NCBI GenBank assembly: GCA_002189035.1
Contig: NEEC01000020.1
Coordinates: 1,364,001 to 1,428,000 of the forward strand
Source: Utricularia gibba
Lineage: Eukaryota; Streptophyta; Magnoliopsida; Lamiales; Lentibulariaceae
Direction of reading: 5' to 3'
DNA length: 64,000 bases
Shown here: positions 1 through 64,000 of the stretch, in pieces
How positions within the stretch are numbered: position 1 is the first letter of the stretch
Layout: each line of letters opens with the position of its first letter
The notes under the pieces: model-generated
What the model was told of the DNA's origin: nothing
What the model saw: the letters and a program-made list of their open reading frames with translations, nothing else
Database searches by the model: none
Program-made: the position numbers and the translations under genes

Positions 1-610
1 CTTAAAAATAAAATATATACTTGATTTGGAGTCCCCATAATGCTCATCATTGATAGAGGATCTCATTTCTTTAACAAATCTTTGGAGATATTGGTTAAGA
101 GTTAAGTAAGTATTAAAGAAAACTATCAACTAATCCAAAAAAGATTAGATTTAGAAGTTGAATGTTGTATTGTGGGAAATTCAAACTGCTTACAAAATAC
201 AGATTGGTATGACACCCTTTAAGGTATTTTACTAGACAACTTTTCATTTACTAATAGAGTTGGAATACAAGACTATGGGCAATCGAGTTGTTGATTGATG
301 ACATGAGTGAGAACATTGAAATTAGGAAATTTCAATTGTCAGAGTTAGAGAAATTGAGGAAGAATGCATATTATAATTCTTGTAGCTTTATGGAATTGTT
401 CAAATCTTACTATGACAACAAGATTAAAAAGAAGGAAGAGCCAAGTAAGAAGGTAATTTCACATTGGAAAATTGAAATGGAAAAAACATTTGTAGTAAAA
501 TATGTGAACTAAAATGATTCAGTAAGATTATTAATAAATATCAAGATGCTGAGATTTTTACTATAAATGGTCATAGGTTGAAACTTCATTATGGGATACA
601 TCAAAAGGAT
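1..610 (+). mobile_element. Athila-type Gypsy integrase and pol 3' end, decayed
   Basis: Several frames together give a Ty3/Gypsy integrase. Near base 30 there is a stretch reading FGVPIMLIIDRGSHFFNKS, matching the region around the second catalytic Asp (here in IDRG, usually SDGG or SDRG). Bases 300-470 give an LSELEKLRKNAY region like that of plant Athila integrases, and bases 545-595 give a pol-end motif (INGHRLKLHYG). Stops and frameshifts throughout, so it is dead. The left part lies outside the window. Family assignment is from recognised motifs only. Confidence 0.75.
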
Positions 611-734
611 GAATAGAGAAGAAGAGAGAGATAATCTCCCCTTCAATGACAAAAACACCTCAAAAGATTAATTGGATATATTGTCCTAGAACTAGAAGTG
701 GGCACAAATATGGGTAGATCCGGAAATCGGGCGG

Positions 735-805
735 GTTGACCTGTGATGATTTTGACCCGTTATCCACCTGTGATGAGTTCGACCCGTTATCCATATCTGT
801 TGGAA
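735..805. repeat. Short direct duplication, about 28 bp unit
   Basis: The phrase CCTGTGATGA followed by TT/GTTC, GACCCGTTATCCA occurs twice in a row here. The surrounding bases 690-880 are richer in G and C than the flanks and carry no coding frame I can support. Confidence 0.7.
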
Positions 806-905
806 ACGGGTACGAGACGAGGTCGGAAGTGAACAGATACAGGTCAACCTGGGGTCAGAGAAATTAGACATAAACAGGAAAAAGATAGAAAAACAGGGTA
901 GCAGC

Positions 906-1366
906 TAAAAGCAGTTTTGAGGATATGAGATTTGATGTAGGTGTAGTATCTTGGCGTATGAGGATATTTGCGTGAGCAGTTTTTGTATTGAACATAATGC
1001 AACAAAGCTTTTCTTCAATACATTGTAGCAACTAAAAATAGCCATTGTTGAAGGAGCCGTTGTACCCGTTACCGTCATTATGGCTACCTTAGTAGTCTTC
1101 CCTTCTACGGTTAGCATCCTTGAGTAGCGTCAAGATACTGTCGGTTGGGCTTGCTGGGAGAAGCCCATCCTTTCGATAATTTTCCTGTTGAACAGTCCAT
1201 TTGACAGCATTCGGGTCCATTATGATGAAGCCCATATCTGAGTTCAATCTTTTCTTCCGACGATTGGAAGCATCACAGCGACTTCGACTTTCCTCCGGGT
1301 TCTCACACCTCGTCTCTGCTTCATCTTCACACAATCTTGTCGTGGCTTGATCATTCTTAGCCTTCA
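906..1366 (-). repeat. Copia 3' LTR (left LTR)
   Basis: This 461-bp stretch matches 12144-12214 plus 13379-13795 at roughly 95% over most of its length, in the same orientation. On the minus strand it opens TGAAGGCTAAG directly after a purine tract, as a 3' LTR does. It lacks about 30 bp present in the right copy (around 13415-13455), and its outer end reads TA where the right copy has TG. No clean 5-bp target duplication is seen between the outer flanks (GCAGC at the left, ACTTC at the right). Confidence 0.8.
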
Positions 1367-1375
1367 TACCTCCTT
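1367..1375 (-). other. Polypurine tract of the Copia element
   Basis: Minus-strand AAGGAGGTA lies immediately before the LTR start TGAAGG, the expected place for the plus-strand primer of reverse transcription. It supports the left LTR boundary. Confidence 0.6.
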
Positions 1376-1399
1376 GAAGGTGAAACCGAGGAGAGGTTT

Positions 1400-3159
1400 C
1401 CGAATCCGACGGATTTCGTTGCAACCCTAGCAGTTCTCTGATTTGGGTGAACTGTTTTGGGAAAAGGGATTTCATCAATACGTCTGCAATTTGGAGCTCT
1501 GAGGGTAAGTATTCCAGTCCAATGGTTTCTTCCTTGATGTAATCTCTGAGGACGTGGTATTTGATTCTAATATGTTTCGTCTTTCCAAACATAACTGGAT
1601 TTTGGGCGATGCTTATGACTGATTTATTGTCAATCTTCAATATAAGTGGTCTTTGTATCTTGATTTCGAGGTCATCGCACAGTTTGAGTAGCCATTGTGC
1701 GTGGTTAGTTGCTGAGGCTCTTGATATGTACTCTGCCTCTACCGATGATTGAGCAACAAGGTCTTGTTTTTTTCTATTCTAGGAAAAAGCAGCTGAGCCA
1801 AGGTGAACAAGTAGCCAATGGTGGATTTCAAGTCTGATTCGTCTCCTACAAAATCGGAGTCAACAAAGCCTTGGAGAACAGGGTTAGTGAATTTCTTAAA
1901 ATACAAACCCAATGTCTTGGTAGGGTGTAAATATTTGAAAATTTTCTCAGCAATTTTCAGATGGAGAGGAAGAGGTTTATACATAAAACGAGATAGAAAT
2001 GTTACTGCAAAGGTGATATTGGGGCAGATGACCATGAGATATAGGAGTGCACCAACAATCTGCTGATATTCAAGAATGTTAATTGTTTTACTAGAAGCTG
2101 AAATAGTACGAGATGTCTTTGTGCGTTCATTTTTGGAGGCTTGATTAGACTTTAGCTTGAAATAAGGAGTAAGTGGCGTGACAGCATCCTTGGTGTCATG
2201 CATCATAAATTTACTGAGTAAGTCCTCTGTGTATTTTCTCTGACTCAAAAATATACACTTTTGATCTTGGTGAATTTCTAGGCCTAGAAAGTACTAGGCA
2301 GGTCCCAAATCCGAGAGATCAAATCTTTCTTTCAGCTTGTGCTTGTCTTCGGCTATCATATCTTTGCTTGCGCCGGTGAGAAGTATGTCGTCCACATAAA
2401 AGGTAATGATAGTTTGCCCCTTTTCTGAGTCACGAGTATAAAGAGTGGTATCATTTTGGCTCCGTACATATCCAATTTGCATAAGAAAACCATCAATGGT
2501 GACATACCATTCTTTAGGGGCTTGTTTTAGCCCATATAGCGCCTTTTGTAGTTTTAAAACCTTGTGGTCTCCATCTTGTAGGATAAAACCAGGCGGTGGA
2601 TGCACATAAATATCCTCTGTGAGGAGCCCGTTCAGAAACGCACTTTTCACATCTAGATGGTGAAGTGTCCATCCTTGACTAGCTGCATAAGCTATTACTA
2701 GTTTTATGGTGTCTAACTGGGCAACTGGAGCAAAGGTTTCCCAATAGTCTATTCCTTGCTTTTGTAGATAACCTTTGGTAACTAACCGAGATTTGAGCTT
2801 GTTCGCAAATCCATCTAGGTTTAGCTGAAGATCCATTTGAGGCCGATGGGCTTCACTCCTTGCAGTTTGTCAACGGCCACCCAAACCTGATGTTTTTGGA
2901 TGGAGGATAATTCACTCTCCATAGATGCTTTCCAAGCAGGATCTCGGAGGGCTTCATAAGGTGTTAGTGGCTCATATATAAGTGATGCCCTGTCATAGAC
3001 TCTAGTGATACAGTCATAACCTTTAAACGATTCTTCATCACAGAGATGTTCAGGATCGGAGCACTGAAAGTGAGGAACGTAAACATTTTTAGTAGAGTCA
3101 CTGCTAGTACCACTCTCTGAATTTCTGATATCTGGTATTTCAGGTACACGTTGGTGCAA
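1400..3159 (-). pseudogene. Copia reverse transcriptase and RNase H, broken
   Basis: Reading leftward on the minus strand: a linker (EPLTPYEALRDPAW, near 2940), the reverse transcriptase (2836-2294) with the catalytic YVDD box near 2390 and the ALYGLKQAP motif near 2530, then RNase H (2248-1400) with VDSDF, EAEYI and IDNKSV carrying the acidic residues. It is a Ty1/Copia pol by domain order. Damage: a frame change near 2825, a TAG stop at 2294-2292 between GPA and YFLGLE, and a frame change near 1750. It belongs to the same element as the gag at 10.9-12.0 kb and cannot make a full protein. Confidence 0.9.
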
Positions 3160-3194
3160 GAGTGGCTGTTCCCCCTATTCCTGTGGACTGGTCG

Positions 3195-4119
3195 TTAGTG
3201 AAGTCTCACATATATCAATGACGTCAAAGCTTGATCTATGATTGGTGAAGTTGTGATTCTCAGCAGTGGGGAACTATGATCAGGTGAGTGAGTAGTAGCA
3301 TCCAGATTTTGGTGAATATTAGTGGCATAGTCTTGTCCATTTTGAGATGTGTTGCTGTTGTCTGCAATATCCTGAGGAAGACATGTTTCTCTAGCAGTGT
3401 TGCTCTCAGAGTTGTCATGTCGAAATAGCTGAAAAATTTCCATGTTGTAGTCTGATTTTTGTTCTATAGAGGAAGATTTTTTCTTCCAATCAAATGTTCG
3501 AGATTCATCCACCACAACATCCGCACTTCTTTGATATTCAATTTTGTTACTGTCAGGAATATACACTCGGTAGATCTTTGTGGAATCTGCATAACCCACA
3601 AAGATGCCAATTTTGGCATGATTTTCAAGCTTGTTCCGTTTTTCTTTTGGGATGAATACATAGCACAATGGGCCAAATATTTTCATATTTTGGAGATCTT
3701 GTACCATCCCATGCCATAATTCATAAGGTGTTTTCCTTCTGAAATTCCTTTTGTCGATAGTCAATTGAGGAGGAAGATTGAGGTATGTACTACCTCTCCC
3801 CAAAATTGTAAGGGAAGGTTATGATCCAGCAGTAGGCATCGAGCCATATTCATGATGGTACGGTTCTTTCTCTCACATATTCCGTTCTGTTGAGGCGTAT
3901 AGGGTACTGTGAAGTGATGGGTAATATCATTCTCTGAGCAGAGTTTTTTTATTTCCATGGATTGATATTCACCACCATTGTGAGAGAGCAGGGTAATAAT
4001 CTTTGAATTGCTTTGAGTTTCTGCTAGAGCCTTGAAGATTTTGAAGTAATGAGTAGCCTCAGACTTGCGCTTAAGAAAGTAGACCCAGGTATACTTGGAG
4101 AAGTCATTCACAAATATGA
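3195..4119 (-). pseudogene. Copia integrase, C-terminal part
   Basis: Minus-strand frames give the integrase core: NDFSKYTWVYF, then the second catalytic Asp region reading LLSHNGGEY, where families have SDNGGEY, so the Asp is replaced by His. The third acidic residue is kept in QNGICERKNRTI. A frame change near 3790 joins it to the integrase-RT linker (ELWHG, VFIPKEKRNKLENHAK). The N-terminal part of the same domain lies at 4652-4833, cut off by the solo LTR. Dead by sequence. Confidence 0.88.
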
Positions 4120-4651
4120 TGTGAAGTGCAACTCTTAGGCTTACTTGGGCCTTTCATATAGATAATGTGTTTGGGCCATATTTTCTGTTAAAATATGGCA
4201 TTATAACAAGCCCTGTTTTTGTTGTCTTCTGGGTGGGCGTTTTTGAGACATAAGCAGCAGGTATATGCCATTGCACGGTGTACGACGGTTCTCTCCCTGA
4301 AGCTAAGTATCTCGACTCTGTACATAAGAAGGAGGTTCTTGAAAGCAATTCTGCCTCTACGTTCGTTCTTTAGGGTTCCCTGTGCAAGTCCTCGAATCAG
4401 GTTGTTTCGTTTCATCTTTTAAGTGTTCTTACGTGCTTTGTCGCGGTTCTTCTATTGGATGTTTGTAAAACCTACTGATTGTTTCTTGCTATAAAATCTG
4501 TAGGTTTTGTGGATTTGCCTCGGTTTGCTATTGTAACTTTAGGTTACTATAGAATTCGTGAGGTGAACCACGTTAATTGTGTTGTGGTGTTTTCTCTTTG
4601 ACTTAAAAACACAGTTTAACAATAATAGATCACATACTTAAAATTCTAACA
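4120..4651 (-). mobile_element. Solo LTR, 532 bp, TSD TATGA
   Basis: Begins TGTGAAGTGC and ends TTCTAACA. It is flanked on both sides by the perfect 5-bp duplication TATGA (4115-4119 and 4652-4656). It interrupts the Copia integrase: the reading frame YYVIC to the right resumes as IIFVNDFS to the left. No internal domain is present, so this is a solo LTR left by LTR-LTR recombination. Orientation is inferred from the minus-strand TGTTAGAA start typical of Copia LTRs. Confidence 0.92.
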
Positions 4652-4837
4652 TATGACATAATACTTGTTGTTTCCTAAAGTTTCTACACTCATAGGCCCG
4701 CAGACATTAGTTGTTACTAGTTATAGTTTGGTATCCGAAATTTCTGTTCTTCGTTCAAATGAATGCCGACTCATCTTCCCTTGTAGACATGTGCTGCAAG
4801 GTTGATCCTGGAGTTGCAGATCAGGCACACCACACAC
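4652..4837 (-). pseudogene. Copia GAG-pre-integrase end and integrase start
   Basis: Minus strand reads VCGVPDLQLQD, then CSTCLQGKMSRHSF (the zinc-finger Cys pair and the conserved GKMSRHSF-type motif), a stop, then VCGPMSVETLGNNKYY. It continues the frame that ends at 10519 on the other side of the inserted Gypsy element. Joining across one copy of the CACAC site restores an unbroken frame, which places the insertion exactly. Confidence 0.88.
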
Positions 4838-4840
4838 AAA

Positions 4841-5332
4841 TGGGGTATAAATCGGACGAAGATAATCGGCCCTTGAGAAGGCTGCCAATGGAAGCCCTGG
4901 AACCTGCCAACAGACCGATGTGTGTCAGGAACTTGCAGCATCGGCCGTATGGCGCAGTCTGAAAAGCGGTCGAATCATAGCAGAACGGGCGACGATCGTC
5001 TGAAAAGTAAGGTCCTAGTACAAGTGCAATGAGCAACCGACATTTGCAAAAATAGGGAATTCGGCTAGACCAACCTCCACCATAAATAGGAGAAATCATA
5101 ACGGAGCCAAGGGGGAAAAAAGAAGAGAAAAAAAGGGGGGGGGGGGGGGGGGGGTAGAGGCCTCCCAACCTATACCTCTCTCCTCCATCTTCGTCTAGTA
5201 AACATTTTCTCCTGCGAGCTCTGACAGTTCCGTGGTTTTTCCGCCTCGCGGTGGTTTCCAAGTAAAAAATCCCTACCTACTTCCATCTCACTCAATCAAA
5301 CCAAACAAGCATACCGATTTTCACCCGTAACA
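4841..5332 (+). repeat. Gypsy 5' LTR
   Basis: Starts TGGGGTATAAATCGG, ends CACCCGTAACA. Matches 9956-10518 closely except that it holds a run of about 20 G (near 5135-5154) where the other LTR has a short unique segment. The primer site follows at once. Confidence 0.88.
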
Positions 5333-5335
5333 TTT

Positions 5336-5354
5336 TTGGCGCCCACCGTGGGGC
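5336..5354 (+). other. Primer binding site of the Gypsy element
   Basis: TGGCGCCCACCGTGGGGC follows the LTR end by a few T residues. This exact kind of sequence lies after the 5' LTR in many plant Gypsy elements and would pair with a host tRNA 3' end. Confidence 0.8.
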
Positions 5355-5360
5355 TGATCT

Positions 5361-5690
5361 ATGGCCCCACTCAAGAAATCCACAGAGATCGCTCACCAAA
5401 TGTCAACCACGGCAGGAAATGAAACGGCTGTGAATTCTGTCCACGAAGGGAGCATCGGCATGCAAAACCCTAGTCTTATGGCCAACAACAGGGAGCAGTT
5501 GAAGACCCTCCTCCTTTTGGTGATGGAAATTCTCCCCGACTTTAGGGCACCCTCGGGTCTGCACTTCAAAGCATATGAGGGGACACCCGAAACCAGACGA
5601 AAAGCGGAAAAGCAACCCCCGATCCTAGGATATGCCCCGGACACAGAAACTAAATCATCCGGCAGCGCCAGGGATGGACAGGGAGAATGA
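5361..5690 (+). pseudogene. Gag N-terminal stub of the Gypsy derivative
   Basis: A 109-codon frame starting just after the primer site (MAPLKKSTEIAH). Position and composition suit the first residues of gag, but no zinc knuckle or capsid core is present. It runs into unrelated sequence and stops. Function is inferred from position only. Confidence 0.5.
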
Positions 5691-5944
5691 ATGCCCTCAC
5701 GAATAAACATCACACAAAGAACAATAACCAAACTCGAAGGTTTCAGAGGGTCGTGGGTAGTTCGATTGGATCGGGGAGGAACACTGCAACAGGGAGGATA
5801 ACGCTATCTTACGAAAAACGGGAGTTGGAGTTACCGGAAGAAAAACGGCAGAATATTCATGGCTGACTAGGGGCTCATCCGGAAAGAACAGAAAAGAGTT
5901 ACAACAAGTCATTATCCCCAAGGGAAACCCCGGAAAGAGATTTA

Positions 5945-6223
5945 ATGCTTTGGAACATTCAGCCACAAAGGCATGTAGGTAAACTAGATCGCAATGGGAA
6001 AAACCCTTATCGGATTTCGAGCGTAATCAAAAAAGGGGCTTATTGTTTAGAACGTTTAGATGACGTGGAGTTCTCGAGATCATGGAATAAACCCAATATG
6101 AGGGGATTCTACGCTCAATCAGTCCAATACCAATCCTTATCGCAGGTTCTTGCTAAATTCGGTACCCTCTTTGCCAAAGTACGCAAGCAGCAACCAATTC
6201 CTCCCAAAACGGAGACGAGCTAA
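5945..6223 (+). pseudogene. 3' end of Gypsy pol
   Basis: The frame reads GKLDRNGKNPYRISSV, GAYCLERLDD and RSWNKPNMRGFYA. This is the usual end of Tat-type pol (KL..W.GPY.I, GAYxL, R.WN...L..YY). Everything between gag and this point has been deleted. The initial Met is not a true start. Confidence 0.75.
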
Positions 6224-7288
6224 AAACCTTACAAGTCCTGGCCGAGTTGCATAAGCCTAGGCAACCCTTTCATTCTAAAACCACAAGTCCTGGCCGAGTC
6301 ATATAAGCCCAGGAAAACCTCACAAATCAATGCCTCCCCCCCCCCTCCCCTGTTGGGCACAACGGATCAAAATCAGAGGATCCTTCTCATTCGAGAGGGA
6401 ATATCGCCAAATAGGTTGAGGCATTCACCCCGCCATATACCTACAGCCTTCTAAACCCAGGCCCCAGTGATAAGGATAAGCCCTGGTACCACTCGGGCAC
6501 CGGTTTCTTAAAACCGTCCGCATAAGCCCCGAAAAAGCCCTTAAGTTCACACCTTATTGATGAACCTCGAGTCGGCAAGAGCACTCAAAGCAAATCCGCC
6601 CATGTTCAACACAATGGGGTTTCGGCCAGAAGAGGGCCCAATCGGATTGGGGAAGTCACCCAACCCGCCAGTGGTCTAGGTGTACTTCCCTAGCAACGGT
6701 TCGACTCGTGTAAGGAAACACTAAGGCACAAAAAATAAACCCAACCAAAGGGTTGGGGAAAAGACACCCATTTCTTGGGTCACGAAAGCCTCGTTATGAG
6801 CACTGCAAACCAACTTGGAGCTATCTCTTAAACATGTGATCTCCCAAGCATAGGCTCCAATAATAAGGGTAAGCCCTAATATAACTTGGACACCGGTTTC
6901 TTCGAACCGCTCACACAAGCCCCGGAAAACCCCCGAAAAAGCTCCATACAAAACCCATGTTCTCAAACCCCGATGTGGTAATCATACTCGAAGCAAGGAC
7001 ACAAATATCCCGAAAGCATGAGACTTTCCCCAAAAGGCCCCCTTTTTGGATTAAGAAAATAACTCAAGCCATGGAAGGTCCCGAGTTATGCTCTTAACGA
7101 CAATCGTACGATTATAAGGGAGTACTCAAGTGAAAAGACTAGACCGAGAGTTGGCGAATCATGCATAACAGTAAAGGAAATCGGAACAAAGTAGATCAGA
7201 CAGAAGAATCCCAAATCGGGATCCCAAGTGTTCAAAGTGTTCAAAAACCTCGGAACCGGGGACAAAAACATTAGTTCAGAAAAAGAAG
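6224..7288. repeat. Spacer with diverged subrepeats in the Gypsy element
   Basis: ACAAGTCCTGGCCGAGT occurs twice (near 6231 and 6281). A longer unit with GATAAGGATAAGCCCTGG and CACCGGTTTCTT is found near 6465-6535 and again, diverged, near 6855-6930. No coding frame is supported. Such repeats before the 3' LTR are common in Tat-lineage elements. Confidence 0.6.
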
Positions 7289-9205
7289 CTAGACTTCAGG
7301 CAGAGGGGAAGGATCGTTGTCAGGACCGACCGAGGGGCCAACATGCCCCCGAAGCCTCGCTCGTAGCTTGGCCTCGTTCTCTCGTCCGGTTCTCGCCCAG
7401 ATGAGTGTTATCAATCGTTCCCGCTCTACTTCAGATCCAAATTCAGGAGTGGGGTACACCTCGGCGATAACATCCAGCATGTTCTCGTCTCTCCTCAAGG
7501 GGTCGATCCTATCAAAACGCAGATCTGTGATCGCTAACCCGAATTCTCGGCTGATTTGACGCCTTTGCCGATAGACGAGCAAACCAATCAAATCCCCCAC
7601 GTAGATATCGAATAACTCCGAAAAGCATGCCGAATTGACAAAATCATCCAGAAGGTTTTGCCGAGACGCCTCCCGACTTAGTAAGTCAGCCTGCAGAGTT
7701 GCGATGCGATCTCTGGCATCGTCTGATTCGGCCTCCGTCTCTTCGAGCCTAACCTTGAAGCCTTCCCTCTCCGATTGGGTGTCGTCAACCGCTTTCCCCA
7801 TCTCCTCGATCACACTCTGTAACTCTTCCGCAGCCATCAGCTTCATCTTGGCCTCTTGAGCCTCCACTTGCTTTTGAAGTCGAACTACCTCCCCGGGTTG
7901 AGACTCGATTTTCTTGGCCAGCCCCCATCCAAAAGTCAAGGCCTGACAAAAATTGTTAAGTTGGAAAGCTATTACGAGTGAAACTAAGAAGGCAAAGGAT
8001 CAGTACTTGCCAAATCCCCTTAAGTATTACTTCCGGCTGAACGTTTGGAAGACTTAGCACGGCTTCATCCAACATCCTCCTTAATTCGGCAGGAACCGAA
8101 GATGGAGGAAGAGTTGGATCGTCTTCCACTTCTATCGAGGCGGGGCTCCCCTGTGCCTCATTCGGGGAATCGATGTGGAAGTGCTTGCCAACAAGAGCCC
8201 AGTGCCACAAACCAGGGCTTCGTTACGAATGGGGGAAGGCGGGATCTTTTCTTTTCCCTTGCCCACCAGCAGAACCGGGAGTCGGATCACGAGCCTTGGA
8301 GACTTCTGTTATTTGATCCTCCCCGACAGAGGAATCATCGACATTTGGTTGAACTTCGGTTGGACTAACCTGGAATAAACAGATTGAAAGAGCTCAAAAT
8401 CGGAAGCCGATAGCAACTGATAAGTATCCGGTAAACCTGTACAGTTGAAGTTTTTTCCAGTTCTTGCATCCTCTGCATTTCGGCGGAAAAGTGAGCCATC
8501 ATCGAATTCTCTAAGCCACTTCTTCGGGCCATCTCTTCAACTGCAAGCAAAAATCGGGAAAGCAGTGAAGCACCGAGCCGGACGTGAAAGTTGGAAAAAT
8601 AGCACCTAACTACCTCTTTGCTTTTTCGAGGGTTTATGGACGATTGCCTTAACCCTTTTCTTTTTCTTAGAGGCCACGGTTTGAGCAATTTGGGTATTCG
8701 GGGATGAAACCGGGATGAGTCGAGGACTCGGAGAAGGGTCAAAAGGAGGAGTTGGGCAAACCAGTGCTCTCAGAGGGCACGATGTCTGGCCAGTGGGGTC
8801 ATGAGAACGAAAGATAATGCCAGATTTTTTCAGCGATTCCCCCGAAAACATGAGGTCCCGAGTTTCGAATCGAAAGGAGCCTCGACTCAGCCTTTCGTAC
8901 AGAGCCTCTCTAGATTCGGATGAAAACCGATACACATCAGAGAGTTTCACTCTGAAGGGATTAGAGGGATTAATCGGAAAGTTCCATTGAAAACCTAAGG
9001 AAGGTGCCACCCAGACAAAAGAGGACCACCAATCATGGTGGGTATCAGGTGCTTTCACAATGAAGTGAGGGTTGTCTTCGAATCGGCGGAACTGGAAGTG
9101 AGAACGGCCATCCATGGGGGATTTCGCTTTTTGTATAGCAATTTTGAAAAGGTGGAGGAAATCCTCTAAAGTCATAGCGGGATCCATACCAGCCGAATAG
9201 ACCAA
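7289..9205 (-). CDS. Antisense intron-containing ORF of the Gypsy element
   Basis: Four exons can be read on the minus strand: 9205-8614, 8540-8437, 8369-8007 and 7942-7289. All three introns (67-73 bp) have GT-AG ends, and the frame passes every junction (CAAAGAG|GTAG; GTACAG|GTTT; GGCAA|GTAC). The product would be about 570 residues: an N-terminal globular part with aromatic and Trp-rich motifs (HHDWWSSFVWVAP), a basic stretch (KKKKRVKAIVHKPSKK), then a long coiled coil rich in Glu and Arg in exon 4. One TAA at 8223-8225 breaks exon 3. It runs opposite to the element's gag and pol stubs. Antisense extra ORFs are known in Retand-type elements; the function is unknown. Expression has not been shown. 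Confidence 0.65.
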
Positions 9206-9955
9206 GAACGTAGCGAAACAAAAGATGGAATTAGGGGCGAGGCAATAAAGCGGTACGATAAAGGCGTATAGGAATTGGACGATCAGGGGATGAAGAGGAA
9301 ATCATAAACTGCTTTCGAAATAAGCAATAGGAATCGGTAAGCTGAAGGGGGGAAGTGGGCTCTCACCTAACCCCTAAGGGATTTCGGTATCCCGGGCATG
9401 GGAGACAATATACTCGTCAGGAATTGAATACCGGATATGGAGAGAGGGGATATCAATCTCGCTAGACCTTCTGCCCATTTCTTGAGAGACGCTGGATGAG
9501 ACTAACCCGAGGATGGAATAAAAACGATAAGAAAAAGTAGAACTCCGGCAAGACCCGAAAGAATCAAGTGGGAGGCGGGAGCGCGAAGAAAGTACCTGAG
9601 AATGTACGTTTCCTGGTAGGTTTCACGACGGCGACGACGGAAGACGAACGCGGCGGAATGCAGACGGCGCTAAGGATTCACAAATAAACAAAGGAAGCAA
9701 AGTAGAGAAGTGACGAGAGGGGTGCATATTTATAGAGAAAGTAGTCGGGAGGCGAAACGACGCGACGTTTGAGATGCCCAAAATGAGCGGGAAAGATGTG
9801 GCGCAATCAGGAAGATGACATGTGGCCAGGAATTCGGTCAAAATCGCCTCGAGACCTACTCATGGAGGAGTGGCGTATTCTAAATCGGCACGGCAGTAAT
9901 TCTGATCCACCGAATTACCTTAGATCAACCAATATCAGCGGATCAGAGGGCTGAA

Positions 9956-10518
9956 TGATAGGGTAGAAATCGGACGAAGATAATCGGCCCCTGAGAAGGC
10001 TGCCAAAAGAAGCCCTGGGGAGACAGTGCCTGCCGACAGACTAATGTGTGTCAGAAACCTACAGCGGCGGCCGTATGGCGCAATCTAAAAAGCGGCCGAA
10101 TCATAGCAGAACGGGTGGCGATCGTCTGAAAAGTAAGGTCCTAGTACAAGTTCAATGAGCAACCGACATTTGCAAAAAATGGGAATTCGGCTAGACCAAC
10201 CTCCCCCATAAATAGGAGAAATCATAACGGAGCCAAGGGGGAAAAAGAAGAGAAAAAGGGGGGGATGGAGTTCCCGGAGAACGAACTCCGGGAAAATCGA
10301 GTCAAAATTTATATGAAAAAATATGTTAAAGTAGTCAAAATGACTACTTCCAACCTGTACCTTTCTCCTCCATCTTCGTCTAGTAAACATTTTCTCCGGC
10401 GAGCTCCGACAGCTCCGTGGTTTTTCCGCCTCGCGGTGGTTTCCACGTAAAAAAATCCCCGCCTACTTCCATCTCACTCAATCAAACCGAACAGGCATAC
10501 CAATTTTCACCCATAACA
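9956..10518 (+). repeat. Gypsy 3' LTR
   Basis: Starts TGATAGGGTAGAAATCGG, ends CACCCATAACA. Matches the 5' LTR but carries a segment at about 10265-10350 not found there. That segment holds two small inverted repeats (GGAGTTC...GAACTCC and GTAGTCA-AAA-TGACTAC). Confidence 0.87.
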
Positions 10519-10898
10519 CACACAGACCCTTTGGATTGAGCAGATTTTAAAGCAGCAGTGTGATGATATCCCAGTCGTCGGTGCCACATTTGAGAGGAAT
10601 CAATTGCTGCGAGTGAGAATAGGTCCCTTGCGTGTCTGGCATTAATAGGAAACAGGCGGTTCACCATGGGAATCTTCAGCAGCAAGGTATGGTTTTGATC
10701 TAGTAGGGAGCAGGTATTATCTTCGAGACACAGTCTGAAGCCTTCTTCAATAAACTGCCCAGCACTTAATAGATTGTGTGATGCTTGAGGGATGTAAAAG
10801 ACGTCCTTGAGTTTGATTAACCGTTGATCTGTCTCAATGCATGCAGGCCCAATACCCTGAACAGGTATCACAATTCCATCAGCAATGGTCAGCGTCTT
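10519..10898 (-). pseudogene. Copia protease end and GAG-pre-integrase domain
   Basis: The frame continues from gag and reads IPVQGIGP, then LKDVFYIPQASHNLLSAGQ, the stretch that precedes the Copia integrase zinc finger, and MWHRRLGY with the conserved His. A TGA lies near 10896. It ends at the Gypsy insertion and resumes at 4837. Confidence 0.85.
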
Positions 10899-12011
10899 TC
10901 ATGTGACTTTAGTTAGAGAAGCAAAGATGGATGCATTATTGGCCAGGTGGTTGCTGAAGGCGCAGTCCATAAGCCAAGTAAGTTTGTGTCTGTGGTCTTT
11001 AATTTTGGAGAGTATAGTCTGACTGCACAGTGAGTAGATAGAAACCTTGGAAATCTTATTGATATCATCAGGTGATACATCGGTTAGTTTTGTGATTGAG
11101 CTCTCAGGCATGATTGATCCAGTATGAGAACCATTTGTTATTTGGTTCCTATTGCTGGGACATACCCTTTCTAAATGTCCTTTTGCAGCATAGACTATGC
11201 AGAATGCTTCTAGATTCCAGTAGCAGCTTACAAGTAAATGATTCTTCTGGGCGCAATAAGGGCAAGGTGGATAGGGCCCTTTCTTTTCCTTCTTGGCTGG
11301 TCGGAAAGAAGGTGTGCTGTAGGATTGAAGAGCAGCATCGCACGGAAAAGAGTTTGAGGTGAGTGAAGTTTTAAAGGCTGCTTCTTGGATACTTTCTTCG
11401 CTACGACTTTTCCTGCGAGCTTCAACATTTTTCAAGTGGGATAGTAATTGTTGTAGTGATAAGGTCTCGAGAAATCCTATAGCATCTAAGGATTCGATGA
11501 CTGCATCAAATTCCGCAGGTGCACGATGGATAACACGCGCTTTCAATTTGTATTCTTCCCGGTCATCAATCAGTTCTCCCAGCCTTTTCAGTTTTTCAAG
11601 ATTTTTGAGAAGCAGTTCAATGCTGGTCACAACCTCACCTTCTCGGAGTTTGAAGTTATACACCTGATTCCAGAGTACCTGAATTTCATTTTTTCAAACT
11701 TCCTTTTTTTCTTCGTATGTCTCCTGTAGGGTCAGCTAGGCTTCCCCTGGTGTTTTTCGAGTGATACATCAATATGCATCACCAACAACAGCAGAGGCAA
11801 GAACTGCTGAAGCTTGAATCTCTTTTGTATGATATTCTGTTTCTGCAAGTCGTTTTTCTTGAGGAGTTCCTTCGAAGCAAGGATCAGTGGCAATGAAGTT
11901 CCAGAAGCCATGAAGCTGCAGATAAATTTCCATCTTTGGAGCCCAGATATCGTAGTCTTTGCCATCAAATATGGGAGGTGTGATGTTGGTAGCAGATATG
12001 CCAGAGGCCAT
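10899..12011 (-). pseudogene. Copia gag, with premature stops
   Basis: The chosen start is MASGISATN at 12011. N-terminal gag motif IFDGKDYDIWAPKME is followed by a UBN2-like region and the zinc knuckle CPYCAQKNHLLVSC near 11250. A second knuckle-like motif (CIVYAAKGHLERVC) has Tyr where Cys is expected. The frame is continuous with the downstream pol but carries three in-frame stops near 11767, 11735 and 11702, two of them at places where related gags have Trp. Gag-pol here would have been a single polyprotein. Confidence 0.85.
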
Positions 12012-12143
12012 CGGATTGAGCTGCACACAGAGAGAGAGACACACACACAAGGATTGCGTACGGGTTATTAGGGTGAGCAGTACGTGAATGCTTGATACTC
12101 TGATGCATGTAGTGTGGCTCCCTTCTTCACGTTAGGTACACCA
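12012..12143 (-). other. Copia leader between LTR and gag
   Basis: The 132 bases between the right LTR and the gag start. A clear initiator-tRNA-Met primer site (TGGTATCAGAGC) is not present; the closest words are TGGTGTACC at the LTR edge and GCATCAGAGTATC near 12104 on the minus strand. Confidence 0.4.
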
Positions 12144-13795
12144 TGAAAGCGATTTGAAGGATATGAAATTTAATGTAGGTGTAGTATCTTGGCATAGGAG
12201 GATATTTGCATGAGTGATAACACATATATTTGAGTGATTGAGTGCATGGAAATTACTCATATTGTGCTATAAAAATCAAATTTTATTGCCCAATTCTATA
12301 TTTTTGCGCAGAGTATCGTAGTAATGTTATTTTAGTCTTAGTTGGGACTAAATTTTCGATTTAGTCCCAACCTTCTAATAGTTTCCTTCGAGCAATGCAT
12401 GTCGCAACACAAATCCCAAGGAGTCGAATATGAACAGTGTAGTGGCAGAGAAGGTGGCAGAAGTCTGAAAAGGAGTACACACAAAATCCAAAGAGATGAA
12501 AAGTGAGATTTTGGACAAAAAGGGGAACAAGATGGAAAGAGAAGGCAGATCTCCTCATTGGAGACTCACGAACAACTTTCTGAGAAGGTTTTCTGGGGGA
12601 GGAAGAAGGAGGAAGACGAACAGGAACTAAACTGATGCTTGAAGATTATTTTCTGCTTTCCAAAAATTATTACTCTTAGCTAGGAGTAGTTAGCGACGTT
12701 TCCAGCTTTCTGTTGAATTTTTAAGTTTCATGTTTGTTTATTTTCTGGTGGTCGACTGTAAGATGAGTAAAGTGTGGATGATGTTTTCTTTTCAACATTC
12801 ATTTATCTTAAGCATGAGAGGCTAAGCATCTAGGGAAGTGTCTTGGGATAAAAAGGGGAGAAATATGCTAATCCTTCTTTAGAACTAATCAACCATAAGT
12901 CACGCTATTTCCTTAACAAACCAGGATAGATTCAGGAGGGGGAGTAGTGAAACCCAACTTAACAACCCTAATTAGAGGTAGACCAAAGATAAAGGGGAAA
13001 ATAAGAATCCGGATAGACCTAGATTTTTGTGTGTTAGTTGTATGAGCTATGGTTTGTGTGAGCTTGTTTAGTGATAAGCATACATCCTCTAGGAGTCCCA
13101 AGGCATCACCCATTTCATTCCAAAAACAACCGTATTCCAAAACTTTTCATTTTTTCTTTACTGCATTACATCCTTAGTCCTAGTTAAAACCAATTTTACC
13201 AACGTGATACTGATTCCTTGCATTAACCTTCACATAGCAAGCACCTAGCTCCTTGTATTCGACCCTAATCACTATGCTCATAATTTTTTTATGTTTAAAG
13301 GTGTATTAGGTTATAAATTTATTTGATAGGAGAAATTTTCATTTAACGACATTACAAAATTTTTCGTATATCAATGAGCAGTTTTTGTATTGAACGTAAT
13401 GCAACAAAGCTTTTCTCTACAGCTTGTGGTTCTTCAATACATGGTATTTATAGACTCCAACTAAAAATAGCCGTTGTTGAAGGAGCCATTGTACCCGTTA
13501 CTGTCATTATGGCTACCTTAGTAGTCTTCCCTTCTACGATTAGCATCCTTGAGTAGCGTCAAGATACTGTCGGTTGGGCTTGCTGGGAGAAGCCCATCCT
13601 TTCGATAATTTTCCTGTTGAATAGTCCATTTGGCAGCATTGGGGTCCATTATGATGAAGCCCATATCTGAGTTCAATCTTTTCTTTCGACTATTGGAAGC
13701 ATCACGGCGACTTCGACTTTCCTCCGGGTTCTCACACCTCATCTCTGCTTCATCTTTACACAATCTTGCCGTGGCTTGATCATTCTTAGCCTTCA
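12144..13795 (-). repeat. Copia 5' LTR (right LTR), split by a solo LTR
   Basis: Two parts, 12144-12214 and 13379-13795, together match the left LTR at 906-1366. The gap between them is filled by the solo LTR 12215-13373. The outer end, TGAAGGCTAAG on the minus strand, is the same as at the left LTR. Confidence 0.82.
12215..13373 (+). mobile_element. Solo LTR, 1,159 bp, TSD ATGAG
   Basis: Begins TGATAACACATAT and ends CGTATATCA, flanked by the perfect duplication ATGAG (12210-12214 and 13374-13378). Removing it and one ATGAG restores the match to the left Copia LTR. The TGATAACAC start and internal wording (GGTTATAAATTTATTTGATAGG near the end) link it to the LTR-like pieces at 22735-25005, 46.8-47.7 kb and 55.5-56.7 kb. 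No coding capacity. Confidence 0.92.
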
Positions 13796-14088
13796 ACTTC
13801 AAGATTTGAAGGCAGATGAGGCACCCTTTGCTTTGCTTTTTCGTAGCTAAACATTGAAAAGAATGCTCCAAATCTGCCTTTCCATTAGCCCCGCTTGTTG
13901 TCTAAAAGCAGCAGCAGCAGCAATGTGCTGAACTGGCCTACCCATATTTTATTTTCTCCCCACCCAGACATGGATGTCTGTGCTGTCCTTGACTTGAGTT
14001 GAGGACCTGAATTCCTACATTTTGGAACGGAGCTGTGCGGTTCCTGGATTCGTTTCTGTGAGAGAAATTGAGGGGGATTTGGTTTTAG
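13796..14088 (+). other. Likely 5' leader of the GRAS pseudogene
   Basis: No coding frame. It contains a (GCA)n run near 13911-13922 and leads straight into the HAM-like ATG at 14089, so it is probably the old untranslated leader. Inference from position. Confidence 0.4.
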
Positions 14089-14690
14089 ATGAAGGAGATG
14101 CCCTTGCCCTTTGAGTTTCAGGGGAAGGGAGTGCTGAACTTGGAGCTAATTGTGAAAAACCAAGGCTTTTTCTCGAGTAGTTGGGCTGAGTTGTACCAGG
14201 GGAATTGCTTCTTCAACAATGGTTTTGGGGAATTTGCCACCCATGTAGCAAATGGCAGCCGCAAGACTCAACCATTGACACGAGCACGAATGCTTGGGAA
14301 CCTGGCTCCGGGCACCTCCCCATTACTGCCTCTCTTGTGATTGGAGACGCCATAGCCGGAATCGAAGAACACCCGCAGAGATTTGCCCTGGAGGACTGGC
14401 ATACTGTATTTTCCGAGTCTGCTGCTGTGTCTCCCAGTCAAGAGCAGTCTATTCTCCGGTAGTTTATGGGTGACGTGGAAGACCCTGCTGTAGGGAACCT
14501 GAACAAGGTCCTTCAAATTGGCCGCAGCGGCGGCGGCGGCGGCGGTAGTATAATGCCACCAGCTGAGTTTGATTTTAGCGGTCTCCACTGGTGTGTGGAT
14601 CAAGGTTTTGCTGGAAACCTTTACAACCAGTTAATCCGTACCCACCGAGTCACACAATTCATTTTAAACTCGATGGGTTCGACCCCTAAC
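14089..14690 (+). pseudogene. HAM/SCL6-type GRAS regulator, 5' fragment
   Basis: The first frame gives MKEMPLPFEFQGKGVL, the N-terminal signature of HAIRY MERISTEM (SCL6/22/27) GRAS proteins. After a frame change near 14230-14280 it continues with ALEDWHTVFSESAA, SPSQEQSILR and MGDVEDP, which precede the GRAS domain in that subfamily. A TAG at 14461-14463 sits where these proteins have Trp (RW.MGD). A poly-Gly run (GCG repeats, 14523-14545) follows. Similarity ends before the GRAS domain, near 14640-14690, so the DNA-binding and SHR-interacting regions and the miR171 site are missing. In living plants the family maintains meristems. This copy is dead. Confidence 0.8.
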
Positions 14691-14739
14691 CTAGTGACCA
14701 CCCCTTATTAAGGGTATTCACATAAATTAATGATAAGAG

Positions 14740-14911
14740 ATAAGCGATGTGATGCGGCCGCAGTATATTCATCTGAGAAAATGAACCTTGATCTCGCTGA
14801 TAAATCAAATGCTCTAACTCACTATTGCTATGAGACAATCTAAACTCTCTAATAAAATTTACAAGAGCTGTCGATGATGTTCCTAAACCCGTAGCAGGAT
14901 GTGCAGATGGA
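14740..14911. repeat. SAUR 3'-flank repeat, copy 1
   Basis: The wording CAGTATATTCATCTGA..AAATGAACCTT..ATCTC and GATGAGACAATCTA recurs near 17160-17290, 18730-18870 and 20840-20960, each time beside SAUR cluster sequence. It marks the edge of the duplicated unit. Confidence 0.7.
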
Positions 14912-15175
14912 CTACAATTGGGATGTCACTTCCAGAAAGAAATCGTGACTGCAAGGAATGGTGATCCCACCCATTGGATGGCTGAATCCGTACCCTTCTT
15001 CCACCGGGTGCAATAACAACTCTTGGAACAAAGGCTCATTCAAGTAGGAGATCGGGATCACGAATCGCTTCTTTTCGTTCTCCCCAACGTACACTGCGAG
15101 ATGCCCTTTGGGGACTTCAGATGGGGATTTCCTTCCACCAGACAATGTTCTTCGAAGCACTTGACCGATCGCCAT
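14912..15175 (-). CDS. SAUR protein, pair 1 left
   Basis: An intronless 87-residue small auxin-up RNA protein. The core motif [21 protein letters not shown] (residues about 21-41) is followed by [13 protein letters not shown] and the C-terminal [12 protein letters not shown]. SAURs act mainly by binding and inhibiting PP2C.D phosphatases at the plasma membrane, which raises H+-ATPase activity and cell expansion. It faces 15691-15954 head to head across a 515-bp palindromic promoter. It differs from its partners at a few residues (GGRKSP, EEGYGF, SHDFF). The frame is intact and likely functional. Confidence 0.93.
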   Translation of the reverse strand: MAIGQVLRRTLSGGRKSPSEVPKGHLAVYVGENEKKRFVIPISYLNEPLFQELLLHPVEEGYGFSHPMGGITIPCSHDFFLEVTSQL

Positions 15176-15690
15176 AGAATCAGGGTTAGCAGTTCGCTAC
15201 AAGATCACAAGAAAGAATAATTGCTGAAGTTAGAGTGGTATGCAAATGAGCAGCATGTAGCTAATATATACGGGTCTTGGAGGAGGCAGTGGCCATGTGG
15301 AGTGAATTGCTGATGATGGGTAGTTGAAGGATGGGGAAAGAAGCACATGAAGGAGCACATGCCATTGTCCTTCTCCACGAATCATTTGTTTGGAATCCGA
15401 CAAAGAGGTTCCCCACATTACTCACCGCACTCCGCCAACTTGACAATGTAGGAAACTTCATTGTCGGATCCCAAACAAATGATTCGTTGAGCAAGATAAT
15501 CGCATGTGCTCTCTCATGTGCTTCTTTCCCCATCCTTCAACTACCCATCATCAGCAATTAACTCCACATGCCCAGTGCCTCCTCCACATCCGTATATAAT
15601 GGGCACATACTGCTCATTTGTACATCACCCTAACTTCAGCAATAACTCCTTTCTTGTGATCCTCTTGCAAACTGCATTTTCCCTGATTCT
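15176..15690. promoter_or_regulatory. Palindromic bidirectional SAUR promoter, pair 1
   Basis: The left half is a diverged reverse complement of the right half, centred near 15432, exactly midway between the two start codons. Mirror-image motifs: the ARF-type word TGTCGG at 15462-15467 and its complement CCGACA at 15397-15402; two CACATG words at 15344 and 15356 mirrored as CATGTG at 15503 and 15515 (bHLH/PIF-type E-boxes); TATATAA at 15593 and a TATATA element near 15263. Binding is inferred from known motif preferences. Confidence 0.75.
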
Positions 15691-15954
15691 ATGGCGATCG
15701 GTCAGGTGCTTCGAAGAACATTGTCTGGTGAAAGGAAATCCCCATCTGAAGTCCCAAAAGGGCATCTCGCAGTGTACGTTGGGGAGAACGAAAAGAAGCG
15801 ATTCGTGATCCCGATCTCCTACTTGAATGAGCCTTTGTTCCAAGAGTTGTTATTGCAGCCGTTGGAAGAAGAGTACGGATTCAGCCATCCAATGGGTGGC
15901 ATCACCATTCCTTGCAGTCACAATTTCTTTCTGGAAGTGACATCGCAATTGTAG
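15691..15954 (+). CDS. SAUR protein, pair 1 right
   Basis: Intronless, 87 residues, with the SAUR core ([38 protein letters not shown]). It starts [18 protein letters not shown]; a TATA-like TATATAA lies 92 bases before the ATG. It is almost the same protein as the other four in the cluster, which points to recent duplication or gene conversion. Expected role: auxin-induced growth through PP2C.D inhibition (family knowledge). Confidence 0.93.
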
Positions 15955-17340
15955 TCCATCTGCACATCCTGCTACAGGCTTAGGAACATCATCGATAGCC
16001 TTTGTAAATTTTTTTAGAGAGATAGATTGTCTCATCGCAATGGTGAGTTAGAGCACATGATTTATGAGTGAGATCCAGGTTCAATTTTCCAGATGAATAC
16101 ACTGCTGCCGCTTCATATTTCAACCCAGATATCAAATATTATTTTTTTAAAGATTTGCTCGACTGAGTTGAATCCGGTGGATCGGTTGTGATTGAACGCG
16201 CACCTTATGTTTATGACAATACATAATCTTATCACTCACAAGCAATCGAGGTTCTGAACTATAATCAATTCATCAGAGAGGTTTAGGAGAGGCCGTTGAA
16301 AAGACAGGCACGTGGGCATATGGGTGGTGGTGGGCAATGCATGGGAAACCTCTGGGGTGATTGGCGAAAACGGCCAAGTAGCCAGAGAAAGCAGCCGAGC
16401 ATCGGTCGGAGGATGGGGGCAGAAGGTAGACGATCGATTGGTAGGTAGAGCCATCACCAAACAAAAAGTTTTTATTTGAATAATAATCATTCTGAAAATA
16501 CAAAATTACAAAATCAACTCCTTCAATATTTTTTTAAATAATAAATTAAAATTTAATAAAAATAATCAATATATAAAATATTAAAAAAAAAAATACAACA
16601 AAGAACAATAAAAGATTTATATTTATATTAATTGATGTACAATATATTCAAAAAATGATCAAAAAATATTGTCTTACTTCTGTATTTTAATAAAAAAAAT
16701 ACCATAACTACGTATTTATAAACAATTATTTAGATAAGAACGAAATATTTGGAAAAAATGAATTCGTTATTAAAACAATATATAAAATAATTATTGGTAA
16801 AATATATTTTTAAAGACATGTTTAAAGAAACAAATTGTTTTTTAAATTTTTTACCCTGTTGAAATAAATTAATTCACAATTTATTAATATTTTCATTCTT
16901 TATTAAAAAAAATCTTGAATTTTCTTAATATAATTTAAATAAAAAATCCTTAATACAATTTTCAACCATAATATATCTATATGTATTGATTTTTTAGAAA
17001 GTCGTAAAATCTTCCAATGCTCATTACTACATGTATTGATATTTTAAGCCAAGGTTACTCATATTGAAATGTTCACATGTAATTAGACATGTTGTCCATT
17101 TCATATAATTCTTCTAAATGGAATCGAATATACTCATAATGAATTATTGTCTATTTGTGTCATCTGTAAAATTGAACCTTGATCTCACTCATAGATCATA
17201 TGCTTTAACTCATCATTGTGATGAGACAATCTATCTCTCTAATAAAATTTACAAGAGCTATTGATAATGTTCCTAAGCCCCTAGCAGCATGTGCACACGG
17301 ACATCAAGTAGACTTAATCTCTTTCCCCAACTTAGAGGTA
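15955..17340. repeat. Duplicated spacer downstream of SAUR pair 1
   Basis: Non-coding, AT-rich. It matches 19924-20990 in the same order and orientation: the GTAGACGATCGAT word near 16425 recurs near 20268, and the AATATTTGGAAAAAA region near 16745 recurs near 20477. Copy 1 has extra AT-rich sequence near 16505-16600. No gene is supported. Confidence 0.8.
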
Positions 17341-18729
17341 AGGTTACTTGGAAGGAAGTGAAGTTACTTTTTCTTCGCTCTCACACTAGTCCTTGAGTCT
17401 GATACAACTATTGGTTTAAGTAAAGTTTCAACTCTATTGTGGGAAGGAAATTCTGAAATGTTGTGATATTTTTGATGGAGGGTTGTCCTAGGAATGATGG
17501 GTTATAAAAATGTGCCTAGTTTGTGGTTTTCATGTATTTTGTGACATCGTTACGTCTCCTAACCATTGCATCTCCCATCTCTTAAAAAAAGAGAGAATTT
17601 TGGGATTTTATCTTTCACTGTTTTTTAATTCTAAAAATACTTTATGAAATATACTTAGAGGATGTTCTAATCATCTTTTCATTTTTCATTTTTCTTCTCC
17701 TTAGAATGAGAAGTAATAGAGATTTCATCATTTTAAGAAGTAAAATGCATGTATAACATATTCTATTTAAGAAGGAGAATGCAAATTTAATAAAAATATA
17801 AATTGTATTTTTGTTCTAATAATAAAATGTATTTTTTAAATATCTACGATGACACATATGGGTGTATGAAAAACATATAATATTTTGGAAATACATTTCT
17901 AGGCGTCCATATGAAATATTATGTATGTCTGGAAAATATATCATTTTTTAAAACAAAATTTTCTAGTTACCAACAAGAGATTTTGTGAGTGACTAGAGAA
18001 TATATAAGATTTATAAAAATACATTTTCGGTCATCCACATAACCAGTATAGGTGCCCGACAAAAATGTTTAAAAAAATTGTGTATTTATTGTGATATGGC
18101 TTTGTTGTTTTTTAATGAATTAAGAAAACTGTGGGCAGAAAACCAAATTCATCTATTATTTTTTAGCAACTCACAAAAAACATACAGAACATCATCTTAC
18201 ACTGTCTTCTCTAGTGAAATTTCACTCACCCTTTTGGATCTTCTCAAGGTATTTTTCATATTCTTTTCTCTTGTTCAAAGAGGTTACCGAGTAACTCTAA
18301 TCTATCTATTAGATTAGAGTTATTTAATGACAAATACATATTTGAGCCTATGATTTAAATCACAAATATTTTATTATTTTTGGATCATTAAATCAAAAAT
18401 ACATATGATTTAATGATTTATTTGAGCCTAAATAATTATTACAACAAACATGACGAATAATGAGTTGCAAACTACTCAATTCAGTCCATAGCAGAGTTCA
18501 TTGGAAATGATTAAAATGATGTATATCATATAATCTTATTTACGTATGATATAAATTGAGCATTTTTTGTTTTGTACATAAAGACAAATATAGTTTAATT
18601 AATAATCTACACCAATCCAATATATACAGTGTGCGTTCACCCACAATCGATCCATGGGATTCAACTCAGTCGAGCAAATATTTAAAAAAAAAAGAAACAA
18701 TCTTTGCAATCTGGGTTTCAATCTGAAGC
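17341..18729. other. AT-rich spacer without recognised gene
   Basis: Unique within the window. I see scattered poly-A/T runs and no supported gene. A 79-codon frame at 18078-18317 has no recognisable motif. Confidence 0.5.
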
Positions 18730-18885
18730 GGAAGCAGTATATTCATCTAAAAAAATGAACCTTCATCTCAGTCATAAATGATATCCTCTAGCTCACCATT
18801 GTGATGAGACAATGTATCTCTCTAATAAAATTTACAAGATGCTATCAATAATCTTCCTAAGCCCGTAGCAGCATCTGCAGATGGA

Positions 18886-19149
18886 CTACAATTGGGATGT
18901 CACTTCCAGAAAGAAATTGTGACTGCAAGGAATGGTGATGCCACCCATTGCATGGCTGAATCCGTACTCTTCTTCCACCGGGTGCAACAACAACTCTTGG
19001 AACAAAGGCTCATTCAAGTACGAGATCGGGATCACGAATCGCCTCTTTTCGTTCTCCCCGACGTACACTGCGAGGTGTCCTTTGGGGACTTCAGATGGGG
19101 ATTTCCTTTCACCAGACAATGTTCTTCGAAGTACTTGACCGATCGCCAT
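18886..19149 (-). CDS. SAUR protein, pair 2 left
   Basis: Intronless, 87 residues, with the SAUR core [18 protein letters not shown] and C-terminal [12 protein letters not shown]. It differs from the pair 1 right protein at a handful of positions (KRRF for KKRF, HAMGG for HPMGG). It faces 19660-19923 across a second palindromic promoter. Same expected function as the other SAURs: auxin-linked cell expansion. Confidence 0.93.
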
Positions 19150-19659
19150 AGAATCAGGGAAAATGCAGTTTGCAAGAGGATCACAAGAAAGGAGTTATCG
19201 CTGGTGATGTGCAAATGGGCAGTATGTGGCAAATATATACGGGTGTTGGAGGAGGCAGTGGGCATGTGGAGTGAATTGCTGATGATGGGTGGTTGAAGGA
19301 TGGGGAAAGAAGCACATGAAGGAGCACATGCCATTGCCCTTCTCCACGAATCATTTGTTTGGAATCCGACAAAGAGGTTCCCTACATTGCTCTGCGCACT
19401 CCGCCAACTTGACAATGTAGGAAACCTCATCGTCGGATCCCAAGCAAATGATTCGCGGAGAAGGACAATCGCATGTGCTCTCTCATGTGCTTCTTTCCCC
19501 ACCCTTCAACTACCCATCATCAGCAATTCACTCCACATGGCCACTGCCTCCTCCAACATCCGTATATAATGGGCACATACTACTCATTTGCACATCACCC
19601 TAACTTCAGCAATAACTCTTTCTTGTGATCTTCTTGCAAACTGCATTTCCCCTGATTCT
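19150..19659. promoter_or_regulatory. Palindromic bidirectional SAUR promoter, pair 2
   Basis: Same design as pair 1, centred near 19404. CCGACA is kept at 19366-19371, but the mirror site reads CGTCGG at 19431-19436, having lost the first T of TGTCGG. TATATAA lies at 19563, 97 bases before the right-hand ATG. CACATG-type words are conserved in both arms. Confidence 0.72.
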
Positions 19660-19923
19660 ATGGCGATCGGTCATGTGCTTCGAAGAACATTGTCTGGTGA
19701 ACGGAAATCCCCATCTGAAGTCCCCAAAGGGCATCTCGCAGTGTACGTTGGGGAGAACGAAAAGAGGCGATTCGTGATCCCGATCTCCTACTTGAATGAG
19801 CCTTTGTTCCAGGAGTTGTTATTGCAGCCTTTGGAAGAAGAGTACGGATTCAGGCATCCAATGGGTGGGATCACCATTCCTTGCAGTCACCATTTCTTTC
19901 TGGAAGTGACATCCCAATTGTAG
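19660..19923 (+). CDS. SAUR protein, pair 2 right
   Basis: Intronless, 87 residues from [16 protein letters not shown]. An in-frame upstream Met at 19588 exists, but the start at 19660 matches all other copies and follows the TATA element at a similar distance. Core SAUR motifs are intact; it has HHFFLEV where others have HNFF. Same expected function as its neighbours. Confidence 0.93.
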
Positions 19924-20984
19924 TCCATCTGCACATCCTGCTGCGGGTTTAGGAAGATTATCGATAGCTCTTGTAAATTTCATTAGAGAATATGATTTAT
20001 AGTGAGATGAAGGTTCAATTTTCCAGATGAATATACTGCTAATTCTTCATATCCCTTATTTATAAAAAGCATATTACATATTATCACTCAGTCACAAACA
20101 ATCGAGGTTCTGAACTATAATCAATTCATCAGAGAGGAGGTTTGGGAGAGGCGGTTGAAAAGATAGGCACGTGGGCAGTGTACGGTAAACCCGTCGGGTA
20201 ATGGCGAAAGCGGCCAAGTAGCCAGAGCAAGCAGCCGAGCATCGGTCAGACGATGGGGGCAGAAGGTAGACGATCGATAGGTAGGTAGAACCATCACCAA
20301 ACAAATATTTTTTATTTGAAGAATAATCATTCTAAAAATAATAAAAGATTTATATTTATATTAATTGATGCACAATATATTCAAAAAATGATCAAAAAAT
20401 ATTGTCTTACTTCTGTATTTTAATAAAAAAAATAGCATAACTATGTATTTATAAACAATTATTTAGACAAGAACGAAATATTTGGAAAAAAATGAATTCG
20501 TTGGAAAACAATATATAAAATAATTATTGGTAAAATATATTTTCAAAGACATATTTAAAGAAAAAAATTATTTTTAAAATTTTTTTACCCTGTTGAAATA
20601 AATTAATTTCTTTATATAATTTAAATAAAAAAATCCTGAATACAAATTTCTATCATAATATAACTATATGTATTGATTTTTTAGAAACTCGTATAATCAT
20701 CCATGCTCATTACTACGTGTACTGACATTTTGAGCCAAGGTTACTCACATTGAAATGTTTACATGTAACTAGACATGTCCATTTCATATAATTCTTGTAA
20801 ATGGAATCGAATATAATCATAATAGATTATTGTCTCGTTGTGTCATATGGAAAACTGAACCTTGATCTCACTCATAAATTGTATGCTTTAACTCATCATT
20901 GTGATGAGATAATCTATCTCTCTAATAAAATATACAAAGGCTATCGATGATCTCCCTAAGCCTGTAGCAGGATGTGCAGATGGA
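19924..20984. repeat. Duplicated spacer downstream of SAUR pair 2
   Basis: Second copy of 15955-17340, shortened by internal deletions. It ends in the same GATGAGA.AATCTATCTCTCTAATAAAAT edge repeat and leads directly into the fifth SAUR. Confidence 0.8.
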
Positions 20985-21248
20985 CTACAATTGGGATGTC
21001 ACTTCCAGAAAGAAATTGTGGCTGCAAGGAATGGTGATGCCACCCATTGAATGGCTGAATCCGTACTCTTCTTCCAACGGGTGCAATAACAACTCTTGGA
21101 ACAAAGGCTCATTCAAGTAGGAGATCGGGATCACGAATCGCCTCTTTTCGTTCTCTCCAACGTACACTGCAAGATGCCCTTTGGGGACTTCAGATGAGGA
21201 TTTCCTTTCACCAGACAATGTTCTTCGAAGCACCTGACCGATCGCCAT
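20985..21248 (-). CDS. SAUR protein, orphan half of a third pair
   Basis: Intronless, 87 residues with intact SAUR core ([18 protein letters not shown]). It has SSEVPK where most copies have SPSEVPK-type spacing, and SHSMGG. The promoter arm upstream is conserved to about 21505, including CCGACA at 21453-21458, but the mirror arm and partner gene are gone. Function as for the other SAURs, if expressed from half a promoter. Confidence 0.9.
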   Translation of the reverse strand: MAIGQVLRRTLSGERKSSSEVPKGHLAVYVGENEKRRFVIPISYLNEPLFQELLLHPLEEEYGFSHSMGGITIPCSHNFFLEVTSQL

Positions 21249-21504
21249 AGAATCAGGGAAAATGCAATTTGCAAGAGGATCACAAGAAAGGAGTTATCGC
21301 TGGTGATGTGCAAATGGGCAGTATGTGGCAAATATATACGGATGTTGGAGGAGGCAGTGGGCATGTGGAGTTAATTGCTGATGATGGGTAGTTGAAGGAT
21401 GGCGAAAGAAGCACATGCCATTGTCTTTCTCCACGAATCATTTGTTTGGAATCCGACAAAGAGGTTCCCTACATTGCTACGTGCCCTCCGCCAGCTTGAC
21501 AATC

Positions 21505-21800
21505 GCTGCTTCCTTTGCTATCAGAAAACATAATCCTACTTTTGATCTTCCTATGCCGATCTCATGCGGGTCCGATAAAACTGTCCTGAAACCAAAGCAC
21601 AAATGCTTAATTTGTATCTATGTTTATAGCGATCTGCCAAAGATGAATGAGCATGTGGTACTATATAAGGACGTTGGAGGAGGCATTGGGCACAAGGAGT
21701 TCATTGGTGAAGATGGGTGCTGGAAGCATGAGTACACAAGCAAATGAACGATTGTCTTTCCCAACAACTCATTTGCGTTGGAATCCAGCATAGAATCTTA
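21505..21800 (+). other. Diverged SAUR promoter remnant
   Basis: After the break at about 21505, bases 21650-21790 again resemble the SAUR promoter (ACTATATAAGGACGTTGGAGG, CATTTGCGTTGGAATCC), with lower identity. It looks like an older, decayed promoter copy whose gene is lost. A 110-codon frame crosses it but has no SAUR similarity. Confidence 0.5.
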
Positions 21801-22250
21801 CGGTGTTCATTATGATTGAAATCACATCGCCCATAGAATCTTGATTCCTGGATACCATGATCCCTAAATTTGTAGGGTCAAGAGATGTAAATATGAAGTA
21901 ATAAATTTTTACCAAGTTACTTTCTCCTATAAACCAATTCATTTTTTTTTTTTTTTGTAAGAGATACGTAGTTATATCTCAGATTAGAATACTACGTTAG
22001 TTAATCCTTTGTGAATACTACACACGTTTTACACACATACTTTCATTGTATTCCTTAGTGAAGGAAGCATTGCTTGAAGTTACTATGAGGCGCAAGACTT
22101 GTGATTCTTTGTCTACTGAGCCATGTTGAGTTTTTTTGAAACTGCAAAATCGTAATATTTAAGAAAATTTGAATCATACTTTCATCTCATTTTTCACATA
22201 TTTTCATTGTATGAATCCTTAGTCAAAATCCAATTTCCGGAAATCTAACA

Positions 22251-22690
22251 TGGTATTAGAGCTTTGGATCAAGAAATTGGACCTGTAGAAGCAAAGGAAG
22301 AAGGTTGGTCTTTAGTTCAATTATGGACACACAAAATAATGGTAAAATGCCACCGATATTTTTATGCCACCAACTATCAGAAATGGGTCCTCAAGATGAG
22401 TACCTACCTTAAGGTTAAGAAAATTTGGAATGTTTTTGTGAATGACATCTCAAATCTGATCATATATGAAAATAATTCACGATAGGAAGTATGTAGCATT
22501 GAATGCCCTCCATTAGGCGTTGCCCAACCAAATGCTTGAAAAGGTTTCTTGGGCATCAGCCAAGGAAATTTGGGATAACCTGCATATTATGTGAACAACC
22601 AAATGCGCATCCTCGATGGCAGCACATCCTCTATCAGGTGGAGTTAAACAAGATGTCATACAATGCACCGAAAGCTTCTAGATAAACATA
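22251..22690 (+). pseudogene. Copia 5' end: primer site and gag relic
   Basis: TGGTATTAGAGC at 22251-22262 is one base off the initiator-tRNA-Met primer site used by Copia elements. It is followed by a gag frame: YATNYQKWVLKMSTYLKVK, then YVALNAL and SAKEIWDNL after stops. The relic ends just before the LTR-like block at 22735. The LTR upstream (about 21900-22250) could not be bounded. Confidence 0.72.
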
Positions 22691-22734
22691 ACCCCACAGA
22701 GAGGTTACATAGTCTCAAAAATTATAACCACTAG

Positions 22735-25005
22735 TGATAACACCCTTCTATAGTATGTTTTTATATGTATTTTTTATGAGTGTTCATATGATTAAGTGTT
22801 GATTTGCATTTTTAATTGTTCATTTAATGTATTTAGTTGGTAGGAATTTGTTTATTGTGAAAATGGGCAACAATTCGATCGAAAACTTTAATGTTTTCCT
22901 CTAAATCATGTTTAAGTCTGCACAAGATAAGAATTGATATTGGCAATGTACTTTCTCGTTTAAAAATCAAAGGAGAAAAAAAACTGAGAAAAAGTCTTTT
23001 CGTCGAAATCAATTGGCTTCTGAAAAGAAAAGGTATGGATTAGAAACTTCTCTTCTATAACTCATGGAAGGAAAATTCTAAAGGTGTTCTATATCTAAAG
23101 ATTTTCTTCATCAAAAAATATTTATAAAATTGAACAATCATTCGACAACATATTCATAAAGAAAATAATGTAGTAGTGACAAATTCAGGTCGATCCAAAT
23201 GGAACAAATGGTTTTTAGTTTTAATTCCTAGGGCAAGTGAGATTAAACAGAGGGTTTTGGTTGGAAAGTGGGCTTCTACTCGTAAAAATTAGTAAAAATT
23301 CAGAAAATGATTTCTACACTACAAACAGGCAACGAAATGAGTAAATCAGTATTTTCGAAAATTTAAAAGTAAATTCTACACTTAATCTCAAAGTTAATCA
23401 TGCTTAAGGAAAAATTAAACCTACTCAAATCATTGTTTCGAATCATGTGTGAAAATAGTAAAGGAAACAACAAATGAAGCATGCTGAGTTAATGAGAAGA
23501 TTCAAACTAAATCACGTTTAAGCAATAAATGTAAACTGAACTAGCATGTTGCAAAAATACAGAAATAAAATCTAGAAAATGAAATGTTCATTCAATTCTT
23601 CAAGTCAATTTTTTCGTGTGCAACAACTTTTTCTTCTCATCATGCTGGTTCTAAAGATTTTCTGGGAAGGTTCCAAGCGCTCTGCTAGCATTATGGGCGA
23701 TAGAGTTGGTTCCAATATCACTCTGTAACTACCTCCATCATCTTTCTCGTACAGACAAATTTCTGTTCCATGGATTCCAAGCACTGGAGGTAAGTTCCAC
23801 TATCACATTAGAACTATCCCTCTTTTGTCTTCTTCCATGAAACACACTCGAACTCATCGGAAAACCTCTCCCACCATCGGAAATCTTCGTTCTCTCTCTA
23901 CTTGATTGTGCCTACCCCTGTGGAGAGGCTTGGCTTCTTATTCTCTATTTTCCGCTTGTTGTCTTACCTCCTTGTGCATGCGGACGTGCAATTCCTATTT
24001 TGTCTTTGGACTAATAGATATTGCATAGAGTGGTTAGAATACATGGCTCAACAAGTAAATCAACATAAAACAGGCCCAAAAAATGTTTTTATGCACCCTA
24101 AATTTACTAACACTGATTTTGACATTTTGACCTATTTTACCTCACTTAATTCCTCATCCTAACAATTAAAATACGGTAAATATGACTAATTTTGACTCAA
24201 TATCAATAACCTTGTGAAAAAGATAGAGACACCCTTCTTTTGAGCAGGAAAAAAAAGGAATGGAAGGGAGAGAAGAGAGCATTGAGAACGAGTGCAACAG
24301 CTCTAGCCACTTTTAGATCTCCACACGGAGACAAGATTTTCTACCCAAACTCTTAGTTTTAGCAGATCGAAGAGCTCTTGCAACCGTCTGAAACTTTATT
24401 TCCATTTTCAGTTTAACTGTTTTAGCTATTTTCACTTTCTACTTTACTATTGCCGACTATGAACATGTTTTTGTATTTTTTATGTTTTCCTTGTGATTCT
24501 TGTTCTTTGTTATGAACTGGAAACTCCTTGTACATATTTTATTTTATGCACTTATTTCTCCTCGAGTTATTGACTTCTAGCTTTTAAGTTCAATATGACA
24601 ATTATTCCTACAACCCTTTCCCCAATCTATGAGTGTGATAAAGTTGGATTTAAGTTTAATGACTCTCTTAAGTGAGACGAGAGTGAGATCATGATGTAAA
24701 ATCTTAATTGAATCACTTCTCTTTTTGTATTTTATGAGTTTTCATGATATTTTCTGAACTCTTTTAACCTTGCAATGAGTTCACGCTATTTACTGTTATT
24801 TTATATCTTATGCACATAAGATCTAAATTTCCATAAACTCCCCTGCTATTATTAAATGTAAAATACTTCAAGAAGTCACAATCATTCTCTATGCATTCAA
24901 CACTTGCTTGCCATCCTAAATTAATTTTCATGATTTTTGTAGAAGAATAATTAGGTTTATAATTTTTTTTAATGTGTTGAAAATGCTAAACCACGACATT
25001 TAGCA
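22735..25005 (+). mobile_element. LTR-like block, TGATAACACC family
   Basis: It starts TGATAACACCCTTC and ends with GCTAAACCACGACATTTAGCA. The reverse complement of 55483-56655 shares both ends and interior words (TTTATTGTGAAAA..CAACAATT..GA.CGAAAACT), so both belong to one Gypsy LTR family. About 2.27 kb, with probable internal additions. No convincing target duplication. No coding domain; the 86-codon frame at 23902 has no motif. Confidence 0.65.
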
Positions 25006-27480
25006 AAGGTTTTAATGTTCATCAATTGGACACCACCTGAACCTAGCATAATGCACATGCAAAATGTTAGTGTCCCTCACTACCTCACTACATGCCCAAG
25101 CCATGATCCACCTTTATGCTTGCAAGAAACAAGGGTCGTCAGCCCTATAGCCTAGACTCCACTATGTGTGCCTCGGGATTTCTCAAGACCTTGGTGTCCA
25201 CACTTGCACCAACTCACCCCCTCCCTAGCACACGCAACACACATGCCTTGTGAATGCATAGTACCACCTTGCTCTCACTTTACATGTAGGCTCACCACGT
25301 TTTATATGTTCTTCACACCCTTGTTACCACTTACACCCACTCGCCACATCATGTGCACCTTGATAGCACATTGTGCCAACCTGCCATGTCTTCCTACATG
25401 CCTTGCACATAGTTGTGCTCATTAATTAGTACCCTAAGCATGTCCTCTTGTGCTCAATGTGTCTGCACATGCCCATCATGATCTGCATGTGTCTTGTACA
25501 CAATATGCATGCCAAGTATGCTTGATAAACATAAAATTTGATATCGTTGTAATAAAATCAAATTCCGTATCAAATAAATTTTCAAGCCATTATTTTCAAA
25601 AAATACAAATTAAATACAAAATGCACAGTAGAAGTTTTGGGGTAGATCAAGAAGCAAGTGCTTGTTAAATGTTTTTATCAGATGTATGATTACAAAAGAA
25701 ACGTGGCTCTTAGTCTAAGGTCAGATTAATATCAAAATACAAGATAAATAATTCATAAAAAATAACAATGTAAAAGATAAATAAACTCAAATTTTGCACA
25801 AAGACTAATGTGATGTCTCAAGGTACTCCAGTGATGTGGTAAACAAACCCTAATTTTGTATATAATCTCAAACTTTTATAATCCCAAACAACCTAAGTTT
25901 ATCTGGGTCATTTGCTATGTTTTTTGCTACAATACTCCTTGGTGTCCTAACCGATTCCAGGCCTAGGTCTAAACAATTGTTGGACACGTAGAACTAGATC
26001 TATCCGGTTCTATTAGTTATATTTGAGAGTAATACCTAATAAGTATGTCTCAACTCTTTGGTGTACCTTCAAATTGAGGATTTGAGTTATGTAGCTGGTT
26101 TGTATACCCTTTAGGTCTACCTGAGGCATCTAATACATCCAACTATTATGCAAAAATTACAAGGTACTTGTGATAATTCCTTCTAAAAGTTCCATACCTC
26201 TAATTGATCCAAGTGTTGTAGTTGATCTTTCTTGTACATGTTCTTGATCAGATTTTGCATTGTGTCTCTAGTAGAAGACTTCTCTTTCATGATGTAAAGA
26301 AGATTTATCTATTCTTATTCACTTGTACAAGTTACAAGGATATTATTCTAAAATAGTACTACTCAACAATCATATCATCTCTCATTAAGTAAGATTATAA
26401 CCATGTTATCAAAGTCATTTCGCCTTTATGATCATCTATGTTTTTCTTACATTTAATTCTTCTTTAATGTATATTCTACTTTCATAAGTCAATTCTTCTC
26501 TGGTATAAGACTTCTCTTTCATAATGGAAAGATTTGTCTATCTCATTCTTCTTTCATAAGTCAGCAAAGCTGAATTAGTAGCCCTTATCTGCTGACTCTT
26601 TGATGCATATTCTTGTGGGTTATCTAGTTAAGATGTCACTAAATAGTCATCTTCCTATCTGAAATGCCTTTTAGACATGTTTTCTCTTCATTGCTTGTGC
26701 ATAACAATCTGACAAATTCTTTCAATTTCCAACTCTATTGGGTGTAGCTCGGTTGAAAGCATATGGTTGTGTATGCAAATACAAAATTAACAGTATTCAC
26801 TTGTACAAACACATGAAACCTAAAAACTTAGGAAAACAATAGTAAAATTAAAAATTACAATAAAAAAATGAGAAAAGATAACCCAAAGAAATACAATTGC
26901 CTGACAATGGTGACAAAAAGTTTATAATAATTTTGTAAGTGTATATAAATCATAGAAATAATGAAAAAGGAGTATCTCTACTACAAATTGATACCTTGGA
27001 ATTTTATTATAATATACTTGAAATAATTGAAAACAAAATATAATATGAGTTTTAAAATAATACAAAATAGTGATTTAAGATTAAGGCTCCACACAAATGC
27101 TGAAGCTTCTTCTATCTATGTATTTAAATCTCAAAGATTAACTTAGTTATATAAATTATAAGGGTGGTATTCAAAATACTGCTATTCAACAATTGTTATA
27201 GCACTGTTTCACACTATCATAGTCATTTTGCCTCCCGGATAATCCATGTTTTTTATGCATTCAATTCTTAACTTTGTATCTCATATCTTCATATATAGAT
27301 TAATCACATGTCTCAATAATGATTTTAATTGAATCTTTATCTTTACATACTTGAGATGAATATTAGATTTTTTTAAGCTCCCTTTCCCCCAGAAAATGGA
27401 GAGATTTATTGAACTATTTCATTTATTGGATCCGTTGGGACTATATGTACTTAGCATTTGGTACTTATTAAAAGTACATT
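25006..27480. other. LTR-derived and unclassified sequence
   Basis: Bases 25020-25520 are rich in CAC and CATG words with no real gene. Bases 25900-26100 resemble, in reverse, the block at 47000-47300 (TAGAACCGGATAGACCTAGTTCTA). Words near 26345-26470 (CAACAATCATATCATC, GTCATTTCGCCT) recur diverged near 27180-27300. I read the stretch as decayed retroelement remains. Confidence 0.45.
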
Positions 27481-27489
27481 GGTAATAAA

Positions 27490-28710
27490 AAGATTGTGTA
27501 AAACAAAATTGTCTCTTGTTGCGTGTCATTTACTTAACAAATTTTAAATATTTAAAACGTAAAACACAAAAGAACGTAGTACGAGTATCGATCTCAGGAA
27601 GTTTTTTTTAGTGAAAAGTGTTTTCTAACAAACTTCTACAAAATGTCACTGTTTTGTAAAAGGGGGTTTTGAGATGCGGAAATAAAAGATATAATCTAAG
27701 TGATGGGCCTTGACTACAGAACACAGTTCCTGGGAATGAAATTCCGTCTCCTTTCTTTGTCCATCCTTGCCTCGGTTCTCGCTGATTTCTTCCGAATAGC
27801 TACTTATAGGAGCAAGGAATATCCTACTCTCCCTTACACTCTAATTGACAAGGAGTCATGAGAAGAGCCTCATGTGATTCCCTCTTGGATGATTAGGAAG
27901 ACAAGAGGATTGCCTTCAAAACCGAATTGCGCGTGTGTGCCCAATTGTTGCCAATGGCCAGTGGCAGGTCCAAGGTCACAACCTGTCCACTGTCGCGGTA
28001 TCTAGGCCACAAACAATCCACTACTTCACTCGAACCAGTAGGGTTGGAGTTGGTGTTGTTCACCTTAATCTTCACCAAAATCTGCGAGGAGTGGCCTGCT
28101 ACACATAGACCTTGACTATGAGTCGTTATAGAAAGACTGCAACAAGACGCGTAGAAGTATGCAGAATCCGAAATGAATTTAGCGAAGAACCGAGTGTATT
28201 GCTCAGGATTTGGAAGTAAATTTCATATTCTCCCAGAAACTAAAGAAGTTTAGCTCGAAAGGGTCATGAAAACAGAAATGAAATTGGAAATGAAATGTTC
28301 TTCCTCCTTGGAGGGGAGGAAGAATTCAAAAGTTCTAAGTCTAGAAATGAATTGGCAAAAGTTCGAAACTATGGATTCCAAGTTGCTTTTATATCACTCC
28401 TCACGTGCATTAACTTCTTTAGATCCCCTTCCCATCATTCTTTCTGTCTTGCGTACACCAGCAGCTTTCCTTTGCGTGCAAGTTAGCGCCCAATCATTTC
28501 TGTAGACTTTGATATGCCATAAATTAGGGACCTTGATCAGTGTCAGTCTTCCACCCACAATTGTTCCAAGTCGCGTACAAGGTACGAAAAGTCAGACTCT
28601 AACCTCCTACAATACTTCTGCAACATTCTACGACAGTCTTCTGACATGTCTCGGTCAAAGAGCACAAAAAAGACAGAAAATATATGCAAAATAGGATTTT
28701 TCTAAGGAAA
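27490..28710 (-). mobile_element. Probable Gypsy LTR remnant
   Basis: On the minus strand the right-to-left wording, ending GATCGATACTCGTACTACGTT then CTTTTGTGTTTTACG, is typical of plant Gypsy LTR ends. Short frames at 27893-28115 and 28266-28694 have no domain. Boundaries are approximate. Confidence 0.45.
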
Positions 28711-29220
28711 TACAATATTTATCAGTATAAATTCTAAATTGGGCAACTTAACACTAAATTAATACATAATAATACCTAATAATAAACTAGAAAATAATAA
28801 TTAATAACTCTCAAATTAAATATTAGTAAATATAATAAAGCTATTTAAGGACTTGTGTAAACATGATTTTACCAAATATCTTTAGCTAAACATGCTTGCC
28901 TGCATATATAAGGAGAATTAAATAAAAAATATGTAAAATGCTATAAAATAAATATAAATTCTGGAAATATAATTGACAAAAAATCAATTGTAAAACGTAT
29001 AACAAAATTAATATTTTATCCAAATTTTTAGTAGATTCATAATGAAAACACATTTTTAATAATAACAGAATTTAATAATTATGTAAAATGACATGATTTG
29101 TTTAATATGATCACATAAATTCATGTAATTAGAAAAATCTCTATCAAATTCAATGAAAAACATAAAATGGAATGGGTTGAAGTATCCCAATTTGCTGTGA
29201 ATCTCTTTGTAGTCTTCACG
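28711..29220. other. AT-rich spacer
   Basis: I see no gene, tRNA or repeat structure here. Confidence 0.5.
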
Positions 29221-29591
29221 TTCTTGCAGGGAGGAAGAGATCACGAAGAATCCCACCCGGAGATTCTCTTCCCCCCAAAACCTCTCTGCAATCAGTCATG
29301 CCAAGGGGGTGTTCCCAGATGAAGGACTAGCGTATGGTTATACTTGCCACCCGCAGTTTCTTGTAACCGTTATAAACAACTCCTCCGGATCTTTGCTCAG
29401 TATCCTTTCGTTGCTATTGATTTGATTAAGTTTTGCAGGGATGCAAAGTTTGAAGGATAGATGAAGGTTATCGCTGCCTTGGACTCATCATTTGAAGGCT
29501 GACTTTTCCTCAGTTCGTTTACACGGATGTGATGATGATGCTCCTCGTGTGGGTACCGCTAGCTTCCACGTTCATTGCGATCCTCGTAAAT

Positions 29592-31004
29592 ATGATTTTC
29601 AGGGGCTTGAATGTTGGGCATCGGATGCTGGAACGAGTTTCTCCGGTGAGTGATTAGCCAAGCTTTTAATTGTTGCTGTTGATACTGGGCGCCCACCACC
29701 TGTTCGCCCAAAAAACGCATACGCGAAACGTGATGCATATTTTTTTTTTCGTGCAAGATTTAACTGGTAGTAAAATTGACGCAGCTTGCGAAGGTTGCAT
29801 CATGTCTTCTTTGGCATACAATGCATTTGACCGTGAGCATGTGGTACTTTACTGTTGGCCTGATAAGTGCAGTTGAGAGCTTCCTTATCGGACGTGGTTT
29901 GTTGAAGAGGTATAGAGGTCTTGATGTTAGTAAAGTCAAGTACCTGGCCGTTGTTATAGACAGTGAAGAAGCTATTCAGACGCTCAAAGTTCTTGATATC
30001 CTGAGATGGCTTGCTAAAATTGGAGTGAAGAATGTATGTCTGTATGATGAAAAAGGTACTGTTAAATCGTTACATGAAACGAAGGAAAATTGGTTTTGTC
30101 ATTCATGGCATTTCAGGGCCTATGGATTTCGTTGCCTTTAAAAATCCCATCTTCAAATCCGTTTCTTTTTTCAACATTCCTGCATACAGTCTCCTTTTTT
30201 TTCAATCTTGTTTTAGGTATGCTGAAGAAAGGAAAAGATGTTTTTGAAATGTGGCTGGAAAGTGAAGGCTTGTCTAATGTAAGGCTCCAATTTTTGCTTT
30301 TCCGATACTACGGTTGCTGATTTACATGATCACTGTGCCACATTCAAACCATTGAACCGGATCTCACTTAATATTGAAACCTCATTCTTACAGGGCTATG
30401 CTAATGATACAATCAATGAGCAGAAAATACATTTAGAATTCGTTTCCTTTACTGATGGAAAACTAGCTATCGCAAAAGCAGCTAATCATTTAACAAAACT
30501 ATACTCTGATGCTCATACTGAGAACCGGAAGCTGACAGAGCCTGACCTGACAGATGCCCTCAAGGAAATAGGTACGTTGTTGGCCTAGTTTCATCTTCAG
30601 ACCTTCACTCCCTCATGTATGATGACTAGATGAACAAGAAGTTCGACTTTTTCATTTCCGTGAAATCAGGTTACCTGGAACCAGATCCTGATCTAATGTT
30701 AGTATATGGACCTGCAAGATGTAACATGGGATTCCCACCTTGGAGGATTCGTTACACCGAAATTGTGTAAGTGTGTGGACTGTTTTTCCGTGTGACTCTT
30801 GTACCTCGAAGCTGTTCTAATCCTTTTATTTGTGGGATTAGAAAGTGCCAGCTTGCTACTCCCTCTGAAGCTAAGTTGAGCTCTGTTTCCAGGCACATGG
30901 GGCCACTCAAGTCTATGAAATTCGGGGGACTTATCAAAGCCATCCACAGGTTTACATCAGTGCGACAGAATTATGGTATTGCATACTCACTCACCTACTT
31001 GTGA
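29592..31004 (+). CDS. NUS1: Dehydrodolichyl diphosphate synthase subunit NUS1 (LEW1)
   Basis: Six exons: 29592-29645, 29785-30055, 30217-30278, 30394-30571, 30670-30766 and 30893-31004. All have GT-AG introns and frames that join, giving 257 residues, about the length of plant LEW1. Order: short N-terminus, a hydrophobic membrane segment (about residues 25-50), the cis-prenyltransferase-like fold (LDVSKVKYLAVVIDSEE; KNVCLYDEKG), LEFVSFTDGK, DLMLVYGPAR, and the C-terminal WRIRYTEIVHMGPL with a final RQNYG. NUS1 is the non-catalytic partner of the cis-prenyltransferase that makes dolichol for protein glycosylation at the ER. The first exon is the least certain: its donor GTGAGT and phase fit, but an in-frame Met at 29821 is the alternative. 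Confidence 0.88.
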
Positions 31005-31480
31005 ACTGTCTCTTCTTCAACATCGGACGTTTTCTCGACCATTTCCACCATGCTAACAAAAATGCAACGCTTCTATTTGCAGGAAAATGACTTGTGTTCT
31101 GTGCCATACACATGCCTCAAAGACTTCATAAGTATGCCCCATGTTCGGAACAGAAGTATATAGGGAGTAGCTGTTCTATCCCTAATCTTCGTCAGTTTAT
31201 AATTAAAGTGATCTTTGGTAGTTAGCATAATTAAAAGTAGAATTATTGAATATTGTCAATGTGTTTGATACATGAATTTTAGTATCGTGTTTATAAAATC
31301 ACATTACTTAATGATAATATAAAATACAAAATCATTGAATTAACGTATAGTATCCCTAGTTTTGACTTTTGTCTTGATGTTTTCATAATCATCATGAACG
31401 GAAAATTGGATAAAAATGCAAAATCATTGAAACTGCATATGGTACTTGGTGGGATCATCTAATACCATTCTTGAACGTCT
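31005..31480. other. NUS1 3' flank
   Basis: Likely includes the 3' untranslated region; a further TTGCAG-type acceptor near 31083 could mark a UTR intron. No other gene is seen. Confidence 0.4.
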
Positions 31481-34480
31481 TCGGATAATTAGGATGCGAA
31501 CAATCAATATCAGCTAGTGGTGGATGTGGCCCTCATTGATGTCCAATATGCCTAGATGTTGGTGGGTTGTTATTGTCTTCAAAGGTAGGAAGCCCATGAG
31601 GGCAATGGCATCCTTATTGTTAAGAGTTCTTCTAGCACTTCCCTAGAAAATGGGTAGATGTTAATCTCTACTTCGAAACCTTGCACTTTGTAAACTTCTT
31701 TTGAGACTCGGATTGGATCTGTGCCCCTTCTTTGGACACGAGGGTGGATGTATGCCTCCTCGAATACGAAGGCTCCTAGCAATTGCTTGTAGTTCTGGAA
31801 ACTCTGCCTTTGGATCTGATCAACTGTTGCGAGCAACTCCCTGGCTCGTTAAGCATTTATGTTGTATGCCCATTCTCTTGCTCTCTTGTAGATGGCAGAT
31901 GGAGAGCTCTCTGAATGTGCTGAAGGAGGTGCATCTATAACCTTTGTTTCAGCTACTAGACATGCCTACTTCTCCCCTTACGGCTGGAATGTCGTGTCAT
32001 GGGTTGTTGAGCTTTGATTGGTGCTGCCTCGAGGGCTATTAGCCTTGGTTTTATGGTGTTTCTAAGCCTAAGTATGGGAATAACTCCACCCATACTTAAA
32101 TATCTTCATCTTCTATATCTCTATTCTCAATACTTTTACCTTTTTCCTTGTTTCTATTAATAAGTCTATCGCTTGCCAAAATAAGTGCTCCTTACTAAAG
32201 TTTCTATATGTATTTCCCTCGAGATGGCTGGTTTTTTGGAATGCAATTTCTTGAAGCTCACCTTGTTGCTGTGATGTAAATCACATTTCAGATTCTAAGA
32301 GACCATCAAGCAACTACTAGTGTGCCATTGTTCTTAATGTTTCGATCATCTCGAGCATACAAAGAAACAAGTAAAAAGTTAATAATTTTATGTTTAATCC
32401 TGTCTTTTTTCAATTTATTTTCTCAATGCTTCAAGGTTGTCTAGAAAACCTAATAGTTTGGTGTAGAAATCCATGATCCCGAATGCAATATTGAGCCCTT
32501 AAATCGAATTCCACGACCTATCAATGTTTCTATCTTTGTTTATAATCGTAGTGTTGTAGATATTTTACAATGCCACCCATAACTCCTTTGGTGTTTCAAA
32601 GCTTAGAAAATTTTCATAGATCTCCATTATGAGTGTTCCATCAAGGGCATGAGTTGATTCCAGTTCCATTTCATGATATTGCTCTTCGATCAATTGGCAT
32701 CGTTCTGTAGGAGCTCCTATCAATCCTGCAGGCTGCAGGAAGGTCAGGTTTAATAAAAACCTCCTAGGCCTTGATGTTGATGAGATAATTTTTCATCATT
32801 TTAACCAAAGTAGTATAATGTTTGCCGTCAAACTTTGATGGTGCAGCAACTACCATTACCATTTCTTCTTTAACAATCCCACTCTTAACATCAAGATAAA
32901 AAAAATAGCCCTAAATATCTTATGTATTGGCTCTAGAACAGCCAATCAAGCTTGTTTTGAATTTGAGAGAAATTGTTGATTCCTTGAACAAAATGTAGAG
33001 TGTTTTTTTCTCTACAATACTTTCAGTTTACATAATATCTCAGGTTTTATATATGAGCTTATTTCTTAACTAGTCGTTGCATTGTACCGTTGGTGAGCGC
33101 ATATAACTATATGCATCATTCGATGACTTGTGCTCACATGGGCTAAAATCCAGCCTCGTTTTCTTATGGCCGAAGCTAATTCCCCCTTCTTTATTTTTCA
33201 TATGCCTTCTTGGTGTGGATCATACTTCTTCATTTTCTCTCCCGCAAGCTCCCATGGCATTAGGGTTGGTATGCTCTAAGAAAGTTGGATGAATCAAATA
33301 GAGATTAACCAAGGTATCATTACTTATCACACCAATCGTTCGAAGCGGAAGAGGTTTTCTATTGTTTTTCTAGTCAAGTGGGATGCAGACAGAGCATTGT
33401 TTCATGTAGTCCCTAGTGTTGTTGTTTTGAACATTAAGAGATGGTTCTCTATGCTCTCATTACCTCTCCGCTCTAGATATTCCTATTCACCCCCCAACCA
33501 AGTTTTGGGGCTTGGGATGTGAGGTAGACCAGCAAATCTATTGCTCTTAGTCATTTCTACTTTAGATCTTTGATGGTGATTTCCAACTATCCATCTGTCT
33601 TTACCGGCCATTGATGAAACATGATGAGCATCGCGATTATTGGTTTGTGTAGGCCTACATAGATGATCATATTGAGCTCTATGATAGTACCCCTAGTTGA
33701 GGAGTCATCCTTGATCATTGTTGAAAGTTTCTCAATCGCCTTATAGACAATTGTTGCACATTGTTCGAGTTCTTATATCTTGTTTAGGATCTCGCCTTAA
33801 GGTAAAGCATTTGGGCTTTTACCATCAACCTTTGCCCATTCTTTAGTGTTGTTCAAGTCACTATATAGTGCCTGGTTATTCTTCTCTAAATCACCCTTTA
33901 AGCAACTACTCTTAACATAATGTTTGGGCTTTCTATGAGTAAGAGGCTCTTCACCTTCTTTTGTGGTGGCTAGATTTTCTCTTTTCTCGGATTTTCTGTC
34001 CAAGGTGTTGCTTTGTGGGTATTTGCTATATTAGCACCCCTCTTCGAATCTTCAACACATAAGAGACTATGCTAAGGTACTTGCCCAAGAACTCTTTAGT
34101 CTTTGCCCAACCCCCATCGTGACGACAGAGTTCTCATGATACAAGTAGTTCTTTTGTTTGAGATCCTCTCAAGAAAGAACACATTCCCAAGCACTCCTTG
34201 TCAAGCTTTCATTACACTACACCTACGACCCTTCTTGACCATCATTTGTCTAGATGCTCTGCACTCCACCTTCATTTCTATTTGACGCCTTCCTTTGTGG
34301 TTTATCTTTCTAGATACTCTTATCGAGGCTCTATTCATTCCAAAGTGCTTATACGGACACTCTTTTTTTTTACTCATGGAGCCATTCGGGTAAATACTCC
34401 ATACAAAAAAGATTTATTGAATGCCATGAATTTCAACAATATTGGATAAATATCTATTAATTTTTTTTCTTTGTTGAATA
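31481..34480 (-). mobile_element. Decayed Copia and unclassified retroelement remains
   Basis: On the minus strand, bases 32500-32900 give a gag relic through many stops: KFDG followed by a KMMKNYL..IKAWE region, then a LMEIYENFLSFETPKE-like part. Bases 31579-31836 hold an 85-codon minus frame (EEAYIHPRVQRRGTD) that I do not recognise. 33289-33522 (+) and 33797-34003 (-) are open but carry no motif. Treated as debris between two genes. Confidence 0.5.
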
Positions 34481-34494
34481 TTTCTAATTGAGGT

Positions 34495-34498
<4 letters not shown>

Positions 34499-34546
<48 letters not shown>

Positions 34547-34575
34547 TTATTTATTTATTTATTTATTTATTTGGT
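34499..34575. repeat. Microsatellite (AT)n followed by (ATTT)n
   Basis: About 21 AT units (34499-34541), then about eight ATTT units. Likely unstable in length. The next 520 bases are AT-rich with no gene. Confidence 0.95.
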
Positions 34576-35323
34576 ATATTAGAAAATTAGTAATATAAAA
34601 ATTAGTTTTTATATTTTCAATGATTAGTTTTTAATACACTAACACAAAAATAACTAAAAATTTAAATAAGTGGTATTCATTCAATATTTTTAAAAATACA
34701 CATATTTGAAAAATCACTTTTTTTAGAAAAGGGCATTTAGTTAATTAAAAACCTCTTACCTTGTACTGTGTTATTCGATTTTGAATCATCACAATAATTT
34801 TAAAAACATGGATGAATTTTAAATGATATAGTTGAATCATAAGAATCATTAAAAAAATAACTTAGATATGTTTCAGATATTAATTTACAATGATACAGAT
34901 GAAGGTTAGATAAAAAAATAAAAAAATATATCAAGTATACGTTTTAACTAAAATAATTCAAAAAGATTTGAAATTAATTAAAAAAAATATTTTTTAGAAA
35001 CAAAAGTATAATACTAACCTTTAAACTAAATTACCTTTATTTAAATCTACTTTTTAACTTACACTACATGAGGTTTTAAATGGAATTAATCATCAAATAG
35101 AAATTATTAACAAACCACTACTACCAAACACTCCCTCTGCTTACCGCGCATTCCTATTGACCACTCTCGCAGTCGTATGCGAAATACATGAGATCCTGGA
35201 GCATATTGGCCACTGTCTGAGCCCGCAGTCTGCACTAAGAAAATCAGAATGTTCAAGAATTGCTGAAACATGAACATGTGATTCTACAAGTGTCGATGGA
35301 TTTGTCGCAATTGAGGTGTAGAC

Positions 35324-37304
35324 TCAGTACTCGGTCTCTAGAACCCCATCGATGAGCCCAAACTCCAAAGCCTGAAAACAGGGGGCTTCTCTTTCAACTG
35401 AAAAGCAGCCAAACAGCAACCGATCGAACACAAGGAAGCGTAATGTTGTTACCTCCGACACCGACAAAAACCGGTCTCTCTCAGTGTACTGTTGAACCTT
35501 CTCATAGGGCTGGCCGGTGAAGGCGGCGTACATGTGATCTATTTTCTGTGGCAAAACATGATCTTATGTTTGACTGTTACCAAGAGTTGAGTAAGATATT
35601 CAGTTCAGTGGAAGAAAACTGACATGGCGTGATTGGACAGCTTCATTCACTTGGCGCCTTACATCTTCCACGTGACCCTGAAAGTGGAATAACCAAGTTT
35701 CAGTCACCGAATGAAATTCAGAAAGGGGGAGATTATCTGCTGATGGCGTCTACTTCACACAGCCTTTGACACCTTAGGGTCAGTATTAAAAGAAATAACG
35801 AATACTTTGCCAAGTTGCAATACAAAGCAGATAGAAAAACTGCAGAGATGAGATGGGATGAAAAGTTCCTACCCCACATCCACCTTGTGGTTGATGTATC
35901 ATGATACGAGCATTCGGCATGGCATACCGCATTCCCTTTTCTCCACCGGCAAGTAGAAGGGCACCTTGACTCGCTGCTACCCCAAAACATACAGTGCCAA
36001 CCTTGGGTTTTATCTGAAATGATTTTGATACAACAAAAAAAATGCTCAAAAATGGGTTAGGAATCGTCCAACGGTTACTACTCCCTGCCACTGGATGCCA
36101 AATATAAGCAACATAGTGAAAGTATATATGCGTATGCTCACCCATGACATGCAGTCATATATTGCCAAGACTGAGTATGTGCTTCCACCCGGGCAGTTCA
36201 GATACAACTAATATCATTCAAAAATAAATAAGGAAATAGTTCATGTGAATCCTTACATCCAAGACTTAAATACTTGGCACCAAGGGGAATGCATGTACCA
36301 AAATATCAGATTCTTCATCAATTGTTGCCAAAGTGACAAGCTGTGATATAACCTTCTGAGCAACCTGCGAATTGACTGGCTGTCCAATAAATATTATGCG
36401 ATTTCTGAACAACACAGTTGCAAGATCCATAGGCCCCCAGGCGTCATAACAGCAGGCATCACTGGTGGATTGCCTTTTTTGGCCTCTATAACGCCACCAT
36501 TACTGATGCAAAACAGGATTTTACTCATAGTATTCCAGCTAAAGGAAAAAAAAAACCGCACGAGCATTTCCAACCAACGAATGATGAAAATAAAAGACGC
36601 TAATAGCAGAATTACACAAGCAGGGAATAGAAACCGGAAAACATCCCCTCACTTGAGTGGTTCAAAGATACAGAAATAAGCAGCTTACGTAAAATTTTTG
36701 CACCAAAACAAAATTTCGAATACTACACATAAGGCTAATTACAATATAAAACCAACGGTTTCCCCCAGAGTTCAGAAACGATTAACGGGGAAGAGAAAAT
36801 GAATACCACAAATTGGAGGATAAATCAATTTGCTCATGCTTTAACTGCAATCTGTTGCTTCTTTTTGAAAAGCCTGTATAGGAAGGAAAAATGAGAACAA
36901 TCCAAGTTAATCATCACTTTCCTGCTCAATGGGATACACCCGATGCAGCTGAGAAGTATTAGACGAGAATTTTGATTCCCGTAAGTTTTCATCATAAGGA
37001 AAGAAAAAAGAAGATACGCACGCAAATATTATCCTTATCATCAATATCGTCGAATACGCACCGAGAGATGATGATGATTCGCCCTGAGAGCTTACCAAAG
37101 CTGAAACTCTACCTTGGAGATTTAACGTTCTGCAGGTATAAGTAAGAAACCAAACCATGAAGAGCCAAATAGGAAATTGACACCACGCAGAATGAAACAA
37201 ATGAAAAATCCAACAACGAAAGAATACCTCCTCAAAAAACCAAGACTGGAAGGTAGTAGTTCACACCGAGGGGGAGCAACCGAGAGGTTTACAGGCGTCG
37301 CCAT
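35324..37304 (-). CDS. CLPP6: Plastid Clp protease proteolytic subunit ClpP6
   Basis: A Ser protease subunit of the stromal Clp core, which degrades unfolded plastid proteins. Exons read on the minus strand: 37304-37228 ([12 protein letters not shown], transit-peptide-like), 37129-37096, an unresolved middle part, then 36502-36299, 36207-36142, 36013-35873, 35677-35624, 35545-35453 and 35371-35324. The last five junctions keep frame exactly. The catalytic triad is visible as Ser in GVAASQGA, His in MIHQPQGG and Asp in FGLID; the protein ends GVLETEY. Exon 36502-36299 begins [19 protein letters not shown] and then needs one extra base near 36433 to continue into [12 protein letters not shown], so as written the frame is broken. 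Sequencing error in a G run or a true lesion are both possible. It is convergent with NUS1. Confidence 0.9.
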
Positions 37305-38558
37305 TGCTGCTCTCACCCTTTCTCGCAGTTATGGATTGGCGATGCAAGGAGACGGGGAACGTAGATTTTCAATTCCCCCATCTTACGCTCCCACTTCTTA
37401 ATGGGTTTACTAGAGGCCCACTTTACAGCCCAAAATCGAAATCTGATTCTGTAAAGCATTTCGTATATTATTGTACATCATTAAAATTGCTAATTTATAT
37501 ATTAAAAAATTTATTGTCATTAATAAATTATTTCTTGTGGTTCTAACCTATGATTTTGTACCTCGTTATAATGATTTTTGATAAGTGATTTTTTACCATT
37601 TATATTTATAGTTTTTTATAAATATTTTAAATTGTTCTACATGTATTTTATTTATATTTTCAAATTATTTTTATATCTTTTTATGATTCTTCAGAATGAT
37701 TTCAACTTAAATTAGAAAACATTAGATATGATTTTGGTGTTGTAAAAAATTTAGCTATTTGAATGAAGATTATGATATAAGATTTGATACAAGTTTATTA
37801 AGAAAGTTCAATATATCTTCTAATTTATATAAGGATCTAGAAAATTTAAATCTTATTTTTAGAAGACTTTGATATAAGATTTGATATAATTTTATAATGA
37901 AATCTCAATATATCTTCCCATTTAAATAAGGATCCAAACATTAAGCTATTAGGGAATTCAGAGTCTTTAAGTTAATTTATGAGTATTAGAATCAATTCTA
38001 TCATTTGCTAATTTTACTTCCTTTTGTTTTTAGTCAATTTCATATGTTAGTGTTGAATATGTATGTGTAAACATTACAGGTAAAAATCAATAGTAAAACT
38101 TTGTTTGCACATGCCCCTTATATGTGTGGTTGTTTGATTATGTTTTTCAATATTTATTGAGATTTAATTTCATTTTTTGTAATATTTTCTTTGTCAACAT
38201 ACATTTGATATCACAAAATTCTAAAAAAGTACGGAATAATTTTAGATTGACTCTCTATCTATAAAGATGTCAACTATAGAGATCAGGATTGGATGTATGA
38301 AGAAAAACATGCATTATTAGTATAGAAAACATGGAAATTTGATTGATTGATTTTTGCATGTTTTTTTCTGCCATTTGGAAATTGGTGGATGTCCATATAA
38401 AACCCACGAATTTGGGTCCAAGAATAAACTTAATAGATTTGAAAAAAAAACATCAAAAAACAGTTAGTATCCATCCAAATTGTATTGAAGAAAGGAGCGC
38501 GTAAATTAAAAAAAAATACTCAGCACATATTTCCACTCTGGCGAAGGAAAAGGAATAT
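37305..38558. repeat. AT-rich region with dispersed repeat, copy A
   Basis: Bases about 37600-38340 share order and wording with about 59040-60020 (GATTTCAACTTAAATTAGAAAA; CATATGTTAG.GTTGA; TTTGTCAACAT), in the same orientation. Two internal copies of GATATAAGATTTGATA lie near 37776 and 37870. No gene. The family is not recognised. Confidence 0.6.
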
Positions 38559-38629
38559 TCCGTTGCCGGGAATCGAACCCGGGTCTCCTGGGTGAAAGCC
38601 AGATATCCTAACCGCTGGACGACAACGGA
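38559..38629 (-). tRNA. tRNA-Glu (anticodon UUC)
   Basis: The minus strand folds as a cloverleaf: acceptor stem TCCGTTG/CAACGGA, D arm around GTCCAGCGGTTAGGAT, anticodon loop CTTTCAC with TTC at 38596-38594, and T arm GGGTTCGATTCCCGG. No intron. The CCA is not encoded, as expected for a nuclear gene. It lies between CLPP6 and the GH17 gene, on the same strand as both. Confidence 0.97.
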
Positions 38630-38832
38630 TATAGACACGACGATAATCCTTAAGTTAAAAATAACTTATTTACAGCAGGTGCATCCTACTGCCTCCCCAT
38701 ACTAAGCGCAAGAACCATAGCCTGCAGATAAAAGACAACACACTGTAATGCTTCAGCAGTGCCAATGGAACACAAGAGGACGCACCCAAAAATGCTTGTT
38801 TCATCGTTATTTTCATACTTTCGTTGACAAAA

Positions 38833-40910
38833 TTACTGCAGAATGATGAAGATGAAACCAAGGAGAAGGATGGGAACTGTTACTAGGATTAGTAGTGATG
38901 GTGGCGGTTTGGGACAAGTCACACCTCCATTGATTCCTGCCATAAGAGATTCATAGCGTCAGCAGCATGTGACACAGATTCAAATTATCTGCCACCAGGC
39001 TCAATCGGAATACAGTCAAGATATGATTGTAATTGAGCCTGAGGAATGGCTGCCAGAGTTCCACACCAACCTGATGCTGGATTCGGCACCAGATTTGGAT
39101 CCAACGGAGCTACTGGAGTCATGGGAATTACTGGAGTCACTGGAGCTGCTGGAGTCACAGGACTTACTGGAGTGACTGGTGCAGCAGTGGTTGTCGGAAC
39201 AGGAGCAGCTGGTGAAACAGAAGTTGGAGGAGTTGCAGTGGGAGTATTTGTGGGGGCAGGAGCCACAGGAGCTGTTGGAGCTGGAGCCTCTGAAACTGGC
39301 GCAGGAGTCTACACAAAATAAAGTGAGGTAACTTGTACAAGGTTATCCATAATCCACCAAAACAATGTTCGATTGCTCAACAGGGGAGGAGACTCTGTAT
39401 ACCTGAGTGCTCTTGGAAAGACCAGCATTATATAATGGGGTAAGGTCGGGTTTGAAAAGACCGAATGACCGTTCGGACAAAGGACCAGGCTTCAAATCTT
39501 CATCATAGAGAGCAAAGAGATAGGTGTCAACTGTTTTATGGGGCATCAGAGGAGTGCCAACTCCGGATCTGAGGTGGTTGATCAAGTTCCCATTATATGC
39601 TTTTGCATTATCAATACTTGCGCCTGCTTCAGTGGGATCTCCTCGATAAGGCCATCCTGTCTCCGCCACCACAATCTCGATGTCACCAAAACCCATGCCT
39701 TTCATGGCTGAGTGCACCGCATCAACCTAACCGTAACAAAGGAGAATCAGTCTTCAGCAGAAAAAGACAGACATCAATGCTATCTGAGTAGCATCAAAAG
39801 TGAACTAACTTGTGCATCAAACATATTCATGTACTTGATCCCAGTTCCCGAATCAACTCTTCCGGCATTCGGTTGGAACAAACAGAAGGCCAGCGTCTCA
39901 GGGCGAGGATCACTTTGATAAGCGAAAAAGGGGTATGGATTGATCATGAGAGGTGAAGCGTTTGCACTGAGAAACTTGAGTAAAGCTCTCATTGTGTCTC
40001 CATATCCAAAAGCCCCTGAAGATGGCGGGTCCGATTGGCTCAATACTGCCATAGAATGCACTGTGGAAACCTTCACCTTCCCTCCTAATGAAGCTGGTTT
40101 AGATAGCAAAAGAAACTTCGTTAACCATCATGAAATCAGGATTGCTGAAACTTTAAACAACAAAATCACAACTTAACTATCAGGTAATCAGGACTGTTGA
40201 AAACTTGAAACAAAATTGGAACTAATGATAATGTTACCAACCAGCATTGAGAGCGTTCTGGACATTCTGCATCGCGGGGACTAGCTGAGAGACAAGATTC
40301 GGGTCCGGCGATGTAACCACTTCGTTGCCGACAGAGACAACGATGATTCTGCTCGCCGGATAATAAACAAGTACGTTTGAATAGACCCAGTTCCCGGCGA
40401 AATTCGGATCCGCAGCAAGCGCCGGAATATCACCATTCGCAGCACCGATGACAATTCCGATGCCCGTATTCGCTAACGCTTTTATGATAACTGGGTCGGC
40501 GCCGTACAGCCGCACCTTTTCGAAACTCGTCGACTTCAGAAGATTAACCGTCGCAGCTGGCGGGGGCAAGTTATCAGCTACCTGCCCGTAATTAACTCCG
40601 ATAAAAGACTGACAACCTTCAAAAAGAGAAACACAAGAAAGAAAAAAAGGAGCCAGTCCCAGTTAACGGTCTTCGCTGAAAACCCAAAAGCCGCAACAGC
40701 CAAGAAACGTACAAACGAAGTTAAGAAAACCCCAAAACACAGAGCAGAGCCCATCACCCAAAAACACAATCCCGACATCACCGTAAACCAAAACCCATGA
40801 ATCCCAACAAACATTAACTTACTGGCAATGCCAAACGAGAGATGAACACAGAAAAACAAGCACAAGAGCGATGAAGGCGAAGCCTTTCCCATGGCTCCTA
40901 AAAACACCAT
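38833..40910 (-). CDS. GH17 endo-1,3-beta-glucosidase, predicted GPI-anchored
   Basis: Six exons: 40910-40823, 40616-40242, 40093-39810, 39726-39403, 39308-38996 and 38936-38833, all GT-AG and in frame, giving 495 residues. Signal peptide (LLCLFFCVHLSFGIAS), then FIGVNYGQVADNLPPP, the proton-donor Glu in VSVGNEV, and the nucleophile Glu in VVAETGWP. A Pro/Thr/Val-rich linker of repeated APVTPV units follows (residues about 370-440). The tail has a reduced Cys module (SGWCGTLAAI...LDC) and ends in a hydrophobic GPI-type segment (LLILVTVPILLLGFIFII). It hydrolyses callose-type 1,3-beta-glucan at the cell surface. The last intron has a weak donor (GTGGCA); without splicing, translation stops after EPGGR and loses the anchor. 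A second Met at 40892 is possible. Confidence 0.9.
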
Positions 40911-41988
40911 CGCCGCAGGGGAGCACGATTGATTGGACAAGACGCAAAAAGATGGAGTAGCGGGTTGAAGTCACGAGGGAGGAGAGAATCCAAGAGCGAG
41001 GAGTAAATGGAGAAGCTTAGGATACTAGGAGCCTCAGCTAAGAATGGAATCAAATCAACACAGGAGGGGAGGGGAGGGGAGGAGATTGAAATGGAAATGG
41101 AGGGGCCGCCCCATGGTATTAAACACCCTTTCAAGTGTGACGTATCAGTAAATTTGTGTGGCACCTTTGTCCTTTCCATTTACCACCAACTTTTACACGT
41201 GGGGAAAACTCCTCCCTTCACCAAGGCAAAGTTGAGCAAACCCCCTCCCGCCTCTTCCTTTCGACTTTGGATCTTCAATTGGGCACCGCATTCCGCCGCC
41301 TTTCAAGGCCTAAAGTTGGAATGCAATAGTAAATCCCTTTTCATCACACCCTAAAAGATAATCTATTCTTTATTTGCAATTCCATTAAAAATTGTTAATG
41401 TATGTCTCACATACAATAATATATTTTAATATTATATAATATAACTATTATTATTAAGAAAACAAACGCTATTGTTAACATAATATGTAAGTATCAAAAA
41501 ATAATATAATTTACCGATACATTATAAACGCACGTGACTTTTTCAGCTGGAAAGGCTAAACCATCCGTGACGTAATTGCCATCACGGTTTGAGATATTTC
41601 AAATTTTACCGCAAGAGTATAAATTATTAAGATTATTCATTCTGTGTTTACCCTCCAAGCCACGTAAGCAAGTGCTATCGTCGTCACAAATAAAGGCCAC
41701 GCGGCAGTTTTTGAAAAAAGCATGGTTCGGTTGGGTAAAAAGCCGAGGCGAAGCATCTTTCTCCCCCCACCCTCTTTTCAAAAAAATATAATTAAATAGA
41801 TAAATAAAGAGGAGAAAAAAAAAGGAGAGGAAGCTTAGCGAGGTGGCCATTGAAATGAATCCTGGAAGGTAGGTGAATGGGGCCCGCACCAGACACTCCT
41901 TTGGGCCCACGCCGGGAACGACTCTCAGAAACCGATCCTGAAGGAAAAGGAAAAGGGACGAGCTCATAGGCGGCACAGCAGCGGCGCC
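40911..41988. other. Intergenic region between FARSB and the GH17 gene
   Basis: It should hold the GH17 promoter and the synthetase 3' end. There is a purine-rich GGGGAGGGGAGG tract near 41066-41081. No further gene is seen. Confidence 0.5.
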
Positions 41989-44900
41989 CTAGAGAAGAAG
42001 ACTCGCAACGTCTAGCTCCATGAAAGAACATGGATCCGGAATGCCGAAGTTGTCCAGAACCTGAAGAACAAAGTATCCAAATGACGGGAATGAAACATCG
42101 TTCTGCATTCATTTGACATGATGGGAGCTAAGTTGAGACTTCCAAATGACTCCAGATGATGGGTTGTATTTACCTCCGGATGAACTATCCCGAAGCATCC
42201 GATGTTCTTCCCCTTGTGGATGATGCTGGCCTGCCGCTTCGGAAGAAACTCGGGTTCCTGTAAATGGGGTTGGATGGTTGGTATGGTAAGACGTTAGAGT
42301 GATGGCAGCAGCAGGATATGGAAGGGAACACGTACATCTGAAGGCTGAATGTAGTAGCCGGAATCATCCCCAGGTGACACGAAGGGGATAACGTTCACTT
42401 CCATGATCCTATCCACTACGCCATGTATCAACTGGTTGGCGGCAAAAGGACCAATCAGTTAGGTGGGATTGTAGTAATGAAGATCTATTGACAGTAACAA
42501 GTGACTCCATGATCATATCCAGGGAGAAATCGCAATGTATGGATCAGTACCTCAAAACCAGATGTGGATCCACAGTACAAGGCAGCAAGATGACGACGAT
42601 TCGATGTGCCGACGTCTTTTGTGTTATCTAACACCACGACATCACCAACTTCGAATATCTATTCAGGTCGTCAAGAACAATCAGCATGTTTTCCAAGATG
42701 AAAGAACAAATAAGAGATCACCTACCTTGATTGGTTTAGGATGGTCCTTATTGTGCCGCACCACTTTCAGTAGGCCAGGCATAAGTCTAGTACGGGGCAT
42801 CTGAAAAATAGGTTGTAATCAGAGAATCAATTGGAAAAAAAAAATTGATAACGATGTATTCATTGGAGAAAAAAGGTGATCAAGAAACCTCAAAGTCAGC
42901 AGAACGGGGATTCCCAACAATTGCTCTTGTCTTGTCGTCTTTTCGGTTAAGCATGGAGACATTTTCTTTATATGAGCACAACACAAATGGGCTCACGCCT
43001 GTATAACCAACCATCGCCATCTAAAATACAGAGGCACATCATACGGTAAAGGACTTGTATTACAAGAAATATGCAAACTTCATTCACATGGAAGGAGTAA
43101 CAAAAATGAAGAACAACTAAATTATACAAGTTTGAAGAGTAATGTAAACATACTTCCATCCTAAGAAGATACGTGAATTCGTTCAACGTCTGAGGCTTCA
43201 AAGATGGAATTCTTATCTTTTGAATTTCGTTGTAACCATAGGCAATTGCCACATCCTTGAAAAGAGAAATAATGAGAAATTAATTTTTAAAAACATGCAC
43301 ATATGTAAAAAAATAAAAACTGCGCTTAGGAGAGATGAAGAAAGGGCCATAGTCACCTCAGCAACGTCACATGCATGAAGAATGTCGCTTCTTGTAGGAG
43401 GAGCTGATACAGTTAAGAGTGTCTCTTTTTCCTCTGATTTAGAGTGCTCCACATGGAGTTGCATTTTGCTCAACAAGCTAGTCACCTGAAATGCATCCCA
43501 TAAACGTGAATATTGAACAGACTTACAAAAGGCAAGTCAGTCAACAAAATGATCAAGGATTGCATTAAGCATGACATACCTGATGTGCAGATAATGTCAC
43601 ACCAACAATCCCATTGATGTATGACAATGGCACATGGATACGATAAAGAGACAGATCAGGGTATCTGTAGGACTCTCCATTGGGGTATATAACTTCAACT
43701 GGCTCTGCCTGAAACTTCGTTTTACAGTAGACTGAAAACATGGTAACCTGCGGGATTCATGAAAATGGATCTTTGAAGAGCTCAGATTGATGTGGTAGAT
43801 GAGAAGAAAGATGTGAAGAATACACTACCATGGTGTTCAAAACAATACTGGCTTTTGTCCTATCTGTAGCAGTGCACTCTATGAATACGTTCTTTGTCTT
43901 CAAAGTGATGGCAGAATGTGCCCCATTTATAATAGGAGGAAGAGACAAAACATTTCTGCAGATAATTGACGTTGAGGTTTAATCAACAATAATGCATACT
44001 CAATGCAGTAGCAAATGCACAGTTGATGTAATAAAACCTTAAATACCTGTTGCGATCATACAGAACAGGAAATACAGGTGAGTTCTCGATGATATGCAAG
44101 AATTTCTTAAGCTTCAGATCTGACTGTGAATTAAATAAATATTCAATAGGGTGTAAGAGAAAAAACTCACTCAGTAAACTTTGAGACTGCAACATATAAA
44201 ATGAATGTGAGGACTCACTTTGTATTTTTCCATCAGCTCATCAGCTCTAAATTTTTTAGTCTGAACAATTCCATATGAAAATTTCAAAATCTAGATATTC
44301 GGTTGCACAGAACCATGAAAGAGAACCCTGAACCACAGTACCTCTTTCAGTGGAATGAAATTTATCTCTTCAGGGGACAAAGCCTGAAAAACATCAATAT
44401 GATATCAACCTTACGGCAACTAAAGCATGTTATAATGGCAGCATACCTCGTACGTGAAAGGCCCTTCAATGGTATCCAAATCATGTGTACCAATAGCAAC
44501 AAGGGTTCTTCGTCTACAGAGATATCAGGGAAAATAAATCAACAATGAGAAGTAAATAACATAAGAAACATCGCTGATTTCAATGTGTTTATGTGTTTGG
44601 CCCTGAATTAAAAAATATCAACATTACCTGCATATATTCTGATGAAGCCGGTCTTGCAGATCAATGAAACTATTGTATCGAGCTTCATCAAATGTAATAC
44701 CTCGTAAAACAGCACATACAACATAGGGTCGAATCCTCGCTGTCTATAATCAAAGAAACGCATTATTTATTAAAGGGTTGAAAGAAAATGGAACTTGGAA
44801 AAAAACTAGTCGGCAGACATGTATACCTCAGGCTTTACATGCATTTTTAGCATGGTTGATTTATCAACACACGATACATTGTATGTAGGTATAGCATCAG

Positions 44901-45644
44901 TTCCATTGAATATACGGAGGGCCTGAGCCAACCCTTCCAGACAGAGCAAATCACATCTGTGACACATATAATGAAAGAATCAGCAAGCACGAACAAGCTG
45001 ACCCTCTAATTTTGGAAAATATCAAATTTACAATTTCGAAAAAGAAAAAAACCATAACCCAGATAAAAACTGTAGCAATCCTACGCTATACGACCTGCGT
45101 GTACCATCCGTAAGTCTAAAAACAATAATTTTCATACAACAACAGAATCTCTGAAGTACCTGTTGGCCGGCACTTCAATTTTGTATATCACTTCCTCGTC
45201 TTCGGAAGCATCTTCATCTTCCAAATGCTGCTCCTTACGAATAATTGCCTTCTCTGTCGTCTAAATTCACATCGAAGTACTAAAATTCCGGAAGAATCAA
45301 AACCTCTAGAAACACTATCGTCCACCCAACGTTTTCTTTCTTTTTTCTTAAATGGAATTTCAATCTAAGTAGCAGATAAATTAGCTTAGAAAACGGAAAA
45401 ATGTGTACTTCTACCATCAGTAGTTGTTAAATTCACAAGCAGAACAGAAATATGCCTACCTCATCATCAAGCTCAATGCCGAACTTGAAGCACAGATCCT
45501 CGAACTCCTCCTTGGCTACACAAATCCATCAAACGTTAATTCATTTTCAAATATGCACAAAGATAAAACATGAATTAATAACTTACTGTATGCCCGCCCA
45601 ATGGCTTCGAAGAGACGATCTCTGCCCACGCTTATAGTGGGCAT
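41989..45644 (-). CDS. Cytosolic phenylalanyl-tRNA synthetase beta subunit
   Basis: The start is [20 protein letters not shown] at 45644; the stop TAG is at 41991-41989. More than a dozen exons can be followed on the minus strand, for example 45515-45460 ([18 protein letters not shown]), about 45260-45163 (acidic [10 protein letters not shown]), about 44960-44830 ([18 protein letters not shown]), the LHQNICRRR junction near 44640-44515, the B3/4-like region ([22 protein letters not shown]) near 44060-43920, B5-like [14 protein letters not shown] near 43600-43450, [11 protein letters not shown] near 43230, [20 protein letters not shown] near 42940, LDNTKDVG near 42630, and the end [32 protein letters not shown]. 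It pairs with the alpha subunit to charge tRNA-Phe in the cytosol. Junctions checked were in frame; not every exon was checked. Confidence 0.92.
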
Positions 45645-46790
45645 CGCGGCGGCCTGAAGATCCAAGAAGCTGATCCTTTCCCCCGGTTTCTCGGCGCCAC
45701 TTGATTTGCAGGAGGGTTTTAGAAGTTTAGGCCCATTTGATTGTAAAATAAGTTGGGCCAATCTTGAAATACAACCCTACAATACGCGTCAGGTTATGAG
45801 CATCAGAGCCACTAATCCTCATATTTAAGCTTCTTTTTAGTTCAACCCTTTAAAATCATTTTTTAGAAATGATTCTCAAGAAACAATTTTTGAGAATTAA
45901 ATTGTGTTTGGTTTTACTGTTTATTATCTATAAAATATAATTCCTATTTAATAGAGTAATTCAATATACTTTTTTCATGTTTGTTATAAAAAAATGGCAA
46001 TTAATTTATCTCATGCATTTCATCAACTTTCACTTTTTACCAGCTTGGAGCCAAGTTTCACTAGATAAGTATCCAATAGGGAACACGAAGATCGGCGACA
46101 TAGATTCAATAGCTCAACTTTCATTTCATATCATACAACCATTTGATGAAGATAGCACATATAAATAGATTTATAAATTAAATTTGGTGAATATTGTTGA
46201 TATCCCATTTTCTAGTAAGATTAATTTGATGCATGAATAATCAAATCATATGGATTTTCTGAGTTTGAAGGACCTGTCCAATGCCTCTTTGAATGTCAAA
46301 ATTCTATAGGCACTTTGTGCCTTGTTATATTAGGACGATCACGTTGTGCTCGTTTTCTTTATTGATCAATTAAAAGAAAAAAATACTAGCATCCAATGAC
46401 ATTCATCTGTCACTGAACGAATTTGCATGGAATGGGGTTTACTAAAAATGAAATTTTGTAATAGTCACTCATATTATCTATTGGGTTTATTCAAAATTAA
46501 TGACAATCTTAAAAATATATAATAAAACATGTTATTATATATATTTCCAGAGATCAAATTAATTTTAAACATATCTTATGAGTATGACAATATGGAAATT
46601 CCTCGATTTACCAAATTTTACAATCGCACTTTCTTTCACAATGTGAACATTATTACATACTATACAATGTGGATTAATAAATTTCACTTTTACAACCAAA
46701 TTTACAAAGTTGTATATGGTGCGTCTAGGATTTAAGAGTATTTTTAAAGTTTCATCATACTTTATACAAATTTTATCATAAAAAAATCCA
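45645..46790. other. FARSB upstream region and AT-rich spacer
   Basis: The first 150 bases should hold the synthetase promoter and 5' leader. The rest is AT-rich. Short frames at 45977 and 46529 have no motif. Confidence 0.45.
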
Positions 46791-47695
46791 ATTTTTTTGT
46801 TTGTCTAATGCATTGTTTTAATGTTATTCAGTTTATTTTAATGTTATTCAACTTTATCTTTAGCTTGCTGAATATTTCGTACTTTGACTGTTGTTTTACA
46901 ATGCGTTTGCTATTCTCTTCAGTTTATCTTAATGATATCATATTTTATCTTCCATGTATGAGTAACTAAAACTTTAGGAATGCCTTAAGGTAAAACATGG
47001 TAGTATAGATCTAGGGTTAATAATGAAATTTATGTTTGTTTCTTAGTTCTTATTTCTATCATTCCATGGGTAGACTTAAGGAGGGGAACAAGTTACATCG
47101 CAATTGATATGCTTGATTTAGAGGTAGACAAATAAATCAAGGCGGAAGTAATAGGTATTAGTACAGGGTAAAACTAGTAGAACCGGATAGACCTAGTTCT
47201 ATATACTTTGTATGCGAGTAGACCTAATCACAATATTAGTGATGATATTTGAGACTAGCTTAGCTGAAAATGTGATGAATGACTTGGGCAGACTTAGGTT
47301 GTTTAAAGTTGTGAGTATAAGAACATGGTAAATTAAATTATGCATCTTAGCACCACACCACATGCAGATCCTTAAGCCATCTTCGCATTAGTCTGTGTTA
47401 AAACTAGTATTTGTTATTTTTAGCGTTGAGACTTGACCCTGTTTATTGAACTTACCTACCACTATTAGTTTGAACTTAGACTAAAAACTACTATTATTCT
47501 GAATTTTGCATCTGCTGAAACACTTAACAAGTACAATCTCCTTGTGATCGATCTGGAAATCTACCATACAAATTTTCTCAATTTGTATTTTGTGTAGATT
47601 AGAGCTTATAAATTTATTTGATGAGAAATTTCTATGTTTGCAACAACATTAGGAAATTTTCATTTATCAATCTAACATATCAATTAATTATTATG
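46791..47695 (+). mobile_element. LTR-like remnant related to the 12.2-kb solo LTR
   Basis: The end of the block, GCTTATAAATTTATTTGATGAG followed by a GAAATTT..CATTTATCA stretch, parallels the end of the solo LTR at 12215-13373. The middle (47170-47230) matches 25985-26030 in reverse. Left boundary not defined. Confidence 0.5.
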
Positions 47696-48629
47696 CAAAC
47701 ACATTGTATTCCACGTATCATATGTCTATCCAATTATTTCAAAAACTATATCCAATTTGGTTTAATTTCATAAGGTATTATTGCATATCTAATAGAACAT
47801 ATGTTGTTTATATCAATCACAATAGTTACCAAAACTAATAGTTACATCATCTATAAGTATGTGTGTCATCAGCACATAAAACTAAACAATAATATTGAAA
47901 TGTATTCATTGAAAATTAAAATTTCAAATAATCTCAATAACAAAGTAATCATATATAAACAAATTTTATAGAAAATTTGTTATATAAAACAAATAAAGTA
48001 AGGTTATTTTAATAATGATTACAGAAGAAGATGATTTGATTGATAAAATTTTAAGCATAGTTAAATGCCTAGAAAGCATCAAAGGGGTGTGTGCATATTG
48101 GAATTGTGGAGTTAATTAGAATTACACCTACAATCAAAATATTTATTTAGAAATCTACCCATTATGTGTAAATATGTGAAACTTATACTCATTCTTTTTT
48201 TTAAAAAATTTTTGTTAATTTATATAAATAAAATTAGTATATTTTATTCATTTATCGATATAAAAATAATATTTGTAATAATTAAAAAATTATATTATAA
48301 AATTTTGATATATCATATATAATACAATAAAAATTATATATATATATATATTTTGATATTTTGATTTTATATTTTTATTGATAAAAAAAATAATGTAAAT
48401 TAATTGAACATATAAATTTATTAATATAAATAAAATGAATATTATCAATAAAAATAATAATATAATAATCTAGATATTATAACATTGTATATGAAATTTA
48501 TATATAATATAATATATAATGTATTATGAAGAAATATGTGATTATAAATTAGATTACATTATTTTTTGATCTTATAATATATATTAAACAATAGTTTGGT
48601 TTATAATATCTACATATAATAATTATGAT
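47696..48629. other. Very AT-rich spacer
   Basis: Mostly A/T with short TATA runs (48337-48352). A diverged relative of the following 37-bp unit may be present near 48468. No gene. Confidence 0.5.
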
Positions 48630-48923
48630 AAGTAGATATTATTATTCCGTGGATATAATTTAATATATGTAGATATTATGATTATATGGTTATAAATTAA
48701 TATATCTAAATATTATTATTATGTAGACATAAATTACTATATGTAGATATTATTATTGTGTGATTCTAAGTTAGTATATCTAGATATTATCATTACGGGC
48801 TATAATTTAATATACGTAGATATTATTATTATGTGGTTGTTGATTAGTGTATCTAGATATTATCATTATATAGTTATAAATTAACATATGTACATATTTA
48901 TATCATACTATAAAAGGATGGTA
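48630..48923. repeat. 37-bp tandem repeat, seven full copies
   Basis: Units start at 48630, 48667, 48704, 48741, 48778, 48814 and 48851, with a partial copy from 48888; the fifth is 36 bp. Each opens with A(T/C)(G/C)TAGATATTAT. From the second unit on, the openings alternate ATGTAG/ATCTAG, and later units pair off (5 with 7, 4 with 6), giving a 74-bp higher-order period. Confidence 0.93.
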
Positions 48924-49139
48924 TATGCAAGTTATTGCAACAATTATTCTAATCAAATTTCCGATGTCAAATTTTCTCGGCTCGAATAACGGTCCTTATG
49001 AGTTCAATTTGCAAAATTCTCCATACAGGTATAACCCACAAAATGTTCTGTATGAGTTCAACTCATAACATTCAGAATATGAGGGTGGCTCATTTTATTG
49101 AGCTAAGTTTTTTTAGCTTGATGGAAATATATGGTTACT

Positions 49140-50640
49140 ATCGATTTCTGTGACTTAAAAAAATACGGATTCGAAAATGACAAATATTCAAAATACTGAT
49201 TGGTTTGGCATAAAGGAAGAGTATACGATGCACAACTATAGAGCTTTACAATTTTATGACTACTCAATCAGTACTGATTACAATGAGATTGAAAGTTATC
49301 AAACTAGAGAAGAAGAAATAAGAGTGGAATCCAGTTCAGATTCAATTAAATAATAATTATTGTATTTTAATATTTTTGAAATCTAACAAGAAATTTTTTT
49401 CAGATGATCCAAATGACGATACATATGTAAACGTTAATCAAGATTACGATCCTAATGTTGGTAATGTAGGAGAATATGATCTAGATTACGATCCAGATTT
49501 TGATGAAGATAAAGAAGATGAAGATGATTTTTCAGAATTGGATACAATTGAATGCCTAATTGTTAGAGGTCATTTTTTTCGAAAATAAGGAGGCCTTTCG
49601 TAGTAAAATGGTGGAATATTCAATCAAAATCGTTAAAAAGTTCTATGTTAATTATTCAAAGTCTAATGTTTTGGATTTATGTAGCAAACAACGCAGAGAA
49701 CAATGATGTCATTGGACGATTTGTGGTGTCTACTGTAAAACACATGGGTAATGAAAAGTTACTGTGGTGGAATTAACTCACACCTGTAGTCGGGATGGTC
49801 TAAGATATTTTGATCATCGAAATATTACAGTTAGGTATATCGGCAACATAGCAACACCGTTTGTGGAAAGAGATATTGATACTAAAGCACGAACAATTGT
49901 AACTGCAGTTAACGAGACAACGAATTATACAATTCCATATAATAGAGCTTGGTATAGTTTGAGATGAGCATTCACTGATATGTTCGTTAATTGAGAGAGT
50001 TTTGTGCCAAGACTCCCCTTTTTCTTACAAGAGATAACACTTCAAAATATGGCATTATAGTCCAATGGAAGCATCGCAATGGAAATGTATTACACTATAT
50101 ATTTTGGGCATTTGGACTTTGTTCAAATATATAAATAGTGTCGACCGGTGGTGTCAATTGATGCAACTCATTTATAAATGTGCATTACCGTCACAAAATC
50201 CTTATTGTGGTCACTCTTGATGTATCTTGCAAATATGTTCCCATTGCATTTGCTATTGTGGATGAGGAAATAGATAACTCATGGATATGGTTTCTTCAAC
50301 TACTTGGCAGGTACGTTGTTCAATATATATCAACATGCTTAATCTCTGATAGGTGTGACTCCATCAGAAAGGCAGCGCAATGAGTTCATGCCTTCAACCC
50401 TGCAAATGGTAGATGCATAGATGGTGTATTCGATACCTAAGGACGAATGTTATAGATAAATACAAGCATCCAAGATTAAGAGACACATTCACAAGAGTTG
50501 CAAATGCAATATCGATGGAGAAATTCAACTTCTATATGGATCAAATCCAAGATTTTCACATGGGTGCCTGGCGTTATTTGTCTTAATTCCCTCTAGAATC
50601 ATAGACGTTGTTACACAATGGAGAAAAAAGGTAAGATACT
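49140..50640 (+). pseudogene. MULE transposase relic 1
   Basis: Frames in order: an acidic N-terminal region (49376-49588), FRSKMVEYSIKIVKKFYVN, then VVELTHTCSRDGLRYFDHRN (zinc-type region preceding the core), SIDATHL near 50155 (first catalytic Asp), VTLDVSCKYVPIAFAIVDEE, SWIWFLQLL, LISDRCDSIRKA (second Asp), and KYKHPRLRDTFTRVANA. Many stops and frame changes. These are Mutator-like (MuDR) transposase features. Terminal inverted repeats not found. Confidence 0.85.
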
Positions 50641-51369
50641 CTAATTATTCAATTATTTCCATTAAAAAAACTTACCATTCTCAACCATATTTAGATTTGG
50701 AATCATGACTAATAATCAAGTCAAAGGTATGAATGATGTACCATACTTAGATTTGCTCAGGTATTAATAACTATATATTTGGTATAATCTTACACTCATA
50801 TCCTTAGTGTTTTTCTTACGAAAATGTAGGCAACATTCACAAGGTGAAAAAAATTATTTCATAAAACGATTATCTAAAGTCTTAGAACGATGTCATCAAA
50901 GACTGTAATTTGCCAAAAGAATAAATTTAAAAGAAAAATAATATACAATCAATTTGGTAAAAATTTGTTTTTCGTTTTTCTTTTGAGGTCATATTATTTT
51001 TTTCGATTTTCAACTAATATATTTATTTTATTCATTTATATACATATGTTATAAATATAATTTGCTTAAATATTATAAATCATTATTTTTATATTGATTT
51101 TGGTTAAAAATCACTAATTTTCGTTATTAAAATGAATAAAAATTAAAAAAAATAAAAATAATTAGTTTTTTTCACAGAGAAATACACAGTACACACAATG
51201 TGTATATTTCTAAATTAGATTTTTTTACAGTGGGTATGACCCCCAAATCTGGTACTAAAAGTGGCAGAACTCAGCAATGATTTTATGGATAAGGTGGAAA
51301 AATACCTCACCTTTTTTTAATTCATTTGTGATTTATCCTACCTTTTTCAACACTTTGTAAATTACCAAA
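50641..51369. other. AT-rich spacer
   Basis: No gene, tRNA or repeat structure seen beyond A/T runs. Confidence 0.5.
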
Positions 51370-53010
51370 AAAATGAGTTCTTCTTTGCACTTTACTTAAA
51401 CTTTATGATTTTAGTATTTATTATATTCTTAATACAATCGCTGCCTTCACGCTTATCCCCATTTCAGATTTTCTTGCTCGACCTTGAACAAATGGTTCTC
51501 ATTTATCTTTACGATGTCCAAAATCAAAATCATACTTTTTTGTATTTACTTGTTAAACAGTTCAGTTCCGTATCACATCATTGTTATATGTGTTGTTAGA
51601 TGTATTTTTTTTAATACATTAATATTGAAAATAATATATTTTTAATTTAAAAATAAAGATTTCAACTTTAATTGGATTTGATATTTAGAGTTTAATTTTG
51701 TACTTAAGTATTAGAGTTTAAAATTTAATGATTTAAGGGTTAGATTTAGAAATGAATATTAATAACTACTAAATAACATTATGAATGACAAAATTCAAAA
51801 ATTCAATTTAATTTGTAAAATACTAATTCAATACATCGAATACAGTTAAAAGCTCAATGAAGCCCCCAAGAAATTAGATCATTTTTGCATTTTACCTCAA
51901 CTTCATGATTTTCATATTTATATTTTTAATAAATGTATTTTTTTAATATATTAATATTATTAATAATACATTTTTATTTATATTATAAGATTTCAATGTT
52001 AATAGGATTGATATAGTGTTAGTTTTTTTTGGTTGTGGATTTAAGTTTTAAAATTCAAAATATAATGATTTAAAGTTTAAGATTTAAAATATTATATTTT
52101 CCAATTTTATTTAACATTTAAGATTAAAATTCTATATATCATCATACAATTAAAAAAATAAATTAGTTTCCTCTACTTTTGACCTCTAGATGGGGTCGTA
52201 ATTAAGAAACCATGTGCAAATAGCTGTAATGAAAAACTCTTTCTTCCAACATGGGTTGTTTATCATTGTATGATATGCTTTCATATTTTTTAATTGACCC
52301 ACAACTGAGAAAAATTAAATCTTATAATGTGGATTTGATATTTGGAGTTTAGTTTTGTACTGAAGTATTAGAGTTTAAAACTTAATGACTTAAGATTTAG
52401 ATTTATAAATGAATATTAATAAGCTATTCAATTAAATTATGAATGAAAAAATTCAATTTAAATTGCAAAACACCAATTCAATACATCTAATAAGGTAAAA
52501 GCACGATGTAGCCCCAAAAATTAGATCGTTTTTGCATTCTACCTCAACTTTATGATTTTCTTATTTATATTTTTAATAAATGTATGTTTTAATACATTAA
52601 TATTACTAATAATATATTTTGAATTTAAAATATAAGATTTCAATTTTAATAGGATTTAATATTTAGTATTAGTTTTTTTATTATGGATTTAAGTTTTAAC
52701 ATGTAAACTATAATGATTTAATGTTTAAGATTTAAAATATTATATTTTCCATTTTTATTTAACATTTAATATTAAAACTCTATATATCATCCTCCAATTA
52801 AAAAATAAATTAGTTTCCTCTACTTTTGAACTCTAGATGGGGTTGTAATTAAGAAAACCATGTGCAAATAGTTGTCTTTAGTAACTCTTTCTTCTAACGT
52901 GGATTGTGTATCATTGCATGATATAATTTCATATTTTTTAATTGATCCATACTTGAGAAAAATTAAATCCTTATTTTTGTTGTCTTAAACTTTTATTTAT
53001 AATTTATATT
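51370..53010. repeat. Tandem duplication, about 658-bp unit
   Basis: Unit copies start at 51781 and 52439 (ATGAATGA.AAAATTCAA). They share long runs such as TAAATTAGTTTCCTCTACTTTTGA, TCTAGATGGGGT and ACCATGTGCAAATAG. A partial earlier copy (about 51370-51780) shares the ACTTTATGATTTT start and the AGTATTAGAGTTTAAAA end, with a foreign stretch in between. No coding content. Confidence 0.88.
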
Positions 53011-53389
53011 ATTCATATCAACATTTTGTAAAATTCCTTATATCTGAATTCATACTTGTTTTACTCCATTTGATAATAGTGTTTTTTATACCATATGAAT
53101 AACCAAAATATCAATTTGTAAGAAAAAAAAAATATCTAATACATATTAAAAAATAAAATATTGTCTACAACGTGTATTACATAAGGGACATGAAAAAGAT
53201 AATTTGATTTTTTTTTTTTTATGTAGTTGGCTGAAATAATTAATTTTGCACATGTTGATGTCTCTAATAATTCTCATTTATAAAGAAAATAAATTAATAT
53301 TTTCAAATTGGCTATATATATGATGGGAGATAAGAGCATTATGATTTAATTTTTCATTTTCCTACAATCACTAATATCCTCTATATCCC

Positions 53390-55451
53390 ATGACTCTCGT
53401 AATGCTGAAGTTGTATGCTGGTGGACGCATTCTTGAAGATGAAAATGGGTATGTAAGTTATGATCGAGATCCTTTAAAGATTATAACAGTTAAACATACA
53501 ATTTCTTTGAAAAATATATTAAAGATTATTCACAATGAAATTGCAATAGTGGTTGATCTCCATTATATTCAATTGACTACTAAGTTCTATGATAAAAGTA
53601 CCGGAGTTGCAAGGTGCATTAATATTTCTGATATAGAAACATTACATTTTCTTTTAATTCAAATAATTCATCATTTGGGATCGATATGTATATTTCAAAA
53701 ATTGCTGATGATGGAGCAACAACAAGCACTAGAGGTAAGTATTCTTTTTTTAAATTTATATTTCTTATTAACTTTATAAATTTCCAATATTTATATACAT
53801 GTATGTTATGAAGTCCAAAATATGTCAAAAGATAGGGAAATAACTATTCAACAATCATATAATTCTGGTGATTTTAATCCTTTTTGGAGAACACTAGCAA
53901 TACAAGGAATTTTCTAATTATGGAGGTATATTTATATATATGCATTTGATTATGTTTCGGTATGAATTATTATATTTTAATTTTTTATTGCATTATTTTT
54001 GTTATATTGCAATTTTACATGTTGTAATAAAGATAGTTAAATATCCTAACGTCTTCAATTCATTGTGAAATTACTTGAGATTTTTAACATATTAATGATA
54101 TACCTATAATTTCATTCTAGCATTTGAAAAATACATCAATTTTTATCACTATGACAAATTAATATTAAAACATTACATATTTTTAATAAACATACTAATA
54201 TACATTTTTATTCATTAAAAATCATCATTTAAATGTCAATAAAAATATACTATAATTTTAACTAACTTTAGAATGTATTTCATTTTCAATTTTTTAAATA
54301 TATAATATGATTATTATGTTTTTTTTCAAAATAATAGTTATAAATATATATGAAAAATATATGTATAAAAATTTTAAAATTTGTGATATAAATAAAAATT
54401 TAATCAATTGAGGTAAACTTTCTTTGTTTTATAATAAAAATAATTACTTTTACCAAAATGAATATTCACATAAAAATAAAATCAATCAATTAAGGTTTTC
54501 CGTTTTTTCAATAAATATCAATCATATACATGATTTTTATGTTTTATTTTGTACATTGAAAATGGATATAAACATTTTATAAAATAAAATTTTTATTTTA
54601 TAAATAACATATATAATTATTCTTAATTATTATATTATAAAACATTATAATCAACGTTTCCTTATATGATATATTTAAAATAATCGATTTTCGAAAAAAA
54701 AAAATTAAGATATATATTTTTTAAGAATGAAATATGTTAATGAAAATCATAAATTATTTTGATTGAAATCTAAATGATAAATTTATTTATAAAAAATAAA
54801 TTGTAATATGTTCATTAACAACATTAAGGGTAATATAAATTTAATTTGTAAATAAGTGTTAAAATCAAGGTATATTGCAAATGTATGTATAAATTTAAAG
54901 TAGATTATCAATATGTTAACAAAATAAGTTACTTTACAAATACAATAATTATGACACACGTTTACCAATTTAGCTTGTTATATTGATATTTTGTATACTC
55001 ATAATTATTTAATTACAAACTATATTTTTTATGAATTATATTGATTCTTTTTTAAATTATTATAAATATTTATTAAATATCCTTTTTCCTTGACATAAGT
55101 TTAAATTTTTAACTTGTAAATGGTTTTTTTTTTATTTCAGATTATGTTTCACATCCATCTTCTCATCCTTTTGAGAATTATACCAATTATCATTGTGATG
55201 AGGGCACATATAGTATTTATGAAGAAGAAAATTTAAATCAAGAAAATACACATATCCCTGATAATATATATGCTGATGAAGAGGGAAGTATGAATGAAGA
55301 AGAAATACCCAACATTGATGAAATCTTGGAACAACAAGAAGAATCAATGAATGATCAAGTATGTATAAATGAAACTTATTCAAATACTGAGTCATTTATG
55401 TGGGCATACAACGTTGATACAAGTATTCCACTTGATTTTTATGATGAATAA
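53390..55451 (+). pseudogene. MULE transposase relic 2, N-terminal part
   Basis: 53390-53734 gives an N-terminal domain (MLKLYAGGRILEDENGYVSY) like those before MULE transposases. A GTAAGT donor at 53735 and a TTTCAG acceptor at 55140 suggest a 1.4-kb intron, but the frame does not join cleanly. 55141-55451 is an acidic linker (EEENLNQEN, NEEEIPNIDEILEQQEES). The frame ends near the inserted LTR; the core resumes at about 56660. Confidence 0.7.
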
Positions 55452-55482
55452 CAAATGGATTTATGATGAACGTTGGGAATGG

Positions 55483-56655
55483 GGTTGCTAAATGTCGCGG
55501 TTTAGCACATTCAACGCATCAAAATAAATTTATAAACCAAACTAATCTACTACACAAATCACAAGAATTAATGTAGTGTGGCAAGCAAGGGTTGAATCCA
55601 CATAGAATGGTTGTAATCTCATGAAGTTTAACACATTTATTGGAAACAGAGGGGTTTTCTGGGATTTAAGTCTAATGCGGGTAAGACGTAAAATAACAGT
55701 TACTGGAATAAACGAGGTGCATAAAACATAAAATTAAAGTAATTTGGCTGGGTTTTACACTAGAGTCTAGCTCTTGTGTCACTCAAGAGAGCTCTTAGGC
55801 TTAAACCCAGCTTAGAACGCTTGAAAACAGAGTAATAGTTTGCAGAAACAGAGCATGGTTCGTAGGAACAATAAAAGCGCGTTAAACTTAAAGGTAAACA
55901 TGAAAAGCTTAAACATAAACATGTTTATAAACTAAGGCAAGGTCTACAACGAGTTTCCCGTTCACAGCAAGGTACCGAAAAGCAGCATAAAGCATAGAAA
56001 CGAAAGCAGTAACGATAACAGGTTCTCGCAGAAATGGAAGTGCAGAAAATGCACAAATAAAAGTTGCAGGATGCTTCTGTGGGCTGGAGATCTATTGGAA
56101 ATCAAGTTATTGGTGGAGAGACGGTGTAAACACATAGATCTGGAGGTCGCCGGAGACTTTCGCCGGAGAAACGGAGTTCTCCTTGCTCCCGCTCGCTCCT
56201 GTTCGCTGCATGTTCACTCTGCGTGCACAGTGTACTCACTTTTCTTCTCTCCCTTCCTTTTCCCTTTTGCAGCTCAAAATTAAGGATAGCTTGGTCTTTT
56301 TCTCATGCTTCTAGAAGGTAGATCTATGCTCCATATCTTATCTCTTCAGAAGTGCGGCTACTTTCGGTGGAAAGTGACTTTTTGCACAGCTTTTCTATCC
56401 CTTTCTGACTTCTCAACGCGGAAAGTACGTTGCTGCAATACTAGGTATTACCCTGATAAGACTTAAAACATAGACTAGACGAAATATTAGAGTTTTCGGC
56501 TCAATTGTTGCCAATTGAGACTGTTTTCACAATAAACATATTTCAACAGTCTAAATATGCAAAAGAAGACATTTTAGCACCCTAATCAGCATTTAACTCT
56601 ACAAAACACACTTAAAAACATACATAAAAACACAATAAAAACGGTGTTATCAAAT
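55483..56655 (-). mobile_element. LTR of the TGATAACACC family inside MULE relic 2
   Basis: On the minus strand it starts TGATAACACCGTTTTTATTG and ends GCTAAACCGCGACATTTAGCA, matching both ends of 22735-25005. About 1.17 kb. It separates the acidic linker of the MULE from its core (VGMHFRDR). A clear target duplication was not found. No coding domain; the 70-codon frame at 56071 is chance. Confidence 0.75.
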
Positions 56656-56659
56656 TATG

Positions 56660-57900
56660 TGTTGGGATGCATTTTAGAGACAGATAAAGTTTTATTGATG
56701 CAGTTACACTATATCATCTATCTGTTGCTCAACGAGAATTTAAGGTAAAAAAAAGATTATCATCAATAGCGTGTTGAATGTCGGCAGATAAAGACATTCT
56801 CATGTCCATTCTATCTTCGGGCTGGTCCACAAGAACGAACGGATACATGGAAAATTACTAAATTGGTTCTACCTCATACTTGTGACGTAACACCAAGGTT
56901 ATCTACTGCACATTTAAATTTGACGGTGAAAATGATTGCTCCTCAACTTAAGCAACTTCTCCATGGTAAGTCAATAGCAAATGGTGTCCAACTAATTGTC
57001 AAAGATAAGTGAGGTTATGAGATTTCATATTGACAAGCATGGGCATCCTTAGTGCGACCATATGAATTACATTATGGATCATGGGAGACTTCTATAGTCA
57101 AACTTCCTCAATATCTAGAAGAAATACGTAGACAAAATCCAGGAACGGTGGTGTCATGGGAAAATAATGGTGATTTTAGGAAAGAAAGAATGCTCACAAG
57201 GGTATTTTGGGCTTTTTGTTTTACAATAGAAGCATTTCACTTTTGCAGACCAGTATTATGCATAGATGCAACACATCTTTATAGTTGGTATGAGTATAAA
57301 TTGTTAGTTGCAGTGGCTATTGATGCAAACAATTGTGTTTGTCCTATTGCCTACAGTTTTGTTCCAAGTGAATCAGAGGAAGATTGAGCTTGTTTTTTAA
57401 ACAACTTGATATGTATGTGGTTATAGAAAGACTCGGGGTTTGTATTATTAGTGATCGTGGACCTGTACTTTTGGTAGCTTACAAAATATACAGGCGTTTT
57501 CAGTCATCCATATGGTGTTCATCGATTCTGTGCATATCATATACAAAAGAATTATATGAGCAAAATTGGTTCAAAGTCAAAAGAAATATCTGAATTAATT
57601 AGAAGAGCTGCCTATGCAAGAAACAATTTGGATTTTACACAGGCAATTAAGCAACTTCAAATTCGATCTCCAAAAGCCTTCGACTATATGAAAAATATCT
57701 CATTGCAGGAATGGACATTGTTATATGATGGAAGACACAAGTATGTGATATTATATTTATTTTTTCTATTGAATTCATAATGCTATTATCAAAGTTTTTG
57801 TTAACAGGCATACGATAATGACTATCCACCATGTTGAAGCTCTCAACGTTGTTTTACGTGATGCTCGATGCTTACCACCAACAACAATCCCAAAGGTACT
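56660..57900 (+). pseudogene. MULE transposase relic 2, catalytic core
   Basis: Frames: VGMHFRDR, SFIDAVTLYHLSVAQREF, then 57052-57387 with the first catalytic Asp in CIDATHLY, LLVAVAIDANNCVCPIAYSF, then IISDRGPVLL (second Asp) near 57450, a HRFCAYHIQKNY-type His-rich motif near 57520, and LIRRAAYARN. Stops near 56700, 57010 and 57385. It is the same family as relic 1 but less decayed. Confidence 0.87.
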
Positions 57901-58069
57901 ATTATTATACTTAGATTTATCGGATTGACAAAAGCAATGTACCGGATTTTATTATTTTGATACTTAGATTTAACAATCTTTTTAAAAAGGAAAACAAATA
58001 CACTATTTGATAAAATCGCAAAGTTATTTTTTTTTTATTTTTGATAAAAGGTAAAGTGCAAATAAATGT

Positions 58070-58720
58070 TATTAGTAAGGTAAAATACAAATGGCAGACG
58101 TCTCGACGGAGCCGGGAAAAATGGTTATCGGCTTCAGCGCAGGGGAAATACGGAAACGCCTGCTTCACCGATGCTGTCCCGGAGACGACGACGATATCGA
58201 CGCCGACGTGGGCCGTGGCTCGCTCCGATCAGGCCATTATCCTACACAACCCCTCAAACGCAAGGTATCCTTCTTGTGGGGCAATGGCTTAGAAATCTTA
58301 CTCTCCAAATTTAATAAGAATCGAGCCACCGAGGCACAGGTTTAATAAGAATTAGGCTGGTTTCGAGGGAGCCTACCTACCATGTTTCCCGGAGCAGGTT
58401 CCACCCAGCCATTCGTTGCGGCGAAGAAACACGAGAACCCTGTTCAAGAATCGAAATCGGAGACATATCCAGGGAAAAGCGCAATGAAGAGGAGAGGCAC
58501 TCAGAGAAGAATGGATTTGATTTTTCTGTCATTAGAAGAATCAGATTAACGAGATTTTCAATAACTCATCATCGGGCCTCCTCCTCCTCCTCCCTACAAA
58601 CACACAGACACGCCGGAGTAGATGAAAACTTGGGGATTCTGCGTTTGGGGTAGGGTTAGGGTTTTTCAATAGTATTTGTTAGGGGAATCACCCGATCGGC
58701 CCACGAAAAGGCACGTACGC
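58070..58720. other. GC-rich gene-like island, not recognised
   Basis: It stands out from AT-rich flanks. On the plus strand 58091-58345 is open for 84 codons (MADVSTEPGKMVIGFSAGEI, then Asp-rich CPGDDDDIDAD), followed by a second open stretch from 58381 (MFPGAGSTQPFVAAKKHE). Near 58650 the words GGGTAGGGTTAGGGTTTTT form, on the minus strand, a telo-box (AAACCCTAA) as found in many plant promoters. It could be an old gene 5' end, or a fragment carried by the neighbouring MULE. I assign no function. Confidence 0.4.
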
Positions 58721-59039
58721 CAGAACATATGGGCTCGAGTTGGACCGTCTCTTTTAGATAGGCCCAAAATAAAATACTAAATCGCTCAATATGGAAAAAT
58801 GTAGTAAATTATTTTACTTCATTACGGTATCGTTTAGAATAACTATGAAAATATCAATTTGTTTCAAAATGTGAATAATTATATCAAATTCTACCATCAA
58901 AATCTTTTACATACACCAACTTTTTTAACCACTGCATTCACTTAATATTTTTAAAATATATATTTTTCACAATAAGTATTTTTTATTTATATTTATGTTT
59001 TTAATAATTTTTTAGTTCATTTTATATATTTTTATTTAA

Positions 59040-60020
59040 TTTTTTTTTTCTATATTTTTGAAAATTTCTATATTTATATTAATTTGATCCTTTTGAAATA
59101 TGTATTTTATGATTTTCAATATGATTTCAACTTGAATTAGAAAAAAAAAAGAAGAAGTGATCTTAATGAGTTGAATATTGAGATATTTGGATGAATACTA
59201 AAAAATTCAAATTATATAAAACTTACTAATAATAAGTTTATTAGTAAGTTTTATATAATAACTTGAATTTGATACAAGCTCACTAATAAAACTTATTCGA
59301 TCTCCACATTTATATAATAACTTGAACATCAAGCTTTTGGGGGTGTGGAGTGTTGGATTCAGTTTGGAAGTTCTATAATCGAGTCTAAAAGCCTGTTTAT
59401 TTCAACTTCTGCTTTAAATTAAGTGTTTTTGAAGTGATTTTTTATTAAAAACATAAACAATTTCTGCTTTTTTTGAAACAGAAACATTAAAGCACTTAAA
59501 AACGTTTCAATTTTTTTGAAACAGTTTCATACTCGTTTCTATCAACTTTTGAAGCACTTTTTTTGAAGTGATTTTAATGAAGTAGAAATAAACAGACTTT
59601 AATTATCTTCTATTTTCGTGTTCTTTCATTTTTCATCAATATTATATGTTAGAATTGAGCATGTGTACATGAGCACTTGTAGTTAAGTATATGTGATTAA
59701 AACTTGCTTGTTCAAACCTCTACCTATGTGATTGTGTGATTATGTTCTATTGCATTTAATTTGATATTTAATTTTATTTTTCCAAATATTTTTTTTGTTA
59801 ACATTTTCTTGATTACTACAAAACTTTGGGAGTTTCGAAAAATTTCATATGACTTTAATTACTTAAAGAGAATGGTTCAATCAAATATCGTTAGTAAGAC
59901 ACATTCATTCTAATGTGTTTACAAAAGTGTAAATTTTTTAGGTTAGATTGAATGTAGAGAAAAACAAAGATTATCACGGTAGTCAAAATGTCATTGATGA
60001 CATGATTAATTCTATAGTTC
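59040..60020. repeat. Dispersed repeat, copy B
   Basis: Related in order and orientation to 37600-38340. It contains a perfect hairpin near 59215-59262 (TTATATAAAACTTACTAATA against its complement) and is itself interrupted by the MITE at 59389-59599. Confidence 0.6.
59389..59599. mobile_element. MITE, 211 bp, TSD TAA
   Basis: The terminal inverted repeats are AAGCCTGTTTATTTCAACTT at the left and, read inward from the right, AAGTCTGTTTATTTCTACTT: 18 of 20 positions match. TAA flanks both ends (59386-59388 and 59600-59602), as for PIF/Harbinger (Tourist-like) elements. No coding capacity. The interior has further GAAACAG/TTTGAA repeats. Confidence 0.85.
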
Positions 60021-60559
60021 CATAAAATAATAGACGATATTATAATGATCACTAATTAACATTAGTTTAGAATAATACTCTCATAACTTGTGAAATTGAG
60101 TCATTTCTTGAAAATTTAATATATACACATGACAAGCTTCAGCATGGTAAAATTTTGATTCAAAGCCAATTTTCTATACTATTTTAAAACTCATATTGTC
60201 ATTTGTTTTGATTTTGTTTTTAGAAAATTAAAAAATAATCAATTCTTTGTGAATATTTTTGTATTAATTTAATAGTTTATGTATGCTTAAAGAATAACTA
60301 TCAAGGTTTTGACACCATTGTTGAGAAATTTTATTCCTTTGGTTTTTGGTTTCGTTTCTCGTTATTTTAATTTTTCTATTATTTCTTGAGTTTTCATGTT
60401 TTACACACTTGCACAAGCAATCACTTTCAATTTGTGTTGCATGTGCAAGTATAGAGCTTCAATCTAGGTGTACCAACTAGACCTAAAAATTGATAGGACT
60501 TGTCCACACATGAACGATAAAAGGAAAATATATCTAGAAAGCATTTTGGACATGAGGGT
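60021..60559. other. AT-rich spacer
   Basis: No gene supported. Confidence 0.5.
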
Positions 60560-61440
60560 GACTATCTGGTAATGTACATGGGAACTGATGCTGAGGCATC
60601 AACATAGGACGGCAACTAGTTGAACTTTTCTCATATATGAAAGGGGAATATGGATAAATAGATCTTCTGACTATCGTGAAGGGGCAGCCTTGTATCAAAG
60701 GCATAATGCCGGATCTGGTTAGGAGTATTCATGGAACAAAAAGCTACAAGTTTAGGACCGAATCATGGTGTGAAACTTCTGGAAAAAGGAAACACGGGTG
60801 CATTATTAGAACTAGAAAGAACCAAAGAGGCACTAAAAAACAGTCTTGGAATGTGTAGGCACATTGGTGTGAACAAAAACATCTTGTGATTGATGCTTAA
60901 GCAACGCTTGCAAGAAAATAAAATTTTGAAACCTTAACACGAAGAGCATGAAAAAAACCCAAATATCCTGGTGCAAGTGATAGAGAATGGAGAAAGGATC
61001 AAAAACCCTCAAACTCTCCTCAAGGATGGGAAGGAGAAGATTGATGGGACCATCGTCAAAAAAACCAACGCAATGAATGTGATCCTAATCAGAGGGATAA
61101 ATATGGATTCTCGAAAGATTCGGAATGGGAAAACCATGGGAGACAAAGGCAGACAGATATGAGGCATTGGTGTGATAATGAACCATCTAGTGAAGAGGAA
61201 GAGTCAAAACCAGTCCACAGGGAACCACTTGTGCAGACTAAGAATCATCATGCAGAAACAGATTGGTGTGCTTGGTATGAAGTTCCCTTGAGAAATGATT
61301 TCCGATACACAACACTCATATGCTTGGGTGATTTGTCTAGCACTAACCAACTAAGCAATATACGAGAGGTAAGCATAGTAAAAAATAACACACATTGTAT
61401 TTGCATAAGCATGAGTTCACCTAAGATCTTAGAGTGAAAA
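60560..61440 (+). pseudogene. Unrecognised decayed coding relic
   Basis: Several short open stretches follow one another in shifting frames: 60676-60858, 60971-61162 and 61159-61437. The last has an acidic SSEEEES patch. Lys- and Glu-rich words (LELERTKEALKNSLG) suggest a former coiled coil. It could be a retroelement-borne ORF. No family assigned. Confidence 0.35.
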
Positions 61441-62050
61441 AGTATCTTCGCATAGTAGAGCTTGAGAGTTTTTATAGAGGATTCTAAATTTTCATTCTAA
61501 TATTTTGTTGGGCTTCATCTCTTTTCTAATTTGAACCAAGAATATCCTGAAAATGCATAAAATACCCTTTCCCGTCACGAAGCATAAATTGGCTTAATAG
61601 ATACATAAAAATATTAAAATGAGCTAGAAGTGCGCATCAAGTAGGTAAAGAAATAATCTCAAAGTACTTTCTTGAAGCATGTTCTAAAATAATGCAAAGC
61701 TGCTTATCAACAAATGCAAATTACTTTGAAACATAAAAAAGTAATTCATAGGATATTACATTTTTTAGGCTATTCAATTTTACATAAAAAAGCATATCTT
61801 AGAACCCACATTATTGCTCAGCTTCCAATACCATATAAATTAATTTTTATCAGATCAGAAACTTACCAAACTGCGACGAAAAATCACTCAAAATTGCAAA
61901 GCATTGTAAGGGAAAAAAATACAACTAGAAATGGATAAATATGAGAATTACAAATTTTTATAAACAACGTGAAGACATGGCCAGCGGATTAGGTTTTGAA
62001 GTGTCTTAAAAAATTAAAAAAAATGATTTTTTTTTAAAGATATTGAATAG
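61441..62050. other. AT-rich spacer upstream of SHL
   Basis: No gene seen. GC content rises from about 62070, probably the start of the SHL promoter or leader. Confidence 0.45.
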
Positions 62051-62307
62051 CAAATTAGCAAGTCATCTGACTCGGGAGCTGGACGGTTGAAATCACGGCA
62101 ACGTGAAGTTCCACCGACGAAACAGTTCAAAATCAGATGCACTGATACCGATCCATGGCTGTAGCGAAGGACACCGTACTCCACTGACCATTGACCGAAG
62201 CCTCCACTCCGGAGTCCACACCAGAAATCCCAACTTCCTTCTTCCAGAAGCCTTCTCTTTGTTAATGTCGATTTGGGTTTCTGTTGATCCCGCGCGTCGT
62301 CGAGCAT

Positions 62308-63446
62308 ATGGATAGGGGCAAACCTCCGCGCCGGCGTCTCGATTCCTACACCGTTAGGCACATCAACAAGACTATCCACCGTGAGTCTGCCTGTTTTACA
62401 CCTGCTGCTCCTATTGATGTAACGAGTTTTTGTTTGTTGTTTTCATGTCTCAGCTGGCGATTGCGTGTTGATGAGGCCTTCCGACGCGTCAAACCCGTCG
62501 TACGTGGCGCGTGTGGAGAAAATCGAGGCGGACAGAAATGTTAAGGTCCATGTAAGGTGGTATTATCGGCCGGAGGAGTCGATTGGCGGCCGCCGCCAGT
62601 TCCACGGCTCCAAGGAAGTTTTTCTCTCCGATCATTTTGACATCCAGAGCGCGGATACCATCGAGGGAAAATGCACAGTGCACTCTTTCAAATCCTACAC
62701 TAAGCTTGATGCTGTTGGAAACGACGACTTTTTCTGTCGCTTTGAGTACAATTCCTCCACCGGTGCTTTCAATCCTGATAGAGTTGCAGTGTATGCATCT
62801 TTCTTATCCTTCATCACTCTTCTGACTGATATGTTCAGTTTATCCAGTTGTTATTTCCTTCAACTTTGAATTTTTTCTGCTGCATTTGATGCTTTCATGA
62901 GTTATCAGCTGATTTCAGATACTCCTTTGCGTGAGTTTTGAAGAGGCAACTTAGTTTATTTGAAGCTGGGGTGTTCGCTTAAATCTTTTTTTTATTGAAT
63001 GAATATTCAATATTGAATGCCTTCCTTTGAATACATTCTGATTTCAGGTACTGTAAGTGTGAAATGCCTTATAATCCTGATGATCTTATGGTTCAGTGCG
63101 AGGGATGTACTGAATGGTGAGCTTTACATCTTAGAATTAATCTGAATTTAATACTTGACACGAGTCTTTTCTTTTGTATGTACTTACTCACCTTCTAAAC
63201 TTGGGGATTCTGCCAGGTTTGATCTGGATAGCAAAGGTTTTGCTTCTCTATTGATCAAATTGGCAATCTAGAATTTGATTCAAATAGGATAACCGTAATA
63301 ACTTAGATGTGATCTCAGAAATAGATGTTTTTGGCTTCTTTTTCAGGTTTCATCCAACCTGCGTGGGTATGACTACAGAGGAAGCAGAAAGATTAGAACA
63401 CTTCTACTGTCATAGTTGCTCCTCTGAAGATCCAATTATTACATAA
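62308..63446 (+). CDS. SHL: BAH-PHD chromatin reader, SHL/EBS family
   Basis: Four exons: 62308-62380, 62454-62790, 63048-63116 and 63347-63446, all GT-AG and in frame, giving 192 residues. A short N-terminus ([14 protein letters not shown]) leads into the BAH domain (about residues 25-140: [34 protein letters not shown]), then the PHD finger with [26 protein letters not shown] and FYCHSC, supplying the Cys4-His-Cys3 zinc ligands. In Arabidopsis, SHL and EBS read H3K27me3 through BAH and H3K4me3 through PHD and delay flowering. [12 protein letters not shown] fits SHL better than EBS. It stops soon after the PHD finger, so it lacks the basic tail known from Arabidopsis SHL (about 228 residues). 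Confidence 0.92.
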
Positions 63447-64000
63447 TTGTCACCTTTGTTGCATTGATGCTGATTCCGAGGTAAATTCAACTGTGCATAA
63501 CTTGGGCCTCTAAACATGAGGGTTTGGTATTTTCAAGAATACCACTTGAAGATCACACGGGTGTTCTTTTTTTAGAATTGGGAAGTGCAAAGTTTGGCAT
63601 GCCAACTTGATTTTTTTAGTGATAATTCTTCATGCTAAATCACTCTTAATCTTCATGATCAGTATAAACTTTGAGTAGCTCTATATCCTGTGAAGCTACA
63701 ATGGGGCTAAGCTTGTTGCTCATAAATACTGTTTTGTGTTCATTTACACCTCCGTTTTGGCCATCTCCTGCCAGGAGGATGCAAAATGCGGTTGCAGGTG
63801 GCTGAACATGTATCTCGACAAATATCCAAGATGAGAACTTACTGGAGTACCTCCTAGTCCTCTTGTTTGCAGCGCTGTCCACTTCGCTTTAGGATCTTGT
63901 ATGGTTATGTGTGATCATGTGTTTGAGTCTTTTCCCTAACCCAGGGCCATCAGTCTGTATCATATAACCTGACTTCCATACTGTGTTGTAGCCTTCTTGG
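63447..64000. other. SHL 3' flank
   Basis: No further gene seen to the end of the window. A missing C-terminal tail of SHL could lie here, or beyond the window, behind an alternative splice. Confidence 0.4.

Follow-up and report, generated by a model that had tools for sequence, protein, structure and literature searches.

The 64,000-nucleotide stretch of Utricularia gibba DNA analysed here (the window) carries a pair of divergent SAUR genes that, with the sequence between them, forms an imperfect 1.4-kb palindrome. This palindrome very probably originated by head-to-head fusion of two SAUR unit copies that had already diverged within a nine-gene array. The pair is best explained by the usual dynamics of a gene family, here with a history that is well resolved, and not by a specially designed mirror-image promoter. 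On the fusion reading it would offer a clear example of a conspicuous mirror-image promoter whose origin, followed through the individual copies, lies in the joining of ordinary promoters.

The features of the pair (pair 5) are as follows, with solo denoting array copies that are unpaired:

14747-16118: whole imperfect palindrome (88.6% identity over 1381 columns)
14912-15175, minus strand: SAUR gene L5, left arm of pair 5 (87 aa, intact ORF; PF02519 E 4.8e-22)
15176-15690: intergenic region, 515 bp, made up of two full solo-type SAUR promoters in head-to-head arrangement
15265-15270, minus strand: TATATA, left TATA-like box
15344-15361, minus strand: doubled CACATG, left half (at 15344 and 15356)
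15397-15402, minus strand: TGTCGG (ARF-type), left half
15420-15444: non-palindromic centre, 25 nt, homologous to the upstream sequence of solo copies
15444-15446: probable fusion junction, CAA (left-type solo matches end at 15446, right-type begin at 15444)
15462-15467, plus strand: TGTCGG (ARF-type), right half
15503-15520, plus strand: doubled CATGTG, right half (at 15503 and 15515)
15593-15598, plus strand: TATATA, right TATA-like box
15691-15954, plus strand: SAUR gene R5, right arm of pair 5 (87 aa, intact ORF; PF02519 E 2.8e-23)

Both proteins match the Pfam Auxin_inducible profile PF02519, the two scores being 82.4 and 78.5 bits (curated cut-off, 26.3 bits), in agreement with the first-pass annotation of both genes as SAURs (E values of 5e-22 and 3e-23 when rounded). 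They also have the short, intronless and clustered form expected of this family, as single 87-aa ORFs with nine copies in ~31 kb. The genes are divergent, with 515 bp from ATG to ATG and a midpoint between the ATGs at 15433. When 14747-16118 is compared with its own reverse complement, the centre of the match falls at ~15432; global alignment of one arm against the other gives a score of 521 (shuffled sequences: -79 +/- 9). The earlier proposal that the gene pair and its intergenic region constitute one inverted repeat centred near 15432 is thereby confirmed, as is the arm identity that it expected to exceed background. Identity measured in 50-bp steps rises from 70% near the centre to 94–100% within the genes, and ~11% of positions differ between the arms. 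The palindrome is therefore real; it is neither unique (a second pair is present at 18886-19923) nor composed of near-identical arms, these being clearly diverged.

Both TGTCGG sites (15397 and 15462) and the doubled CACATG/CATGTG boxes are located where the first-pass annotation had placed them, and a third box is mirrored at 15294 and 15565. TGTCGG is the highest-affinity ARF element (PMC10690724), and the PIF5-like motif CAnnnnCATGTG, an extended form of CATGTG, has been reported for 28/50 auxin-induced SAURs (PMC5735953). Within the array, TGTCGG is found in every unit except R6 and CAnnnnCATGTG in every unit except R5 (7/8 distinct array promoters), the R5 promoter being without the CA of the extended motif. 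Taken as a whole, the array thus has the AuxRE plus CAnnnnCATGTG promoter of class I auxin-induced SAURs, and the assignment of auxin-type elements to this region (a high-affinity ARF-type hexamer and a PIF-type box) holds. The simplest reading is that the region comprises two ordinary class I SAUR promoters placed back to back. The equal distances of the boxes from the centre are not independent evidence of function, because they are a consequence of the inverted repeat. Symmetric TGTCGG placement, which the repeat itself produces and which is broken by loss of the site in R6, was accordingly discarded as a sign of selection. More generally, binding-site symmetry inside an inverted repeat should not be read as design.

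A search of the assembly places nine copies of the gene, with 94–100% protein identity to R5, at positions 1354302-1385248 of contig C317; the best match outside the array has 80% protein identity and is on another contig. The array reads u1m, u2m, u3m (minus strand), u4p (plus strand), L5/R5, L6/R6 and u7m (minus strand), comprising five solo copies and two compact head-to-head pairs. The first four copies lie to the left of the window, with u4p at C317:1363208. No compact head-to-head pair was present at four other SAUR loci examined, and none was apparent among the positions listed genome-wide. The remaining array features in the window are:

17160-17302, minus strand: relic of a solo SAUR copy, consisting only of sequence 3' of the gene; matches the u7 3' flank in a duplicated block
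18886-19149, minus strand: SAUR gene L6, left arm of pair 6; unit identical to solo u4p
19413-19415: probable fusion junction of pair 6, same as in pair 5
19431-19436, plus strand: CGTCGG in R6 (right TGTCGG of pair 6 lost)
19660-19923, plus strand: SAUR gene R6, right arm of pair 6
20985-21248, minus strand: solo SAUR gene u7 (u7m)

The geometry of pair 6 is like that of pair 5 (510 versus 515 bp between genes), and 16601-17302, which contains a spacer and the relic, matches 20334-20985; these matches indicate that a pair and the solo gene following it were duplicated as a block. With a mean dS of ~0.13, the array as a whole is fairly young. Degenerate second SAUR promoter copies (70–79%) occur upstream of u7m (window 21650-21794) and of u4p (C317:1362436-1362542), and are possibly relics of older tandem copies.

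The solo copies show how the palindrome is put together. Every one has the same ~250-bp promoter with TGTCGG, CATGTG and TATA-like boxes, and their upstream homology continues past the position of the palindrome centre (to -1417 for u1/u2, to -459 for u2/u4 and to approximately -300 for the others). The paralogue C1b, on contig C1, can likewise be aligned through the centre (loop) sequence, the TGTC core and the doubled CATGTG. The centre is thus ordinary upstream sequence belonging to the left copy. Since the same boxes and flank occur in the solo copies, and the core boxes in C1b, the solo promoter is taken as ancestral and the mirror image as two joined promoters; within the one genome compared, this polarity depends on those solo copies and a single paralogue. 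The converse, that solo copies are broken palindromes, is ruled out by the flank that they share upstream of the centre position.

In solo copies, left-type homology extends to 15446 (to 15447 for u7m) and right-type homology sets in at 15444, giving an overlap of 3 bases. Since pairs 5 and 6 have one junction in common, the fusion was most likely formed once and then copied. The copies u3m (minus strand) and u4p (plus strand) are divergent and separated by ~4 kb, a layout suggesting that the compact form arose by deletion between two copies placed in this way. As evidence for mechanism the overlap is weak, favouring no one repair route. It is unlikely that the compact two-gene promoter, after forming in one step by microhomology deletion of the spacer, was amplified as a unit for raised or coordinated SAUR expression; were this so, doubled ARF and PIF-type sites would lie within reach of both genes.

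Trees of the promoter columns group R5, R6 and u3m (support 97/96) and L5 with u2m (96/93), and the approximately unbiased (AU) test on these columns rejects an L5+R5 grouping (p 0.011). Sites grouping L5+L6 versus R5+R6 number 24, or 13 when the centre (loop) columns, which are non-homologous between arms, are left out; 4 sites group pair 5 versus pair 6, and 7 support cross groupings. This left/right count is partly confounded by conversion, as L6 appears to have been overwritten by, or copied to, u4p. We read the promoter trees as pointing to fusion of two diverged copies, with the remaining history probably blurred by conversion. The alternative of a fold-back inverted duplication, in which a single event would have produced an inverted second copy of one SAUR unit, with divergence of the arms afterwards, is distinctly unlikely. 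A centre of just 25 nt and an overlap of 3 bases are likewise in keeping with a fold-back or template-switch event, and trees of the full unit (promoter, gene and 3' part), which resolve no grouping, are compatible with it, the AU test retaining both L5+R5 (p 0.27) and the four-arm clade (p 0.17). For the promoter, however, the four-arm clade expected from a fold-back origin is rejected (p 0.002), the two halves fall in separate lineages (R beside u3m, L5 beside u2m), and L5-R5 promoter divergence is the highest of 36 comparisons.

Recent origin, gene conversion between arms and selection for equal expression had been offered as reasons for survival of the palindrome; the first agrees with the low mean dS of the array and the second finds no support. 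Arms kept alike by conversion should resemble each other more than they resemble other copies, but within-pair identities (88.3% and 89.4%) are among the lowest of 36 comparisons, and a shared-run permutation test gave no signal of conversion within pairs (p 0.09 and 0.89; 28 comparisons, uncorrected). Arm-to-arm conversion was rejected on these run tests and on the site patterns. Between other copies the picture differs: R6 and u3m share a run of 52 consecutive variable sites (0/2000 permutations; 28 comparisons, uncorrected), and L6 and u4p are without mismatch for ~950 bp. The latter match joins window 18467-19415, which includes L6, to C317:1362942-1363891, inverted and ~20 kb away, and stops at the fusion junction; it could stem from a recent conversion or copying event or from the assembly. 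Other copies thus undergo ectopic exchange or have been copied recently, while neither was detected between the arms of a pair. High identity of the gene arms was also considered as a sign of conversion. Pairwise means, taken over non-independent pairs, are ~0.16 for dN/dS, 0.65 for promoter K/dS and 1.26 for 3' K/dS; the coding identity needs no special explanation because a dN/dS of 0.16 denotes purifying selection and accounts for it.

The same values suggest that the promoter is moderately constrained. A promoter evolving more slowly than synonymous sites, with boxes kept in both halves of pair 5, could be taken as a selected bidirectional auxin promoter whose symmetry is kept for equal expression, possibly with arm-to-arm conversion. 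This reading is very unlikely, since the same boxes are present in solo copies, pair 6 is missing one TGTCGG, conservation of the TGTCGG columns barely exceeds that of the promoter as a whole (5/6 invariant versus 68% overall) and within-pair conversion was not detected. The two TGTCGG sites of pair 5 face outward at a distance of 59 bp, unlike the inverted repeats 7–8 bp apart (IR7/8) preferred by ARF dimers (PMC10690724). The idea of selection for mirror symmetry thus finds no support.

An artefact of assembly, for example from a fold-back read, is extremely improbable: missed adapters in long-read libraries can create palindromes, and the exact 950-bp L6/u4p identity is the more suspect feature, but the pair 5 arms are too different for this, and the junction is common to two pairs with independent differences.

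Under the head-to-head fusion reading, each copy would have brought its own complete promoter, and the sequence between two divergent copies was probably deleted, leaving the observed junction. The fused pair and a neighbouring solo gene would later have been copied to give pairs 5 and 6, as their common junction and the duplicated spacer indicate. Purifying selection would have kept the coding parts alike, with occasional ectopic conversion among other copies. Each half has the full make-up of a solo-type promoter, which argues that sharing of elements is unnecessary for both genes; each gene is most likely driven by its own half, with the ARF and PIF-type sites of its partner close enough that they may contribute. 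The array, which has both solo and paired copies, constitutes a natural experiment on whether joining two auxin promoters alters expression.

McClure and Guilfoyle reportedly described, in 1989, a cluster of soybean SAURs in which the orientation of the genes alternates; the present array resembles it in gene arrangement, with small clustered SAUR genes, some of them divergent. Our literature search yielded no directly relevant report on SAURs in bladderworts, on SAUR pairs forming palindromes or on the soybean cluster. Like Arabidopsis class I SAURs, the genes described here encode PF02519 proteins and have promoters with an AuxRE and CAnnnnCATGTG; unlike them, two copy pairs form palindromes by having their promoters joined, and R5 has the incomplete motif noted above. 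At4g35985/At4g35987 is a head-to-head plant gene pair with a bidirectional promoter (PMC3834115). Pair 5 is similar in having two divergent genes and a short common intergenic region, which at 515 bp falls within the <1 kb used to define bidirectional promoters, but the region consists of two copies of one unidirectional promoter, for which shared activity is a candidate property.

Three further observations were made by eye. A SAUR-like promoter with doubled CACATG adjoins an apparent broken SAUR gene at L003:5590-5740 (contig C1). In the window, several minus-strand ORFs at 1089-3707 resemble parts of a Ty1/copia retrotransposon, including reverse transcriptase-like residues, and an 80-aa minus-strand ORF at 11769-12011 resembles the start of a copia-type gag.
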